From: Mesorhizobium japonicum MAFF 303099
GTDB taxonomy: Bacteria > Pseudomonadota > Alphaproteobacteria > Rhizobiales > Rhizobiaceae
Direction: 5' to 3'
Assembly (NCBI RefSeq): GCF_000009625.1
Contig: NC_002678.2
Coordinates: forward strand, 4,744,001 to 4,808,000
DNA length: 64,000 nt
Shown here: positions 1 through 64,000 of the stretch, one piece after another
Position numbering within the stretch: position 1 is the stretch's first letter
Layout of the letters: the number at the start of each line of letters is the position of its first letter
Made by a program: the position numbers and the translations under genes
Notes under the pieces: model-generated
What the model was told of the DNA's origin: nothing
The model's input: the letters and a program-made list of their open reading frames with translations, nothing else
Databases searched by the model: none

Positions 1-132
1 GATGATGCGCTTGCCGCGGAAATAGTCGTCGGATGTCTTGTCTTCCCAGCGGTACGGGTTTGGCCCCTCGATGGAGTCATCGCGAACACGCGTGCGAAAG
101 GTGACGAAAGGAACCTTTTTTTTGACGGTCAT
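1..132 (-). CDS. prxS: peroxiredoxin, PrxS-like (5' end only; runs off the left edge)
   Basis: The minus strand opens at an ATG at 132 and stays open for 44 codons to the window edge. It has a good ribosome binding site (CCAGGAG) about 8 bases upstream. The N-terminus (MTVKKKVPFVTFRTRVRD, then a PNPYRW segment) matches, from memory, the start of the AhpC/TSA-type peroxiredoxins of rhizobial symbiotic regions, such as PrxS of Rhizobium etli. The peroxidatic cysteine lies beyond the edge, so catalytic residues cannot be checked. A sigma-54 element on the same strand at 401-416 suggests expression with the nif regulon, as reported for R. etli prxS. The gene symbol rests on N-terminal similarity only. 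Confidence 0.72.
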   Translation of the reverse strand, partial: MTVKKKVPFVTFRTRVRDDSIEGPNPYRWEDKTSDDYFRGKRII

Positions 133-400
133 CAATGTGCTCCTGGAGGAAAACTGGTGCGCTGCTTTTTCGGTTGAAACTGACACGGCATCGACCTCGG
201 CCGGCAATTCGGCCGGGCGCCGCGCGTTTTGTGTCGGCCTTGGATCAGCCATGGCAAAACCGCTCGCAAGCACGGGCGTCTGAAGAAACGAGCTCTCGAT
301 TTGCCGCGGCAACGAGAACGGTACGCGCTTGTACGGGGCGTCGCGATGTCAGCAATGGTCTTACTCCTGGCCACCTTGTGATGGGTTCTGCCGAGTACGA

Positions 401-416
401 CGCAAGCGCCATGCCA
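401..416 (-). promoter_or_regulatory. sigma-54 -24/-12 promoter, facing the peroxiredoxin gene
   Basis: On the minus strand this reads TGGCATG-N4-TTGCG, a near-perfect -24/-12 element with GG and GC correctly spaced. It lies about 270 bases upstream of the peroxiredoxin start. The nearest NifA-type site (579-594) is about 165 bases further upstream. Found by eye. Confidence 0.6.
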
Positions 417-578
417 TTTGATTTTAGGCTTGGGTTCACACTGTTTTTTGCAGCGACCCTCTTTGCCTTGAGCGGCCAGAACCATGCCTTCGCCGAGACC
501 GAGCGCGCCCATAATCACCAGATCGTGGGCTCTGGGCGGAGGGGATCCCCTTTATGGGTATCAAGCCGCGACCCTCTT

Positions 579-615
579 TGTCCGAAGCTGGACAAAAATG
601 TCGGAAGTCGGACCG
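579..615. promoter_or_regulatory. NifA-type upstream activator site plus one near match
   Basis: TGT-N10-ACA occurs at 579-594 (TGTCCGAAGCTGGACA). A second copy, TGT-N10-ACC, follows 21 bases later. The same tandem arrangement with similar sequence is found at 7211-7246 upstream of the PEP mutase gene. Here it most plausibly serves the minus-strand promoter at 401-416. The short tandem GTCGCCGGG repeat just downstream is unexplained. Confidence 0.5.
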
Positions 616-981
616 GAGGGTCGCCGGGTCGCCGGGTCGCCGGCGCGGCGAACACGTGGCTCGTATTCGAAGCGAAAATCTGGGCTCAAACTCGGAACGA
701 GGGACAGGAGTCGATCGGGGTTAACCTGACGAGGGTCCCTATGGCCTCCGTTCTCAGGATTGAGACGGCTGACAGGCCCACGCGCTTCGCCCTATCGACG
801 CTCGCGAGACCGCTTCGAAATCGACAACGGGTACAAAAAAGCCAGCACGTCCATTAGCAAGCTGGCCATGTGATCTTTCTGAACCGCGCTTGCGTGAGGC
901 GGGCACGGTCCCAAGGTGATGGAAAAAGCCGCCTTGTGCTCTCGGAGCATTTTGAAGCTGCCGCGACTTTGCTGTCGGGTT

Positions 982-997
982 TGTCATGTCCGGGACA
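982..997. promoter_or_regulatory. NifA upstream activator site of the P450-cluster promoter
   Basis: A perfect TGT-N10-ACA lies 80 bases upstream of the -24 element at 1077, a usual spacing for NifA activation of a sigma-54 promoter. The nifH promoter in this window has the same arrangement. Confidence 0.65.
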
Positions 998-1076
998 GCC
1001 AGGCTTGCGGCTGCGCATTCGTTCAAGCTGTTGAATGATATGTAGAAAATCTCCTGCAGGGCTCTTTCCGCGCCGT

Positions 1077-1092
1077 TGGCACGACTTTTGAA
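1077..1092 (+). promoter_or_regulatory. sigma-54 promoter, a copy of the nifH promoter
   Basis: The element reads TGGCACG-ACTT-TTGAA. The authentic nifH promoter at 27637 reads TGGCACG-AGTT-TTGAA and shares the unusual GA in place of GC at -12. The sequence after it also resembles the nifH leader and ends in a nifH-like start, so this looks like a transplanted nifH promoter. Confidence 0.68.
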
Positions 1093-1174
1093 GCTCTCAT
1101 GTGAGACGGCAGGAGATACCGACTGGCGTCCATTCGTGAGTGATATCGCGCTCAATGCAATGAAGGAAGACGAC

Positions 1175-1215
1175 ATGTCAGGTCAGCGTCAGTTCAGATT
1201 CTATCCGAAACGGGC
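1175..1215 (+). pseudogene. nifH 5' remnant (about 12 codons)
   Basis: From the ATG at 1175 the sequence follows the true nifH start (27737) closely for about 35 bases: MSGxRQ is encoded the same way, followed by a similar TTCTA block. It then diverges completely before the P-loop. A purine-rich GAAGGAAGAC leader precedes it as in nifH. It is a duplication scar, not a gene: the frame has no nitrogenase reductase residues beyond the first few. Confidence 0.65.
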
Positions 1216-1584
1216 ATTGCCCGCGGAATGCAATATCGACCGGCGTGACTGGCGTCACCGTCACAACCGCCCGGCACCGGCCAATGGCCACCGATCGATC
1301 TGCAGATACGGTTCGACCAGAATGTGCTTGCTCCTGCCCTCTCGCCGGCGCTTGAGGAGACCGGCGAGCACTTCGGCGGCCAACCGGTCTTTCGCGTGCC
1401 GCGCTGCGGATATCCTCGCAGAGATGATCGACCCCGAACCGCTGTGGAGCAAGAGCTTCATTCCGGTTCGCCGTTCGAAGCTGGAAAACGCCGGGTCTCC
1501 GACGATTTCGCTCGTCGGCTCTCTAGATGACCAAGATGCCATGGTGCGCGGCCTGGTTAGTGGTTAGACGGCAGGAGAAATGCA

Positions 1585-2802
1585 ATGGCGATCAACCCGG
1601 TCCCAGATCATGTCCCGCCCGAAATGGTGAGAGACTTCAGCCTGTTCACATCGCCAGGCATGCCACCAACGCCCAACGGGGATCCACACGCAGCCGTCGC
1701 TTGCGCCCATGACGGGCCTCCGATCTTCTATTCCCCCTACAACACGCAAGATGGCCGGGGCACCTGGGTCATCACCCGCGCCGCAGATCAGCGTAAGGTG
1801 CTGCAGGACACTGAAACTTTTTCCAGCCATCGCAGCATCTTCTCCTCCATACTGGGCGAAACCTGGCCGACGATCCCGCTTGAGCTCGATCCACCGGCCC
1901 ATGGCGCATTTCGCTCACTGCTCAGTCCGCTGCTTTCGCCCAAGCGGGTGACGGCACTGGAACCGGCTGTCCGTGAGCGAGCGATAGCCCTGATCGACCG
2001 GATCACCGCATCGGCCACGAGCTGCGACGTCATGAAGGATTTTGCCTTTCCGTTCACTGTCAGCATCTTCCTTCGGTTTCTGGGGTTGCCGGATCAGGGA
2101 CTCGATACATTTGTCGGCTGGGCGAAAGATCTGCTCCACGGCGACGATGTGGAACGACCTGTGGCTGCCCGCAAGATTGTGGCTTTCATCGATGAACTTG
2201 CAACCAATCGCCGCAAGGATCCGGTCGACGATCTCATGACCTTCATCGTGCAGGCACAGATCGAGGGCCGCCGGCTAACCGACGGGGAGATCCGTGGCAT
2301 CGGCGTGCTTGTGTTCGTCGCGGGACTTGACACTGTCGCAGCAGCTATTGGCTTTGACCTGGCTTATCTAGCGCGCAACCTCAAGGATCAGGAACTGCTG
2401 CGCAGCGAACCGGCCCGCATCCTGCTCGCAACCGAAGAGTTGCTGCGGGCCTATCCGCCCATTCAGTTGATCCGCGTGGCTACGAAAGATATCGACTTCG
2501 AAGGCGCGCCGATCCGAAAGGGGGACTATGTTTCGTGCGCCACGATGATTGCAAATCGCGACCCGGAGGAATTCGAATCCCCCAACACGGTCGATCTGGC
2601 GCGAGATCACAACCGCCACGCCGCCTTTGGCTATGGTCCCCACCGTTGCCTTGGCTCACACCTTGCCCGGCGCGAGATTGTCATTGGCCTGGAGGAATGG
2701 CTGGCGCGCATACCGACCTTCCGGATCAAGGAGGGTACAGCGCCCATCACCTGTGGCGGCCATGTGTTCGGGATCGAAAATCTGATCCTGGACTGGTCAT
2801 GA
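1585..2802 (+). CDS. cytochrome P450
   Basis: A 405-residue soluble bacterial P450. The I-helix motif AGLDT lies near residue 246, the ExxR motif (EELLR) near 283, and the heme-binding loop FGYGPHRCLG has its cysteine near 355. The start ATG has an AGGAG site 8 bases upstream. It is followed 38 bases later by its likely electron donor, a small ferredoxin gene. The order P450, ferredoxin, SnoaL-like, double SDR, LLM monooxygenase resembles, from memory, the y4vGHIJ operon of the NGR234 symbiotic plasmid (y4vG is CYP127). It is therefore probably not the rhizobial gibberellin P450 set. The nifH-type promoter upstream suggests nodule expression. The substrate is unknown. Confidence 0.92.
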   Translation: MAINPVPDHVPPEMVRDFSLFTSPGMPPTPNGDPHAAVACAHDGPPIFYSPYNTQDGRGTWVITRAADQRKVLQDTETFSSHRSIFSSILGETWPTIPLELDPPAHGAFRSLLSPLLSPKRVTALEPAVRERAIALIDRITASATSCDVMKDFAFPFTVSIFLRFLGLPDQGLDTFVGWAKDLLHGDDVERPVAARKIVAFIDELATNRRKDPVDDLMTFIVQAQIEGRRLTDGEIRGIGVLVFVAGLDTVAAAIGFDLAYLARNLKDQELLRSEPARILLATEELLRAYPPIQLIRVATKDIDFEGAPIRKGDYVSCATMIANRDPEEFESPNTVDLARDHNRHAAFGYGPHRCLGSHLARREIVIGLEEWLARIPTFRIKEGTAPITCGGHVFGIENLILDWS

Positions 2803-2840
2803 CCATCGCCGAGCCATGCCAAGACAATGGAGGCAGCGCT

Positions 2841-3086
2841 ATGCGCATTATCGTCCACAATGCCAAATGCCAGGGTCACGCGCGATGCTGGGCGCAAGCG
2901 CCGGACATCTTCAAGCTTGATGACGATGGCTACATCCTGCCCGGTGACATTCAGGTTGCGGAGGGGGAGCAACTGCTTGCGTCACAAGGCGCGCGATCCT
3001 GCCCCGAACGTGCGCTGGAAGTCGATCGCACCTCGGCAGCGCGGTTCGAACCAGCCGCCATGCAACCAAGAACTGGGGAAGCTTAG
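2841..3086 (+). CDS. [3Fe-4S]/[4Fe-4S] ferredoxin, P450 partner type
   Basis: An 81-residue ferredoxin of the kind that serves bacterial P450s. It has a first cysteine cluster with wide spacing (CQGHARC, so the middle ligand position is not cysteine) and a C-terminal CPERAL block. This pattern is typical of single-cluster [3Fe-4S] ferredoxins. An acidic stretch (KLDDDG) lies between them. The ATG at 2841 follows a good GGAGG site. The gene sits between the P450 and the SnoaL-like gene in the same direction, so the P450 is its likely partner. Confidence 0.85.
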   Translation: MRIIVHNAKCQGHARCWAQAPDIFKLDDDGYILPGDIQVAEGEQLLASQGARSCPERALEVDRTSAARFEPAAMQPRTGEA

Positions 3087-3297
3087 GTGGAATCGACGAG
3101 ACGTGGCCCCACACCGCAAAGCAAGATGTCCGGCCGCTTCCCTGCCAACCTCCTCTCCGGCATCGAGACCTCAATGACACGCACGCGACACGTGAAGTTC
3201 GTCTCCGTTCTGGCTTCTTCAGTTGCCGATCGGTTCGACCTTGCACGCACCTAGAGGCACGAAACGCCTCTTCCAATCTCAAATTTGCGACAGAGCG

Positions 3298-3837
3298 ATG
3301 GGCCAGGCAAAAATCACCGAACTGCGCGACCGCGAGGCGATCCGCGACTGCCTTTATCGGTACTGCCGCGGCATAGACCGCGCGGATGAGGCTGCGCTGC
3401 GCAGTGCATATTGGCCCGATGCGCATGACAATCACGGTGCCTATCGCGGCTCAGCCGAGGGCTTCTTTGAGTTTGCGCTTGGTCTCTTCAAAACCGGACC
3501 GCGCTTAATCCACCAGATCACGAACGTCTTGATCGAATTCATCGACCCGTCGGAGGCCGTGGTCGAAAGCTATTTCACCGCGCTGCAACGCGGACCAGAC
3601 AATGACGGAGAAGCACGCCAGGTGCTTCTCTGCGGCCGTTACTGCGATCTTTTTCAGAAGAGGGAAGGGGCGTGGCGCATTGCCGAACGGACCGTCGTTT
3701 ACGATTGGCTCGAAGAGCAGACCCCACCAGCGGTCCCCGAGGCAGAACGGTTCGGCTTGCGGCAACCGATCGGAGCAGCGCATCCCAATGACCCGGTTTA
3801 CGCGCTCAGGAAGCGCCGCAGCTCGTCATCAAAATGA
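3298..3837 (+). CDS. SnoaL/NTF2-like protein
   Basis: About 179 residues with the features of the SnoaL-like (NTF2 fold) family, often written as nuclear transport factor 2-like or ring-hydroxylating dioxygenase small-subunit-like. It starts with an [19 protein letters not shown] helix, then [13 protein letters not shown] and a C-terminal YDWLEEQ region. ATG 3298 is chosen because family similarity begins there; the frame extends further upstream without it. Such proteins act as cyclases, isomerases or small hydrolases in tailoring pathways. The position suggests action on the P450 product, but the activity is unknown. Confidence 0.72.
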
Positions 3838-4020
3838 AAATGCCATGCATGTCACCACAATGCTTTCCAAGGCTCCCAATTGCGGAGCCGCGTCGCGGGA
3901 GCGGTCGCGGAACGCAACACGTCTACCCGGTATGGAAACTCGCCGTCACCAGGACGTCCGCGACCGGTCTTGCGGCTGACTCGCGTCGATATCTCTGACG
4001 CTGGCTGCGGAGAGGTTCAT

Positions 4021-5659
4021 ATGAAGCAGGCAGGACGGGTCGTCATCATAACGGGAGCGGCAGGCGGAATCGGCCGTGCGCTGGTCGAGATCGTTGCCGC
4101 CGATGGAGACATCGTCGTTGCGGTGGACCTTCCTGGCAGCGGCGTTCTTGAACTGGCCGGCGGTCTCGGCCATCCGCATCTGGGCCTCGAATGCGATGTC
4201 TCACGAGAAGAGGACATTGTCGCCCTATACGGCCGCATCGAAGCGCAGTTCGCGAAAATCGATGTTCTCGTCAACAACGCGGCGATAGGACCCGCCATGG
4301 CTGCGACTATCGACACCGGTTTCGAGGCCTTCCGACGCGTGCTGGCAACAAATCTGATCGGGCCTTTCATCATGGCCGGCGAAGCGGCGAGGCGCATGCA
4401 GCCCGGCGCTGCCATTGTCAACGTCGCTTCGCTGGCGGGCGTGCTCGGCAATCCCAAGCGCAACGCCTATGCCAGCTCGAAGGCAGGCTTGATCGCTCTC
4501 ACGAGATCGCTTGCATGCGAGTGGGCCTCGCGCGGCATCCGCGTAACGGCGGTAGCGCCAGGATACGTGCGCACGCCGATGGTGGCGGAACTGGAACGTG
4601 CGGGCAAGATGGACCTCGCGGCCGTGCGCCGCCGCGTGCCCATGGGGCGAATGGCGCGCCCCGACGAGATCGCTCGGGCCGTGCGTTTTTTGGCCAGCGC
4701 ACAGACGGGCTACATCACAGGATCGGTGCTGACGGTCGACGGCGGTTGGATGTCGTTCAACCAGCCGGGCGACGCGCACCCGCCGGTCGACGAGACGCCT
4801 CGAGCCGAACTCTTCCGGCCGGCCGAACGAACTGGCGCGCGCACAGTGGTCGTGACGGGCGGCGCGAACGGTATAGGCGCCGCCGTCGTTCGCCGCTTTG
4901 CCGCGAACTCCGACACAGTCGTGATTGCTGATAAAGATGGTGCTGGGGCGGCAGAACTCGCTGATTTGCTGGGCGGCAGGCACGTGGCGAAATCCGTCGA
5001 CTTGGCGGTCGAGAGCGACGTGGTGGCGCTGTTCGAGGAAATACGGGGGCGCTTCGGTCGCATCGAGGTCCTCGTCAACTGTGCTGCTATTGCCGATACG
5101 TTTGTGCGAGGGATCGAAATCCCGCAACAGATTGAGCGGGTGCTGGACGTCAATCTCACCGGCACCTTCACCTGCGCGCGAGGCGATCAAGTCGATGGAC
5201 GCCGGCGGCGTAATCCTCAATCTTGGATCGATCAATAGTTTCCTGCCCTTCGTGCCGCGCCATGCCTATGGGGCGTCCACGGCGGGTATGAACATTCTGA
5301 CCCGGTGCATGGCGGCCGAACTCGGGTCGGTCGGCATCCGAACGGCCACCGTCGCTCTTGGCTATATCCGTACGCCTGACATTGCTCAGTTGGTCGAGTC
5401 CGGCTGCATCGATTCCGTAGCGATCAAACGGCGCATCCCGATGGGGCGGATGGGAGAGCCCGAAGACGTCGCCGAGGCAGTGTTCTTTCTGGCCTCGCCT
5501 GATGCCTCATACGTAAACGGCTCGACCCTCTACGTGGACGGCGGCTTGACCTCGTTGGCTGACGCGCGAAACGCCCAGCCAACCGATCAAGAAAATCCAA
5601 CGGAATGTTCGCCGGCGACGGGTTGCGGTTCGTCGAAGCCGACGAGGTTCGAGGATTGA
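4021..5659 (+). pseudogene. double short-chain dehydrogenase (two SDR domains), frameshifted in domain 2
   Basis: Domain 1 (about residues 1-250) is a complete SDR: TGAAGGIGRA nucleotide motif, NNAA, and a YASSK catalytic pair. Domain 2 restarts with TGGANGIGAA near residue 278. Its reading frame breaks around 5177-5184 in a GCGCGCG run. The first frame goes off into a basic tail ending at 5238, while the true continuation (AREAIKSMDAGG, then YGAS and the GGL end) lies in another frame and stops at 5659. Restoring two bases in the GC run would give one protein of about 546 residues, matching the bifunctional SDR of y4vGHIJ-type clusters. Domain 1 may still be active. The frameshift could be a real mutation or a sequencing error. 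Confidence 0.75.
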
Positions 5660-5909
5660 GACTGCGGCTGCATGGAACGTGCCAAGCGCGGCTTGCCAAG
5701 TGATCGTCTTCATCGGTGACGGAAAACTCGTCATCAGGGTCGAATGACTAGCCAGGTTTTGGCGCTTGCCTGCGGCCGCCGAACGATAAGCGGCTTTGCG
5801 CAAGATCGTCGACTACGTCGTCGCCAGGCCGCATCGATACCGCGACCCACCCGCAATCGGCACAAGTCGAAGGCTTGATTGGCCACTTTGTGTAAACGAG
5901 GGACACGCC

Positions 5910-6953
5910 ATGGAATTCGCGACGTTCATCTTGGCGGCCCAGCGAGGCTATCATCAATCGTGCGACAGCGTCATCGGTAACTCCATTGAACAGACAATCG
6001 CTTCGGAGCAGGCTGGCTTCAACACCGCTTGGTTCGCCGAGCACCACTTCAACAATTACAGCCTGGTTCCCTCGCCCTTGATGATGGTGGCGCACTGTGC
6101 TGGCCTTACGAGCACCATTCGCCTTGGCACCGGTGTGTGTGTGCTGCCGCTATATCAACCGCAGCGCCTGCTCTCCGAGATCGGCTTTGCCGAGATCGTT
6201 TCGAACGGCCGCCTCGAACTCGGCGTCGGCTCGGGATACCAGCAGTTCGAGTTCGAGCGCTTCGGCGTCGATGTCGATCAGGCGCCGGCCGTGTTTGCGG
6301 AATACCTGGATATCCTTCTCAAGGGCCTTAACCAGAAGGTCTTCGAGCACAATGGCCAGTATGAGAAGATACCTTTAACAGCGATTTCGCTGCGCACCAT
6401 CCAAAGGCCAGCCCCACCGATCTGGATCGCCTGCGGGTCCGCGCGAAGCATGTGCCGGGCCTATCGTGAGGGCCACAATCTTTTCGTCACGGCGTTCCAC
6501 AACGGCTTGGAAAACTTAAGAACGCTGCGTGAGACCATCGAGGCAGCAGCGGCCTCGCGGGGTAAGGATGTCACCGCCGCCAAGATAGGGCTTCTGCGCT
6601 GCTGCTATGCCAGCGACGATCAGGCGGAGATCGACAGCTATCTCGACAACGCCCGCTTCCAGCGCCGGCTATCTGAAGCACTTCATCAGCGCCGCCAGCA
6701 GAGCCGGGACGGCTATCTGCTGCAGGAAACACCGACGCAGCAGGATCTGTCGTTCGAGACCATGCGCCAGAACCTGCCGATCGGCAGCGTAAGTCGCGTC
6801 ATCGATCGCCTGCTGGAAGAGATAAGTATCCTGAAGCCGGACCAGATCGCAATTCAGACCCAATTGGGAGATTTCGACCAAAAGACGATGCTACGCCAGA
6901 TTGAGCTCTGGGGAGACAAGATCATCCCATCGATCAACAAGTCGCTTGGTTAG
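5910..6953 (+). CDS. luciferase-like (LLM class) flavin-dependent monooxygenase
   Basis: A 347-residue member of the bacterial luciferase-like monooxygenase family (TIM barrel, FMNH2 from a separate reductase). The N-terminal EFATFILAAQRG strand, the WFAEHHF motif near residue 43, the LGTGVCVLPLY strand and the ELGVGSGYQ block are typical. ATG 5910 has a GAGGG site and starts at the family N-terminus. It is the last gene of the P450 cluster and corresponds to y4vJ in the NGR234-type arrangement. The substrate is unknown. Confidence 0.88.
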   Translation: MEFATFILAAQRGYHQSCDSVIGNSIEQTIASEQAGFNTAWFAEHHFNNYSLVPSPLMMVAHCAGLTSTIRLGTGVCVLPLYQPQRLLSEIGFAEIVSNGRLELGVGSGYQQFEFERFGVDVDQAPAVFAEYLDILLKGLNQKVFEHNGQYEKIPLTAISLRTIQRPAPPIWIACGSARSMCRAYREGHNLFVTAFHNGLENLRTLRETIEAAAASRGKDVTAAKIGLLRCCYASDDQAEIDSYLDNARFQRRLSEALHQRRQQSRDGYLLQETPTQQDLSFETMRQNLPIGSVSRVIDRLLEEISILKPDQIAIQTQLGDFDQKTMLRQIELWGDKIIPSINKSLG

Positions 6954-7210
6954 GTCAAGGCTTGAAGTTCGGAACGGCCACTGGGGGAGCTGAAATCTCG
7001 CATGCCGATGCTCGACACTTCGTCCATGAGGCATGGATAAATAATCAAGCCGACCGGCGATCACCGGGATCGAAGACCAACGTCGTCCGTCCTTGCCTGC
7101 ACGGACCGCCGGTCTTCCGCTCCCTGTCCATCTCGCTTGAGACCGTTGATCGGCAGCCTCGGAACGGCCGCCATGGCGTAGACGAATAGCCACTCCCGCT
7201 ACCCCTCTTG

Positions 7211-7246
7211 TGTCCGAAGTTGGACGAGGATGTCGGAAGCCCGACA
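7211..7246. promoter_or_regulatory. tandem NifA-type activator sites upstream of pepM
   Basis: TGT-N10-ACA is perfect at 7231-7246 and one base off (ACG) at 7211-7226. The pair is 66-101 bases upstream of the -24 element at 7312, a typical distance. The same tandem sequence type occurs at 579-615. Confidence 0.62.
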
Positions 7247-7311
7247 AATGTCGAGAGGGGACCTGGCCCGCCGGTATGGAGAACTGGTGCGGCGCAGGTG
7301 GTTCGCCAATT

Positions 7312-7327
7312 CGGCACGCGCCTTGCT
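7312..7327 (+). promoter_or_regulatory. sigma-54 promoter of the phosphonate cluster
   Basis: The element reads CGGCACG-CGCC-TTGCT. GG and GC are in place with exact spacing; the only departure is C for T at the first base. It lies about 130 bases before the PEP mutase start. Confidence 0.65.
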
Positions 7328-7460
7328 TCATTGATTCTGTATGTGTGCACGACAGTGGCAGATCGCCGATCGGTGGGCAGAGCGGTTCGCCTCTGAAAGT
7401 ACTTCGTCGGCAGCGATGACAGGCTTGTCGGCTGGACAGCGTCGGTGGAGGTGAGACCGT

Positions 7461-8369
7461 ATGGTGGAGAGGCAGTCTGGTGCGCAGACGCGAGAGAGCT
7501 TGCGCCGAATGATCGCGTCCAGTGAACTCGCCTTCGCAATGGAGGCTCATGACGGCCTTTCGGCGGCGATTGCCGAGCGCGCTGGCTTCAAGGCGCTCTG
7601 GGCGTCCGGCCTCTCGATTTCATCCAGTCTCGGATATCGAGATGCGAACGAAGCTTCCTGGTCCCAACTCGTCGATGTCGTTGAGCGAATTTCCGACACG
7701 GTGGACATTCCAGTCCTCGTCGACGGGGACAGCGGGTTCGGGAACTTCAACAATGCCCGTTTGGTCGCCCGCAAGCTGCGCCAACATGGCGCGAGCGGCA
7801 TATGTATCGAGGACACGGCGTTCCCGAAAATGAACTCGTTCATCGGTGATCGGCACCCGTTGGCCGATATTCCCGAGTTCTGCGGCCGGCTTAAGGCGGT
7901 GAAGGACCAAGTGCCGGATGCGGAGTTCGTTCTGGTCGCCCGGATCGAGGCGCTCATCGCCGGCCGCGGAGAGGATGAGGCGCTGGCGCGAGCACAAGCC
8001 TACGCTGAGGCCGGCGCCGATGCTATTCTGATTCATTCCCGCAAGTCCAACGCTGAGCAGATTTTCGCCTTCACGCGCGCCTGGCAGAACCGCCTTCCGG
8101 TCGTGATCGTGCCTACGAAATATTACCGCACACCGGTCTCCGCGTATCGGGCGGCCGGAATCTCCACGGTCATATGGGCGAACCACAACATGCGCGCGGC
8201 GATCTCGGCCATGCGCCAGGTCTGCGACCGCATCCTCCGCGAAGAAAGTACCGCCGGTATCGAGGACGAGGTGGCGACGCTCGACGAACTCTTCGATCTG
8301 CTCAATTACCAGGAACTCTCAGCGGCGGAAGAGAAATATCTGCCGCAGACGGCGACCGGCGTGCGGTAG
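7461..8369 (+). CDS. pepM: phosphoenolpyruvate mutase (PepM)
   Basis: A 302-residue isocitrate lyase/PEP mutase superfamily protein that would convert phosphoenolpyruvate to phosphonopyruvate, the C-P bond-forming step of almost all phosphonate pathways. Mg-binding VDGDSGFGN lies near residue 87. The diagnostic loop at residue 117 reads EDTAFPKMNS against the usual EDKxxxKxNS. The catalytic-loop lysine and the asparagine that separates mutases from phosphonopyruvate hydrolases are kept, while the first lysine is threonine. The ATG follows GTGGAGGTGAG. It is the first gene of a same-strand run of biosynthetic genes. No phosphonopyruvate decarboxylase gene lies in the window, so the following aminotransferase probably takes the product. 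Confidence 0.88.
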   Translation: MVERQSGAQTRESLRRMIASSELAFAMEAHDGLSAAIAERAGFKALWASGLSISSSLGYRDANEASWSQLVDVVERISDTVDIPVLVDGDSGFGNFNNARLVARKLRQHGASGICIEDTAFPKMNSFIGDRHPLADIPEFCGRLKAVKDQVPDAEFVLVARIEALIAGRGEDEALARAQAYAEAGADAILIHSRKSNAEQIFAFTRAWQNRLPVVIVPTKYYRTPVSAYRAAGISTVIWANHNMRAAISAMRQVCDRILREESTAGIEDEVATLDELFDLLNYQELSAAEEKYLPQTATGVR

Positions 8370-8413
8370 CAGGCCCAGCCCGTCTTTGAAAGCAAACGAA
8401 AACGGGAGCGCAC

Positions 8414-9604
8414 ATGCTTGCGCATCGGACAAACCTGTTCGGTACATCGGGTACCGCCGCGGCGCGCGCTGCCGCAAAAGCGGCGGCCGATGCTGGCAAG
8501 GAGATCATCGATCTGACCGCCGGCGAGATCTGGAGCGAGCTTGCTCCCACGATTCGCGACGGCGCGATCGACGCCATCAATAAGGGCGTCAATCGCTATA
8601 CCGATACGGTTGGCATGGTGGAGCTGCGCGAGGCACTGGCGCGGAAGATCTCCCTCGATACCGGACAGATCTGGAAGGCCGAGGAAGTTGCCGTGACGTC
8701 CGGAGCGAAGCAGGCCTTGTTCAATGCCGCAATGGTGCTGCTGAACCCGGGCGACGAGGTCATCATCCCGGCGCCTTACTGGACAACGTTTCCGGCCCAG
8801 GTGCTAATCGCCGGCGGCACACCGGTCTTCGTCGACACCAGATCCAACGGGTACGTCCCGCGCCCCGAGCACATCAAGGAGGCGGTCACCGAACGAACGC
8901 GGGCGATCGTCGTCAACACGCCCAGCAATCCGGCCGGTGCGGTCTACGATGTTGAGACCCTGATGGCCATCGCTCAACTGGCGGTCAGCCACAACCTGTG
9001 GATCATTTTCGACGAGTGCTATGGCGACTTCGTGCATGAGGATCATACCCACCATCCGATCGTCTCGGTCGCCCCGGAAATTCGAGCACGCGCGCTGATC
9101 GTCAGCTCCTTCAGCAAATCGCTGGCATTGACCGGCTGGCGCATCGGCTATCTGGCGGGTCCAAAAGAGGTGATCAATGCCGTCAACGCGCTGCAATCGC
9201 ACACCACTTCGAATCCAAACGTAATTGCCCAGCACGCGGTGCTCGCCCATTTGCAAAGGGGTGGCTCGGACTATGAAGGCAAGCTGCGTTCACGCCTCAC
9301 AAGCGCCAGACGGATCGGTCTTGACGTGCTTGCTTGGTTGACGCGTGTACCGGTCCCCAGGGCGCAAGGCGGCTTCTATTTCTATCTCGACCTTTCCCAT
9401 CTGCTGCGATCGGCATCGGAAGACGGCGCCTCAACGACAGCCGACGATATCGTGACGGCACTGCTTGCCGAAACTGGCGTCGCAGCTGTGTCGGGCGCCG
9501 CGTTCGGTGACCCCGCCGGCCTGCGCCTGTCCTATGGAATTCCATCTGAAAAACTCGCGACCGGCCTGGCCCGGCTCGTCGAATTCCTCAACTCCTGGAA
9601 ATGA
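8414..9604 (+). CDS. class I/II aminotransferase, probably phosphonopyruvate transaminase
   Basis: A 396-residue fold-type I PLP aminotransferase of the aspartate aminotransferase group. It shows a TSGAKQALFNA cofactor-phosphate segment, NTPSNPAG near residue 174, DECYGDF, and the Schiff-base lysine in SSFSKSLALTGWRIGY near residue 235. It follows pepM by 44 bases. With no decarboxylase gene nearby, the simplest role is amination of phosphonopyruvate to phosphonoalanine. That assignment is from context; sequence alone does not exclude another keto acid. Confidence 0.82.
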   Translation: MLAHRTNLFGTSGTAAARAAAKAAADAGKEIIDLTAGEIWSELAPTIRDGAIDAINKGVNRYTDTVGMVELREALARKISLDTGQIWKAEEVAVTSGAKQALFNAAMVLLNPGDEVIIPAPYWTTFPAQVLIAGGTPVFVDTRSNGYVPRPEHIKEAVTERTRAIVVNTPSNPAGAVYDVETLMAIAQLAVSHNLWIIFDECYGDFVHEDHTHHPIVSVAPEIRARALIVSSFSKSLALTGWRIGYLAGPKEVINAVNALQSHTTSNPNVIAQHAVLAHLQRGGSDYEGKLRSRLTSARRIGLDVLAWLTRVPVPRAQGGFYFYLDLSHLLRSASEDGASTTADDIVTALLAETGVAAVSGAAFGDPAGLRLSYGIPSEKLATGLARLVEFLNSWK

Positions 9605-9634
9605 CACCGCAACACAACGAAAGAGGTGAATGAG

Positions 9635-10453
9635 ATGCCTCCCGCTGCTCCCAGGAAAGCCGTCATTCTCGCCGCCGGCTTCGGCTCCCGCCTGCGTCCG
9701 CTGACCGATCTGTGTCCCAAGCCCCTCGTCGAAGTCAACGGCACACCGATACTTTACAATGCACTGTGGAACCTTCAGACGGTGGGAGTTGAAGAGGTGA
9801 CGATTGTTGTCGGCTATCGCAAGGATGCCATTCGCCATGCCTGTGGCGAACGCTTCGGTAGACTTGAAATCAACTATGTCGAGTCCTCGGTCTTCGACAA
9901 GACAGGGAGCGCCTACTCGCTCTGGCTGGCACGCGACACGCTTCTTTCCGGCGACTGTTATCTCCTCGAAGGTGACGTCTTCTTCGAAGAAGATGCGCTG
10001 CGCCACCTGATCAGGGTGGAGGCGGCCAATGCCGCCGCGGTCGCGCCCTTCGATCCATCCATGGAAGGGTCCGCGGTCGTCCTTTCCAGCAACGGCTTCA
10101 TATCCGAAGTCCGGTTGAAGCAGACGGCGGCAAATCTGGTATCAGGCACCCCGGTGCTCTTCAAGATGATGAACCTCATCCGGTTCTCTGGCGCCGAACT
10201 CCAAACGGCGATCGTCCCGGTCCTCCACGACCTGATCGGCTCGGGCGCAATCAAAGCCTATACCGAGGAGCTACTCGCGCATCTCATCGAGCAGCGCGGA
10301 CTGCAACTCGCCGCGGCGCGATGTGACGATTTGCGATGGTACGAGATCGACAGTGAACAGGACCTGCGGGTAGCGGAAAGGATTTTCGCCTTCGAGCGAC
10401 CTCACAGACATAGTGCCGACGCGCCGGCCGCCGTGGCGGGGGTAGGAGGATGA
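9635..10453 (+). CDS. nucleotidyltransferase, phosphonate/choline-phosphate cytidylyltransferase type
   Basis: A 272-residue NTP transferase with the signature AAGFGSRLRPLTD followed by CPKPLVEVNG at the N-terminus, and later a SAYSLWLARD strand like that of LicC and PntC cytidylyltransferases. In phosphonate pathways PntC-type enzymes activate 2-aminoethylphosphonate with CTP. The frame could begin at GTG 9626, but ATG 9635 is better placed after AAGAGG. Its stop overlaps the next start (ATGA), so it is translationally coupled to the CDP-alcohol phosphatidyltransferase, which would use a CMP-activated head group. The head group is inferred. Confidence 0.82.
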   Translation: MPPAAPRKAVILAAGFGSRLRPLTDLCPKPLVEVNGTPILYNALWNLQTVGVEEVTIVVGYRKDAIRHACGERFGRLEINYVESSVFDKTGSAYSLWLARDTLLSGDCYLLEGDVFFEEDALRHLIRVEAANAAAVAPFDPSMEGSAVVLSSNGFISEVRLKQTAANLVSGTPVLFKMMNLIRFSGAELQTAIVPVLHDLIGSGAIKAYTEELLAHLIEQRGLQLAAARCDDLRWYEIDSEQDLRVAERIFAFERPHRHSADAPAAVAGVGG

Positions 10454-11049
10454 TCCGCTATCTGTTCGACGCTGCAAATGCCATTACGGCCCTTGGGCTG
10501 ATCTTGGCCACCACGGCGATCTACTTTGCTTTGATCGGGCGCTTCGAGATTGGCATCTGTTTCGGCTTGTGGGCTCTTTTGGCAGATGATGCCGACGGCA
10601 TGGTCGCGAAGAGTTCCCCGAACCGGTCCGCTTTGATGGCACAGCTGGGTGGCGCGTTGGACGGGCTGCTTGATTTGGTCTACGCAGCCGTCTTTCCAGC
10701 GGTTCTGATTTTGTCCTTCAACGCGTTCTCCGTTCCCGCATTGTTGGCTGCCAACTGCCTCATCCTGTCAGGGGCTCTGCGCCTCAGCTATTTTTCGACG
10801 TTCGGACTGGACGCTGACGGATTCGGCAGAGGATTGCCGTTGAACAATAATCTCTTCGTGTTGGCGTTCCTCTTCGTCGCCGACCATCACTTGCCGGTGC
10901 AAGGCCTGGGCAACCTATTGATCGGTGCAGGGTTTGTGCTGTCGGTCCTGCATCTTTCAAACTTCAAATTTCCGGGTACCGGCAGTGCATTGCGCTTGGG
11001 CAACCTTACACTCGCCGCAGCCGGATCTGTCGCCTTGCTCACAGCGTGA
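10450..11049 (+). CDS. CDP-alcohol phosphatidyltransferase family membrane protein
   Basis: A 199-residue integral membrane protein with about five hydrophobic segments. It carries the family motif DDADGMVAK followed by GGALDGLLD, which keeps all four aspartates of the D-x2-DG-x2-AR...G-x3-D-x3-D signature. The arginine of AR is lysine, and the stretch between that pair and the glycine is about 12 residues instead of 8. A later RLSYFSTFGL...GRGLP region resembles phosphatidylserine synthases. Coupled to the nucleotidyltransferase, it would move a phosphonate head group from a CMP carrier onto a lipid alcohol, giving a phosphonolipid. Substrate identity is inference. Confidence 0.8.
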   Translation: MIRYLFDAANAITALGLILATTAIYFALIGRFEIGICFGLWALLADDADGMVAKSSPNRSALMAQLGGALDGLLDLVYAAVFPAVLILSFNAFSVPALLAANCLILSGALRLSYFSTFGLDADGFGRGLPLNNNLFVLAFLFVADHHLPVQGLGNLLIGAGFVLSVLHLSNFKFPGTGSALRLGNLTLAAAGSVALLTA

Positions 11050-11079
11050 ATCAGTTTGTAGCCATAGGGAAGAGAATAC

Positions 11080-11994
11080 ATGGAAAGCTCTTTCGAGGTC
11101 GAAACTCGCACCGTCTTTGATCGCTACCAGCGCCAGCAGGAGAATGATGACCACATATTCGACAGGTTGGTCTCTCTAATCGAGGAGGAATATTTCGGCC
11201 TGCCAACCGGTAGCTTCCGCGGCCTTGATGTCCTGGATGCGGGCTGCGGCTCCAACGCGAATGCGTCCTGGGCGTTTCTCGACAAGGGGGCACGAAACGT
11301 TGTTTCGCTTGAATTGAGCAATGATTGGATGGATTGCGCGCGCAAACGGCTCAGCCGATTTGGGCTGCGCTCGGAACTGGTCGCTGGCAGTGTGCTCGAT
11401 CTGCCGTTTGACGACTTCAGTTTCGATTTTGTCCATTGCGCAGGGGTTTTGCCGCACACAAGCAATCCGAAAAAAGGCTTTGAAGAGCTTGCCCGTGTAA
11501 CCCGCCCCGGCGGCAGCTTCTTTTTGACGATTATGGGTACCGCCAACGGCGTCATTTACCGATGCATCAATCACTTGCGAGAACTCTACCAAAGCGACGA
11601 ACAATTCCGCAGTTCCATTGACAATCTGGATGCATCCACCGCACGCGAAGCCATCAACTGGCTGTTGCGAATAAAGGACGGCGAAGAGAAAGAATATATA
11701 CCCGGCGAAAACGAATTCTTTCGGAGTCTTTTTGATGATGATTTGTTCGTGACGATCCGGGATCGCTTCCAGGCGCCGACCTATCACGAGTTCGCCTTCA
11801 CAGAGGCTCAAATCCGAGGTTGGTATGGCGAGTGCGGCTTCGAGAAAATCCGCAGGATCTCAAGGTATACAAAAAATTTCCATAACCTTCGGCGTTTTCT
11901 CGCTCCGATGTACCGTCATTATGACCACCCGCTGGCCCGCTTCTGGTTCGGCGATGGCTGCATCCAGATGATCGGCGAAAAGCCGAGCACGTAG
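11080..11994 (+). CDS. class I SAM-dependent methyltransferase
   Basis: A 304-residue methyltransferase with SAM-binding motif I LDAGCGSNAN near residue 53, an acidic strand end (VSLELS), the DLPFDDFSFDFVHCAG block and a post-motif TRPGGSFFLTI. ATG 11080 follows GGGAAGAG. It lies 30 bases after the membrane transferase and 32 bases before the asparagine-synthase-like gene, in one apparent operon. It could methylate the phosphonate head group or a downstream intermediate; the target atom cannot be told from sequence. Confidence 0.85.
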   Translation: MESSFEVETRTVFDRYQRQQENDDHIFDRLVSLIEEEYFGLPTGSFRGLDVLDAGCGSNANASWAFLDKGARNVVSLELSNDWMDCARKRLSRFGLRSELVAGSVLDLPFDDFSFDFVHCAGVLPHTSNPKKGFEELARVTRPGGSFFLTIMGTANGVIYRCINHLRELYQSDEQFRSSIDNLDASTAREAINWLLRIKDGEEKEYIPGENEFFRSLFDDDLFVTIRDRFQAPTYHEFAFTEAQIRGWYGECGFEKIRRISRYTKNFHNLRRFLAPMYRHYDHPLARFWFGDGCIQMIGEKPST

Positions 11995-12026
11995 TCGGCG
12001 TTATTCGTGCCAAGAGAGCGACCCCA

Positions 12027-13919
12027 ATGTGCGGAATCTTTGGGATAGTCCTCAAAAACGAGGGAACACCCGTTTGTGCTGCGGCCGTTGAGCGTTGCGC
12101 TGACGCTCTCGCTCATCGCGGACCTGATGCCAGCGGCCTATACATTAATCAATCGGTAGCATTCGCGCATCGACGGCTATCGATTGTCGACGCTCATTCT
12201 CGAGCCAATCAGCCCTATCGCGATGCCAATACCGGAGTGGTGGTAACGTACAACGGCGAGATATTCAACTATCGGGAAATTAGAACTGAATTGAGGGATA
12301 TGGGTTTTTTCTTCTCGACGGTGTCCGACACCGAGGTTCTAATTCTTAGCTATATTGCTTGGGGAAAGTCATTCTTAAATCGTCTTGACGGGATATTTGC
12401 CTTCGCGCTTTTCGACCCGCGGAACTCGCTTGTTCTCATCGCCCGAGATCGTTTGGGGGTAAAACCCCTTTACTACACGATCTGCGACGTTGGGCTTCTG
12501 TTTGCGTCGCAGCCGAACGCTCTCATTCGCTGGCCGGGCGTCATGCGCGGACCCGACATGATCGGCGCGCTCAGCTTTCTATCCTATCGCGCGGTTGTCG
12601 GCGCCAGAACGCTGTTCGCCGGGATTTCCAAGTTAGAGCCCGGCCATCTCCTCGAAATAAGAAATGGGCGACACACGTCCGAACGTTGGTGGAATCTGTC
12701 AGAGCGCATTTCGCGATGTAAGCCCGACTACTCCGACATACGCAGACTACTCGGAAGCGCCGTCGAACGTCAGCTGGTGGCTGACGTACCGGTCGCCGCA
12801 TTGTTGTCCGGTGGACTTGACTCGAGCATCCTCGCCTATGAGGCGTCCGCCCGCTCCCAAATCCGTCCGATCTGCTATACCGGCAAGGTCGAGACCGCCG
12901 ATTATGACGAGACGGCTTATGCGATGGAGGTCGCCGCAGAATTCGGGCTCACTCACCGGGTCGTCCCAATTGGAGAACCTTCCGATATCTACGCTGTGTC
13001 AGAGCTGGTTCGCCTGCGCGGACATCCGCTTGGGATGCATAACGAAATCGCAATGTTTACGCTCGCAAAGGCGATTTCGAAGGAGCATAAGGTCGTCCTC
13101 ACCGGCGAGGGGGCCGATGAGATTTTTGCTGGCTACAGCCGATTGTTCCGTACGCCGTATGATTACAATCGAAGCAAGATCATCGCCGCATTACCACGTG
13201 CTCTTGCCCAGGTCGCACGCCGGCGCCTCGGACTCGACGTCCATGGCAGTCAATTGCAGTTCTTCCTGGCGCGTTACAGCTACTTCCCGACCGATGAAAT
13301 CCGCTCGCTTGTCATCGATGGGCGGGTACGAAGGGAGCACGAGATGGCTCTGTTCGATCACTTCTCGACTCAATTTGCAGAGGCCGGCGGAGATTTCTTT
13401 AGCAAGATCTCATATGTTCTCGTCTCTACGCATTTGCCCGCATTGCTGGAAATGGTTGACAACACCACAATGGCAGCTGGGCTTGAAGCTCGCGTTCCTT
13501 ATACCGATCACCAGCTCGTTACCGCCGCAATGGCGATGCCCGGCTCACAGCGGTTGAGGTGGAGGTCTCCAATCGCTTCGGTCCAGGCACTGTGGCATCC
13601 GGTTGCTTCCTTCAGCGAACGTCTCGATGTCTCAAAATTCCCCTTAAGAAGGGAATACCGGAGCGTCTTGCCCAGATCTGTTCTATCTCGCAAAAAGATG
13701 GGATTTCCGCTGCCACTGGGTCAGTGGGCCGTTGGCGAGGGAGCAACGGAATATCGAAGGCTGCTGTTTGATAAGGACTCTCCACTGGGAGATTTGTTCG
13801 ATCCTGCTGCTTTGCGGCGTTGGTTCGAGGCCGGACGACGAAATCCTTCAGACTCGTTTGGTCGGAAGTTCTGGCTGTTGGCCAACCTTGGGATATTCTT
13901 CAAAGAGGTATTCTCATGA
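12027..13919 (+). CDS. asparagine synthase (glutamine-hydrolysing) family amidotransferase
   Basis: 630 residues with a complete class II glutamine amidotransferase domain (Met-Cys-Gly-Ile-Phe start, so the nucleophile is Cys2; HRGPD near residue 31; NGEIFNYRE) and a synthetase domain with the PP-loop SGGLDSS near residue 261. In specialised-metabolite clusters such AsnB-like proteins amidate a carboxylate or join an amine to it. Inside a phosphonate cluster this suggests amide formation on a phosphonoalanine-like intermediate. Ordinary asparagine synthesis is possible but less likely given the operon. Confidence 0.86.
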   Translation: MCGIFGIVLKNEGTPVCAAAVERCADALAHRGPDASGLYINQSVAFAHRRLSIVDAHSRANQPYRDANTGVVVTYNGEIFNYREIRTELRDMGFFFSTVSDTEVLILSYIAWGKSFLNRLDGIFAFALFDPRNSLVLIARDRLGVKPLYYTICDVGLLFASQPNALIRWPGVMRGPDMIGALSFLSYRAVVGARTLFAGISKLEPGHLLEIRNGRHTSERWWNLSERISRCKPDYSDIRRLLGSAVERQLVADVPVAALLSGGLDSSILAYEASARSQIRPICYTGKVETADYDETAYAMEVAAEFGLTHRVVPIGEPSDIYAVSELVRLRGHPLGMHNEIAMFTLAKAISKEHKVVLTGEGADEIFAGYSRLFRTPYDYNRSKIIAALPRALAQVARRRLGLDVHGSQLQFFLARYSYFPTDEIRSLVIDGRVRREHEMALFDHFSTQFAEAGGDFFSKISYVLVSTHLPALLEMVDNTTMAAGLEARVPYTDHQLVTAAMAMPGSQRLRWRSPIASVQALWHPVASFSERLDVSKFPLRREYRSVLPRSVLSRKKMGFPLPLGQWAVGEGATEYRRLLFDKDSPLGDLFDPAALRRWFEAGRRNPSDSFGRKFWLLANLGIFFKEVFS

Positions 13920-13957
13920 CGAATATGCGAGCCCGCAGGCGGTCGCTTGCGGGCATG

Positions 13958-15265
13958 TTACAGAAGACCCCTTGCCGAAAACGGGGCGTCGGACAATCCC
14001 AAGATCTGAGCAATGGTTGGCGTGAACTCTTCAGCGGAGCCCCAGGCAATATTGCAAGGTTGCATTCCAGGGATGCTCAACAGGCATATCCGATCGTCCT
14101 CCGCGCTGCCGGGTCGAAAACCGTGGGTGGACCTGTATCGAGGTCTGCCCGTCGGGCCAGCTTCTTGCGTGTCTCCAACGGTCTCCTCGAAGGAGTGTCC
14201 AGGAGGTGCGACATAGGTCGCTATGCAATCGCGTTCATTTACCGGAACATGGTCGCTCGACCACGGCTCCACTTGGAAGCGCGCCAACAGTCCGTCTGCG
14301 ATTCTGCGGTCATGAGCTCCGTCAACCAGGACATGGAGCGTCGCTCCTTCACTTTCCCAAAGCAAGTCAGGGATGATCGCATCCGGATAAATGGTTGTGT
14401 GGACGGCGCTATGTCCATGGTCACTTGCGACTACGATCGCGTAATCGTCTTTCCGCCCGACTCGCCTCAGTCCTTCGATGAGAGCGCCAATCATCATGTC
14501 GGCCGCGGCGATAGACCAATGTGCCGCCTCGCTTTCGTATCCGAACTGATGCTGAATCGAATCCGTCATGTCGATCTCGGTCAAAATGAGATCAGGCGGG
14601 TTCTCCGAGCAAGCCAGCGCTCCTGCAGCCCCGATCATGAGATGATCCGCGGCCAGGCCCGCAACGAGAGCAGTGCTCGCAACGGTGTCGCTACTGGACG
14701 GGAAGCCGAAGAGATCGAGCACGCCGGCGGCTCGCAACCGCCCATTTGGATCTTTGATCATGCGCGAGCGAGCGATGCGGTTTTCGGGCAGGCTCTTAAA
14801 TGACCGGCTTCCCTGGAGAAACCCTCGTTCCCACCAGGCCGGCACGAAGACATCGCAATCGGCTGGGTCGATCAACCCAGCGCCGATGGACGCGACATCA
14901 AGCCCGCTATTTTTGGCAAGCTTTGCAATGGTCGGAACCCGCAGATCAGACGCGTCGGCGCAGACAAACGAGCCATCTCGCACAATGTGGTTTCCGTAGA
15001 TCCCGTTCGCTTGAGGCGCCGCGCCGGTTAGCATGCTTGCGCGCCCCGGCATCGACGTTCCCGGCACCGTTGAGCGCAGGCGAGTGATGGACAGACCGTC
15101 TCCTGCCAAACGAAGAAGCGTCGGCAACCGATGTTTGTGCTTTTCGAAATAGTCCGCGCTTACGCCGTCCATGAGGATCAGAATCGCTTTCGTAGGAGCG
15201 CGCGGCTTTATCGAGGCAGGCGTCTGAAAACGAGCGGTAGGCCTGGATGGATTGGTGTGGGTCAT
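13958..15265 (-). CDS. alkaline-phosphatase-superfamily hydrolase (nucleotide pyrophosphatase/phosphonoacetate hydrolase type)
   Basis: A 435-residue protein facing the operon. The N-terminal ILILMDGVSADYF metal motif, the STVPGTSMPGRASMLTG segment with the active-site Ser/Thr, the ASDHGHSAV second metal motif near residue 285 and the THGF motif near 382 place it with type I phosphodiesterases, nucleotide pyrophosphatases and phosphonoacetate hydrolases. ATG 15265 has an AGG site. The convergent position beside asnB suggests a role in phosphonate processing, hydrolysis of a nucleotide-activated intermediate, or self-protection. These options cannot be separated here. Confidence 0.82.
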   Translation of the reverse strand: MTHTNPSRPTARFQTPASIKPRAPTKAILILMDGVSADYFEKHKHRLPTLLRLAGDGLSITRLRSTVPGTSMPGRASMLTGAAPQANGIYGNHIVRDGSFVCADASDLRVPTIAKLAKNSGLDVASIGAGLIDPADCDVFVPAWWERGFLQGSRSFKSLPENRIARSRMIKDPNGRLRAAGVLDLFGFPSSSDTVASTALVAGLAADHLMIGAAGALACSENPPDLILTEIDMTDSIQHQFGYESEAAHWSIAAADMMIGALIEGLRRVGRKDDYAIVVASDHGHSAVHTTIYPDAIIPDLLWESEGATLHVLVDGAHDRRIADGLLARFQVEPWSSDHVPVNERDCIATYVAPPGHSFEETVGDTQEAGPTGRPRYRSTHGFRPGSAEDDRICLLSIPGMQPCNIAWGSAEEFTPTIAQILGLSDAPFSARGLL

Positions 15266-15431
15266 GTTGCACCTGGAAGAGACCGATCGAAACCAAAGCC
15301 CCCTATAGGCTTCGGATGACGCCGGTATGAACGCATCACGGGATACTTCGAGCGCCAGTGGGTCGTTTTGATTTTGGGAATGGGCGCTTCTACGCGCTCT
15401 TTTTGCTTCCTTCAGAAGAAAGGAGTCCGAG

Positions 15432-17138
15432 ATGGCCGATACGACCCGTGCTATTTTTATCCTCGATTTCGCAGGGCCAAAAATACATCTGTGGAGTGGC
15501 AGCTACGATGCACCGTTGGTTCCTATCAACGGTCAGCCGCTCTTGGACCGTCTCGTCAACGCCTGTGTCGAAAACGGCATTGAAGATGTCACTCTCGTTG
15601 AAAACTTGAGTAGCGGCACATTCGATGGGTTCCGCCTGCAGGACAGCACAAATACGCTTTCGTGGCACGACGCGCATGACGGCGATCTCATTGAGAAGTT
15701 CCGCCAACATGATGGCGATACTCTCCTGATATGGGGAACACCGCTTTTCGACAGTGAGGTTCTTGACGGTATCAATACCAACAAGGGTTTGCGCGGCTCC
15801 GCTTGGCGGCCCGACGCGCCGACCGGGATTTATCGATTGAGTGCTGATGTTCTACGCAATCTTCTGGCCGAAAGCCGCGCCGCGGCATCTCTGCATCAGG
15901 CCTTCAGCAGGTTAGTCGCGGGCCTGTCCCAGCTGGACGTAGCGTTGCCTGGCAATGTGCTGACTGCCGGCTCCAAGCTGCTCGATATTTGCGACGGTGT
16001 CGACGCATCCATCGCGGAATTTCGGTGTGACAAGGAGAACGTGCTGCGGCGTCTGGAAACGAGCGTCGGAGGTTATTGGCGCAAGCCAATCGCCGAGTAC
16101 ATGCTTCTTTGCAATACCCGCTTCCCTCCCAAGACTTTTTACGATCGGCTGGCGGCGAGGCTCGAAGGCGTGTTGACATGCTATCCTTCTCAGCAGATCG
16201 ATATCGCTTCAGTTGTTGGCACGATGACCTCGCAGCAGCCGGACTTTATTGCAGTCGGAAACGGGGTGACCGACCTCATCCAGGCGCTCTATTCAACGCT
16301 GAACCCAACAATCGCGATTCCCGTGCCGACGTTCGCCGGCTTTCAAACACCTCTCGATGACGAACAAAAGAACAACTTCGTCCTCACCCCGCCCTATTTC
16401 GATCTCGACGTTCGAGCTTTCCTGGAATTCGTACTGGCGACAGGCGCGGATACGGCAATCGTTGTAAATCCAAACAATCCGACCGGTCGACTTGTTGATC
16501 ATGCTGACGTGGCATGGCTGGCGGAGGCCCTAGGATCTCGAGGGCGACGGCTGATCGTGGATGAATCGTTCATTGATTTTCCCGCTGATGGCCGACCAAA
16601 CAGCGTTGAGAATCTGGTTCCGTCCTGTGCCAATTTGATCGTGGTGAAGAGCCTTGGAAAGGTCTTCGGACTTGGCGGAATCCGGCTCGCCTACCTCATG
16701 GCTGGCGATCCCACCCTCGTTGCCGCCGTGCGCCGGAAACTGCCGCTGTGGAACATTAACGGCATTGCGGAATACACACTGTTCCTGCTTCCCGAATTCG
16801 CAGAGGAATTGGAACACAGTCTAGACATGTTGCGAGAAGATAGAGAGCTGTTCATCGAGGAGCTGCGGACGGTACCGGGCCTCGACGTCGTACCTTCGCA
16901 AACGAATTTCATCTTGTGCCGGCTGCCTGAAAATTCGGTATCCGCTGCCGAGCTCAAGCGCCGCCTCGTTCTGTTCGAATCCGTCCTCGTAAGAGAATGC
17001 GGCTATCAAGCCATGAACGACGCAGATCGATATCTGCGCCTGACGGTTCGAAGTCGGACGGAAAACGAAAGGCTGGCAAAAGCTCTGCGGCGCACCTTAA
17101 GCCGCTCAACGGCCTCTGAGAGTGACGCCCTGACGTGA
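15432..17138 (+). CDS. fusion of a nucleotidyltransferase-like domain with a CobD/HisC-type PLP enzyme
   Basis: 568 residues in two parts. Residues 1-210 resemble a nucleotidyltransferase (PLVPINGQPLLDRLV, later TLLIWGTPLF), but the usual N-terminal AAGxGxRL loop is missing, so this half may be altered or inactive. Residues 220-560 are a fold-type I PLP enzyme with VVNPNNPTGRLVD, VDESFIDF and lysine in VVKSLGKVFGLGGIRLAY near residue 408. This resembles histidinol-phosphate aminotransferase and, more closely by eye, threonine-phosphate decarboxylase (CobD). PntC-aminotransferase fusions are known in phosphonate pathways, but with a different aminotransferase subfamily. A CobD-like half could decarboxylate phosphonoalanine to 2-aminoethylphosphonate; this is a hypothesis. 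Confidence 0.78.
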   Translation: MADTTRAIFILDFAGPKIHLWSGSYDAPLVPINGQPLLDRLVNACVENGIEDVTLVENLSSGTFDGFRLQDSTNTLSWHDAHDGDLIEKFRQHDGDTLLIWGTPLFDSEVLDGINTNKGLRGSAWRPDAPTGIYRLSADVLRNLLAESRAAASLHQAFSRLVAGLSQLDVALPGNVLTAGSKLLDICDGVDASIAEFRCDKENVLRRLETSVGGYWRKPIAEYMLLCNTRFPPKTFYDRLAARLEGVLTCYPSQQIDIASVVGTMTSQQPDFIAVGNGVTDLIQALYSTLNPTIAIPVPTFAGFQTPLDDEQKNNFVLTPPYFDLDVRAFLEFVLATGADTAIVVNPNNPTGRLVDHADVAWLAEALGSRGRRLIVDESFIDFPADGRPNSVENLVPSCANLIVVKSLGKVFGLGGIRLAYLMAGDPTLVAAVRRKLPLWNINGIAEYTLFLLPEFAEELEHSLDMLREDRELFIEELRTVPGLDVVPSQTNFILCRLPENSVSAAELKRRLVLFESVLVRECGYQAMNDADRYLRLTVRSRTENERLAKALRRTLSRSTASESDALT

Positions 17139-17192
17139 CATTTGCGCAGCGAACTGAATAGTCTTTTTTCGAATGCCGCGAGAGAGAGAAGC

Positions 17193-17984
17193 ATGTCGCT
17201 TAGTTACAATCGTCATAAAAGGCTCGTTGAAATCATCCAGGCGAATGGCGAAGTGCGCATCCGAGATTTGATGCAGCGGTTCAATATTTCAGAAGAGACT
17301 GCGCGGCGGGATATCAAACGGCTCGAGCAGGATGGCTTGGTCGCACGGGTCCATGGTGGCGCGGTCGCAACGCAACAGCCAAAGCTGCTGGCCATCTCAT
17401 CGCGAGCTGTTTCCGAGCGCGCGGAAAAAAGCACCATCGCTGAGATCGCCCTGGGTCTTCTGAAGCCCGGCCAGAATCTCTTTTTCGGGGGCGGCAGCAC
17501 CATTCTGTCGTTGGCCAGCCGCATATCGGCCCTCCCGGAAATGCGCGTCGTCACCAACATGGTCGATACTGCCATCGCCGCGGCCGAAGGCCATCGGCAT
17601 CGCGTTGTCATGCTGGGGGGCGATTTCAATGTCGATTTCCGGACCGTAAGCGGATTCACCGCCTTGCGTACACTCCGCGAACAGCAGATCGACGTCGCAT
17701 TTATCGGCGTCAATGCGGTGCATCCGAATGGCGTCTTCGACCATGAACAGGTCGGACAGGAGCTTGCTGCGACGCTCTGCGAGCAAGCACGGAAAATTGT
17801 CATTCTCGCCGATCACAGCAAATTCGGCTTGTCGGCGCGCTACCGCATCCTGCCCCATTCGGCGATTACCGCGATCATCACCGACCGGAGGCCTGCATCG
17901 GACATGCTGGACAAGATCGAAGCCGCCGGTGTTGAAGTTCTATATCCGCAAAACCGTCACAACCCCGCACTTGTCTCTACTTGA
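17193..17984 (+). CDS. DeoR-family transcriptional regulator
   Basis: A 263-residue regulator with an N-terminal DeoR helix-turn-helix (RLVEIIQANGEVRIRDL, ISEETARRDIKRLE, then VHGGA) and a C-terminal sugar-phosphate-sensor domain (GGGSTILSLA, FIGVNAV, ADHSKFG). ATG 17193 has an AGAGAGAG purine stretch; the frame can be extended to a TTG at 17142 without similarity. Its position between the fusion gene and the ABC importer suggests it controls one or both, probably sensing a phosphorylated metabolite. The ligand is unknown. Confidence 0.88.
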   Translation: MSLSYNRHKRLVEIIQANGEVRIRDLMQRFNISEETARRDIKRLEQDGLVARVHGGAVATQQPKLLAISSRAVSERAEKSTIAEIALGLLKPGQNLFFGGGSTILSLASRISALPEMRVVTNMVDTAIAAAEGHRHRVVMLGGDFNVDFRTVSGFTALRTLREQQIDVAFIGVNAVHPNGVFDHEQVGQELAATLCEQARKIVILADHSKFGLSARYRILPHSAITAIITDRRPASDMLDKIEAAGVEVLYPQNRHNPALVST

Positions 17985-18174
17985 TCCTCTTCTTTCAGCC
18001 CGCACGGCTGCCCCAATCGTGAAACATTTTTTTCCATTTGATTTCAATAACCAACACAATCCGTCTCAAACATGCAAAAAACCGTCACATAACCGCGCTA
18101 TGTCTCATCCCGTCTCGGGAGCGGATTTCATTCGCTCCGATTGTCATCCCGACTGAAAGAGAGGGGATTTTGAT

Positions 18175-19737
18175 ATGCAAACGACACGTCGCAGATTTCT
18201 CGGCATGAGCGCCATGGCGGCTGGCGCAATAGCATTGCCGAACACGATCATGGCGGCAGCCGGCCGGCGGCCGAACCTCAATATTGCCGTTCAGGACCTG
18301 CGCACAATTCTGGAACCGGTGGACGGCTCCTCCATCGCCAACGTTTCCTGGCGGGTGCAATACAGCGTTTTCGATCAGCTTTTACGGACCGACTACAACG
18401 ACAATTTTCGCCTGAATTTCGCGCTCGCGACATCATTGAAGCAAATCGACGCCACGATCCATGAGATCAGGTTGCGCGACAATGTGAAGTTTCATGACGG
18501 GTCCACAATGACGGCGGATGACGTTGTCTTCTCGCTCGGGCCGGATCGACTGCGCGGCGAAAAAGCGCCGGGCGCGGCCGTGTTTGCCAACTTCCTCTCC
18601 TCGCTTGCCGATGTGCAGAAGATCAATGATCGCACTGTCCGTTTGATCACCAGGACAGAGGATCCGGTCTTCGCCCAGCGGCTCGGCGCCTGGGGCACGC
18701 AGATCATCAGCGCCAGGGCACGGGCTGGCGCCAGCAGCTATGACGCCTGGGCGGCGAAGCCGATCGGCACCGGCCCTTACAAGATCGGCGAGGTCCGCAA
18801 TGGCGACGAGATCACGCTGGTGGCGCACGACGAATATTGGGGAGGCCAGCCGCCATTTGCCTCGATCCGCTTCAAGCGGCTGCCGGAAATCGCCGCGCGC
18901 ATCGCCGGACTGAAGTCGGGCGATTACGATATCGTCACAGACATCACTCCGGACCACATTGCCGAAATTGAGGGTGTCAACGGCCTCTCGATTGTTGGTG
19001 GCGAAGCCATGTGGTTCCGCTTTCTCACATTTGCTCCGCTCAGGACTCCCATCCTGAAAGATGTCGATCTGCGTCGCGCGCTCGCTCTCGCTATCGATCG
19101 CGGTGCGCTGGCGGACGGCCTCTGGGACGGCCGGGCGAAAGCGCTGACCAGCTGGCAGCTACCGATCTTCGGCGAGATCAACGACCCCAACCGCAAGGGA
19201 GTGTCCTATGATCCGGCGCAGGTCAAGGAACTGCTCGCCAAGTCATCCTACAGGGGCGAGGAAATCCCTTACCCTTCCGTCGGCACCTATTATCCGATGC
19301 AGCTCGCCGAGAACCAGGCGCTTGTCGAGATGTGGAAGGCTGCCGGGATCAACGTCAAGCTGATCATGTGTGAGAACTGGACGCAGGTCGGCGACATTGG
19401 CGGCATCAATGACACGTCCGGCGGCGCCTTCTACGCCGATCCCGTTTCCATGCTGTGGCAGATTATCGGTCCGACCAATGACCTCCAGTCGACAGGTGGC
19501 TGGACCAATGCCGAGTTCAACCGGCTCGGTCACGAGCTTGAAACGACGACCGATCTCGCCAAGCGCCAGGCGGCCTTCAAACGGATGCAGGACATTGTCG
19601 AGATCGAGGACCCTTGCATCACGCCGCTGCATTCCATGCCCTTCATCTATGGGCAGAAGGCGGATGTCAGCTGGCAGCCCAACCCGTTACCGCAAATGTA
19701 TCTCGGCCCGAAGATGCCGCCTGAGCCGGTGGCCTGA
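18175..19737 (+). CDS. ABC transporter substrate-binding protein, family 5 (dipeptide/oligopeptide type)
   Basis: A 520-residue family 5 solute-binding protein with a twin-arginine export signal (TTRRRFLGMSAMAAGAIAL) and the family core LRDNVKFHDGSTMTADDVVFSL near residue 100. Later features include GTGPYKI and DVDLRRALALAIDR. It heads an importer operon with two ATPases and two permeases downstream, all in one direction with overlaps. Ligands of this family range from peptides to nickel, opines and sugars, so the substrate cannot be assigned. Proximity to the phosphonate cluster is suggestive only. Confidence 0.9.
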   Translation: MQTTRRRFLGMSAMAAGAIALPNTIMAAAGRRPNLNIAVQDLRTILEPVDGSSIANVSWRVQYSVFDQLLRTDYNDNFRLNFALATSLKQIDATIHEIRLRDNVKFHDGSTMTADDVVFSLGPDRLRGEKAPGAAVFANFLSSLADVQKINDRTVRLITRTEDPVFAQRLGAWGTQIISARARAGASSYDAWAAKPIGTGPYKIGEVRNGDEITLVAHDEYWGGQPPFASIRFKRLPEIAARIAGLKSGDYDIVTDITPDHIAEIEGVNGLSIVGGEAMWFRFLTFAPLRTPILKDVDLRRALALAIDRGALADGLWDGRAKALTSWQLPIFGEINDPNRKGVSYDPAQVKELLAKSSYRGEEIPYPSVGTYYPMQLAENQALVEMWKAAGINVKLIMCENWTQVGDIGGINDTSGGAFYADPVSMLWQIIGPTNDLQSTGGWTNAEFNRLGHELETTTDLAKRQAAFKRMQDIVEIEDPCITPLHSMPFIYGQKADVSWQPNPLPQMYLGPKMPPEPVA

Positions 19738-19742
19738 GTTCC

Positions 19743-20774
19743 ATGCTGCACAAGTCCTTCCAGAACAGCGCGGGCGCCGCGCTGTTGCCGGCCCATGACA
19801 TCGGGGCTTCCGCCACCAAACCTGCCATAAGCATTGCTGGCTTGAGGGTGGCGTTCGGCGATGTGCCTGTGCTGCACGGTGTCGATCTCGCTGTGAACAA
19901 AGGCGAGGCCTTGGGTATCGTTGGCGAATCCGGCTGCGGCAAGTCCGTGACTTGGCGGGCGGTTCTTGGCCTGCTGCCGAAATCCGCCGAGATCGGGGGC
20001 GAGGCCAGGATTGGTGATCTCGATCTTGTGGGCGCACGACAATCCGTTTTGGATCGGGTGCGCGGCGGACGCATCGCCATGATCTTCCAGGATCCGGCCA
20101 GCGCGCTGAACCCGGTGCATCGCATCGGCGCGCAGATCACCGAAGCGCTTCGCCTGCACCGTGGCCTCAGCGGTGCCGCCGCCCGTGCCCAGGCCTGCCG
20201 CCTGCTCGACCAGGTCGGGATAGCCGCTGCGGCAAGCAGGCTCAACGCGTACCCCCACGAACTGTCGGGCGGCCAGAACCAGCGGGTGATGATTGCCATC
20301 GCGCTCGCCGGCCGGCCCGAACTGCTGATCGCCGATGAGCCAACGACCGCGCTCGACGCTACCGTGCAGGCGCAGATCCTGCTGCTGCTCAAAGATATTC
20401 AACGCGACACAGGCATGGCGCTGGTCATGATCAGCCATGATCTCGCCGCGGTGGCTGCCGTCTGTGACCGGGCATGCGTCATGTATGCGGGCCAGATCGT
20501 CGAAACGGCACCGAAACACACGCTTCTGACCGCGCCGGAGCACCCCTATACACGCGACCTGATCGGTGCCATTCCGCCCTCGCACGGTCCGCGCATGCGG
20601 TTGACCGCCATTGCCGGCGCGCCGCCACAACGCAATCTGCCGCCGGGATGCGCCTATGCGCCACGCTGCCGGCACGCGATCGCGGTATGTCGCACGAGCC
20701 GACCGGAACCGCGGCAGGTCGCCGCGCGGCATTCGGTGCGTTGCCTTCGTTTGGACGCCGGCACGTATCAATGA
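19743..20774 (+). CDS. ABC transporter ATP-binding protein (OppD/DppD type)
   Basis: A 343-residue ATPase with Walker A GESGCGKS near residue 61, Q-loop FQDPASALNP, signature LSGGQNQR (one change from the usual LSGGMxQR), Walker B LLIADEPTTALD, H-loop ISHD, and the C-terminal oligopeptide-transporter extension with paired cysteines (PGCAYAPRC...C). It starts 5 bases after the binding-protein stop, and its stop overlaps the next ATPase start. It powers the family 5 importer. Confidence 0.92.
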   Translation: MLHKSFQNSAGAALLPAHDIGASATKPAISIAGLRVAFGDVPVLHGVDLAVNKGEALGIVGESGCGKSVTWRAVLGLLPKSAEIGGEARIGDLDLVGARQSVLDRVRGGRIAMIFQDPASALNPVHRIGAQITEALRLHRGLSGAAARAQACRLLDQVGIAAAASRLNAYPHELSGGQNQRVMIAIALAGRPELLIADEPTTALDATVQAQILLLLKDIQRDTGMALVMISHDLAAVAAVCDRACVMYAGQIVETAPKHTLLTAPEHPYTRDLIGAIPPSHGPRMRLTAIAGAPPQRNLPPGCAYAPRCRHAIAVCRTSRPEPRQVAARHSVRCLRLDAGTYQ

Positions 20775-21730
20775 CCCTGCTGCGTCTCAACAACCTCACC
20801 CGTCGCTTTCCGCTCGGCTCGCCACTCTACGGACCGCGGAAATATCTTGTAGCAGTCGATGGCGTGTCGCTGGATGTCGAGATGGGCCGGACGACCGGCA
20901 TTGTCGGCGAATCCGGATGCGGCAAGTCCACCACCGGCCGTATTGCGCTCGGTCTGGAGCCGCCGGACAGCGGAGGTGTGCTGTTTCAGGGTTTGCCGCT
21001 GCCGCGCATCGACAGCAACAGGTGGCGCGCGCAGCGGCGCCAGATGCAGCTGGTCTTTCAGGACACCTTGGCAGCGCTTGATCGCCGAATGACTGTCAGC
21101 GCTCTCATCGCCGAGCCGCTGGCGATTCACGGGATTGGCGATCCGGCAAGCCGCAAGCAACGTGTGGCCGAGCTTCTCCACGGCGTCGGCCTCGGCGAAG
21201 ACCATGGCGTGCTCTATCCGCATCAGCTTTCCGGCGGCCAGCGCCAACGCGTCGTGCTTGCCCGGGCGCTCGCGCCAAAACCCTCGCTTCTGGTTTGCGA
21301 TGAGCCGGTCTCGGCGCTCGACGTGTCCGTCCAGGCGCAAATCGTCAATCTGCTCATGGATCTTCAGCAGGAGCTCGGGCTCGGCCTCTTGTTCATCAGC
21401 CATGACTTGCGGGTCGTTCGCCATGTCAGCGACCGGATCGTCGTCATGTATCTTGGCCGCGTCGTCGAGCAGGGGCGCGCCGACGCCATTATCGATCAAC
21501 CCGCCCATCCCTATACGCAGGCGCTCGTCTCGGCCATGCCGAGGCTTCCGGGCGGATTCGATCATTATGTGGCGTTGCCAGGCGAACCGCCAAGCCCCAC
21601 CGATCGGCCGAGCGGATGCCCGTTTCATCCACGCTGTCCACTTGCGCGCGATGTCTGCCGCCAGAGCCTGCCCGAACTCCTGCCGCTAGGATCGGAACGG
21701 CAGGTCGCCTGCCATTTGGTGAGGCATTGA
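20771..21730 (+). CDS. ABC transporter ATP-binding protein (OppF/DppF type)
   Basis: A 319-residue ATPase starting at ATG 20771, which overlaps the previous stop (ATGA); a longer upstream frame exists but lies inside the preceding gene. Walker A GESGCGKSTTGR is near residue 46, with FQDTLAALDRRM, LSGGQRQRV, Walker B LLVCDEPVSALD and the C-terminal SGCPFHPRCP domain. It is the second ATPase of the heterodimer, and its stop overlaps the first permease start. Confidence 0.92.
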   Translation: MTLLRLNNLTRRFPLGSPLYGPRKYLVAVDGVSLDVEMGRTTGIVGESGCGKSTTGRIALGLEPPDSGGVLFQGLPLPRIDSNRWRAQRRQMQLVFQDTLAALDRRMTVSALIAEPLAIHGIGDPASRKQRVAELLHGVGLGEDHGVLYPHQLSGGQRQRVVLARALAPKPSLLVCDEPVSALDVSVQAQIVNLLMDLQQELGLGLLFISHDLRVVRHVSDRIVVMYLGRVVEQGRADAIIDQPAHPYTQALVSAMPRLPGGFDHYVALPGEPPSPTDRPSGCPFHPRCPLARDVCRQSLPELLPLGSERQVACHLVRH

Positions 21731-22671
21731 TGAGTGCTGTGTTTCGTTTCGCCGGCCCCAAGATCCTGCGTGCCGGCCTGTCGATCCTGGTCGTGGTGAC
21801 CTTTACATTCGTGGTGCTGCGGGCCTCTGGAGACCCGGCGCTGCAGATACTCGGTCCCAGCGCCCGCGCCCCGGATCTTGAGGCGTTTCGCCGGCATTGG
21901 GGGCTCGATCAGCCTCTGTATGTGCAATATGTTCGCTATGTCCTGGCGGCACTTCACTGCGATTTCGGGAATTCCATGCTAGCTGGAAAACCGGCCCTGC
22001 AGCTTGTGTTCGAGCGCGCGCCCCTGACATTGGCGCTGATGCTGCCGGCACTGGCGCTCACGATGCTGATCGGCATTCCGGTCGGCGCCTACGCCGCCAT
22101 GCATCGCGACACCTGGGTCGACCGATCGGTGATGATGGTGACCGTGTTCGGCTTCACCGTGCCAAGCTTCGTGCTCGGGCTATTGCTGATCCTGATCTTT
22201 TCCGTGACGCTCGGCCTGTTCCCGTCCGGCGGCGCGGATCGGCCGGAAAGCTTCGTACTGCCGGTGCTCACCCTTGGTTTGGGCGGGGCGGCCATTATCG
22301 CGCGCTTCACGCGTAGCGCCATGATCGAAGTTCTGTCGCAGCTCTACATCGTGGCGGCCAGCGCCAAGGGCGTGACGTGGCGGCAGGTGGTTCGCCACCA
22401 TGCCTTTCCGAATGCGATCATTCCTGTGCTGACGCTGTTCGGCCTGATGCTCGGCGGCCAGGTCGCGGGCGCCGTACTGGTGGAAAGCGTCTTCGGCTGG
22501 CCCGGCATCGGCCAATTGCTGGTGGTTTCGGTTGCGAACCGTGATCTCGCCGTGGTGCAGGTCATCCTCCTTCTCGTGGCGCTGACCATGACGTCGGCCA
22601 ACCTGCTGATGGACCTGCTTTATGGCGTGTTCGATCCGCGCTTGCGTGGAACAAACTCAGGATCGCAATGA
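21730..22671 (+). CDS. ABC transporter permease (DppB/OppB type)
   Basis: A 313-residue inner-membrane permease with six hydrophobic segments and the family extracytoplasmic block GLDQPLYVQYVRYV. The conserved cytoplasmic EAA-like loop (AASAKGVTWRQVVRHHAFPN) lies near residue 220. ATG 21730 overlaps the preceding stop. It pairs with the next permease to form the channel. Confidence 0.92.
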   Translation: MSAVFRFAGPKILRAGLSILVVVTFTFVVLRASGDPALQILGPSARAPDLEAFRRHWGLDQPLYVQYVRYVLAALHCDFGNSMLAGKPALQLVFERAPLTLALMLPALALTMLIGIPVGAYAAMHRDTWVDRSVMMVTVFGFTVPSFVLGLLLILIFSVTLGLFPSGGADRPESFVLPVLTLGLGGAAIIARFTRSAMIEVLSQLYIVAASAKGVTWRQVVRHHAFPNAIIPVLTLFGLMLGGQVAGAVLVESVFGWPGIGQLLVVSVANRDLAVVQVILLLVALTMTSANLLMDLLYGVFDPRLRGTNSGSQ

Positions 22672-23528
22672 AAACGGCAACTGTAAAAACCAACCGTCCG
22701 CCGCCTCGCTCGGTGGACCTGCCGACACTCCTTGCTGTGGGCTGGGTTCTCCTCATGCTCCTCACGGCGCTCGCCGCGCCGCTGATGGCTCCCCATGAGA
22801 TCACTTCCATCGACCTGCGCCATCGCCTGGCGCCGCCCGTCGGCTTTGGCGGAACGATGCTACACGTCCTGGGAACCGACGATCTGGGCCGTGACGTGGC
22901 CTCGCGTCTTTTCTACTCGATCCGCACCAGCTTGCTGGTCGCCTTCGGCGCCACTGCGATCAGCGTGTTGGTCGGTACCGGGATTGGCTTCATCGCCGCG
23001 TATTTCCGCGGGCTCGTCGAGCATGCCCTGCTGCTAATGATCGACGTACAGGCTTCGCTACCATTTCTAATCGTGGCGCTGGCAATGCTCGCCTGTTTCG
23101 GTAATTCGCTGACGCTGTTCGTCGCCCTGATGGGACTTTATGGCTGGGAGCGGAATGCGCGGTTGGCACGAGGACTGGCAATCACCGCCAGCGCGCAGGG
23201 CTATGCGAGCGCAACGCGCCAACTCGGCGCCCATCCGCTGCGTGTCTATCTGCGGCATATCCTGCCCAACAGCGCGGCGACGCTTCTCGTGGCGGCGACG
23301 GTGACCTTTCCGGAAATCGTCCTGGTGGAAAGCGGACTCTCCTTCCTCGGCCTCGGCGTCCAGCCGCCGATGACCAGCCTGGGTGTCATGGTCGCGGCCG
23401 GCCGCGAGTATATCACCCGCGCCTCCTGGATGCTGCTCGCTCCAAGCCTCGTCATTGTCATCACGGCCGTTGCCGTTAGCGTCCTCGGCGACTGGTTGCG
23501 CGATAAGCTCGACCCGACCCTCAAATAA
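22668..23528 (+). CDS. ABC transporter permease (DppC/OppC type)
   Basis: A 286-residue permease overlapping the previous gene by 4 bases. It has the N-terminal single helix with PLMAPHEI, LGTDDLGRDVASRL near residue 65, the EAA-like ASATRQLGAHPLRVYLRHILPN region and the C-terminal SGLSFLGLGVQPP block. It is the last gene of the importer operon. The sequence after 23528 changes to unrelated, partly decayed material. Confidence 0.92.
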   Translation: MKTATVKTNRPPPRSVDLPTLLAVGWVLLMLLTALAAPLMAPHEITSIDLRHRLAPPVGFGGTMLHVLGTDDLGRDVASRLFYSIRTSLLVAFGATAISVLVGTGIGFIAAYFRGLVEHALLLMIDVQASLPFLIVALAMLACFGNSLTLFVALMGLYGWERNARLARGLAITASAQGYASATRQLGAHPLRVYLRHILPNSAATLLVAATVTFPEIVLVESGLSFLGLGVQPPMTSLGVMVAAGREYITRASWMLLAPSLVIVITAVAVSVLGDWLRDKLDPTLK

Positions 23529-23572
23529 CGGTTTCCCAATGCAAAGGAGCTGATCTCCACACTTGTCGACGG

Positions 23573-24000
23573 CTACGCTCTTGCACGGGACGGGGTGCCG
23601 AACCTTCGCCCGCGGCCGGTATCGACGTAACCGGAATACAGCATATGGATCTCGTCGCGGGCCCGCGTCAGGCCAACATAGAACAGCCGTCGGCTTTCGC
23701 GTCGCGCCGCCGGCTGCTCGTTGCGCCAGGGCAAACCGCCCAGATCGAGTCCCGCCATGATCACGACATCATATTCGCAGCCCTTTGCCGAGTGCGGCGT
23801 CAACAGATTAAGATGGAGAGGCGACGCGTCGCGTCCACCGAGGCTCGCCAGATCCAGGTCGGCGAGCGGCCCGCCGACAGCGAGCGCCGCCGACATGCGC
23901 ACCACCTGTTCGCGTTGATCGGCGAGGCTTGGCTCTGCCGCCATCAGCGCATCGAGCATTCCCGGCCGCAGCGCGCCGATTGGCGAAGTTTGTAATTTTG
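23573..24000 (-). pseudogene. UvrD/Rep-type helicase C-terminal remnant
   Basis: Only the C-terminal helicase motifs remain: LTPHSAKGCEYDVVIMAGLD (motif V-like region) and RRLFYVGLTRARDEI (motif VI). The N-terminal ATPase core is missing; upstream lies the AbiE toxin gene. It looks like the tail of a larger island helicase cut off by rearrangement. Confidence 0.75.
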
Positions 24001-24039
24001 ATCCGCGAAATTCGCACGGCGCCGTCCCCCCAGTTTTTT

Positions 24040-25054
24040 CTATTCGCGGATGTAATTGGCTCGCTCGGCGATATCGGCACATCGCGCCATCAGCGCTTCG
24101 AAAGGCTCCGCGTCTTCCAGAAGAAGCCCGTCGTCGACCATGCGGGCGTAGTCCTCTTCAAGCGCCTTCAGACCATCGCCTGCGGGCACAAGCCGCAGAC
24201 CGCCGTTGACAGCCGCCGCGTAATCGATGGGCGTTCGATCGGGCGCTTTCTCGGCGAAGAACATGGTCTTGTGGCGCGCCACTGCGTTCGCCAGATCGCG
24301 ATCAGCAAAGGCGGACGGGGTAAAACCGGTTTCGTCCAACCGCGCGACATCGTGCCAGTGACGAGCAAAGCGATCGCCGCGCAGGCGCTCCTGCAGGCAG
24401 AAGACATGGATGGCCGTCGCCTTCTCCCAGAAGGTTCGCTCCGCATGCATCACGCGTGGACGAGCCGTGGGAAAGGTCACGCCCTCGATCAGGCCAGACG
24501 CGTCGCAGGCGATGTCGCGCAAGCTCGCGGGCTCGCCCGTCGATCGTGCTCCGAATTCGAGGATCACGCTCGGCGCCACATAGCCGGAGCCAGCCGTCGC
24601 GGCTGCGTAATCGATGAACAGCTTCTCGCCCTCGACGCGGATGGCGGCCGCCAAAGCTTCAGCCGCGAGCGCATCTGCGATGATCGGCTGAACGCTTCCT
24701 TCAACCCAATTGGGCAGGCGCTTGCGCACCTCGCTGGACCAGCGTTTTTCCTCGCTACGGGTCTCCGGCAACGCTTCGCCGTCGTCGCCCACCAAGTCGG
24801 GTGCAATCGCCCGGATGTCGTATGTTAGGTCGACGTCCTCGGAAAACCGCTGGATAACCTGATAGGCTTTGGACAGCGACGTGCCGCCCTTGAACACCAG
24901 ATGTTCGCCGAGCGCCGAGCCGTAAAGGTGGCGAGCGCCCAGACCACCCACACGTCCTTCTCGAGGAGATGCGCCGGCCGGCCGGACCGATCGGCCGCGC
25001 GCCGAGCGCCTCCCGCCGATCCTCGATCGGGAGGTGGAGAAAGGGATCAGCCAT
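24040..25054 (-). pseudogene. AbiEii/AbiGii-type nucleotidyltransferase toxin, with two apparent frameshifts
   Basis: The core is a type IV toxin-antitoxin nucleotidyltransferase: LVFKGGTSLSKAYQ and RFSEDVDLTYD carry the GS-x10-D-x-D-like motif, followed by an ERTFWEKATAI helix. The natural start is the ATG at 25054 (MADPFLHLPIEDRREALG), overlapping the antitoxin stop. The frame then shifts twice: PAHLLEKDVWVVWALAT lies in a second frame, and LYGSALGEH resumes in the third. Two single-base changes, near 25010 and 24925, would restore one open frame. Either the gene is inactive or the sequence has errors. The open part from 24951 keeps the catalytic motif. Confidence 0.75.
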
Positions 25055-25640
25055 GTGCGGCCTTGCCCACGCTGCGCGCCATCCAGGTAGGAAGCTGCGG
25101 CGCTACCGCGACCAATTCGCTGAAGGCGCCCGGCGGGAGTTTCCGCTTCAGTGTCTGGAGGGCGGCCTCAGCCTTCTCCGGCCCAAGCCAAGCCAACGCT
25201 CGCACCGCCTCGCCAGCGGGCCGATGCGCCATGGCGAGCTGCCAACGAGGCGCGTGGCGAAGCTCGACGACCTGCTTGCCGAGGCTCATCTTCCGGGTGC
25301 GGCCGGAAGTCAGATAGACCGACCGGACCGGCACCTGTGTCGTGAGACCGAGGGTGTTGGCGGCAACGGCCCCACTCGTGACGATGATCTCCCCGCGCTG
25401 GCTGGCAAGCGCCTCGACCGCTTGCTCCACGGAGGGAGCCCGGGTGCCGAACCTGCTCGTGACCGGAAGGAGATAGACGCCGCGACCCGCCCGGATCAAC
25501 TGCGTGCGCTCGGCTAGACGCGACAATGCCTGATCCACCGCGGCGCGATTCCCGAGGTGAAGCAAGCTCTTAGCTGCGACCGGCGTGCCCTCTGGCAGCC
25601 CTTTCGCGTGCGCAAGAATCTGTTCGGTCAACCGTTGCAT
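25047..25640 (-). CDS. AbiEi-type antitoxin / DUF6088 family regulator
   Basis: A 197-residue protein with an N-terminal winged helix (EGTPVAAKSLLHLGNRAAVDQALSRL, then GRGVYLLP) and a C-terminal domain typical of AbiEi antitoxins. The start is taken at the second of two close ATGs (25640), which is 7 bases after AGGAG; ATG 25646 is too close to it. A perfect inverted repeat lies just upstream, fitting negative autoregulation. The toxin gene overlaps its stop by 8 bases. Confidence 0.8.
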   Translation of the reverse strand: MQRLTEQILAHAKGLPEGTPVAAKSLLHLGNRAAVDQALSRLAERTQLIRAGRGVYLLPVTSRFGTRAPSVEQAVEALASQRGEIIVTSGAVAANTLGLTTQVPVRSVYLTSGRTRKMSLGKQVVELRHAPRWQLAMAHRPAGEAVRALAWLGPEKAEAALQTLKRKLPPGAFSELVAVAPQLPTWMARSVGKAAHG

Positions 25641-25650
25641 GGCCATGCTC

Positions 25651-25680
25651 CTGTCAGAAATGTATGCGATTTTCTGACAG
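25651..25680. promoter_or_regulatory. perfect inverted repeat, probable antitoxin operator
   Basis: CTGTCAGAAA and TTTCTGACAG form a perfect 10-base inverted repeat around a 10-base spacer. It sits directly before the antitoxin ribosome binding site. AbiEi proteins are known to bind inverted repeats in their own promoters. Confidence 0.75.
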
Positions 25681-26104
25681 TTTTTCAAGGCGGGCAGCGA
25701 CGGGCACCTGCAAGCGGAACCCGTCCAGCAGGCGTTGTGGTCAATCATCGCCGCGCGAATCGACCAATCCCTGTTTCGCGCCGTTCTCCGAACGAGCCTC
25801 GCCCGTCCTGGGGCCGACGCCCTCTGGTTGGCGCCGAGATATTTCTCTTGTCAGCGCAAGAACTCGACGCTGGTCAAAAAGTACCGTCGCGTAACATATA
25901 TCGCGCGTCCCCCACCGATGCCATTCAACCGAAAGAGAGCACTGCCCGGACTGCCTGCACCTTGATCAAACCAAGTATTCTGGTTATATTACTGGAAATG
26001 AGAAATGAAGACTGTCTTTCTATTTAGATCTGTATGTTCCTTCTTGTTGTGGTTATGATGTATGTCGAATGTATTATGTATGTGTGTTGTAGTCGGAGGC
26101 AGCT
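25681..26104. other. intergenic region between the two toxin-antitoxin loci
   Basis: I see no gene. The last 100 bases before 26105 are AT-rich and probably contain the promoter of the VapB-like gene. Confidence 0.5.
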
Positions 26105-26404
26105 ATGAGCAGCTCGCAAAAACGCGCCATTCAAAACTATCGATCTCGCCTCAGCGAGCGCGGCTTGGCGCGCTTCGAGGTGCTTGGCCGCGATGCCGAT
26201 CGCGACCTCATTCGATCTTTGGCTCGCCGCCTGGCCGAAGATGGACCGGATGCCTCTAGCCTGCGCGCTGCTGTCAGCCAGACCATCGCCGGCGAGCCAC
26301 CCAAGCTTGTCGGGATTCTCGCCGCATTGCGTCGTTCGCCGCTCGTGGGAGCTGACCTCGATCTTTCCAGCCCCCATGAAGAGGGGCGGAAGATCGACCT
26401 GTGA
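26105..26404 (+). CDS. VapB-type antitoxin (type II toxin-antitoxin)
   Basis: A 99-residue protein with a leading SSQKRAIQNYRSRLSERGLARFEV segment, as in the antitoxins that precede PIN toxins in rhizobia. The C-terminal half is acidic at the end (SSPHEEGRKIDL) and would wrap the toxin. The ATG follows CGGAGG. Its stop overlaps the GTG start of the toxin, which implies coupling. Confidence 0.75.
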   Translation: MSSSQKRAIQNYRSRLSERGLARFEVLGRDADRDLIRSLARRLAEDGPDASSLRAAVSQTIAGEPPKLVGILAALRRSPLVGADLDLSSPHEEGRKIDL

Positions 26405-26790
26405 CACGCTACCTCCTCGATACCAACATCATCAGCGATGTCGTCAAATCGCAGCCTTCGGAATCGCTCCTGGCATGGATGTCGAGACAGCGTGACGAGG
26501 ATTTGTTCATCGCTTCGCTGACCGTTGCGGAAATTCTTCGCAGGGTTCTGGAGAAGCCGCGCGGGAAAAAACGCGACGCACTCGACAACTGGTTCTCTGG
26601 GCCTGAGGGGCCGCAGGCGCTGTTTGCGGGCCGCATCCTCTCGTTCGACGACAAGGCAGGGCTGATCTGGGCGCGGCTGATGGCAGGAGGAAAACTGGCC
26701 GGCAAGCCGCGCAGCGGGCTCGAAGGCAAGATGGCTGAAACTCAGATAGAGTGGAGCGCGCCAAATCCAGCGGGACGAGCTCCCAGATGA
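26401..26790 (+). pseudogene. VapC-type PIN-domain toxin, C-terminally truncated
   Basis: It starts at GTG 26401. The N-terminal PIN features are present: YLLDTNIISDVV with the first acidic residue, and SLTVAEILR with the glutamate. The frame loses similarity after KLAGKPRSGLE, where intact relatives continue with an AA-x-A-x-N-x3-VVTDN region bearing the last acidic residues. The new tail is unrelated and abuts an IS110-type relic. The nuclease is probably dead. Confidence 0.75.
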
Positions 26791-27368
26791 TCTACAGCCA
26801 AGGGAGGGTCTTCTCGAGCTCGGCGATCTTCTCGCTGTAGATGGCGATCTGCTGGAGGTAGAGACGACCAACGTCGCGGACGATCGGCTGGATGAGGCCT
26901 TCCTCGTCTTCGATTGCATCCGCACGGCGCTTCACGTGGGCCGGGCCGTGTGGGGCGACGACCCCGTGCTTCGGCGAGGTGGCCGCGCAGGGCGTTTATC
27001 AGCTGCGTGCGCTGGCGCACCAAGAGGTCGCGCGTGCGGAAGATCATCGACCGCGCCTCTTGCTCCTCGGTTTTGACAGCCACGAAGCGCATTGTCGGCC
27101 TGAGGGCCGCTTCCGCGTGCCGCTTTACAAAGGACTTCACATAGACCGGCGGCAGGAGCCGGACGGCATGCCCGAGCCCGCCGATCGTACGCCCCCAGTC
27201 GTGGGCGGTCGCGCTTCCATCGCCACCGTGCACCGGGGCTGTCCGGCGAGAAACGGCAGCAACTGCGCGCGACAGCTTCTTGCGAAAGACAACCTTCCCG
27301 TCACTCGCCGCGCCGTGAACCTGGAAGACCCGCTTTGCGAGATCGATTCCAATGATGGTAACTTCCAT
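26790..27368 (-). pseudogene. IS110-family transposase relic
   Basis: The N-terminus MEVTIIGIDLAKRVFQVHG is the IS110/IS1111 DEDD-transposase start. Further on, LPPVYVKSFVKRHAEA and RTRDLLVRQRTQLINALRGHLAE match the same family. Frameshifts interrupt it after the first 40 residues and again after about 150, and the C-terminal serine-rich domain is missing. The element is inactive and borders the truncated vapC. Confidence 0.82.
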
Positions 27369-27529
27369 GGATGCCGTCTCTGTCTTGGTCGATTCTGGCA
27401 ATCACCAAACTGGCACATTGCGATGGCGTCGGAGGGGGCATCTACTCCATCAGATTTTGACAACTAGCTTCTTTCCGGGCTCCGCGGCCGACGTCTCACT
27501 CAACGCCATCCGACATTTCCTGTCGCCTT

Positions 27530-27545
27530 TGTCAGGGCCGCTACA
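27530..27545. promoter_or_regulatory. NifA upstream activator site of nifH
   Basis: A perfect TGT-N10-ACA lies 107 bases upstream of the nifH -24 element. The region between is AT-rich, which would favour IHF-assisted bending; no IHF site was scored. Confidence 0.7.
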
Positions 27546-27607
27546 CAAGTTTATTTAGCCAATTTAATATTTTTGCCAAATGTTAAACAGCTGAAAAGCA
27601 ATCATAA

Positions 27608-28630
<1,023 letters not shown>

Positions 28631-28644
28631 CCGCCGCTACCGAC

Positions 28645-28676
28645 AGGGAGGCGCCGACCGTGACCTGGCGCCCCTT
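28645..28676 (+). other. nifH-nifD intergenic stem-loop
   Basis: GGAGGCGCC and GGCGCCCC flank an 11-base loop just after nifH. There is no clear T-run, so it is more likely an mRNA-stabilising or processing hairpin than a strong terminator. Confidence 0.45.
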
Positions 28677-28735
28677 TCTACGAAACAAGGCCTCGTTGGC
28701 GAGGCGTTACCCGAACCTTGAAAGGGGCAGGTCCC

Positions 28736-30241
28736 ATGGGCCTCGACTATGAGAATGACGGCGCTTTGCATGCGAAGCTTATCGAAGACGTGCTGTCCCA
28801 ATATCCAGACAAGGCGGCGAAGCGTCGCAAGAAGCACCTCAGTGTCGCAACGAGCAAGGACGAGGCCGGCGGGGAGGACAAGGGCCTTTCCGAATGCGAC
28901 GTCAAATCGAACATCAAATCCATTCCGGGCGTGATGACAATCCGCGGCTGCGCCTATGCCGGCTCCAAGGGCGTGGTGTGGGGTCCAGTCAAGGATATGG
29001 TCCACATCTCGCACGGGCCGGTCGGCTGTGGGCAATATTCCTGGTCGCAACGCCGCAACTATTACGTCGGCACGACGGGCATCGACACGTTCGTGACAAT
29101 GCAGTTCACCTCCGACTTCCAGGAGAAGGACATCGTTTTCGGCGGCGACAAGAAGCTGGAAAAGATCATCGACGAGATCGAGGACCTGTTTCCGCTCAGT
29201 GGCGGCATCTCGGTGCAGTCCGAATGCCCGATCGGCCTGATCGGGGACGATATCGAGGCCGTGTCGCGCAAGAAAGCCAAGGAGCACGAAAAGACGATTG
29301 TACCGGTGCGCTGCGAAGGTTTCCGCGGCGTTTCACAATCGCTCGGCCACCACATTGCCAATGATGCGATCCGCGATTGGGTCTTCGACAAGGACGACGT
29401 CGCGTTCGAGTCCGGCCCATACGACGTCAACGTCGTCGGCGACTACAACATTGGCGGCGATGCCTGGGCCTCGCGAATCCTGCTCGAGGAGATTGGGCTT
29501 CGGGTGGTCGGCAACTGGTCGGGCGACGCCACACTCGCCGAGATAGAGCGCGCGCCCAAGGCCAAGCTCAACCTGATCCACTGCTACCGGTCGATGAACT
29601 ACATCTGCCGGCACATGGAGGAAAAGTACGGCATCGCCTGGATGGAATACAATTTCTTCGGCCCCTCCCAGATCGAGGCCTCTCTGCGCAACATCGCCAA
29701 GCATTTCGGCCCGGAAATCGAGGAGAAGACCGAAAAGGTCATCGCCAAATACCGGCCCTTGGTCGATGCCGTCATCGCCAAGTACCAACCGCGCCTCGAA
29801 GGCAGGACGGTGATGCTCTATGTCGGCGGGCTACGTCCTCGTCACGTCATCACTGCTTACGAGGACCTCGCTATGGTGATCGTCGGCACCGGCTATGAGT
29901 TCGCCCACAACGACGACTATCAGCGCACCGGCCATTACGTGAAGAATGGCACGCTCCTCTATGACGACGTCACCGGTTATGAGCTGGAGAAGTTCATCGA
30001 AGGCATCCGCCCGGATCTCGTTGGCTCCGGTATCAAGGAGAAGTACCCGGTGCAGAAGATGGGCATCCCGTTCCGCCAGATGCACTCTTGGGACTACTCC
30101 GGCCCGTATCACGGTTATGACGGCTTCGCCATTTTCGCCCGCGACATGGATCTGGCCATCAACAACCCGGTCTGGGGTCTCTACCGCGCGCCGTGGAAGA
30201 AGATGAAGGACGCGCCGCCGACGGCGGTCGCCGCCGAATGA
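28736..30241 (+). CDS. nifD: nitrogenase molybdenum-iron protein alpha chain
   Basis: 501 residues. P-cluster cysteines are seen in [20 protein letters not shown] and [11 protein letters not shown]. The FeMo-cofactor cysteine lies in [10 protein letters not shown] and the cofactor histidine in [17 protein letters not shown]. The ATG at 28736 follows AGGGGCAGG; the frame could begin at TTG 28718. It forms the alpha2beta2 MoFe protein with NifK, the site of N2 reduction. The VGPVGC and GGISVQSEC regions are intact. Confidence 0.98.
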
Positions 30242-30246
30242 GGACT

Positions 30247-30271
30247 GGCCTCCCTGGCAGGCAGGGAGGCC
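30247..30271 (+). other. nifD-nifK intergenic hairpin
   Basis: A perfect 10-base inverted repeat, GGCCTCCCTG and CAGGGAGGCC, encloses a 5-base loop immediately after the nifD stop. No T-run follows, so transcription probably continues into nifK. Confidence 0.55.
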
Positions 30272-30372
30272 GATAAATGCTTGGGGCGTGCTCGATCCAC
30301 GCTGGATGCCCTTCAAAGTTTCGATGTCCCTGTGCTGCCGCTTGCCGCGGCCAGATGGAAAAGGTGACCACC

Positions 30373-31914
30373 ATGCCGCAATCGGCCGAAAAAGTTCTCG
30401 ACCATGCTCCCCTGTTCCGCGAGCCGGAATACAGACAAATGCTTGCGGAGAAGAAGCTCAATTTCGAATGTCCGCACCCTGATCAGATCGTCACCGACCA
30501 ACGCGAATTGACCAAGACTTGGGAATACCGCGAAAAGAACCTCGCTCGCGAGGCGCTTGTCATAAATCCCGCCAAGGCCTGCCAGCCGCTCGGCGCGGTG
30601 TTCGCGGCCGCGGGCTTCGAGCGCACCATGTCTTTCGTCCACGGTAGCCAGGGCTGCGTCGCCTACTACCGCTCGCATCTGTCGCGACATTTCAAGGAGC
30701 CTTCGTCAGCGGTTTCCTCCTCGATGACCGAGGACGCGGCAGTGTTTGGCGGCCTGAAGAACATGGTCGACGGACTCGCCAATACCTACAAGCTCTACGA
30801 CCCCAAGATGATCGCCGTCTCGACCACCTGCATGGCTGAAGTCATTGGCGACGACCTGCGGAGCTTCATCGAGAACGCCAAGAACGAAGGCTCGGTCCCG
30901 AGCGACTTCGACGTGCCTTTCGCGCATACGCCTGCCTTCGTCGGCAGCCATATCGATGGCTATGACGGCATGGTGAAGGGCGTGCTGGAGCATTTCTGGA
31001 AGGGCAGCGAGCGCTCGCAAGCCGCTGGGACCATCAACATCATTCCAGGCTTCGACGGATTCTGCGTCGGAAACAACCGAGAACTCAAGCGCCTCCTCGA
31101 CCTGATGGGTGTCACTTATACCGTCATTCAAGACGCCTCAGACCAGTTCGACACGCCGTCTGACGGCGAATACCGCATGTATGACGGTGGCACGAAGATC
31201 GAAGACTTGAAAGGCGCACTCAACGCGGAGGCGACACTGTCGCTGCAGCATTACAACACCCGCAAGACGCTGGAATATTGCGACGAGGTCGGGCAAGCGA
31301 CGGCATCCTTCCACTATCCGCTGGGTGTCCAGGCGACCGACGAATTCCTGATGAAGGTCTCGGCGATTTCCGGCCAGGAGATCCCCGAGGCAATCCGGAT
31401 GGAGCGCGGCCGACTGGTTGACGCCATGGCGGACAGCCAGTCATGGCTGCACGGCAAGAAGTACGCAATCTATGGGGATCCGGACTTCGTCTACGCCACG
31501 GCCCGCTTCGTCATGGAGACCGGTGGCGAGCCGACACATTGCCTCGCGACCAACGGGACATCGGCCTGGGAGGCCGAGATGAAGGAATTGCTTGCATCCT
31601 CGTCCTTCGGCCAGGATGCCCAGATCTGGGCGGGCAAGGATCTCTGGGCGATGCGTTCGCTGCTGTTTACAGAGCCGGTGGACCTGCTGATCGGCAATTC
31701 CTATGGCAAGTATCTGGAGCGCGACACCGGCACGCCGCTGATCCGGCTGATGTTTCCAATCTTCGACCGGCACCATCACCATCGCTTTCCCCTCATGGGC
31801 TACCAGGGTGGATTACGCGTGCTGACGACGATCCTCGACAAGATATTCGACAAGCTCGATCGCGAGACGAGCGAAACAGGCGTGACGGACTATTCCTATG
31901 ACCTCACCCGCTAA
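30373..31914 (+). CDS. nifK: nitrogenase molybdenum-iron protein beta chain
   Basis: 513 residues. The P-cluster cysteines lie in [27 protein letters not shown] and [12 protein letters not shown], all in expected order. The C-terminal [15 protein letters not shown] block is typical of NifK. ATG 30373 is preceded by AAAAGGTG; an in-frame ATG at 30355 is possible. It completes the MoFe protein with NifD. Confidence 0.98.
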
Positions 31915-31973
31915 GCCCGTGCCGGCCTTTCGCCGAGGCCGCCCATGCCCAATGGACTTCGGAGACTGACGCA

Positions 31974-33464
31974 ATGACCTCGCTCAGTGCCAAGATCCAG
32001 GACGTTTTCGACGAGCCCGCCTGCGATACCAACCGCGGCAAGGATGCCAAGGCGCGCAAGGAGGGCTGCTCGAAGCCGCTGACCCCCGGGGCGTCAGCCG
32101 GCGGCTGCGCCTTTGACGGCGCCAAGATCGTCCTGCAGCCGATCACCGACGTTGCGCACCTGGTCCATGCGCCGCTCGCCTGCGAGGGCAATTCCTGGGA
32201 CAACAGAGGCGCAGCTTCGTCCGGGCCAACCCTGTGGCGGACAAGCTTCACAACAGACCTCACCGAACTCGACATCGTGATGGGGCAGGGCGAGCGGAAG
32301 CTATTCAAGGCGATCCGCGAGATCAAGGAAACATATGCGCCGCCGGCAGTCTTCGTCTATTCGACCTGCGTGACGGCGCTGATCGGCGACGACATCGAGG
32401 CCGTGTGCAAACGCGCGGCCGAAAAATTCGGACTGGCCGTGGTGCCGATCAATGCGCCGGGCCTGGCCGGCTCCAAGAACCTCGGCAACAAACTCGCCGC
32501 CGAAGCGTTGCTCGATCATGTCATCGGCACGGTGGAACCCGACGACGCCGGGCCCTACGACATCAACATCCTTGGCGAATTCAACCTCTCCGGCGAATTC
32601 TGGCTGGTCAAGCCGCTGCTTGATCGGCTTGGCATCCGGGTGCGCGCCTGCATACCGGGCGATGCGCGTTACATCGACGTTGCATCCGCGCACCGCGCCC
32701 GGGCGGCTATGATGGTGTGCTCGAGCGCACTGATCAATCTGGCCCGCAAGATGGAGGAGCGCTGGGACATCCCGTACTTCGAGGGCTCTTTCTACGGCAT
32801 AACCGATACCTCGGAAGCACTTCGCAACATTGCTGAGCTGCTGGTGAGGAAGGGCGCCGATGCGGAGATCCTCGATCGCACGGAGACGCTGATTGCTGAG
32901 CAGGAGGCGATTGCGTGGAAGAAGCTCGAGGCCTACCGCCGGCGGCTTCAAGGCAAGCGCGTGCTGCTCAACACGGGCGGTGTGAAGTCCTGGTCGGTCG
33001 TCCACGCGCTGATGGAGATCGGCATGGAGATCGTCGGCACCTCGGTCAAGAAATCCACAGTCGAAGACAAGGAGCGGATCAAACGGATCCTCAAGGACGA
33101 AAACCACATGTTCGAGCAGATGGCAGCGCGCGATCTCTACGCCATGCTTTCAAAACACAAGGCCGACATCATGCTGTCGGGCGGGCGTACGCAATTCGTC
33201 GCCCTGAAGGCCAAGACACCCTGGCTCGATATCAACCAGGAGCGCCAACATCCTTATGCCGGCTATGACGGCATGGTGGAACTTGTCCGGCAGATTGACC
33301 TCGCCATTCATAACCCGATCTGGGGTCAGGTGCGGGAGCCGGCGCCATGGGATTGCCAGCCTGCCAGGGAGGACGATCTGGCGAGCGCGAAGAACGGGAC
33401 AGCGACTGTGAACGCTTTCAATGAATTCGCCGGCGCGATGGCTCACCGCTTCGGCGACCGATGA
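31974..33464 (+). CDS. nifE: nitrogenase FeMo-cofactor scaffold protein NifE
   Basis: 496 residues, homologous to NifD. It has cysteines in AGGCAFDGAK, APLACEGNSW and YSTCVTALIGDD, and a C-terminal INQERQHPYAGYDG motif typical of NifE. With NifN it forms the NifEN complex on which the NifB-cluster is converted to the FeMo-cofactor precursor. It follows nifK by 59 bases and precedes nifN by 9. Confidence 0.97.
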   Translation: MTSLSAKIQDVFDEPACDTNRGKDAKARKEGCSKPLTPGASAGGCAFDGAKIVLQPITDVAHLVHAPLACEGNSWDNRGAASSGPTLWRTSFTTDLTELDIVMGQGERKLFKAIREIKETYAPPAVFVYSTCVTALIGDDIEAVCKRAAEKFGLAVVPINAPGLAGSKNLGNKLAAEALLDHVIGTVEPDDAGPYDINILGEFNLSGEFWLVKPLLDRLGIRVRACIPGDARYIDVASAHRARAAMMVCSSALINLARKMEERWDIPYFEGSFYGITDTSEALRNIAELLVRKGADAEILDRTETLIAEQEAIAWKKLEAYRRRLQGKRVLLNTGGVKSWSVVHALMEIGMEIVGTSVKKSTVEDKERIKRILKDENHMFEQMAARDLYAMLSKHKADIMLSGGRTQFVALKAKTPWLDINQERQHPYAGYDGMVELVRQIDLAIHNPIWGQVREPAPWDCQPAREDDLASAKNGTATVNAFNEFAGAMAHRFGDR

Positions 33465-33473
33465 GGAAATTCG

Positions 33474-34856
33474 ATGGTCCGCATCCTTCGCAAAATCAAA
33501 TCAGCGGCGGTCAACCCGCTGAAGTCGTCGCAGCCGCTGGGTGCCGCCTTCGCTTTTCTTGGAGTCGAGGGTGCGATGCCCCTGTTCCACGGCAGCCAAG
33601 GCTGCACCAGCTTCGCGCTCGTGCTCTTCGTGCGGCATTTCAAGGAAGCGATCCCCTTGCAGACAACGGCGATGGATGAGGTGGCAACCATACTCGGCGG
33701 AGCGGACCATCTGGAAGAGGCGATCCTCAACCTCAAAACCCGCACGAAGCCAAAGCTGATAGGAGTGTGCACTACCGCGCTGGTGGAGACCCGTGGCGAA
33801 GACTGCGCGAGTGATATCGCCAACGTCAAACTGAAGCACGTGGAAGAGCTCGCGGGTACGGAGGTCGTGCTGGCCAACACGCCTGATTTTGACGGCGCGA
33901 TCGAAGAAGGCTGGGCCAAGGCCGTCGCGGCGATGATCGAAGGGATTACACGGTCGGGTGAACGGACGCGGCAGCCGAAGAAGATCGCGATCCTGCCCGG
34001 ATGCAACCTCACTGTCGCTGACGTCGAGCATTTGCGTGACATGGTTGAAAGTTTTGGGCTCAAGCCGGTTATCCTGCCGGACGTCTCCGGCTCACTCGAC
34101 GGCACTGTTCCTGACCGCTGGGTAACCACTACCTATGGCGGCACCAGCGTCGAGGAAATCCGCGAGCTTGGCACGGCCGCGCAATGCATCGTCATCGGCG
34201 AGCACATGCGCCACCCGGCGAAAACGCTGCACGGGTTGACCGGCGTGCCTTACGCGGTGTTCCAGTCGCTGACCGGATTAAAGGCCGTCGACCGGTTCGT
34301 CTCGCTGCTATCGGCGGTTTCGGGCGCGGCGGTGCCGGACCGGGTTCGCCGTCACCGGGCGCAATTGGAGGATGCATTGCTCGACGGACATTTCCATTTC
34401 GGAGGCAAGAAAATTGCGATCGCTGCTGAACCAGACCAACTCTATCAACTCGCAACCTTCTTCACCGGCATGGGCTGTGACATCGCGGCGGCGGTCACGA
34501 CGACCGATATGTCGAAGATTCTGCAAAAAGTACCGGCGGAGTGGGTTCAGATCGGCGATCTCGGCGATTTGGAAGCTCTTGCAGCGGGCGCGGATCTTCT
34601 CGTAACACATTCCCACGGTCGCCAGGCGTCGCGACGCCTTGAAATTCCGCTCATGCGCGTCGGCTTCCCGATCTTCGACCGGCTCGGCAGCCAGCACAAG
34701 CTCACAATCCTCTATCGGGGGACCCGCGACCTGATCTTCGATGTTGCCAATATCTTTCAGGCCAACCAGCACGCGCCGACGCCTGAGGCGCTTGATCCAT
34801 TCCGGAAACGAGAAATGCCAGATGAGCTCCGTTCGTCGCCTCTCACTCGTCACTGA
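33474..34856 (+). CDS. nifN: nitrogenase FeMo-cofactor scaffold protein NifN
   Basis: 460 residues, homologous to NifK. It has NPLKSSQPLGAAFAFLG at the N-terminus, HGSQGCTSF with a conserved cysteine, and the ATILGG and FPIFDRLG blocks. It partners NifE. The 3' end overlaps the start of nifX by about 35 bases, which suggests coupled translation. Confidence 0.97.
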   Translation: MVRILRKIKSAAVNPLKSSQPLGAAFAFLGVEGAMPLFHGSQGCTSFALVLFVRHFKEAIPLQTTAMDEVATILGGADHLEEAILNLKTRTKPKLIGVCTTALVETRGEDCASDIANVKLKHVEELAGTEVVLANTPDFDGAIEEGWAKAVAAMIEGITRSGERTRQPKKIAILPGCNLTVADVEHLRDMVESFGLKPVILPDVSGSLDGTVPDRWVTTTYGGTSVEEIRELGTAAQCIVIGEHMRHPAKTLHGLTGVPYAVFQSLTGLKAVDRFVSLLSAVSGAAVPDRVRRHRAQLEDALLDGHFHFGGKKIAIAAEPDQLYQLATFFTGMGCDIAAAVTTTDMSKILQKVPAEWVQIGDLGDLEALAAGADLLVTHSHGRQASRRLEIPLMRVGFPIFDRLGSQHKLTILYRGTRDLIFDVANIFQANQHAPTPEALDPFRKREMPDELRSSPLTRH

Positions 34857-35319
34857 CGAGGTTCACGCACCGATGACGGACCGACGGGCAGGCGCATTGC
34901 GCGTAGCCATCGCCACGCAAGACATGACGAATCTCAATGCCCATTTCGGGTCGGCCAAGCGCTTTGCTGTCTACGACGTGACGCGCGAGGAGTGGCATCT
35001 CGTGGAAGCCGTGGCCTTCGATGACGTTTCCGATGAGAGCGGGAAGCGTCGGACCGAGGGCGATGACCGCGTCACGCCGAAGGTGGAGGCGCTGAAGGGC
35101 TGCCATCTGCTGTTTTGTCTGGCCATCGGCGGGCCTTCGGCAGCCAAGGTTATTTCGGCAAAAATCCATCCAATCAAGGTGCCGCAGCCACAAACCATCC
35201 AAGAGGTGCTGTTGCGCACGCAGATGATGCTGAGAACGTGTCCTCCGCCCTGGCTGCGCAAGGTGCTGGCCGAAGCTGGTGTCGCCGAAAAGAAACCCTC
35301 CTTCGAGGACGAGGACTAA
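34822..35319 (+). CDS. nifX: NifX, FeMo-cofactor precursor carrier
   Basis: A 165-residue member of the NifX/NifB-C-terminal/NafY family. The core begins at LRVAIATQDMTNLNAHFGSAKRF, with the conserved histidine in the NAHFG turn, and includes GCHLLFCLAIGGPSAAKV. ATG 34822 lies inside nifN, and an in-frame ATG 17 codons later is also possible. NifX binds NifB-co and the NifEN-bound precursor. A second copy of its last codons exists near 51634. Confidence 0.93.
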   Translation: MSSVRRLSLVTDEVHAPMTDRRAGALRVAIATQDMTNLNAHFGSAKRFAVYDVTREEWHLVEAVAFDDVSDESGKRRTEGDDRVTPKVEALKGCHLLFCLAIGGPSAAKVISAKIHPIKVPQPQTIQEVLLRTQMMLRTCPPPWLRKVLAEAGVAEKKPSFEDED

Positions 35320-35335
35320 AACGAGGAAGTGCAAA

Positions 35336-35815
35336 ATGTTTGAAGTCGCGATCAGCCCTGCTGTCAACGATGACGAGGCCGCCCTTGCCAGCCCATTCGT
35401 CAAATGCCTCGTGCGGCTGATCCGTGCTCAGGATACCCACGGGTCATGGGACGGCACAGCGGATGCCGAGTTGCTGGCCGACTTCATCGTCAGCAAGGAA
35501 CGGCGTCGTACGATCCCAATCATCGGCGATCCCGATCCGGACGTGCTGTGGAGGCTCGACAAGTTTTACACTGCCGTCGCCCTTGCGATCGAGGAGCGCT
35601 CCGGCCTGATGGCATCGCCGATGATCGAAATGAGCCATGAGGGGTTCGGGCGCGTGCTTTTCACCGCCGGGCGGCTGGTCGTTTTGTCCAAGACCGTGCG
35701 CGACGTCCATCGGTTCGGCTTCGAGACGTTCTGCAAACTCGCCGCGGCCGGTACGAAACTGGTCGACGATGCCATCGCAGCCATCGACGCCTATCCCGAG
35801 GTGGCACGGGCATGA
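35336..35815 (+). CDS. NifX-associated nitrogen fixation protein (DUF269)
   Basis: A 159-residue protein with the family features PFVKCLVRLIRAQDTHGSWDG, LADFIVSKERRRTIPIIGDPD and a KFYTAVALAIEERSG helix. It normally sits between nifX and the DUF683/fdxB genes and is expressed with them; its biochemical role is unsettled. Here the DUF683 start is only a scrap (ATG at 35840) and the next real gene is a response regulator. A degenerate second copy is at 51686-52092, followed there by intact DUF683 and fdxB genes. Confidence 0.92.
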   Translation: MFEVAISPAVNDDEAALASPFVKCLVRLIRAQDTHGSWDGTADAELLADFIVSKERRRTIPIIGDPDPDVLWRLDKFYTAVALAIEERSGLMASPMIEMSHEGFGRVLFTAGRLVVLSKTVRDVHRFGFETFCKLAAAGTKLVDDAIAAIDAYPEVARA

Positions 35816-35920
35816 AACCGATTTTCGAGCAAGAGGGTCATGTCAGGCCTTGAGGAGCCGCGATGGCCAGCCCACGCGGCCGACGCGGTCGAGGCCAATT
35901 TGGTTCTCGGGGTAGCGCTG

Positions 35921-36625
35921 ATGAAGCCACGCGTCCTGATCTGTTCGCAAGATGCGGAGTTCTATCTGTTCCTCAGCCACATACTGGAGGTGGACGGGTT
36001 CGTCAGTGAGCCGGCAGGCGGTGCGAAGGAAGCACTTGCAATGGCCGACGATCGCGACTTCCAGGCCGTGGTGCTGGACTGCGGTTCAACGAGCCTTACC
36101 GGGTCCGCAATCTGCGCCCGGCTCAAGCGGGAGCCCCGAACCGGCGGCCTGCCCATCATTGCCCTGATCGCGCCCGGCGCCGAGAACCAGCACCTCGATC
36201 TGTTGAAGGCCGGCATTGACGAGAGCTTTGTGCGGCCTGTGGCGCCGGCCAAGCTGCTCGATTGTCTGCGGACGAGGCTGGCGCTGCCGAAGCCGGGTTC
36301 AAACGCGATTGAAAACAACAGCTGGCTTTCCTATGGCAGCCTTGAGATGAAGCTCGATGCCCACCGGGTTTGCGGCAATGGCCATGACATCCATCTCGGA
36401 CCGATCGAGTTCAACGTGCTGCGGCATTTGCTCGAGGCGCCCGGCAAGGTCTTCAGTAGGGACGAGCTGATCGGCGGGGCCTGGCCGGCCAATATCCATG
36501 TCGGTGTACGCACAGTCGACGTCCACATCAGTCGGCTCAGAAGGGCTCTGGAGGCGGCCTCGACGGGTATCGTCATCCGTACCGTCAGGTCGGCCGGCTA
36601 CTCGCTCGAGAAGCTGGACGGCTGA
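35921..36625 (+). CDS. OmpR/PhoB-family response regulator with atypical receiver
   Basis: A receiver-like domain (MKPRVLICSQDAEFYLFLSH, VVLDCGST with a possible phospho-acceptor aspartate) is followed by a winged-helix DNA-binding domain (GPIEFNVLRHLLEAPGKVFSRD, then RTVDVHISRLRRAL and GYSLE). The acidic pair usual near residue 10 is SQD, and the usual KP near the receiver end is RP, so phosphorylation may be weak or absent. Translation probably begins at ATG 35921, where the receiver starts. The frame extends to 35840, whose ATG is the relic start of a DUF683 gene. No partner kinase is visible. Confidence 0.85.
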   Translation: MKPRVLICSQDAEFYLFLSHILEVDGFVSEPAGGAKEALAMADDRDFQAVVLDCGSTSLTGSAICARLKREPRTGGLPIIALIAPGAENQHLDLLKAGIDESFVRPVAPAKLLDCLRTRLALPKPGSNAIENNSWLSYGSLEMKLDAHRVCGNGHDIHLGPIEFNVLRHLLEAPGKVFSRDELIGGAWPANIHVGVRTVDVHISRLRRALEAASTGIVIRTVRSAGYSLEKLDG

Positions 36626-36723
36626 ATTGAGTGCCGAGTGTGGTTCCACTCCCTTTCCTCGCGCTGTGAGCCGGTCTTGCGGCCTGAAACGCCCTCAACG
36701 GATACTCAGGAAGAAACAGGAAA

Positions 36724-37611
36724 ATGGGCTTTAAAACGGTACTCTGTTTGACCGGCGCTGACCATTCCGATCAGGACGTCAGAACTGCTGCCGGCTTGTG
36801 TGCGGAAATCGGCGCACACCTTTCCGTACTGATTATACCCGCTCCGATGCTCCTTATGTCGCATCGGCGGATCGGAGATGGTGTCTCCGAGTGGCCGGCA
36901 GGACGTGGACAGGCAATTGCCAGATTGAACGATCGGTTTCGGCAAATCGATCGATTTACACAGGACGCGGTCAGACTGGAAAGACACTCCAGAGATATCC
37001 AGAAACTGCTGGAATCTATGTCGCTCGCCTATGACGTTGACACCGACTATTACGATCCGGCCAGCCTCGGTGAAGTGGCACGACAGCGGGCGCTCTGCGC
37101 CGACCTCACGATTGTCGGACCAGGGCTCCTCAACGACGAGAATCTCGGACCTCCTGTGGTCAACGGCTGCTTGTTCGATACGGGAAAGCCGGTGCTCGTT
37201 GTGCCGAAGGGGGCTGAGGCGACGCTGTGGCCACGGCGCGTCCTGGTCGGTTGGGATTCGCGAGTCGAGGCGTCCCGTGCGGTTCGAGAAGCGCTGGGCC
37301 TCCTATGCGTTGCTGAGGAAGTTCGTGTCGCCCTGGTCGATCCGAAGGCCAACTACAACGGGAACGGCGCGGAGCCTGGAGCCGACATCGCTGCCTATCT
37401 CACTCGGCACGGTGCTCGGGTGTCGGTTGACCTCCTGCCAAGTGCCGGCAAATCGGCGGCCACGGTCCTTGCGCAGCACGCAATCGACATTTCTGCGGAC
37501 ATGATCGTCATGGGCGCCTATGGCAGCCGTCGGCTGCGTGAGCGGCTCTTTGGCGGTGTGACCAGATGGATCTTTGAAAAGCCGACATTGCCGCTGTTTT
37601 TGGCTCGATGA
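36724..37611 (+). CDS. universal stress protein, tandem UspA domains
   Basis: 295 residues with two Usp-like halves. The second half carries VLVGWDSRVEASRAVREAL and the C-terminal ATP-loop-like MGAYGSRRLRERLFGG. The first half is more diverged. The start follows AGGAAGAAACAGGAAA. It lies alone between the response regulator and a decayed oxidoreductase, and is often seen near nif or fix genes under low oxygen, though no promoter for that was found here. Confidence 0.85.
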   Translation: MGFKTVLCLTGADHSDQDVRTAAGLCAEIGAHLSVLIIPAPMLLMSHRRIGDGVSEWPAGRGQAIARLNDRFRQIDRFTQDAVRLERHSRDIQKLLESMSLAYDVDTDYYDPASLGEVARQRALCADLTIVGPGLLNDENLGPPVVNGCLFDTGKPVLVVPKGAEATLWPRRVLVGWDSRVEASRAVREALGLLCVAEEVRVALVDPKANYNGNGAEPGADIAAYLTRHGARVSVDLLPSAGKSAATVLAQHAIDISADMIVMGAYGSRRLRERLFGGVTRWIFEKPTLPLFLAR

Positions 37612-37779
37612 CGGTTCCGGACCCGCACCGATGCTGTTCAAAGCTCTACTGTGACGCCTGCATTCATACGTAGAGGGGGCTCCATCGAAATAATCGATCT
37701 TACGAAGAGTAACGAACATGAAAAGCATTGCTCGGGAGGCGACGCCCGCCGGAAATCTCTCCAGTCATGCGCAAGGCGG

Positions 37780-38412
37780 AGGTGGGACGGCCAGAGCGTG
37801 ACCAGTGTCAGCCTCGACAATGGCGACAGGCTGGAAGTCGGCATCGTCGTCAACTCAGCCGGGCCGAATGCCGGCACGGTGGCTGCCATGGCGGGGCTGG
37901 TGTTGCCGGTCGAGCCGCGCAAGCGCAACGTCTTCGTCTTCGAGGCGCGCGACAAATATTCTGATATGCCGCTGCTGGTCGATCCGTCCGGCATCTATGT
38001 CCGGCCGGAAGGTTCGGTCTATCTCACTGGCGGCGCCGAACCGGAAGAAGGCGACGGCCCGGCCGACCCCACCGATTTCGAGGTCGACTGGCCGCTGTTC
38101 GAAGAGGTGATCTGGCCGGTGCTGGCGACCCGCATTCCCGCCTTCGAGGCGATCAAGCCGACACGCGCCTGGGCCGGCCATTACGACTACAACACGCTCG
38201 ACCAGAACGCGGTGATCGGCCCGCATCCGCAGGTTAAGAATTTCTTCTTCGCCAATGGTTTTTCCGGCCACGGCCTGCAGCAGGCGCCGGCGGTCGGCAA
38301 GGCGCTGGCCGAGCTGATCGTGCACGGCGGCTACCGCACGGTGGACTGCTCGGCGTTTGGGTACAGCCGTGTCGCTGAAGGGCGGGCGTTCAGGGAATTG
38401 AATGTGATCTAA
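37780..38412 (+). pseudogene. FAD-dependent oxidoreductase (DAO family) C-terminal fragment
   Basis: Similarity starts abruptly with DGQSVTSVSLDNGDRLEVG and continues through VVNSAGPNAG, YVRPEGSVYLTGG and the C-terminal FANGFSGHGLQQAPAVGKALAEL, a DAO-family end. The N-terminal FAD-binding GxGxxG region is absent. The upstream sequence belongs to another context, so this is a truncated gene. Confidence 0.78.
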
Positions 38413-38441
38413 CGCTGGCGGGACAGCCCCCTCTCTGGCCT

Positions 38442-38475
38442 GCCGGCCATCTCCCCCGCAAGGGGGGAGACCGGC
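38442..38475. repeat. palindromic intergenic element
   Basis: GCCGG, a short gap and TCTCCCCC face GGGGGGAGA and CCGGC across a GCAA loop. A similar TCTCCCCCCTTGCGGG block follows about 65 bases downstream. This resembles the RIME-like mosaic palindromes common in rhizobial chromosomes. It could form a strong hairpin after the truncated oxidoreductase. Confidence 0.6.
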
Positions 38476-38580
38476 AGCTTCCCTGGCGGCTCCAAACTTC
38501 TAGCCTTGGAGATTGGCGAAGGCAGCGATGACGGCCAATCTCCCCCCTTGCGGGCGCGGTCAGCGGGGTCCTTGCCTTTG

Positions 38581-38615
38581 GCGATGCATGTCGTGGCTGG
38601 ACCGGGTGAGGTGAG
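38581..38615 (+). repeat. 35-bp direct repeat, copy 1
   Basis: Begins GCGATGCATGTCGTGGCTGG and matches 46943-46977 at 32 of 35 positions by eye. Function is unknown; it may be a shared relic of a mobile element. Confidence 0.5.
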
Positions 38616-39130
38616 TTCGGCCCGTCTACCCAGCCTCTGCGCCCGCCCCGAAGCCGCTCGCCCGCTCGGCGCTATGAGGGCGCGCTCGCGAGCGGCTTCG
38701 CTAAAGCTACGTTACAGCACGTGCAGGGACGCGACCCCAGTGAAGGCATACTCCAGCGTGGCTTCGCCAATTCCGTTCGTTGGCCCGCCTCAAGCCGGTC
38801 TTCCAACCGAAGGCCGAACGCGCCAATTCGCCAGCCAACTCCACCAACGATTGTCGAAATCCGCAACCCGGGGCGGTTCGCTCGAGCTCGCTTGCTTGAG
38901 AACGGCACAGACGGGATCGCGAGCATGATGCCGCGGAATGGGAACGCACCCATGCTTGGGTACGAGGGCCCCGAGCCAACGCGCATCGCGCCAATCGGCG
39001 TCGTCACGTTCGAGATTCATCACCGGCAGCTCGGCGCTTTTCGCTCGCATATGCGCCGGCACGCCGCTGGCGATCGATGACGCATTTGCCGACGAGCTGC
39101 TCGTTCCACGAAAAAGCAATAAGCGCGAGA

Positions 39131-39481
39131 TCAATGGGCAACCTCGTCGGGACCGAAAAGAGCGCTAAACCGGGTTGCTAGATCAATCCAGGGTACCGCG
39201 TCGCCGCTCTCTGAAGCTATTCGAACGACCGCCGCCAGATAATCGGTAAAAGCCTTCAGTCTTATGGCGCCTTGCTCTGAGAGGTAGTCAATGGCGTCAA
39301 GCCGCTGGTGAACGGCAGCGAGCATATGTTGCACCAAAAGCAGGGAGGATGGGCAGGGGCAATCGCTCTTACTCGCGAGGCGCCTGCACTCACTGCAAAG
39401 CGGCGGAATGTCCTCTAAGGCTAGGTCGCCGGAAAGACGTTGTATGAGATTGTCAGTGGCGTTCCACAAATTCGCTCGCAT
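39131..39481 (-). CDS. hypothetical protein overlapping the pyrE end
   Basis: About 116 residues from ATG 39481, or 125 from ATG 39508. It overlaps the end of the pyrE-like gene, as in a coupled operon. It has a cysteine group ([15 protein letters not shown]) that could bind metal and a following helix-rich stretch ([19 protein letters not shown]). I do not recognise the family. The overlap, good codon use and sensible composition argue that it is real. Confidence 0.5.
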
Positions 39482-40049
39482 GCAGTACGGAGTGCAGCGT
39501 GACGCCATGTTGGGCTAGCAGCGCCGTAGCTCCCTCGTCACGGTCCACGAGGCAAGCAGCGTCACCCACAATGCCGCCGACGCGGCGAACCTCTTCAATC
39601 GCCTTCAATATCGACTTGCCGCTTGTGGCAACGTCGTCAACGATCAGGACCACTTTTCCCTCGAGATCTTCTTTAGGCCCAAGTCCTTCAATCACGTCCC
39701 TTGTGCCATGGGCCTTTGGAACTTTGCGAACGAAGATCGTGTTTATGGGTTTGTTCATCATCGAGCTGACAGCCGCCATCGATCCGATTACGGGGACCGC
39801 TCCCATTTCAAGACCGCCGACGTACTCTGCTTTCACTTGCTCAACTATTTTTAGGAATTCAAGAGCGGCAAGTTGCGCGCCTCGCGCCACCATCATGGTA
39901 GGCTTCATATTGAAATAGATGTCGCTCTCTATGCCCGACGAGAGCGTGTAGCGTCCGAATCGAAAAGAGCGCTCACGGACAATCTCGCGGAGTTCGTCCT
40001 TGTCGTGTTGGCCGGAATCAACTGGTCTGAATTTCGCCAGTGCCGCCAT
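39453..40049 (-). CDS. pyrE: orotate phosphoribosyltransferase-like protein
   Basis: 198 residues with the PRPP-binding loop [14 protein letters not shown] near residue 130, and [11 protein letters not shown], which carries lysines of the flexible catalytic loop in OPRTases. [10 protein letters not shown] is also typical. The start follows GAGG. OPRTase joins orotate to PRPP in pyrimidine synthesis. An island copy next to an unknown overlapping gene may instead serve a specialised pathway, but nothing in the sequence separates it from PyrE. Confidence 0.8.
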
Positions 40050-40689
40050 AGATCAGACCTCGCCCGTAGGGAAAAAATTGGCTGCGGCATGCACCTAGTC
40101 ACTACCGCTATGTGGCTTATGCAAGTGTTCGCGGGGTGTGTCAATTAATGTCAATACCGGTGCGACCGTTTCGCGCAGATTTTTCCATTATCGTTATTGG
40201 GTGCCTAAGCGTGATCACGGGCTTCGCTACGGCTGGGTAGCCTTGGCTCCTGGCCCTTGCCCAATCTCGGCTAGGCACGGGTTTTTTCGACGCGGGCCGT
40301 CTCTTTGAGGATTTGGGCGTTTCATCCTCGTCCCCTCGAGTTCCGCCACGCTCGGCCCCGTTTGCGCCAGCTTCTTAACCAGGTTGCGCATGAGGTGAGC
40401 GTTTCGGCCGCCATGTCGGCCCCGTGTCACTCTTGTGGTACGAGTGGGCAAGGCCGCGCTTTTCGTGCAACCTCCTCGTAAAGGCGAGGTAAAGGTCGAG
40501 TCGCCGAGAATTTCGTTCATCAGCACGCGGCGCAACATTCGGCTCGCTTCGTCTGACCGACGGTAAAAGCCAGCAGCAAAGTCCAAGGTAGGCCGTAGTC
40601 CACCTCCCCTGCAGGCCGAGTCTCGACGCGATATCGGCGACAGGGCGAGCGTCTGCCTCTGAGGCAGACGCCGAACAGCAGACCAAGCC
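40050..40689. other. intergenic region, no recognised gene
   Basis: Several open frames overlap here on the minus strand, including one of 183 codons. All are rich in arginine and serine with no family features, so I treat them as chance frames in GC-rich DNA. There may be a decayed element, but none could be named. Confidence 0.45.
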
Positions 40690-41093
40690 TTACACTGATT
40701 TTGGTGGCCTTGAGTTCGCCGACACCGTGACATGGAGCCTATCACGGGCGGGAAGTGCCTGGTGGCAGAACTCGACAAGCGGCGCTAAGTTCTGGACGCC
40801 GGCGTTGCTGACCAGGACATCGAGGCGCCCGAAGGTTTCGATCGCCTGCATCAGCTGCTTTCCACCTGCCCCTCTCGCTGGCAACCATTTTCTGTCAACC
40901 GATCGATCCCGGACGCCGTTGTTGGACTTCGCTGTGATCAAGATCCGCGGACCACTCTTGCTCCCTCGCGGGCGAACCGCGCTATCCTTGCCGACCCCGC
41001 TCGCGGCTTCGGTGATCAGCGCCACCTTGTCGAGAAGCCGGCCACCGGCTCCCCATCGCGTTGGTTCAATGAGATATCACTGTAAAAGTTCAT
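40690..41093 (-). pseudogene. 3-hydroxybutyrate dehydrogenase-like SDR, degenerate and truncated
   Basis: After ATG 41093 the first 25 codons are out of frame with the SDR part. Then follow VALITEAASGVGKDSA (a damaged TGxxxGxG motif with E for G) and GRLDVLVSNAGVQNLAPLVEF, as in BdhA. The catalytic YxxxK region is missing. It lies just downstream of the acetoacetate decarboxylase gene; the two activities are linked through acetoacetate, so this may once have been an adc-bdhA pair. Confidence 0.7.
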
Positions 41094-41118
41094 GGTTTCT
41101 TCCTTTCCGATGGCGAGG

Positions 41119-41862
41119 CTAGGCTTTCGCGAGATAGTCGTGGACGACCTTCCCGAGCGCGAGCGTGAGATCTGCGACGAGGTGTACTGCCGAGACTACT
41201 TCCAGCACCGGCAGTTCGGCGACGGGGGCAAGCGCATGCGACCAGAGGTTCAGGGCTGCCGGGCCGGTCCAGGCGCCCCTCAAATGGACGTCCTCTAGAT
41301 GATATTCCACGAGCTCACAGATGCGCGGCGTGCCGTCGACATGCGGGATAATTTTGAGGAGGAAATTCGGTTCAGCGAGCGAGGCCCTCACGCTCGCGAG
41401 GTCGGCGGCTCGGTGCTTGTAGCCCATGGTACCCGTCGCGACGCGGACCGGCCCGTAGTCCAGCGTGCCAACAAGGGTATCCGTCTCCGTTCGGAGCGTT
41501 GGGCTAGCGAGCTTCTTGGGAAAGCCCCACAACTCGCGTCCGCCCGCTATCGGCGGATGGTCGTCGAGAAACATGCAGTGGGTATAGCTCCCCCTGCGGC
41601 CATAGAAGGAGACAGGGATGACCTGTCCGCCTTCCGTGTAGTCGCCGAAGCCCGTCGAGTCCGGCATGCGAATGAACTCGAACTTGACCATAGGCTCGCA
41701 CACCTGAAGCGGCTCCGGCACAAGGTCGCGCAGTTTCTGCGGATCGGTGCGATATGTGATGATCAGATACTCCCGGTTGCGGAAGCGATATGGGCCGGCC
41801 GGGTAGGCCGGGCTGATCAGGGGCATGGCGAAAGCTTTCCCACGGACGGTATCTTGGTGCAT
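41119..41862 (-). CDS. adc: acetoacetate decarboxylase
   Basis: 247 residues of the acetoacetate decarboxylase family. The Schiff-base lysine region [15 protein letters not shown] is near residue 110, preceded by [19 protein letters not shown]. The start [14 protein letters not shown] (41862) has AAGGA 8 bases upstream; the frame extends 59 codons further without similarity. It would convert acetoacetate to acetone and CO2. It heads a decayed pair with a hydroxybutyrate dehydrogenase remnant, suggesting a former role in poly-hydroxybutyrate or ketone metabolism. Confidence 0.93.
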
Positions 41863-42535
41863 GTTCGAAATTCCTTTGTGCTGGATCAGGTGGGGCTTAG
41901 ATCGGTCTGCATGATGGCGGCGAGGCTCTCCGAAGTGCTGTCGCAGCCTCGTAAGGGATGCATGGCGTAATCGCGCGTAGCCATTTGCGCTGGGCAATTG
42001 CCTTGGGGCGCGAGGCGATGGTCGCGGACGCGGTTCCATGGTTCCGGTTGTGATCGAGAGGCAAGATTCGAGGTAAAGTGATTTTGTTCCTCATTTGAAG
42101 GCGCTGCTTCCCGTCTGCCCTCGTGGTAGGAGGAGGTGGAGTGGCGGCCAGGTCCGATTTCTCCTCGACGGGGTTTGCGGATCGACGCGCATGCGCCATG
42201 CCAAATGAGAAATCGTTGGTGCCCGCAGGACAGACGGCCTCGGCGAGCCAGTCGAGAGAGAAGGTCTTCGCCTCACGCGGATCAGATACGAATTCCCGAG
42301 CACTGCGGTGATGTAGCAGGAAGGGCTGCGACGCCACCAAACCTCTGTCGCGAAAATATGGAGGTGACGCGGTATCCGCCGTCTAACCAGACAGCATACG
42401 CAGCATCCGGCAACACGCACTCGACAGCCTGGCCCATCGCCGGCTTCAGGAGAAAAGATCAGCTATGAGCCGGCAGGCAGTCGCTGCACGCGGCGGTCAG
42501 GTCGTGTAGATCTTCCGCGCACACAGCCGGCGCCG
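41863..42535. other. intergenic region upstream of adc
   Basis: No gene is supported on either strand. It must contain the adc promoter, but I cannot point to a convincing one. Confidence 0.45.
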
Positions 42536-42644
42536 AAATGATGCTAGATGATGAGCCGACGCCAACATTACCGCAGGGGAGACAGCCAAGTCTGTCCTCA
42601 AGCGTCTGAAATGCATGTCCAAAAGCTGACAGCGACAAAAAACA

Positions 42645-42660
42645 TGTCTGGTCCAAAACA
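42645..42660. promoter_or_regulatory. NifA upstream activator site (radical SAM promoter)
   Basis: A perfect TGT-N10-ACA lies 65 bases upstream of the -24 element at 42725. It is conserved in the repeat copy at 51015. Confidence 0.68.
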
Positions 42661-42724
42661 ACCGGCCGCCTTGGGCGTGAGGTTTCTCGAAGCCTACTCG
42701 TGCAGTTGCTGCGGCTAAGCGCGC

Positions 42725-42740
42725 TGGCACGGCCTTTGCT
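42725..42740 (+). promoter_or_regulatory. sigma-54 promoter upstream of the radical SAM gene
   Basis: TGGCACG-GCCT-TTGCT is a full consensus match. The next plus-strand gene begins about 330 bases downstream, with no gene between. Confidence 0.75.
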
Positions 42741-43071
42741 GGAGATGCGGCAATGTTGAGTGGGGGCTGACCGCATAAGAACGGGAGACGATTGATTTTC
42801 TGCTGCGCCATCTCGGCGGCGCGCCCGCTCAACGGTCACGGCTACACCTTGGCAATGGCTGACGCGCGACTTTGCGGTTGCGCCGCCCTGCCGCGCCGAT
42901 GCGCCCAAAGTTCGTTGATAGTCCGCTCGGCCGATTGAGGAAACCGGCTGTTGACTGCTGCAAGGCGGAGATGGCTGGGCTCATTCGGACTGTCTTGACC
43001 GTCGGTGTCATGAAGCCAAAGACACCATACTGGACGTTATGCATGACCAAGACGAGTGGGAGTCACAACGA

Positions 43072-43914
43072 ATGATTTTACCGGAACTGCGCTCTGCTAT
43101 CCCAGCCGGCAGAGTTTTGGAGATAACGACGACCACAGGGTGCATCGTGGGATGTTCATATTGTCCGCAGGACAAGTTCGCTGACCGGCAAAGAAAGGTA
43201 TCTGATACGAAGCATCTTAGTCTTGGAGATTTCAAGCGCTGTCTGGCGCGCGTACCAGCCTCCGTCGACATTAGTTTTGCCGGGTATTCTGAGCCATGGC
43301 TCAATCCGGATTGCACCGAAATGGTCGAGCACGCTTCCGCCAAAGGCCACGGCATCAGGATTTTCACGACGCTTGTGGGAATGAAGGGGCAGGATCTACA
43401 ACGCTTGCAGGCGCTGCGGTTGGGGGTATTCGTGGTTCATGTTTTTGATGATGGCGCCCACATGAATAGCCGCCTTGTCGGAGCCAAGTATCGCGATTTG
43501 GTTGGTCAACTCGTCGACGCCGACATCCCTTCGATCCGATTCGTGGTTTTGGGTGAGCCCCATCCCGATATCGCCGACATTATCCCTGCCCAAGCCCTAG
43601 TTCGCGCGCGACCGGTGAGCAGCAGGGGTGGAAGCGTAGACCCTAAGATTGTAGAACCACGGCAGCCAGTCGTCGGAGCGCTGATATGCGTGGACGAACG
43701 GCAGTATCGGAATGTACTCCTTCCAAACGGCGAGGTCACTCTCTGCTCCATGGATTTTGAGCGGCGTCACGTATTGGGCAACCTTCTATGCGACGAATAT
43801 GGCGATCTCTTTAAAAGCCCAGTTTTTTGCGAAATCGTCGATCGCATGAATGGAGCGGCTGGTTTTCTGCTTTGCAGGATGTGTGAATTTGCCGATCCAA
43901 ACGATAGGAACTGA
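43072..43914 (+). CDS. radical SAM protein with SPASM-like C-terminus
   Basis: About 280 residues. The radical SAM cluster motif CIVGCSYC is near residue 24, followed by SFAGYSEPWLNPD and a barrel. The C-terminal part holds cysteines in GALICVDERQ, VTLCSMDF, FCEIVDR and LLCRMCEF, as in SPASM auxiliary-cluster domains. ATG 43072 is preferred because GTGGGAG precedes it; ATG 43039 is also in frame. SPASM proteins modify peptides or small molecules; no precursor peptide was recognised nearby. The upstream NifA-type promoter suggests symbiotic expression. The substrate is unknown. Confidence 0.82.
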   Translation: MILPELRSAIPAGRVLEITTTTGCIVGCSYCPQDKFADRQRKVSDTKHLSLGDFKRCLARVPASVDISFAGYSEPWLNPDCTEMVEHASAKGHGIRIFTTLVGMKGQDLQRLQALRLGVFVVHVFDDGAHMNSRLVGAKYRDLVGQLVDADIPSIRFVVLGEPHPDIADIIPAQALVRARPVSSRGGSVDPKIVEPRQPVVGALICVDERQYRNVLLPNGEVTLCSMDFERRHVLGNLLCDEYGDLFKSPVFCEIVDRMNGAAGFLLCRMCEFADPNDRN

Positions 43915-44003
43915 TTGATGCCGGCTGACCGCGCCGGGCCTGAAATGCCGACGGCCCTGAAACGGCAAGATACACATGCCCGCGAAGTCATCGTGTTTTC
44001 ACG

Positions 44004-44740
44004 TCACGCTAACACGATCCCGTAGGCGCGGCAGTCGGCCTCGACCATTTTCGAGATGAGCTCATCGAAAGTGGTCCTTGGCTTCCAACCGAGTTTGGTC
44101 GGCTGCCTTGGAGGCATCGCCGATCAGCAGGTCAACCTCAATTGGCCCGACACAGCGTTTGTCGATCCGGATCAGCGCTTGATTACTCATGCGTTCACGG
44201 CCCACCTCGTCAACGCCTTCGCCCTCCCAGACGATCTCCTTTTCGACTCGCCTGAAGGCAGCCCCGACAAAGGTGCGGACCGTGTGTGTCTCGCCGGTTG
44301 CCAGCACGAAATCGTCAGGTTGATGCTGCAAGATGCGCCACATGCCCTCGACATAGGCGCGCGCCGAGCCCCAGTCGCGCTTTGCTTCCAGGTTTCCGAG
44401 ATAGAGACAGTCCTGTTTGCCGGTCCATGATCGAGCCACCGCACGCGTCACCTTGCGCGTGATGAAAGTTTCGCCGCGCGTAGGCCCTTCGTGATTGAAC
44501 AGGATGCCGTTGCTTGCATAGAGCCCGTATACCTCGCGGTAGTTCATGGTGGTCCAGTAGGCGTAGAGCTTCGCCACCGCATAGGTCGAGCGTGGATAAA
44601 ACGGAGTGCTCTCCTGCTGCGGGAATTTCGTCGGGCTGCGTTTCTTGCCGGAGACGTATCAGGTTTGCCGCATCCGTCGTGTCGCCGTAATGCAGGACCA
44701 TGTCGGGATAGTCCTCATGAGGACCTTGATAACGGAAATT
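44004..44740 (-). pseudogene. GDP-mannose 4,6-dehydratase (NoeL/Gmd type), decayed
   Basis: Parts of a GDP-mannose dehydratase are readable in shifting frames: [20 protein letters not shown] with QPDEI, then [20 protein letters not shown] and [20 protein letters not shown] with [13 protein letters not shown] final [19 protein letters not shown] ends at a stop at 44004. The N-terminal Rossmann motif is missing and at least two frameshifts occur. In rhizobia such a gene (noeL) makes GDP-fucose for decorating Nod factors, so the loss may reflect a change in decoration, unless another copy exists. Confidence 0.82.
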
Positions 44741-44881
44741 CCTTTTCAGGGATCGACACTCGGCGCCGAGGCCATTCCTCGATGACGTCCGTGTGGAAAG
44801 TGTCAAGAGCGCCTAAAACGCTATGAAGTCGAAAGTACGATTACGTGCAAAATCGGCGCCTGTGCAAGGTTTCGGCCTCAA

Positions 44882-44897
44882 TGTCGGATACTCGACA
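44882..44897. promoter_or_regulatory. NifA-type activator site upstream of the N-hydroxylase gene
   Basis: A perfect TGT-N10-ACA lies 45 bases upstream of the -24 element at 44942. The spacing is short but within the range of active sites. Confidence 0.58.
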
Positions 44898-44941
44898 GGA
44901 TTGCAAACCTGCCTTCCGTTGCTTTTGCTGATGTTTTGCTG

Positions 44942-44957
44942 TGGCACGTTCGATGCA
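44942..44957 (+). promoter_or_regulatory. sigma-54 promoter of the N-hydroxylase/cupin-MetRS module
   Basis: TGGCACG-TTCG-ATGCA has the full -24 half and GC correctly placed at -12, with one mismatch (A for T). The N-hydroxylase start is about 245 bases downstream. Confidence 0.6.
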
Positions 44958-45200
44958 GGTGACCTCCCGAAAGCAGCAGCGGATGTCTTCTATGATCAAA
45001 CCCACGGAAAAATGCTGTCGCCGTACTCATGACCGCGCCCTCCCTAGTCGCCAAGCAGGCCGAAGGTCGGCTGGTCACGGTCGACGCGGGCAACTAAGCC
45101 CAATTGCAATGAGGGATAGGCAGCGAGAGCATGTCACTGACCACGCGGGGGTCATCGAGGCGGGATTCTCGATGCCAGCCACGCGCAACACATCACCGGC

Positions 45201-46691
45201 ATGAGTGCCGATCTCATCAGGGAGCCGGCATCCGCGGGCGTCACACCCGATACTACGAACGCGCGGACAAGCTGCCACAAGTCCGGCGGTGTCGACGATG
45301 CCTGCGGGGAGGGCAAGCCCAACGGCCATGGCCGACATTCGCTGCGCACAGCGTCTGTTTGGGAAAGGTCAGTAGGAGCAAGACAACTGGATCTCTCTTG
45401 CATTGGGATCGGTGCTGGCCCGTCCAATTTGAGCCTTGCGTGTCAGATACACGAGCAAATCGGGCACGGGGCACTATTCTTGGATCGGCAAGTCGACTTC
45501 CGCTGGCATCCAGGCAGCGCATTCGAGTCCTCAGAACTCCAGGTCAGCCACATCAAGGATCTGGTCACGCTGGTGAATCCGCAGTCAGCCTACACTTTCA
45601 TAAACTACCTGCACGAGAACGGGCGTCTGTATCACTTCCTGAATGCACAGTTCGATGCTGTGCTCAGGGCTGAGTTCGAGCAATACCTGAACTGGGCGTT
45701 CCGCAGAAACCCACTTGTGCGCGGCGGCGAGACCGTGCGCGAAATACGCTATGATGGCGAGTTTCGGGTGCGGACGGACGACGCGGTGCTTAGTGCCAGA
45801 GACCTGGTGGTCGGCATCGGCAAGCAAGCATGGATTCCACCTCAATTTCAGGGCTGGATCGGACGCAACCTGTTCCATTCATCCGATTTGCTGCACATCC
45901 ATCCTGAGGTGCGGCAAAAACATGTTTGCGTCGTTGGTGGAGGCCAGTCGGGAGCCGAGGTATTGTTGCATTTGGTCGGTGGGCCAAGAGAACGGCGGCC
46001 TGCCTCGATCACCTGGGTCTCGCAGCGCGAAAACTACCTGCCCCTCGACAACAGCCCGTTCACAAACGAGTTGTTCATGCCTTGTTTTTCGGATCGTTTC
46101 GCGGCAATGAGCGAGCCGCAGCGCAAGCTGTTCCTGCGGCGTTTCGTGCTCGCCTCGGATGGTATTTCGGATCGCACTTTGCGCGCCGTCTACCAGGCGC
46201 TATATCGCCACGAATTTCTTGAGCCAGACCTATGTGACATCGCACTTCGGCCGGGTTGCAACGTTTCGCGCTGCATCAACGCCGGCGCGGGTCACAACTT
46301 GACGCTGCAGCGCGGCTTGGGCGACGTCGAAGAAGTCACGGCCGACATCGTCATCCTGGCCACCGGTTACGAGAACGCCGTGCCAAGCTTTTTGGAACCG
46401 ATGGCGGATCGGCTGCAACAGACCGACAATGAGTTGGTCATCAACGCGGATTTTTCGGTGTGCTGGGACGGACCGCGTGACAGACGCATCTTCGTACAGA
46501 ACGCCAATCCCGGGCAGCGCGGGCTGGCCGATCCGAACCTAAGCCTGCTGGCCTGGCGAGCTCGCCGCATTCTTGACAGCCTTCTACAGCGCGCGCCGTG
46601 CGCGAACCCTGAGCATCCTGGCTTTATCAGCCGTACCACCGTCGAGAGCTGGCCCGACCCGGTAGCCGAAGAAATGGGCAGCGGGATATGA
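45201..46691 (+). CDS. lysine/ornithine N-hydroxylase-type flavin monooxygenase
   Basis: A 496-residue class B flavoprotein of the SidA/IucD/PvdA family. The FAD motif IGIGAGPSNLSLA is near residue 70, the substrate-side GSAFESSELQVSHIKDLVTL region follows, the NADPH motif CVVGGGQSGAEV is near 245, and DIVILATGYENAVPSF is the C-terminal family motif. The first 65 residues are outside the domain, so a later start is possible, but no better start codon was seen. It overlaps the next gene by 4 bases. With the cupin-MetRS fusion downstream, it matches the lysine N6-hydroxylase of hydrazine-forming pathways. A siderophore role is less likely because no siderophore synthetase is nearby. Confidence 0.88.
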   Translation: MSADLIREPASAGVTPDTTNARTSCHKSGGVDDACGEGKPNGHGRHSLRTASVWERSVGARQLDLSCIGIGAGPSNLSLACQIHEQIGHGALFLDRQVDFRWHPGSAFESSELQVSHIKDLVTLVNPQSAYTFINYLHENGRLYHFLNAQFDAVLRAEFEQYLNWAFRRNPLVRGGETVREIRYDGEFRVRTDDAVLSARDLVVGIGKQAWIPPQFQGWIGRNLFHSSDLLHIHPEVRQKHVCVVGGGQSGAEVLLHLVGGPRERRPASITWVSQRENYLPLDNSPFTNELFMPCFSDRFAAMSEPQRKLFLRRFVLASDGISDRTLRAVYQALYRHEFLEPDLCDIALRPGCNVSRCINAGAGHNLTLQRGLGDVEEVTADIVILATGYENAVPSFLEPMADRLQQTDNELVINADFSVCWDGPRDRRIFVQNANPGQRGLADPNLSLLAWRARRILDSLLQRAPCANPEHPGFISRTTVESWPDPVAEEMGSGI

Positions 46692-46850
46692 CTCAGCGAC
46701 TACTGATCATCGGCGGTGGCATCCAAGGAATGATGTCCGCCTCCGCTGCGGCGCAGTCCGGAGCCCGCTCCGAACTCATCGTGACTGAACATGCCCTTGG
46801 ACCTATGGGCGCATCGCTTAATTCTGCGGGCGAGAATTTGCCCCACGGTC
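46688..46850 (+). pseudogene. FAD-dependent oxidase/dehydrogenase (DAO-like), 5' fragment
   Basis: The ATG overlaps the N-hydroxylase stop (ATGA). It encodes MTQRLLIIGGGIQGMMSA, a Rossmann FAD-binding start, and continues to about GASLNSAGE before similarity stops. The frame then runs through unrelated, arginine-rich codons. In the Streptomyces hydrazine pathway a FAD-dependent oxidase acts next on the N-N product, so this could be the remains of that enzyme. The fragment is too short to be certain of the family. Confidence 0.55.
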
Positions 46851-47456
46851 GTCGAAACCGTACAAGGTCGCTCACTCGAAAGTGCCCAGTGGCCCTAGCG
46901 GCCATGGCTGCGTCGGCCGTTAGCGGAGGCCTCCCGCCCGTAGCGATGCGTGTGGTGGCTGGACCGGGTGAGGTAAGTGATCGGGACCAGCTTAGGGAAC
47001 CCGAGGACCCGGCTTGGCCTCGGATGGGTCAGTCTAGCGCCGAACTTGTGCGGACAATACTCGTTTTTGGAGCATCGATGGACCCGATGCCAGCGACGTG
47101 CCTCCCTGATCGCCCGACCGGAACGGGAACTTGTCGCAAAAATTTTCGCGGCGCACGACTTGCGTTGCGTCAGGCTGCACGAAAGGTCGTCTTATCGGGC
47201 AGTCGTACCATCAACAGCATGCTCGGCCGTGACTACCATGCAGACGTACCGGATCGATAGATCTTTACGGGCCTGGGCGATCTCTCCATTGAGGAGGGAC
47301 AACAAAGCCTTGCAATCCACCCGGAGCGGAACGCACTTTGCGTCGCCGTCTGCATGCCGTGGAGTATCGTCTCCGTGGGCCCACACCCTGACGGCGCCCG
47401 ACTGCCTCTAACCGGAATGTTTGACCAACCACTCTTTCCAACAGGAGGCTTTTCGC
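46851..47456. other. decayed or inserted sequence interrupting the N-hydroxylase module
   Basis: No gene is recognised. It contains the second copy of a 35-base repeat (46943-46977). It probably replaced the rest of the FAD enzyme gene. The following dioxygenase gene has its own strong ribosome binding site. Confidence 0.5.
46943..46977 (+). repeat. 35-bp direct repeat, copy 2
   Basis: Matches 38581-38615 at 32 of 35 positions. It lies in the decayed stretch after the truncated FAD enzyme gene. Confidence 0.5.
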
Positions 47457-48236
47457 ATGTTGACCGATGCACAAAGAGAAAAGTGGAAGAAAGACGGATA
47501 CGTCAGGCTCGAGAGGTTCTTCGATCCCGCGACTCTGGAAGGTATTTCCAGATCTGTTGAAGACATATCACGCTGGGATGTCAGCGACGATAAATGGCTC
47601 ATGTGGTTCGAGAAAACGACGGACAATCGGAAGATCATCTCCAAGGTCGAGAATTTTCTGGACTTCCATGACCCATTGCGTCTGCTCCTCCTAGAAGATC
47701 AGCGCATAAACTCTGCGGTCGAGGATTTGCTTGGCGAAGATTCGCGCAGACTCAAGGAGTTGCTGATCTTCCACTATCCCGATAGCGGCGGTTATCGCCC
47801 GCATCAGGACATTTATCACATTCCACACAGGCTGCCCGACCGGATGGTCCATGCGATCGTTGCCATAGGCATTGACGATTCCGACCCGGACAATGGTGGC
47901 CTTTTCTTCAGCCCCGGCAACCACAAGAAGGGGGTATTTCCCATGGATGCCGGCGGGGTGATTGATCCTGAGGTCGCCGAAACATTCTCCTGGGAACCCG
48001 TAGTATGGAAGGCTGGCGACATCTTCATCTTCGACGATTATGCACCGCATTACTCGAAGCCGAATAAAAGCAATCGTTCGCGGCGGACGCTCTACTTGGT
48101 GTTCCAGCGTGCTTCAACCGGTGGACCGACCCGCGCTGAATATAACGTGCTTAAGCGCGCCCTTAATCCGCCAGAGGGCAAAGTGGCTGATCTCGACAAC
48201 CTCAAGCCCCCAAACGGCATTTTCTATCGCGATTGA
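47457..48236 (+). CDS. phytanoyl-CoA dioxygenase (PhyH) family Fe(II)/2-oxoglutarate oxygenase
   Basis: A 259-residue PhyH-type oxygenase. The metal-binding HQD lies in GYRPHQDIYHIPHR near residue 117, the distal histidine in FDDYAPHYSKPN near 200, and a likely 2-oxoglutarate arginine in NRSRRTLYLVFQ. ATG 47457 has a perfect AGGAGG 8 bases upstream; the frame extends 12 codons earlier. It sits between the N-hydroxylase and the cupin-MetRS gene, so it probably hydroxylates or otherwise tailors a product of that pathway. The substrate is unknown. Confidence 0.88.
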   Translation: MLTDAQREKWKKDGYVRLERFFDPATLEGISRSVEDISRWDVSDDKWLMWFEKTTDNRKIISKVENFLDFHDPLRLLLLEDQRINSAVEDLLGEDSRRLKELLIFHYPDSGGYRPHQDIYHIPHRLPDRMVHAIVAIGIDDSDPDNGGLFFSPGNHKKGVFPMDAGGVIDPEVAETFSWEPVVWKAGDIFIFDDYAPHYSKPNKSNRSRRTLYLVFQRASTGGPTRAEYNVLKRALNPPEGKVADLDNLKPPNGIFYRD

Positions 48237-48556
48237 GCTCACGGAACCAGGCGAGGCTTGCACACGAAACTGATCGGCCGCCAAAAAAATGCGCGGAGAG
48301 CATGGTTTTGATTGCCGGCTACTGGAGCATCGCCTGCAGTCCGTCACGACGCTTCGGTATGTCGATGTGAAGGTGTCGCCGGGCGCTCTTCTGTGACGCC
48401 TAAAGCCCTCCTGGCGCCCGTAGTTTCGCCCGCCTGGGGCCCAGAGCCGGACTATTCTGACGGGGGGCCAACGTGTCGGGCTGCCTTCGCAACTTGCAGC
48501 AGATGCTGTTGCGTCGGCAGCCGAAGAGACCACTGTTTCGACAGCTGAGGTTCGTC

Positions 48557-50557
48557 ATGCGGAAATCCAGGTTTTCTCGAACGCAGCTGTCGCGGGTGTT
48601 CGGTATCGACATGGCTGCGCTTGGGACGGGAAGCGCGGGCACCGGGTTTTCATTTGGCAAGGTGGCACCAGGCGTCACATCCGAGCCCCATCGGCACGAC
48701 GAAATCGAGGCCTTCGTGGTCCTGTCTGGAGCGGGCAAGGTCAGGACCGACCTTGGGGAAATCTCGGTCGCAGCCGGCGATGTCGTTCTGTTCCATCCTT
48801 TTGAAGCGCATGTGCTGCACAACGATGGGCTCGAAAACCTAAACTTCGTCGATGTCTACTGGTGCGACGGCAAGGCGGCCCTCGAAGCTGCTGCACAGGT
48901 CGCGATTCCCCGCGGGCCGATCTTCGTCTTCTCCACGCCGCCGACGCCTAATGGCGATCTGCATCTGGGGCATCTTTCTGGCCCTTATCTTGGCGCCGAC
49001 GTCTACACGCGTTTCCTGCGCATGAAAGGGGTCGAAGCCTATCACCTGACTGGAAGCGACGATTACCAGAGCTACGTCGCCACGCGTGCCGATGCCGAGC
49101 AATCGACGCCCGGAAAGGTGGCGCGCCACTACGCCGACGAGATTCGAGCCACGCTTGCGCTTCTCGACTGTGAGGTCCACAGCTTCCTCCCCACCTTGGG
49201 CGATAGCGCTTATGCAGAGTTTCAAGCCGCGTGTTTCCGCAGTCTTCTGAGCAGCACGGCGGTAGATCTGCGCCAGAGCCCTGCGCTTTTCGATGCTGTG
49301 ACAGGCGACTACCTTTACGAACCGGATGTAAGTGGCCTCTGCCCCGATTGCGGCGGCTCCGCTGGTGGCAACATCTGCGAGGAATGCGGCGCGCCGAACC
49401 TATGCCACGACCTAGATGCAGTCCGGTCGCGGCACTCGGCTGAGGCGCCGGTGGTAGGCTTCATGCGCCGCCCCGAACTTGCGCTGGAACGGTGCTACGT
49501 CAATATCGACCGGCATTTAAGGGCTTCGGGCGCCCCCGTTCGGATCATGGACCTCTTCGCGCGTCTACGCCAACGTGGCGACTTTTCCGTGCCCATCATC
49601 CACCCGTCGGACTGGGGGCTACCGGCCGAGGGGTTCCCGGGGCAGGTGACCTGGGTCTGGCCAGAGATGGCGTTTGGCTTTCTTTACAACATCCAGACGC
49701 TAGCTACATCGCTCGGTCGACACTGGAATGCGGCCCTGCCCAGCAAGGACTGGCAAATTGTCCATTTCTTCGGCTTCGATAATTCCTTCTACCACGCTCT
49801 GCTTTATCCGGCGCTTTATGCTGAGGTCTTCTCCCACTGGACGCCGCGCATCCGGTATCATGTGAACGAGTTCTACCTGCTCGACGGTCAGAAGTTCTCG
49901 ACAAGCCGCAGCCATGCGGTCTGGGGCAAAGAGGTTCTGGGCCAAAAGACAGTCGATGTCGTCCGTCTTCATTTGGGCCTGACACGCCCGGAAGGTGAGC
50001 GGACGAACTTCACGCTGGACGCGCTACGCCGCACGGAGAACGAGGTGTTCCAAGGAATCTGGCTGAATTGGCTTGATGCGCTGCACGGGGAAATCAAACA
50101 GGACTTTGGCGGCTGTGTGCCCGACGCAGGCGACTGGGCTCCCGCCGATCGCGCTTTCTTTGGTCGGATAGAGATCCATCGCGCGGCGATGGAACGCGCC
50201 TATTCGGACGATGGCTTCTCCGTCCGCCGCGCGGCCGCGCAGGCCTGCGATTTCGTCAGCGATTGCGTAGTCTACCGACGGGCGCAAGACTATGAGGCGG
50301 CGCGACGTCTCTATCCCGCCCGCACCCGCACGTCGCTCGCCCTTCAGACGACGGCCGCTGCAATCCTGGCACAGACACTCGCGCCGCTGATGCCCCGATT
50401 TGCCAGCACGCTGGCGCGAGGTATCGATGGCGTCTCGACCGAAACATGGCCCACGTCCGTCCGGCGCCTTGCGCCAGGAACAACCTTTGATCTCGGACCC
50501 GTGCTGGGCTTCTACGCCAGAGCAGACATTCCTGCTCTCAATGAAGAGGAGGCATAA
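48557..50557 (+). CDS. cupin / methionyl-tRNA synthetase-like fusion (hydrazine synthetase type)
   Basis: A 666-residue fusion. Residues about 20-100 form a cupin: PHRHDEIEAFVVLSGAG is motif 1 with two His and a Glu, and GDVVLFHPFEAHVLHN is motif 2. Residues 115-640 form a MetRS-like class I synthetase with HLGH near 136, a four-cysteine zinc knuckle (CPDCGG...CEECG) near 262, KFSTS near 444 in place of KMSKS, and an anticodon-domain-like C-terminus. This architecture is that of Spb40, which joins N6-hydroxylysine and glycine through an N-N bond in the s56-p1 pathway of Streptomyces. ATG 48557 has GAGG; GTG 48473 would add 28 residues. Product inferred from architecture and the adjacent N-hydroxylase. 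Confidence 0.85.
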   Translation: MRKSRFSRTQLSRVFGIDMAALGTGSAGTGFSFGKVAPGVTSEPHRHDEIEAFVVLSGAGKVRTDLGEISVAAGDVVLFHPFEAHVLHNDGLENLNFVDVYWCDGKAALEAAAQVAIPRGPIFVFSTPPTPNGDLHLGHLSGPYLGADVYTRFLRMKGVEAYHLTGSDDYQSYVATRADAEQSTPGKVARHYADEIRATLALLDCEVHSFLPTLGDSAYAEFQAACFRSLLSSTAVDLRQSPALFDAVTGDYLYEPDVSGLCPDCGGSAGGNICEECGAPNLCHDLDAVRSRHSAEAPVVGFMRRPELALERCYVNIDRHLRASGAPVRIMDLFARLRQRGDFSVPIIHPSDWGLPAEGFPGQVTWVWPEMAFGFLYNIQTLATSLGRHWNAALPSKDWQIVHFFGFDNSFYHALLYPALYAEVFSHWTPRIRYHVNEFYLLDGQKFSTSRSHAVWGKEVLGQKTVDVVRLHLGLTRPEGERTNFTLDALRRTENEVFQGIWLNWLDALHGEIKQDFGGCVPDAGDWAPADRAFFGRIEIHRAAMERAYSDDGFSVRRAAAQACDFVSDCVVYRRAQDYEAARRLYPARTRTSLALQTTAAAILAQTLAPLMPRFASTLARGIDGVSTETWPTSVRRLAPGTTFDLGPVLGFYARADIPALNEEEA

Positions 50558-50899
50558 TAGCCCATCGTAGTTTCGACCAGATTTGGGCCGCAATCAAAGC
50601 CGATGATGCCGAAGCTTTACTCGCGGCCACTGGCTGCCGAAGGCCACTCCCAGACCATAGACACAAACACTGGCCGGCCTTAACCAACAAATCGTCGAGA
50701 CGCTGGCCCGCGCCTTGGAGGATCGCTCGGTTGACAGGCGCTTGCCATTCGTGCGGCAAATGCCGAGCGGGCTGCACTGCGCTGACCAACTTTCTCGGAA
50801 TCGCGGAATTTCCGACCTATAGCCAGCCGGTCAAGAAGGTCATGCGGTTCGGGACGCTGGGTCGGCCTAGCTGTGCGCGCCCGCGCATCGCCGGCGGCG
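50558..50899. other. intergenic, no recognised gene
   Basis: Short open frames on both strands have no family features. The region separates the cupin-MetRS gene from the second NifA promoter repeat. Confidence 0.45.
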
Positions 50900-51014
50900 A
50901 ATGATGCTAGATGAGCCGACGCCAACATTACCGCAGGGCAGACAGCCAAGCCGTTCTCGCCCTCAAGCGTCTGACGCATGATGCGTGTCCAAAAGCTGAC
51001 AGCAGCAGAAAACA

Positions 51015-51030
51015 TGTCGGGTTCAAAACA
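51015..51030. promoter_or_regulatory. NifA upstream activator site (copy 2)
   Basis: A perfect TGT-N10-ACA lies 64 bases upstream of the -24 element at 51094, the same layout as at 42645-42740. Confidence 0.65.
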
Positions 51031-51093
51031 ACCGGCCGTCTTGGGCTTGTAAGGTTTCGAGGCAGAATCATGCATTTACTGCGGGCAAAGCGC

Positions 51094-51109
51094 TGGCATG
51101 ACGTTTGCT
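51094..51109 (+). promoter_or_regulatory. sigma-54 promoter, likely driving DUF683 and fdxB
   Basis: TGGCATG-ACGT-TTGCT matches the consensus apart from T for C at the sixth base. No intact gene is found until the DUF683 gene about 1 kb downstream, so a long leader with relic sequences would be transcribed. Confidence 0.65.
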
Positions 51110-51529
51110 GGTTGAGATCGGCAATACTGAGTGAGGGCTGATCGCATGAGAACACGCAAGACTTTGAGGGTCTCCTAACCGGTGTGTTCCGTTCTGAGAG
51201 AAGAACCAGCTCGCGCATAAACGTCAGGAAAGGTGTGGGAATGGAGAACAACATGTTGCGTAGAGAGTCCCCGGCTCCTCTGATCAAAGTGGACGACTGG
51301 CTGCGTGGCTAACCTCTCACGAACTTTCAGCTCGGCAAGGTGTCGGGATGACAAGTGGAATGGAACCCTGATCAATTCGCCCATTTTCTGCGGCGCGCCC
51401 GCAGTAACTGTGTTCATGGAGCACAGGGTCGACGGTTTGCTCCAGGTCAGGGCTCGGACCTTAGACTTCCAACCGAATAGCCGCGGCGGCGATATTCGAC
51501 GCGAATTTGGCCCGTCGTTGAAGATGTCA

Positions 51530-51612
51530 CAGTCCAGGACCTGTTCAAGGTCGGCCACAGGGGCAGCATTTACGTGGAATCGGCCTGGCGAGGCCGGACG
51601 TCGGCTGCGTAA
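51530..51612 (+). pseudogene. internal nifH fragment, degenerate
   Basis: The plus strand reads VQDLFKVGHRGSIYVESAW, then GRTSAA and a stop. It aligns by eye with nif[21 protein letters not shown]. At the DNA level the blocks CAGGAC-TGTTCAAG-TCGGC and GTCGGCTGCG are shared. The critical cysteine region after this point is lost. It lies between a NifA promoter and the nifX/DUF269 relic, so it marks a past duplication of nif DNA. Confidence 0.62.
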
Positions 51613-51633
51613 GCGAGCCCGAAGTCAGCGTAA

Positions 51634-52092
51634 CCGAAAGCAGAAATCCTCCGTCGAGGACGAGACCTGAAATTGAGGAAACGAAATGTCTCACGCAGCG
51701 CTTGGCCCTGCCGTCAACAAGGATGGCGAGGCCCTTGCCCGCCCGTTCGTCAAATGCCTCCTGCGGCTGATCCGTGCTCAGGATTCTCACGGCTCATGCC
51801 AACGGAAATCGGACACCGGGCTGCTGGCCGATTTCATTATCATCGAGGAACTGCGCCGGAATATCCACTCATTGGCAATCGGGATCCGGACGTGCTGTGG
51901 AGGCTCGACATGTCGGAGCTGGCGATCGAGGAGCGCTCAGGCGTGATGACATTGTCAACAACAGAAATCAAACGTCTGTCGAGACGTCTACCGGTCCGGC
52001 TTCGAGACTCTCCGGAAACTCACGGATACCGGCGCGAAACTGGTCGGCGATGTGACTGCAGCTATTGCCTATCCCGACGTGGCGCGGGCGTG
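51634..52092 (+). pseudogene. degenerate copy of the nifX 3' end and the DUF269 gene
   Basis: The first bases copy the end of nifX (AAxCCTCCxTCGAGGACGAG), then ATG 51686 starts a DUF269 copy. Shared parts are PFVKCLLRLIRAQDSHGS and LLADFII, followed by frameshifts; later pieces (DPDVLWRLD, AIEERSG) appear in other frames. The intact gene is at 35336-35815. The copy is broken, but the DUF683 gene follows it at the normal distance, so this is the ancestral neighbourhood of DUF683 and fdxB. Confidence 0.8.
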
Positions 52093-52118
52093 AAGAAACC
52101 CATTTTCGAGGAAGGATC

Positions 52119-52322
52119 ATGTCAAACCTGGATGAGATGGCGAAGAAAGTCCGAAAGCTTCAACTGCGCGCGGCAATTGCCAAGACGAACTTGCGCGATC
52201 TTGCCGAGGGTCTCCCGGTCAAATGGATTGAGATAGAGGAAGTCGCCGAGAAAACGCATGCCGCTTATGCCGAGTTGGATGGTGCCAGGAGAGAGCTTGC
52301 CAAAATGAAGACTTTGCGATGA
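52119..52322 (+). CDS. DUF683 / CCE_0567-family small protein of nif clusters
   Basis: A 67-residue, mostly helical protein (LDEMAKKVRKLQLRAAIAK, then EEVAEKTHAAYAELDGARRELA). It matches the small nif-associated DUF683 family found between the DUF269 gene and fdxB. ATG 52119 follows GAGGAAGGA. Its stop overlaps the fdxB start (ATGA). Its role is unknown; members have been proposed to bind metal. It is now separated from the main nif operon by about 16 kb. Confidence 0.82.
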   Translation: MSNLDEMAKKVRKLQLRAAIAKTNLRDLAEGLPVKWIEIEEVAEKTHAAYAELDGARRELAKMKTLR

Positions 52323-52636
52323 GGAGCAAATTCATCAGCCGCGACGGCTCCATATGGGTGCCGGAATATCTGATCGCTATAGATGGCAAGATCTGCATCG
52401 GCTGCGGCCGCTGTTTCAAAGTCTGCTCGCGCGAGGTCATGCATCTTTACGGCGTCGATGACGCGGGTGAGATCCTCGGCGCCTGCGACGGCGGTGACGA
52501 CGATTTCGATGGTGAGCTCAATCGCATGATCATGGTTGTCGACCATGCCGGCCGCTGCATTGGCTGCGGAGCCTGCGGCCGCGTCTGCCCAAAGAACTGC
52601 CAGTCCCATCTCGCGGCCGACCAGATCGCAGCATGA
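52319..52636 (+). CDS. fdxB: nif-specific ferredoxin III, two [4Fe-4S] clusters
   Basis: 105 residues with two four-cysteine motifs: CIGCGRCFKVC near residue 26, and CIGCGACGRVCPKNC near 80, separated by an insertion rich in Asp and Gly. This is the FdxB layout. The start overlaps the DUF683 stop. It probably supplies electrons for FeMo-cofactor or nitrogenase maturation. Its promoter would be the sigma-54 element at 51094, unless a closer one was missed. Confidence 0.92.
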   Translation: MRSKFISRDGSIWVPEYLIAIDGKICIGCGRCFKVCSREVMHLYGVDDAGEILGACDGGDDDFDGELNRMIMVVDHAGRCIGCGACGRVCPKNCQSHLAADQIAA

Positions 52637-52673
52637 GCTGCATGATTTGACGAGACAAAATCAGGAGAACGGC

Positions 52674-52994
52674 ATGCGCTTCATCATCTTTTGTCGGCTC
52701 CTCGGGCTGGTCATGTGCGGCAATGCTGTGGCGGTTTACTTCGCCTCGCATTCGTTCCGTCTAGCAGTCGTCACGACGCTGGGCTGTTCGCTACTTCTTC
52801 AGCTGGGCTATTTCGCAAGTTTGCTCTTTCTGATTTGGCGATCCAGCTGCGCTGGCAAAGCCGGGCAAGAAGCTGAGCTTGTCGATAGGTCCCAGGAAGT
52901 TCGGTACCAGTCGAGCGACGATGAGCATTGGAATGAAACTCAAGATGTGCCCCAGCGCAATCAAACGCTCGGCATATCGCTGCTCCTCCCTTGA
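52674..52994 (+). CDS. exopolysaccharide production repressor (ExoX-like) membrane protein
   Basis: 106 residues from ATG 52674, which follows TCAGGAGAA. Two transmembrane segments (IIFCRLLGLVMCGNAVAVYF and a second ending in FASLLFLIW) and a short positive loop match the small ExoX/Psi-type repressors of exopolysaccharide synthesis. The polar tail after residue 60 is longer than usual and may be added sequence. It follows fdxB by 37 bases and could be in the same transcript. Confidence 0.75.
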   Translation: MRFIIFCRLLGLVMCGNAVAVYFASHSFRLAVVTTLGCSLLLQLGYFASLLFLIWRSSCAGKAGQEAELVDRSQEVRYQSSDDEHWNETQDVPQRNQTLGISLLLP

Positions 52995-54250
52995 GGCGCC
53001 GTAACAAGATCAGAGCGCAGATTCATCCCTTTGTTCAAGTTTTATTATTCAGGCCATGGTTCCCTGGTAAGGTCGAAGGCGACGGCATTCTCATCGTTCT
53101 ACCGCCCAGGGGAATGCAGTTTCGGTTCTCCGGGCGGATTCGCCGATGACGGTCCTGTGTTTCGGCGTGCGATTTTGAGACCTGAGGCGGGGAATCGGCG
53201 TCCAATTTTGACCCCCTGTTGGAGAGCGCCCTAGGGGTGGACACTGATCAGGCTGCGGTTTTGCCCGTCTGCCGGATGTGTTGATCCTCGCGATCATCTG
53301 CGCGACCGCATTCGCCGCGCCGTCTCTCGTGGCCGCGCCCTCTTGAATTGAAGGTACAGACAGTTCCTCTTTTAAAAGCGACATCCGCCCTGTCCGTCAG
53401 CGGAGAACAGTCGGAGCTAAAACCCGGTGACCACCAGGTCGAAATGGCAGCGAACGACCTTGCGGGGGCGCTTTGGTTCAGGCGCAGGTCGATGCCGAGA
53501 GGCACGTTCGGCATTGTCCGATAACCGACAATGTCGGGTATGCAACGTGGAGGAAGCTGACTCTTGGGTGTTTTTTAAATGCTTTTTGGCTTGGCACGGT
53601 ACATGCTCGTTATTGCGCAAAACGCACGGATTGAGTGGTCCCACCGCCACGAAAGTCGCTAGCTTACGCCACCTCCCAAGGCGAACCCGGCCCGGCAGGG
53701 AGCTCCGTCTCTGCCGGGCATGCCTTTCAGACGACTCGCGTTCAGAACAGCAGCAAGTTCACGTCAGCAACACCGACACAGATTACTAATCAGTTGCTGG
53801 ATACCGCTAGGACCGACACGCTCGTCAACTACAATCCGACGACTTACGGCCGCGGCGAGGCCAGCCTTTCGAGGGCATTGGCACCCGTTTCGATCAGGTA
53901 GACGAGCACTTCGATCGAGCAGCTGAAACCTCTGTGAGGCGTTGAGCGCCACAAAAATCGCCTCGCGGAATTCGGCTCGGCAACCGTGCAGTTCCTGCCG
54001 GTCGAATCGCAAACAAGAGCCACTGCGTTTTTATCGAAGTCTGTTGGTTTGGCGGTCTGGCTGCACTTGCAAAGCTGGCAAAAACGCAGATGCCGACCGC
54101 GTGTCGTCGTAGGTTTCCTAGGCGATGGTCGCCTCATCGCAGCATGGCGACATGTGGATCGCTTCGTCACAATCGCAAGGAGAGCGCTGGAAATCCCCAA
54201 AGCTCTGATGGGTGGTCGGAGAGCGCGGCCGACAATCCAAGCAGCGCTTA
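52995..54250. other. intergenic region with an insertion-sequence end
   Basis: No gene is supported. Open frames on both strands lack family features. At 53161-53215 there are two similar 22-base units of IS21-end type. The rest, up to the acdS promoter, is unidentified. Confidence 0.5.
53161..53215. repeat. tandem terminal-type repeats, probably an IS21-family end
   Basis: TTCGGCGTGCGATTTTGAGA and AATCGGCGTCCAATTTTGAC lie 32 bases apart in the same direction. Spaced repeats like these, followed by a CCCC stretch, are typical of IS21-family ends. An istB scrap occurs at 56046. No transposase gene is attached here. Confidence 0.5.
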
Positions 54251-54266
54251 TGGAACGAGTTTTGCG
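54251..54266 (+). promoter_or_regulatory. sigma-54 promoter of acdS
   Basis: TGGAACG-AGTT-TTGCG has GG and GC in place, with A for C in the -24 half. It ends 37 bases before the acdS start. I found no perfect TGT-N10-ACA in the 200 bases upstream. NifA2-dependent acdS expression is known in Mesorhizobium loti. Confidence 0.7.
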
Positions 54267-54303
54267 TGGCTATTTCAGCTGAATGATCATCGCCGGAGAG
54301 AAT

Positions 54304-55317
54304 ATGCTGGAAAAATTCGAGCGTTACCCGCTCACCTTTGGACTCACACCCATCGAGAAGCTCGACCGGCTCGGCAAGCATCTGGGTGGCAAGGTCGAAA
54401 TCTACGCCAAACGCGAGGACTGCAACTCCGGTCTGGCGTTCGGCGGCAACAAGCTGCGCAAGCTCGAATACGTCATCCCCGACGCGATCGCGTCAGATGC
54501 CGATACCCTGGTCACCGTCGGCGGCGTGCAGTCCAACCACACGCGCATGGTCGCCGCCGTCGCCGCCAAGATCGGCATGAAGTGTCTCCTGGTTCACGAG
54601 AGCTGGGTTCCACATGAGGATGTCGTCTACGACCGGGTCGGCAACATTCTCTTGAGCCGCATCTTGGGCGCAGAGGTGCGTCTGGTCGACGATGGCTTTG
54701 ACATCGGTATCCGCCGCAGCTGGGAAAAAGCGCTCTATGAGGTCAAGGCAAGGGGCGGCAGGCCCTATGCGATACCGGCCGGGGCGTCTGTTCACCCGAA
54801 TGGAGGCCTCGGCTATGTGGGGTTCGCGGAGGAAGTGCGCGCCCAGGAGGAACAGCTTGGGTTTGCCTTCGACTACATGGTCGTTTGCACGGTCACCGGT
54901 TCAACGCATGCCGGCATGCTCGTCGGATTCGCCAAGGACGGTCGGCAGCGCAACGTGATCGGTATCGATGCCTCTGCTACCCCGGCCAAGACCAAGGCGC
55001 AGGTGCTTAGCATTGCCCGACATACGGCGACCCTCGTCGAGCTCGGATCGGAACTTGCCGAGGATGACGTGGTGTTGCTCGAGGACTACGCGCACCCGCG
55101 GTACGGCATTCCATCCGAGGAAACCAAGGAGGCGATCCGTCTGTGTGCGCGGCTCGAGGGTATGATTACCGATCCCGTCTATGAGGGCAAATCGATGCAA
55201 GGGATGATTGACCTCGTTCAAAAAGGTTTTTTTCCAGCGGGCTCGAGGATACTTTACGCGCATCTCGGCGGCGCGCCGGCCATCAACGGTTATGGCTACA
55301 CCTTTCGCAATGGCTGA
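54304..55317 (+). CDS. acdS: 1-aminocyclopropane-1-carboxylate (ACC) deaminase
   Basis: A 337-residue PLP enzyme that splits ACC, the plant ethylene precursor, into 2-oxobutyrate and ammonia, lowering ethylene in the nodule. The PLP lysine is in [12 protein letters not shown] near residue 51, GGVQSNHTR near 78, and the C-terminal part has [11 protein letters not shown] and YAHLGGAPA. These last keep the Glu and Leu that distinguish ACC deaminase from D-cysteine desulfhydrase. The start is ATG 54304 with GGAGAG; seven codons further upstream are possible. A sigma-54 promoter is directly upstream. Confidence 0.95.
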
Positions 55318-55739
55318 TGCTCGACAGATCTCCACGTGCCGTGCCTGCCGTAACAGCGCTGCGCCAAGTTTGACCGACGGCCTGTTGGCAAACTTCAGCG
55401 GGCAGTTGTTAACTGCCGCCACGACGTGGGGTCGTGGTGCTGGCATGCTTGGCAGCATTTGCCTGTGCTCAATGTGTCCTGAAGCCGCATAAGAAGGGAG
55501 AAGACATGGCCGGTTGACTTTTTTGTCATTTTGCGGTGCGGCGATAATCGCCGTAAATTTCATAAAGTGTAAGCCACCGAAGATATCCGCAGGCGCGTGG
55601 TATCTACTTAAGCAGGTGCCAATCGTGCTCGAGCGGGTCGTCGTCAGCGAGCACATCGCCGGACACCCCCAGCGCGGCGGTGAACTGGGCCAGCATGGGG
55701 GAGGGAAGAGGCGTCCCCCGCGACGTGACAGCGGGCAGT
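55318..55739. other. intergenic region downstream of acdS
   Basis: I see no gene. There are short frames only. Confidence 0.45.
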
Positions 55740-55958
55740 CGGTATCCGGCTTAACGAGGGCTTGCTCATACCTATTGCGAGCGTCGACGAGACTTGATCT
55801 TGAGGGTCGTGGCAATCTCTGCCTGGCCTTGCCAGCCGCATGGCGCAGCTCGCCGAGGCTCTCGACCTCTGTCCTTTTAACTCTTCGAAACGTGCGTCGA
55901 CACGCTCCCGACGCTCCTCAGGGAGGGCTGCGATCACGTCATCAAGCCTGCGTTCCAT
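55740..55958 (-). pseudogene. XRE-type antitoxin, frameshifted
   Basis: From ATG 55958, after AGGAGAGG, the frame reads MERRLDDVIAALPEERRERVDARFEELKG, a typical antitoxin N-terminus. It then shifts. EVESLGELRHAAGKA and AEIATTLKIK are readable in other frames, as expected for an XRE helix-turn-helix, and PSLSRI follows. The gene is broken by more than one indel. No intact toxin is beside it. Confidence 0.6.
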
Positions 55959-56045
55959 CACTTCCTCTCCTTCTTGTTCGCCGCCGCCCGGCGGTGAGAT
56001 GCCCTTAATGGCATTTGTCCAATGGCGTGTTGATTGGTGGCCCGC

Positions 56046-56114
56046 AACGGGAAGTCGCATCTGGCCATTGCCATCGCCCGGGCGCTCATCCGCGACAGCG
56101 GGCGCGGCCGCTAA
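56046..56114 (+). pseudogene. istB (IS21 helper ATPase) scrap
   Basis: The frame NGKSHLAIAIARALIRDSGRGR retains the end of Walker A and the following helix of IstB-type ATPases before a stop. Nothing else of the gene is left. Confidence 0.65.
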
Positions 56115-56729
56115 TTCGACGGAACAACGGACCGCACTGCTCGAGCCTCTCACGCATCATTGCGAGATCATGGAAATCGGACATGAATCCTGGCGCTTCA
56201 AGAACCGCGCCTGATCAACACATCGCCCAAGACGATCCGCGCTCGCCGGGCTTCGCAACCCGGACCAGCTCCGCCCGGCGAGCGCTAAACGCGATACGCT
56301 GCCGCCAATTTTTACCGGGATATTCGCTGCGGCCAAGCAAGAGGGACATCTTCTCAAAAAAAGCAAAACTGGGCTCATTATCGATGTAGCACCGCCAAAG
56401 TGCTCTGTGCATTTGCAGAGCGCGATTGACGAGTATCTGGGAGGGTTTTGCGCCGAGCTGGAACGGTCCGTGCAGTCCAAAATGCGTTCATAGGAAATAT
56501 GATCACTTGGCGAAAACGGCTGTTTGACCCGAATCTTTCTTTCAGTGGCTGAGCGGAGTCAGATTGGTCGATGTCTGCATCGTCATGGGTGTTGCAATCA
56601 ACGATGCCCAAAATGGCGAGCAGCATCTTGGGGGTCAAAGCCCTCAAGCGATTTGGCGGCCGAATCCTTGCGGTGGTCGACGACTTAGACAGGATACTTA
56701 TCGCCCGTCCATGCCGTCGCTTCGCTGGT

Positions 56730-56855
56730 GTGATCTGCATCTTTGCTTCCAGAAGAAGGGCAGGGACACGCCCAAGTGCGAAGTCGATCTCGTTACAGCG
56801 ATTGAAGGTGGCTGGGACGCACGATCGCGAAAACTATGGCAAAGGACATGACTGA
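56730..56855 (+). pseudogene. Gp49/HigB-type toxin remnant
   Basis: CFQKKGRDTPKCEVDL in one frame and LQRLKVAG with a charged tail in another match the C-terminal part of phage-derived Gp49-like (RelE/HigB) toxins, which end in FQKKxxxTPKxEIDLxxxRLKxA. It ends just before an antitoxin remnant, the usual toxin-antitoxin order for this family. The N-terminal half is not recognisable. Confidence 0.55.
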
Positions 56856-56871
56856 AGAATCACCGGCGAAA

Positions 56872-57066
56872 TGACCAGCGGCAACGTGTTTGCGGATTTG
56901 GGCTTTGATAATTCCGAAGAGGAATTGTCGAAAGCCAAGCTCGCCGTGAGATCCGCGCCATCATTGTGCGTGGGCGCCTCACTCAAGCGAAATCGGCTCA
57001 ATTGCTTGCTATGAAACAGCTCGACATATCTGCCATAGTCACGGGCGAACAGGCAAGTTCTCTATA
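56872..57066 (+). pseudogene. XRE-type (HigA-like) antitoxin, one frameshift
   Basis: ATG 56872 starts MTSGNVFADLGFDNSEEELSK, the standard start of this family. After about 25 codons the frame shifts and continues as EIRAIIVRGRLTQAKSAQLL, then MKQLDISAIVTGE, an XRE helix-turn-helix. A stop follows at about 57066. With the toxin scrap in front, this is a dead toxin-antitoxin locus. Confidence 0.68.
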
Positions 57067-57373
57067 GATCGCCGGGTGCGCTGCCTCGATCGACTCGATT
57101 ATAAGGCGGACGTTGTGGCGCGCCACAAGTAGCGCAAATCGGCACGAACTGCCGCACAAGCAGCCTAATCATTGGCGGAAGCATGGGGTCCAGCTCTCGA
57201 CAAGATCGTCTTCCTCGGGGATTTCTATCTCCTCGCCCTCCTGGCCTATTTCGGTGCATACGAGGATCATGAGTGCCGAACTGCCCTTTGCGCTCCAGTT
57301 TTCCTCCGGAAGCGGGTCGTCGTTTCGCAGCGGCACGGATGACCTTATCCGGACGACGTTGGCTCTTCCGTTC
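57067..57373. other. intergenic, no recognised gene
   Basis: Only chance frames are seen between the dead antitoxin and the LacI-type pseudogene. Confidence 0.45.
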
Positions 57374-58401
57374 TTAAGTCCAAATGCTCTCTGGCGTGAG
57401 GATCTCGAACGGAACAAGCCGCTGTTCGACTAACCGTGTGTCTGTGCGTTCGATCATGCGCAGCATCACATCGATGAGTTCTTCAGGCATTCTGTCGACG
57501 GGATGGCACAAGGAAGCAGTAATCAAGCCTTCGCTCAATCCCTTGCGTGTCTCGGGCCCGATGTCGCGGCAGACGACCCGGATTTTGCACTGCTGCTCCG
57601 CAGCGAGCTCGCACATAGCACGCAGGACGCCGGAAATGCCGCCGCCATTGACGAAGATGCCCCTGAGCTCCGGCTCCTCCGCTATCAGCCTGCGAACGAC
57701 TGCATAGGCGTTATTCGGCATCTCATGGGTCAGGAGGGTTTCGCTGACGTGGAACTCGGGCCGTGCTCGCGCATGTATGAGCGAAAGCTCGCATCCGAGA
57801 TGTAACGATTGCTGCCGATGAGAGGAAAGACCTTGCCGGGCCGACCGGACGTCTGGCTGACAAACCATGCGGCGGTGCGGCCGGCCTTCCAGTTGTCGGT
57901 TCCCACAAAGCCGGCCCGGCTGGCGGCAGACAGGTCGGTGACATAGGCGATCACCGGAACGCCCTTGACGCGCAACTCGTCAATCGCCTGGCCGACGAGC
58001 GGGTGATCGGCCGAGATCACCGCGATTGCATCGGCGCTTCCGCCCATCTTGAGCAGATTGGCAGCGACCGCTTCTGGGGAAGGTTCGTCCTGGAAGAGCA
58101 CGTCGGGCTCAATAACCACATCTGTGCGTCGCGCGCAGGCACCGAGAAGCGCCTCGGCCCGAATCCGACAGAGCGGCCGGTGCGATTGCTGCATGAGAAA
58201 GCTCAAGTGCCGATGCGGGAGATTATCCCGCCTGCGTTCGTGCAGCGGCCCCGAACTGTGGAAGCCGATCTGCTGCGCTGCGTTCAAGATGAGGTCGGCC
58301 GTCTGCGGTCGCAGTGTGCCAGTTCCGTGCAAGAGCCTATTGACAGTGGAAACACTTACGCCCGCGGCTTTCGCCAGATCGGCGATCGTTGGCCTGTTCA
58401 T
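57374..58401 (-). pseudogene. LacI-family transcriptional regulator, frameshifted
   Basis: ATG 58401 opens with MNRPTIADLAKAAGVSVSTV, a LacI helix-turn-helix, then a periplasmic-binding-like sensor (IAVISADHPLVGQAID, GVPVIAYVTDLS, FVGTDNWKAGRTAAWF). Around 57780 the frame breaks. The rest (HEMPNNAYAVVRRLIAEEP, GIFVNGGGISGVLRAM, LVPFEI) continues in another frame to the stop at 57374. It is divergent to an aminotransferase pseudogene that it may once have regulated. One indel would restore it. Confidence 0.82.
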
Positions 58402-58559
58402 CAGCCGCCACCCATATGTAGTTCGTGAATGACGCCTTCCAAGTGCAAATGCCATGTCAGCGTCAAAAGAGGCGTAGCTCTCCGGATCCTTCGAGGAGAG
58501 GCCTAACATGTTTGACGAAATCTTCGCGCCGCCTGACGCCAATCGGCAAGATTGTTCGC

Positions 58560-59180
58560 CCGCAGCCGCCCGTTTTCCTCGAGCCACGCGCGCAGCGGCT
58601 GTGCGATCCGAAGCCGCTCGGCGCGCGGCAACGCGAACGCGCCAATCTGGCTGACCTCAACGGACAGCGCTTTCGGGACCTCAACAACACTTTCGCCATC
58701 CTGATGCATAGGGATGGCTTTACCCCGGCGCTTGATGCGGCGCGCATCCTTCATGACGGCAACCGCCTTTTGGATTCGACAGCACATGAGATCGACCTTG
58801 CTGAACTATCTGCTCGATTGTCTTCCGGCGGTCGAGCAGATCAATCTCGTCAAACATCGACACTGAGCTGTGACGATCGCCATCAAGGCGGCGCGCGCAT
58901 TCACTGGACGCACGGGCATGCCAGATCGAACGCGCTTAGCAGGAATCCTTTGATTGGGCCGAGGTAGGCCAGGGGAGGGATATCCGCAACATCGCGTCGC
59001 CGCAGGCGCCAGCGCCCGTGCCGGCTTACGCAGGCGCCGGTATCGATTGCCGATGAGGTCGTCATTCGTCCCTTCAATGATGCCAATGGTGCGGCCATGC
59101 TGGTGATGGACTGCATGGACGACCCTCCACATAAGGGCGGGCCGGGCATCAACTGCCTCTCGTCGAAACCACAAGCTCTT
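58560..59180 (+). pseudogene. class III (glutamate-1-semialdehyde type) aminotransferase, decayed
   Basis: Readable pieces in order are NGQRFRDLNNTFAILMHRDG, FTPALDAARILHDGNRLLD, STAHEIDLAELSARL, IKAARAFTGRTGMPD in another frame, and VADEVVIRPFNDANGAA. They match the N-terminal half of glutamate-1-semialdehyde-type aminotransferases. The cofactor lysine domain is missing and there are several frameshifts and stops. It lies opposite the LacI-type pseudogene, suggesting a lost catabolic locus. Confidence 0.68.
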
Positions 59181-59421
59181 CTTTTTCTTGGCAGTACGCT
59201 CCACGATCAATCCGACCGGGATTTAGGACCGCAGCCTGCTTGCCAAGGTGCTGAACTCCCCTTCCAAACAGCACCACGCGAACGGCAAAGATCATCAAGG
59301 TCGATGGTATGGAACAGCCTTTCGAAACGGCATCGAAGACGCCTACCCTCGTCGTGCTGATCACAAAGAGAAGGAAACGATCTATGGAACAGATTGCCAC
59401 CGCCGGCCTGGATCTTGGCGC
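59181..59421. other. short region between relics and queC
   Basis: No gene. A short plus-strand frame from ATG 59384 reads [18 protein letters not shown], which might be the first codons of an IS110-type transposase, but it ends within the queC 3' end. Confidence 0.35.
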
Positions 59422-60159
59422 TTACGTCATTTCATGGGCGGTCACGGGTGCCTCTTTGCAGGATCGGAATTGCTCCCATCCCGCTGCCCGAAGATTACAC
59501 TCGATGCAGGTCCCGCAACCGAAACCCCAGCTGTGTCTATGCTCGCGGTCTCCGCTATAGCAGGTGTGGCTTCCCTCGCAGATGAGCTTCACCAGCGCCT
59601 CTCCGCCCAGCCAATCCGCCAGCGCCCAGGTCTGCGCCTTGTCACGGTGCATGAGGGGTGTGTGAATGATGAACCGCTTCTCCATTCCAAGGTTCAGGGC
59701 AAGTTGAATCGCCTTAACCGCGTCATCTCGACAATCTGGGTAGCTGAAACGATCCGTCTCGGCCACGCCGATTACGAGGTGTTTCGCGCTCAGCCGGTAA
59801 GCTAACGCGGCCGCAAAGCCGAGGAACAGAAGGTTGCGGCCAGGCACGAAGGTATTTGGTAGACCGTTCGCGTTCAGTGCGACCTCGACGCCGCGCGTGA
59901 GCGCGGTATCACTGATTTGGCCGAGCACGGCCATGTCAATCATGTGGTCCCCGCCTAGTCGCCCGCGCCAGGCCGGAAAGTCTGTTCGAATGCGCTCGAG
60001 CAGGTAAGGCCGCACATCGAGCTCGATCCGATGCCGCTGCCCATAGTCGAAGCCGATTGTCTCGACGCGCTCGAAGTTCTCGAGCGCCCAAGCCAGGCAG
60101 GTTGTCGAATCCTGGCCGCCGGAGAAAAGGACGAGTGCGGTTCCCGGATCTCGTTGCAT
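59422..60159 (-). CDS. queC: 7-cyano-7-deazaguanine synthase (QueC)
   Basis: 245 residues. The PP-loop [18 protein letters not shown] lies at the N-terminus, and the zinc-binding cysteines are in HTCYSGD and [13 protein letters not shown] near the C-terminus. It makes preQ0 from 7-carboxy-7-deazaguanine with ATP and ammonia. ATG 60159 follows GAGGG, 4 bases after the queD stop; the frame extends into queD. It is the last gene of a queE-queD-queC operon. Confidence 0.95.
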
Positions 60160-60163
60160 CGGG

Positions 60164-60517
60164 TCAACCCTCGTATTCAGCCCAGCACAGCGGTGTCTCA
60201 TAGACTGTTACCGAGCACATTTGGCCAAGAAGCGGCTTGGTTTGGTTCCAGATCCAGACCGCAATGTTTTCCGCGGTCGGATTGTCGAGACCTTCAATCT
60301 CATTCAGATACTGATGGTCGAGACGTTGCAGAAGCGGTCCGAACACAGCCTCGACATCGAAGAAATCGATGACAAAGCCCGTATCTGGATCGACGGGCCC
60401 TTCCAGACGCAGTTCCACACGGTAGGAATGGCCATGTATGCGGTGACAGCGGTGGGTTGCTGGCACCCGCGGAAGACAGTGCGCCGCCTCGAAGGTGAAA
60501 GCTTGCGTAATCTTCAT
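60164..60517 (-). CDS. queD: 6-carboxytetrahydropterin synthase (QueD)
   Basis: 117 residues. The zinc histidines are in FEAAHCLP and [10 protein letters not shown], with the catalytic cysteine in [10 protein letters not shown], and a C-terminal [13 protein letters not shown]. It turns 7,8-dihydroneopterin triphosphate into 6-carboxytetrahydropterin. ATG 60517 overlaps the queE stop (ATGA), implying coupling. Confidence 0.94.
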
Positions 60518-61149
60518 GGGATTCCGAGAAATTTGTGGGTTTGAAGGCTCAAGCGCCAACGTGGGTTGGCAAGACAATAGGCCACTGCGGCGGCCGTATT
60601 CGCCTCGCGCTCGGGCCCATCCATCGGCTGAAGCAAAAGGTGCTCAAACGCGAGAACTTCGAAATGTTCGGGCTCCGCGCCAATCTGAGGATATACAAGC
60701 TTTAGCTCGTCCCCTGCCATGACCACGAGGCGTGCATTGCATTTCGGACTGACGCACAGCCAGTCGATGCCGGCGGGTGTGGGGATGGTACCATTGGTCT
60801 CCACGGCAATTTCAAACGCCAAGCAATGCAGCGCTTCCAAGAGTTCTTCATCGATCTGGAGGAGGGGTTCCCCTCCGGTGAGCACGACAAAACGCTGCCC
60901 AGCTCCCTGCCCGCGCCAGGCTTGCTCGACCGCCAACGCAAGCTGCCGTGCGGTGTCAAAATGTCGGCCACCGGGGCCATCTACGCCAACGAAATCGGTG
61001 TCGCAAAATCCGCAGAATGCTTTTGCCCGGTCGCCTTCACGTCCCGACCAAAGGTTACAGCCGGCGAAACGACAAAACACGGCGGCCCGCCCGGCATTTC
61101 GTCCTTCACCTTGAAGGGTGTAGAAAATTTCCTTGACCGCATATGACAT
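60514..61149 (-). CDS. queE: 7-carboxy-7-deazaguanine synthase (QueE)
   Basis: A 211-residue radical SAM enzyme with the long QueE-type cluster motif CNLWSGREGDRAKAFCGFC near residue 31, VVLTGGEPLLQ near 88 and ETNGT near 117. It converts 6-carboxytetrahydropterin to 7-carboxy-7-deazaguanine. It is the first gene of the que operon and lies 236 bases from the nifU-like gene in the same direction. A folE gene is not in the window. Confidence 0.94.
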   Translation of the reverse strand: MSYAVKEIFYTLQGEGRNAGRAAVFCRFAGCNLWSGREGDRAKAFCGFCDTDFVGVDGPGGRHFDTARQLALAVEQAWRGQGAGQRFVVLTGGEPLLQIDEELLEALHCLAFEIAVETNGTIPTPAGIDWLCVSPKCNARLVVMAGDELKLVYPQIGAEPEHFEVLAFEHLLLQPMDGPEREANTAAAVAYCLANPRWRLSLQTHKFLGIP

Positions 61150-61385
61150 TGCTTAAGCGGCCTTCGAGTGAGCAAGGCAGCATCTCTGCTGGCTTACGAG
61201 ACGCGGCAAAAGGTGGGAAATGTCCCACTGCAGGTTTTGCAGCTCGTTCCACCGCCGAGGCTCGTTGCCGAAACCCCACTCGCTCGAAGTGCACGCAGAA
61301 TTGGGTTTCAGCGGGGGAAGGCTGCGGGGAAGGGCCTCTCGCTCATCGAAGCCTATCACCTCGAGAAACGCCCCTATCACCTCAC
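61150..61385. other. region between the nifU-like gene and queE
   Basis: A 78-codon minus-strand frame (61153-61389) overlaps the nifU-like stop. It begins MSEVIGAFLEVIGFDEREAL and has no recognised family. It could be a small gene or chance. No promoter for queE was found, so readthrough from the iscA promoter is possible. Confidence 0.4.
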
Positions 61386-61901
61386 TCATGGCGATGATGC
61401 CTTGACGAGGACGAGGCGTGAGAATCCTGGCGTCTCCTCGAAAGCCTGCCTCACAGCATGGAAGAACTCGCTCATCAGCCGCAAACCGCGCTCCAAAATG
61501 AGGCGGTCGAGCGATGAGTATATCGTGTGCGGCGGCAGGGCGCCGAGAAAATCTGCCATTTCCTGATCGGTGATCTGAAGGGCTTCATCGATGGTCTTGC
61601 CGACGATGAATTGGGTAATTGTCGAGGAAGCGGTTATGGCCGAGCCGCGGCCGAAGGTCTGGAACGTTGCGGCAGTAATCGTCTCGGTCTTGGGGTCGAA
61701 ACCCATCATCAATTTAAGCCCGTCGCCGCAGGCGACGGCGCCGACCTCGCCGGCTGCATTGGGGATGTCCAAAACGCCGACATTGTGCGGATTGATGAAA
61801 TAGAGCTTGTCGCTGAAGAGGTAGACGTTGTCGGTATTATCCCGCACGGTGCCGATCCTTGTCGTGATGGCGGCTAGCCGAAGGACTTGCCGCAGGCACA
61901 T
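61386..61901 (-). CDS. NifU-like N-terminal scaffold homologue with missing cluster ligands
   Basis: A 171-residue IscU-type domain following iscA. FINPHNVGVLDIPNAAGEVG, ACGDGLKLMMGFDP and ATFQTFGRGSAITASSTITQ align with NifU, and DEALQITDQEMADFLGALPP follows. Of the three scaffold cysteines only the first (ACGD) remains. The second, FGCGS in relatives, is FGRGS, and the HCS motif is IYS. The central ferredoxin-like and C-terminal Nfu domains of full NifU are absent. It probably cannot assemble clusters normally and may be a decaying gene. The start overlaps the iscA end; the first 30 residues are not family-like. Confidence 0.75.
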   Translation of the reverse strand: MCLRQVLRLAAITTRIGTVRDNTDNVYLFSDKLYFINPHNVGVLDIPNAAGEVGAVACGDGLKLMMGFDPKTETITAATFQTFGRGSAITASSTITQFIVGKTIDEALQITDQEMADFLGALPPHTIYSSLDRLILERGLRLMSEFFHAVRQAFEETPGFSRLVLVKASSP

Positions 61902-62194
61902 TTGTCCCGCGCATTGGGATTGTCGAAGACAAAGCCCGAGGACTCCAGGTCCGTGACGAAGTCAACGGTCATGCCGGCGAGATGGGGCTGGGAGTTTGCG
62001 TCGACGAACACCTTGAACCCGTCCGTCTCCATGATGGCATCGCCCTCGCGCGAGACGCTTTCCAGACCCATCAGGTATTTGAGGCCGGCGCAGCCGCCCG
62101 CCTCGACCATGATGCGAAAGCCTTCCGCCGGCTCGTCGGCGCGGGAAAGCGCGGCCTTGACGGCGGCGACGGCGTTTTCAGTGAGTGTGATCAT
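61874..62194 (-). CDS. iscA: IscA/HesB-type iron-sulfur assembly protein of the nif set
   Basis: 106 residues starting MITLTENAVAAVKAAL. The three conserved cysteines are in AGGCAGLKYLMG and DKCACGKSFG near the C-terminus. A-type carriers move or hold Fe-S clusters. It precedes the nifU-like gene, which is usual in nif clusters. The start at 62194 is chosen over an upstream ATG by family length. A sigma-54 element lies 38 bases upstream and two activator sites lie further up. Confidence 0.92.
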   Translation of the reverse strand: MITLTENAVAAVKAALSRADEPAEGFRIMVEAGGCAGLKYLMGLESVSREGDAIMETDGFKVFVDANSQPHLAGMTVDFVTDLESSGFVFDNPNARDKCACGKSFG

Positions 62195-62231
62195 GGGACT
62201 ATTTTCTTGCTGATGCATTCGCAAGTCGCGC

Positions 62232-62247
62232 TGCACAGGACGTGCCA
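62232..62247 (-). promoter_or_regulatory. sigma-54 promoter of iscA-nifU-like operon
   Basis: On the minus strand it reads TGGCACG-TCCT-GTGCA: perfect -24, correct GC at -12, one mismatch (G for T). Confidence 0.72.
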
Positions 62248-62293
62248 GAGAGGAAGATTGGATTAAAACACCGGGTTAGCGGATTTGACTCCC

Positions 62294-62327
62294 TGTCTCA
62301 CATCCAACAATTGTCGGATGTCGGACA
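62294..62327. promoter_or_regulatory. two tandem NifA upstream activator sites
   Basis: Perfect TGT-N10-ACA at 62294-62309 and again at 62312-62327, only 2 bases apart. They are 47-80 bases upstream of the minus-strand -24 element at 62247. Confidence 0.72.
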
Positions 62328-62434
62328 GAGTGAAACTTGCATAGAAAAAGCGGCATCGGACAAATCGCCAGTGTCGTCGCCTGAGCCAGCGTTTTCGATC
62401 ATATGAATGTTGACCAGTGTAGGGGTGGGAACTC

Positions 62435-62700
62435 TTAGTCGTGCTGCGCTCCAAAAGCCGCGCCGTCGTCACCACACGGTAAGGTGGCGAACACCGGGTG
62501 GTCGATAACCGCATCGATCGCGCCTTCTCGAAGCAGGCGCGGTCGATTCTGCGTCAGCTCGTGGATGCCGAACACCACCCGCGTGCTCGGCCCGTGGCTT
62601 GCAGTGCGGCCGTCACCTCGGGAGGGCCGACTGAGGCATTGTAGACGCCGCGAAGCCAGGGGTGCGCCAACGCGCCGCCCAGCGAACGGCGCCATCACCG
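62435..62700 (-). pseudogene. LacI-family regulator, C-terminal fragment
   Basis: The minus strand encodes YNASVGPPEVTAALQATGRA, then, in a shifted frame, VVFGIHELTQNRPRLLREGA and IDAVIDHP. This matches the effector-domain end of LacI-type regulators of the sugar/inositol group. The DNA-binding half is missing. It is not the same gene as the pseudogene at 57374. Confidence 0.65.
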
Positions 62701-63199
62701 CCGGCGGCCACGGCCGCGATTAGAGGCCGCGGTCACTTCCAGTTCTGTCGCCAGTTCGCGGTCTGGCTCGTCCGCGTTCCAAAACGAAACTCGAGCGAGC
62801 CCCGGTCTCGCCGTCACATCGAAGGAGAGAAATTGCTATGTGTCACAGCTACTCGTCGGCAAGGATCCCGTCGCGGCCGACGTAGAGAAATACCAAAGCA
62901 TCGCGGTTGCACTCATGCTGGAAAAACCGGTGCGGTTATGTCAGTCGCCCTCGCCAACAACGCCGCCGATAGCGTTGCCGCAAAGGCGGGTACTGACTGC
63001 CACGCTATCGCTAGCCAAAGCGCTGCAACAGATTCGTCAAACAACTTTACAGACTCTTTGCGAATGCAAGCCGCTGACCATGATACGTTCGCTTTAAGTC
63101 CGATATTGGCCGAAGACAATCGTCGAAATCAATGGTTTGGAATACGTGAACATAGAACCTGCAGCGTTGACCGCATGCCGCATACAGAGAGGCCCTTGA
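62701..63199. other. intergenic region upstream of the EctB-like gene
   Basis: No recognised gene. A plus-strand frame (62662-63234) is open but has no family features. I found no sigma-54 element here. Confidence 0.45.
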
Positions 63200-64000
63200 A
63201 TGGATATCGACATTTTCGCAGCCTACGAGTCTAACGTTCGTCGCTATGGACGATCGTTTCCAACAGTCTTTAAAAAGTCGCTTGGGGCGACAATCTGGGA
63301 CGAGTCCGGAAAGCCATATATTGATTTCCTTGTAGGGTCAGGCGCGCTCAACTACGGTCATAACAACCCGGATATTATTGAACCGGCAATTCAATATCTC
63401 GCCGATCAAAATATCGTCTTGTCGCTTGATATGTATACAGCTGCAAAGCGTGATTTCATCGAAGTGTTTGTCGAGTCGATCCTGAAGCCCCGGGGCCTTT
63501 CTTACAAGATACAGTTTCCTGGGCCGACCGGGACGAACGCTAACGAAGCGGCGTTGGCGCTGGCGCGAAAATATACCGGCCGCTCGAGTGTCATGGCCTT
63601 CACAAATTCGTACCATGGCATGTCGCTCGGCTCCTTGGCGGTGTCGGGTTCAGCGTCAACCAGACAGCTTGGCGGCGTTGCTCGCCACGATGTGATCCGA
63701 GTGCCTTACGAGAACTATCCGAACCAAACTTTCGATTCCGCGAGTTACATTGATCACGTGTTGGGCGACCCAGGCAGCGGGATCGAAAAGCCGGCCGCAA
63801 TCATCCTGGAGCCCATCCAGGCAGAAGGCGGCATGAACACCGCATCCGCACCATGGCTCTCAGAAATTCAGCGCATTTGCCGTAAGCACGACGTTGTTTT
63901 CATCGTCGATGACATTCAGGCAGGTTCGGGACGAACGGGCGATTTCTTCTCATTCGAGTTCGCGAAAATCGAGCCCGACATCGTGTGTCTTTCGAAATCG
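63200..64000 (+). CDS. diaminobutyrate-2-oxoglutarate aminotransferase-like (EctB type), 3' end outside the window
   Basis: The first 267 codons of a class III aminotransferase: WDESGKPYIDFLVGSGALNYGH near residue 35, then QFPGPTGTNANEAALALARKYTGR, SYHGMSLGSLA, ILEPIQAEGGMN and VDDIQAGSGRTGDFF. The sequence stops at CLSKS, at the PLP lysine. EctB makes 2,4-diaminobutyrate from aspartate semialdehyde; it is used for ectoine, siderophores and other products. The ATG at 63200 follows GAGAGG. Its pathway partners lie outside the window. Confidence 0.88.
   Translation, partial: MDIDIFAAYESNVRRYGRSFPTVFKKSLGATIWDESGKPYIDFLVGSGALNYGHNNPDIIEPAIQYLADQNIVLSLDMYTAAKRDFIEVFVESILKPRGLSYKIQFPGPTGTNANEAALALARKYTGRSSVMAFTNSYHGMSLGSLAVSGSASTRQLGGVARHDVIRVPYENYPNQTFDSASYIDHVLGDPGSGIEKPAAIILEPIQAEGGMNTASAPWLSEIQRICRKHDVVFIVDDIQAGSGRTGDFFSFEFAKIEPDIVCLSKS

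Follow-up and report, generated by a model that had tools for sequence, protein, structure and literature searches.

A predicted hydrazine operon of probable mosaic origin behind a NifA-type promoter in Mesorhizobium japonicum MAFF 303099

Genes and promoter of the locus

The window analyzed here is a stretch of 64,000 nucleotides of the M. japonicum MAFF 303099 genome (contig NC_002678.2, positions 4,744,001 to 4,808,000). The following genes and features lie on its plus strand.

44882 to 44897, plus strand: UAS TGTCGGATACTCGACA, 5' of SidA
44942 to 44957, plus strand: sigma-54 -24/-12 element TGGCACGTTCGATGCA, motif match
45387 to 46691, plus strand: type-A N-hydroxylase of the SidA family (reading frame opens at 45201, start uncertain)
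46688 to 46960, plus strand: remnant of the N-terminal part of a DAO-type FAD oxidase (31% identity to SM11 residues 8 to 98, E 0.001)
47186 to 47308, plus strand: remnant of the C-terminal part of a type-B SidA (54% identity to M. amorphae residues 392 to 432, E 1.2e-7)
47457 to 48236, plus strand: PhyH-family Fe(II)/2-oxoglutarate oxygenase (Pfam PF05721, E 8.5e-41)
48289 to 48387, plus strand: possible remnant of the N-terminal part of a type-B cupin (weak match here, E 0.064)
48557 to 50557, plus strand: cupin (residues 35 to 101) fused to a MetRS-like ligase (residues about 120 to 636), a predicted hydrazine synthetase

All of the features named in the original prediction (UAS, -24/-12 element, SidA, PhyH, and cupin-MetRS) are present, the three proteins with Pfam matches, and the comparison with relatives that it proposed places both SidA and the cupin-MetRS nearest to hydrazine synthetase operons. 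SidA matches PF13434 (E 7.1e-88) and is 47%, 45%, and 45% identical to the SidA proteins of the hydrazine-type operons of S. lavendulae, S. meliloti SM11, and S. hirsutus, respectively. The gene had been placed at 45201 to 46691, but 45201 is the opening of the reading frame. In the Mesorhizobium 131-3-5 copy and one M. amorphae copy, the annotated start equals position 45387 of the window, where a CTG with AGGAG nine bases before it was read by eye; the true start is uncertain because the AR10 copy is annotated with a longer reading. The N-hydroxylase gene accompanies that of the cupin-MetRS, an arrangement by which hydrazine synthetases are recognized, and three records hold a type-A SidA with neither PhyH nor synthetase nearby.

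The PhyH protein has an HxD...H triad and a 2-oxoglutarate Arg. Residues H116, D118, H198, and R209 are invariant among 24 sequences; in this family the first three would form the metal triad and R209 would be the 2-oxoglutarate Arg. The PhyH structure model was of poor quality (mean pLDDT 59.4) and was left out.

The fusion protein matches cupin PF07883 (E 5e-12) and MetRS PF09334 (E 1e-48), and a structure model (mean pLDDT 87.3) likewise has the MetRS-like ligase attached to a zinc-binding cupin. Alignment gives H45, H47, E51, and H85 as the cupin metal ligands and essential Glu, for which PyrN E56 and RHS1 E69 served as references. The ATP-binding motifs HLGH (136 to 139) and KFSTS (446 to 450) align with those of PyrN, and the motif suggests that K446 is the equivalent of PyrN K458. 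In structure comparison, the fusion is closest to PyrN, a hydrazine synthetase, and not to translational MetRS. The fusion is predicted, with high confidence, to be an N-N synthetase with SidA as its partner. The tree of relatives was built without siderophore enzymes, and one row (own_MetRS) was set aside for an implausible branch, probably from a wrong frame.

The synthetase itself is already known, since a review table that refers to Zhao et al. 2021 counts Q8KGM6 of M. japonicum R7A among the identified hydrazine synthetases; in the available part of the review it is an enzyme entry only, giving neither amino acid substrate, operon, nor control, and the available main text of Zhao et al. 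2021 does not name it. The synthetase of the R7A island (locus L081) is identical to that of the window at 631 of 666 positions, and we infer that the window synthetase is the ortholog of Q8KGM6.

A UAS lies 5' of SidA in all 23 hybrid-type loci examined (the window, L004, and 21 loci from the locus scan), and the -24/-12 element is found in 22 of them, the exception being L109. The two elements together 5' of the operon are those of a NifA-RpoN regulon member; the plus strand holds no further -24/-12 match from 44942 to 50557. A scan of the window's plus strand for a UAS followed by a -24/-12 element 30 to 160 bases away gave six pattern hits, against none in any of 200 Markov-1 resamples. 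The window SidA is the same gene, with the same promoter, as msi280 of R7A, and the two 17-mers of the -24/-12 element differ at the first base only. According to Sullivan et al. (2013), msi280, named there "L-lysine 6-monooxygenase," is expressed in R7A nodules and is NifA2 dependent, its expression falling from 371.6 to 7.3 units without nifA. These published data for the same promoter support the NifA control that had been proposed, and such control is to be expected with little doubt in MAFF 303099. The available account of msi280 mentions no hydrazine link, PhyH, or synthetase.

Remnants and related operon types

Operons of the s56-p1 type consist of SidA, a DAO-type FAD oxidase, and cupin-MetRS (Spb38/39/40), and they have relatives in the triacsin, azaserine, and Dob pathways. 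The same gene order is found in S. lavendulae, S. hirsutus, and S. meliloti SM11, whose operons are predicted from gene content to make hydrazinoacetate. The window has a SidA and a cupin-MetRS of this type. However, its FAD oxidase is a remnant with PhyH in its place, no NRPS adjoins the operon, and the promoter is of the NifA type. Type-B operons, with the order SidA-PhyH-cupin-MetRS, were found in Phaseolus Rhizobium, M. amorphae, Ralstonia pickettii SSH4, and Pseudomonas fuscovaginae. Their PhyH is 69 to 82% identical to that of the window (76 to 81% for Rhizobium type-B operons), and they share the same set of predicted enzyme activities, but their cupin and MetRS are separate genes that are only about 30% identical to the fusion.

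The overlapping ORF at 46688, previously read as a 5' fragment of an FAD enzyme, is present (46688 to 47260, no Pfam match), but its likeness to DAO-type oxidases is confined to 46688 to 46960, which marks it as a remnant. The C-terminal part of the oxidase is not detectable in the window. A remnant of another SidA, distinct from the first, at 47186 to 47308, had escaped the original prediction. The possible cupin remnant, weak in the window, is found at the equivalent place elsewhere with E values of 1e-5 to 1e-13 (e.g., L080, L083, L085, and L086). No single locus has all four remnants at E 0.01, and L088 has none detected. The arrangement argues strongly that the operon is a mosaic, in which a type-B piece lies inside the FAD oxidase gene of an s56-p1-like SidA-FAD-cupin/MetRS operon. 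This mosaic make-up is what is new here, and it amounts to a natural swap experiment, with one PhyH and two synthetase types.

In 6 of 15 type-B operons there is, in addition, a full MFS gene together with a PLP gene. No exporter was found in the window operon, and neither of these two extra components of full type-B clusters, the exporter and the PLP enzyme, lies beside it; a genome search with the type-B PLP enzyme gave 22 aminotransferase-like places, the best 32% identical and none beside the operon, and no candidate was chosen among them. A GntC/VioD-like cyclase had been considered for the type-B PLP enzyme (GntC source, PMC10367076), but this reading was weakened: its NCBIfam scores fall far short of the cut-offs, and among solved structures the Ralstonia copy comes closest to 2-aminoadipate transaminase (154 bits) and MppQ (140 bits).

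Predicted route and rival explanations

The explanation that we favor, with a probability of roughly 0.6, is a NifA-driven hydrazine operon in which PhyH has replaced the oxidase, its catalysis being predicted. NifA and sigma-54 would drive the operon, and SidA would hydroxylate lysine, its presumed substrate, at N6. The MetRS-like domain would adenylate an amino acid (glycine being the likeliest) and esterify it to N6-hydroxylysine, and the zinc cupin would rearrange the ester to N6-(carboxymethylamino)lysine, the bearer of the N-N bond. Glycine is the probable partner on pocket residues: Tyr412-His413 is shared with SM11, three Streptomyces, and five further homologs, in place of the Arg of Glu enzymes, but this reading of the pocket is incomplete because in Pantoea, Deinococcus, and R. 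rhizogenes the FAD-linked enzymes lack the Tyr-His pair. Release of hydrazinoacetate would need the FAD oxidase, which was presumably destroyed when the PhyH-carrying type-B piece recombined into its gene, and since PhyH occupies the place of the oxidase, the hydrazinoacetate branch would be closed. PhyH would most likely oxidize the lysine half, which both operon types should share; this assignment, at about even odds, is drawn from the same PhyH adjoining two different synthetase types. The predicted product is an oxidized, probably hydroxylated, N6-(carboxymethylamino)lysine.

The original prediction had the same chemistry as s56-p1 with PhyH as an extra tailoring step. A complete hydrazinoacetate route of this kind, with an oxidase from elsewhere, would suit a SidA and synthetase of the type that accompanies the FAD oxidase. 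However, no intact DAO-type FAD oxidase was found in the genome, where the SM11 oxidase query matches only the remnant (an unrelated oxidase being the other possibility), and PhyH came with the piece of the second operon type and occupies the oxidase's place, leaving this route very unlikely. Use of N6-hydroxylysine for a hydroxamate siderophore, an outcome that the prediction had itself set for checking, would fit the SidA family membership and the orphan SidA copies of other strains, which would suit a use apart from the synthetase. It is highly improbable, as a search covering IucA/IucC rather than NRPS routes gave 0 matches in the genome, with 2 of 14 named genomes positive as a control, IucD rows lie farther off than type-A SidA, and SidA is nearest to hydrazine-type operons. 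The fusion matches Pfam and NCBIfam MetRS models, but an accessory methionyl-tRNA synthetase in translation is practically ruled out by NCBIfam scores all far below cut-offs (best, 231.7 of 553) and by PyrN as the closest structure, and the fused cupin with its zinc and Glu residues also argues against it.

The operon may instead be a decaying relic, whose SidA and synthetase once made hydrazinoacetate and whose remaining genes, with the oxidase lost, do little in symbiosis. The R7A msi280 insertion mutant JS49 is symbiotically effective (Sullivan et al. 2013), of 20 hybrid loci, 5 carry a disrupted PhyH or synthetase, SidA copies occur as orphans, and the exporter and PLP enzyme are missing beside the operon. 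However, the intact copies are under purifying selection, with dN/dS of 0.07 to 0.33 across all three genes (values biased down by the choice of intact copies), the promoter is kept in 22 of 23 loci, the gene is expressed in R7A nodules, and PhyH is 76 to 97% identical across genera. We rate decay as unlikely.

Symbiotic context

A wider reading, somewhat short of an even chance, is that two rhizobial lineages separately reduced a hydrazine pathway to an N-hydroxylase, a zinc cupin, a MetRS-like ligase, and PhyH beside nif/nod genes, one as the Mesorhizobium mosaic under NifA and the other as the Phaseolus Rhizobium type-B operon behind a sigma-54-type element. The former would have lost the FAD oxidase and the latter the exporter and PLP enzyme, and bacteroids would make an oxidized hydrazino-lysine. 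If this is true, bacteroids make an N-N bonded amino acid derivative on nitrogenase's own command, and the compound, in this putative role, would add a new kind of metabolite to the nodule, its synthesis coupled to nitrogen fixation; an as yet undescribed hydrazine may be present in Lotus nodules. Searches of the open-access literature turned up no report of an N-N bonded nodule compound of such kind, a literature search on the locus tags of this stretch returned no paper, and the accessible text of the Dob and Alphaproteobacteria regulon papers holds nothing on PhyH or rhizobial hydrazines. A cupin from P. phymatum nifA data was dropped, the numbered neighbor being annotated as a methyltransferase. 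The finding links the R7A hydrazine synthetase with a NifA-controlled gene of unknown purpose and can be tested in a model symbiosis. Synthetase matches also occur on plasmids, where, among the matches listed (20 of 318 records), E. coli rows are annotated metG or are unannotated.

Two operon types and a probable mosaic

Operons of type A (SidA, FAD oxidase, and cupin-MetRS) were found in S. meliloti SM11, Streptomyces lavendulae, Streptomyces hirsutus, Streptomyces NBC_00868, and R. rhizogenes, and the type B gene set consists of SidA, PhyH, a separate cupin, and MetRS. One genome scan with a PhyH alignment, which reaches only relatives sharing its two peptide patterns, yielded 36 loci, all 36 with PhyH located between SidA and the MetRS gene or its remains. 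These were divided into 20 hybrids, read as probable mosaics of the two types, one Mesorhizobium albiziae locus (L091), and 15 loci of type B. Six of the 15 (L093, L094, L096, L097, L107, and L108) also have a complete MFS gene and a fold-I PLP gene; the other 9 all belong to Rhizobium, contain only a 143-residue MFS stretch, and have nodD2 downstream. Full type B clusters (SidA, MFS, PhyH, cupin, MetRS, and PLP enzyme) occur in Ralstonia pickettii SSH4 and Pseudomonas fuscovaginae (L096, 7373-13912; L107, 7416-13864). Plasmid pSmeSM11b of S. meliloti SM11 (L007, 1-25590) carries a nonribosomal peptide synthetase (NRPS) cluster that includes SidA, FAD oxidase, and cupin-MetRS, with a layout like that of the S. 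lavendulae cluster. M. amorphae CCNWGS0123 has two further hydrazine synthetase clusters, both on a single plasmid (L010, 7355-11875; L017, 4785-12871); one is linked to saccharopine dehydrogenase, and one is a full type B cluster with MFS and PLP genes.

The stretches flanking PhyH in 23 loci (the window, L004, and 21 scan loci) were searched with five FAD oxidase, five type B SidA, and five type B cupin proteins. At an E value of ≤0.01, the N-terminal part of the FAD oxidase was detected in 13 loci, the type B SidA end in 14, the type B cupin in 12 (one of these, L091, being a whole cupin gene), and the C-terminal part of the FAD oxidase in 9, while twenty block shuffles of all 46 regions gave zero matches. 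No single locus contains all four remnants at E 0.01, and L088 contains none; thus, the full order is assembled from several loci. This order is type A SidA, FAD oxidase N-part, type B SidA end, PhyH, type B cupin start, FAD oxidase C-part, and type A cupin-MetRS. In the window, the FAD oxidase N-part (E = 0.001) and the type B SidA end (E = 1.2e-7) were detected, the cupin piece was weak (E = 0.064), and the FAD oxidase C-part was not found in the flank search. Within the window's genome, the SM11 oxidase matches nothing but the operon remnant. M. albiziae L091 combines a type A SidA with a type B cupin and MetRS, and two quick gene trees, from which siderophore enzymes were left out, conflict in line with this mixture. 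The simplest reading of these sequences is that a piece of a type B operon entered the FAD oxidase gene, with PhyH replacing the oxidase.

Comparisons with 14 loci gave dN/dS values of 0.071 to 0.205 for SidA (14 comparisons), 0.081 to 0.330 for PhyH (14), and 0.135 to 0.264 for the synthetase (13), the loci having been handpicked from those with open frames, a choice of intact copies that biases the values downward. PhyH or the synthetase is broken, with split matches, in 5 of the 20 hybrids (L077, L095, L109, L110, and L112); some of these are perhaps draft errors. Genus-wide, PhyH matched 31 and the synthetase 32 of 146 genomes at E 1e-60, several matches being fragments only or containing stops. 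Among 394 family genomes drawn evenly, the synthetase matched 2, including the window's own. Three records, from Mesorhizobium AR10, M. amorphae, and M. loti 582, have a type A SidA with no PhyH or synthetase annotated nearby, and a NifA-type element was checked for and present before SidA in L005 and L006.

Orphan type A SidA genes (locus, coordinates)
L005, 12434-13795
L006, 12523-13827
L011, 9490-10794

Probable hydrazine synthetase and proposed pathway

PyrN works in two steps: its MetRS-like domain links an amino acid to N6-hydroxylysine as an ester, which its zinc cupin then converts to a hydrazine by rearrangement (PMC8664883). The window synthetase has H45, H47, E51, and H85 in its cupin, together with HLGH and KFSTS, all of proven importance in the PyrN work (PMC8664883). 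The partner amino acid was judged by comparing pocket columns. Glutamate is used by PyrN and is reported for the Rhodococcus jostii ligase matching RHS1 (PMC8664883); since L133 carries WP_007299751, the RHS1 accession, its ligase is likely a glutamate enzyme. PyrN, the L133 ligase, and the saccharopine dehydrogenase-linked M. amorphae enzyme have Arg at the column of window His413. The window has the Tyr412-His413 pair and a W-V-W-P stretch in common with R7A, SM11, three Streptomyces, and five other homologs, and this shared pocket points to glycine as the predicted partner of the window synthetase. The glycine reading falls short of proof because the FAD-linked synthetases of R. rhizogenes (Tyr-Tyr), Pantoea, and Deinococcus depart from the Tyr-His pattern.

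The route probably leads from lysine to an oxidized N6-(carboxymethylamino)lysine. SidA would convert lysine to N6-hydroxylysine, the MetRS-like domain would form the glycyl ester, the cupin would rearrange it to N6-(carboxymethylamino)lysine, and PhyH would carry out an oxidation. Because PhyH accompanies synthetases of two types, with unlike amino acid pockets but a hydroxylysine half that they should share, its most likely predicted target is the lysine side chain. PhyH could also act on lysine ahead of N-N bond formation.

Parts of this system have been described. Aravind and colleagues in 2010 placed M. loti and S. meliloti among the carriers of this MetRS paralog, and phytanoyl-hydroxylase-type oxygenases among the neighbors of this family (PMC2922099). 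Q8KGM6/CAD31310 of M. japonicum R7A appears among identified hydrazine synthetases in a review (PMC11705231) citing Zhao et al. 2021, the main text of which does not name Q8KGM6. The R7A-island locus L081 comes from CJ3Sym, a strain that received this island (PMC4572658), and is identical to the window at 631 of 666 positions in the synthetase, 248 of 259 in PhyH, and 426 of 434 in SidA. We infer that Q8KGM6 is the L081-type synthetase, an ortholog of that in the window.

Probable NifA-type control and genomic setting

The window, bases 4,744,001-4,808,000 of contig 1, is very probably part of the MAFF303099 symbiosis island. Mesorhizobium sp. 131-3-5, from Lotus japonicus, has a stretch 94% identical to it, with nifKENX upstream and fdxB and an ACC deaminase gene downstream. 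Sullivan et al. 2013 reported CTGGCACGTTCGATGCA before R7A msi280, labeled "L-lysine 6-monooxygenase"; msi280::lacZ activity in nodules, 371.6 units in the R7A background, was 268.9 when nifA1 was missing and 7.3 when nifA2 was missing, and the msi280 insertion mutant JS49 was symbiotically effective (PMC3538637). The msi280 17-mer is exact in the R7A-island locus and differs in the window at the first base alone. The window plus strand contains four -24/-12 elements, whereas 100 Markov resamples averaged 0.23, and all four 16-mers are also in the table of Sullivan et al. (PMC3538637). Upstream of SidA in hybrid-type loci, the UAS is present in 23 of 23 and the -24/-12 element in 22 of 23 (all except L109). 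No sigma-70-like site was found in 44800-51200 (shuffle mean, 1.7).

The R. phaseoli type B operon is flanked by nodA/nifH on one side and nodD2 on the other. In 8 of 10 Phaseolus-type loci (all except L098 and L101), SidA is preceded at a distance of 181 bases by a sigma-54-type element, TGGCACATTAATTGCT; these loci count as one case because they are nearly identical. NifA control of this operon is a guess, since the nearest exact UAS in L008 lies 328 bases further upstream; in CB3090, the sigma-54-type element is absent from the 600 bases searched.

Another -24/-12 NifA-type element of the window, at 42725, has an R7A counterpart described as facing "no annotated genes" (Sullivan et al., PMC3538637). 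A radical SAM/SPASM ORF (43039-43914) begins 315 bases after it and is probably the real target of this promoter. The element precedes the ORF in 12 of 12 loci tested, including L081, and the eight record matches of the ORF in the plasmid collection are all rhizobial.
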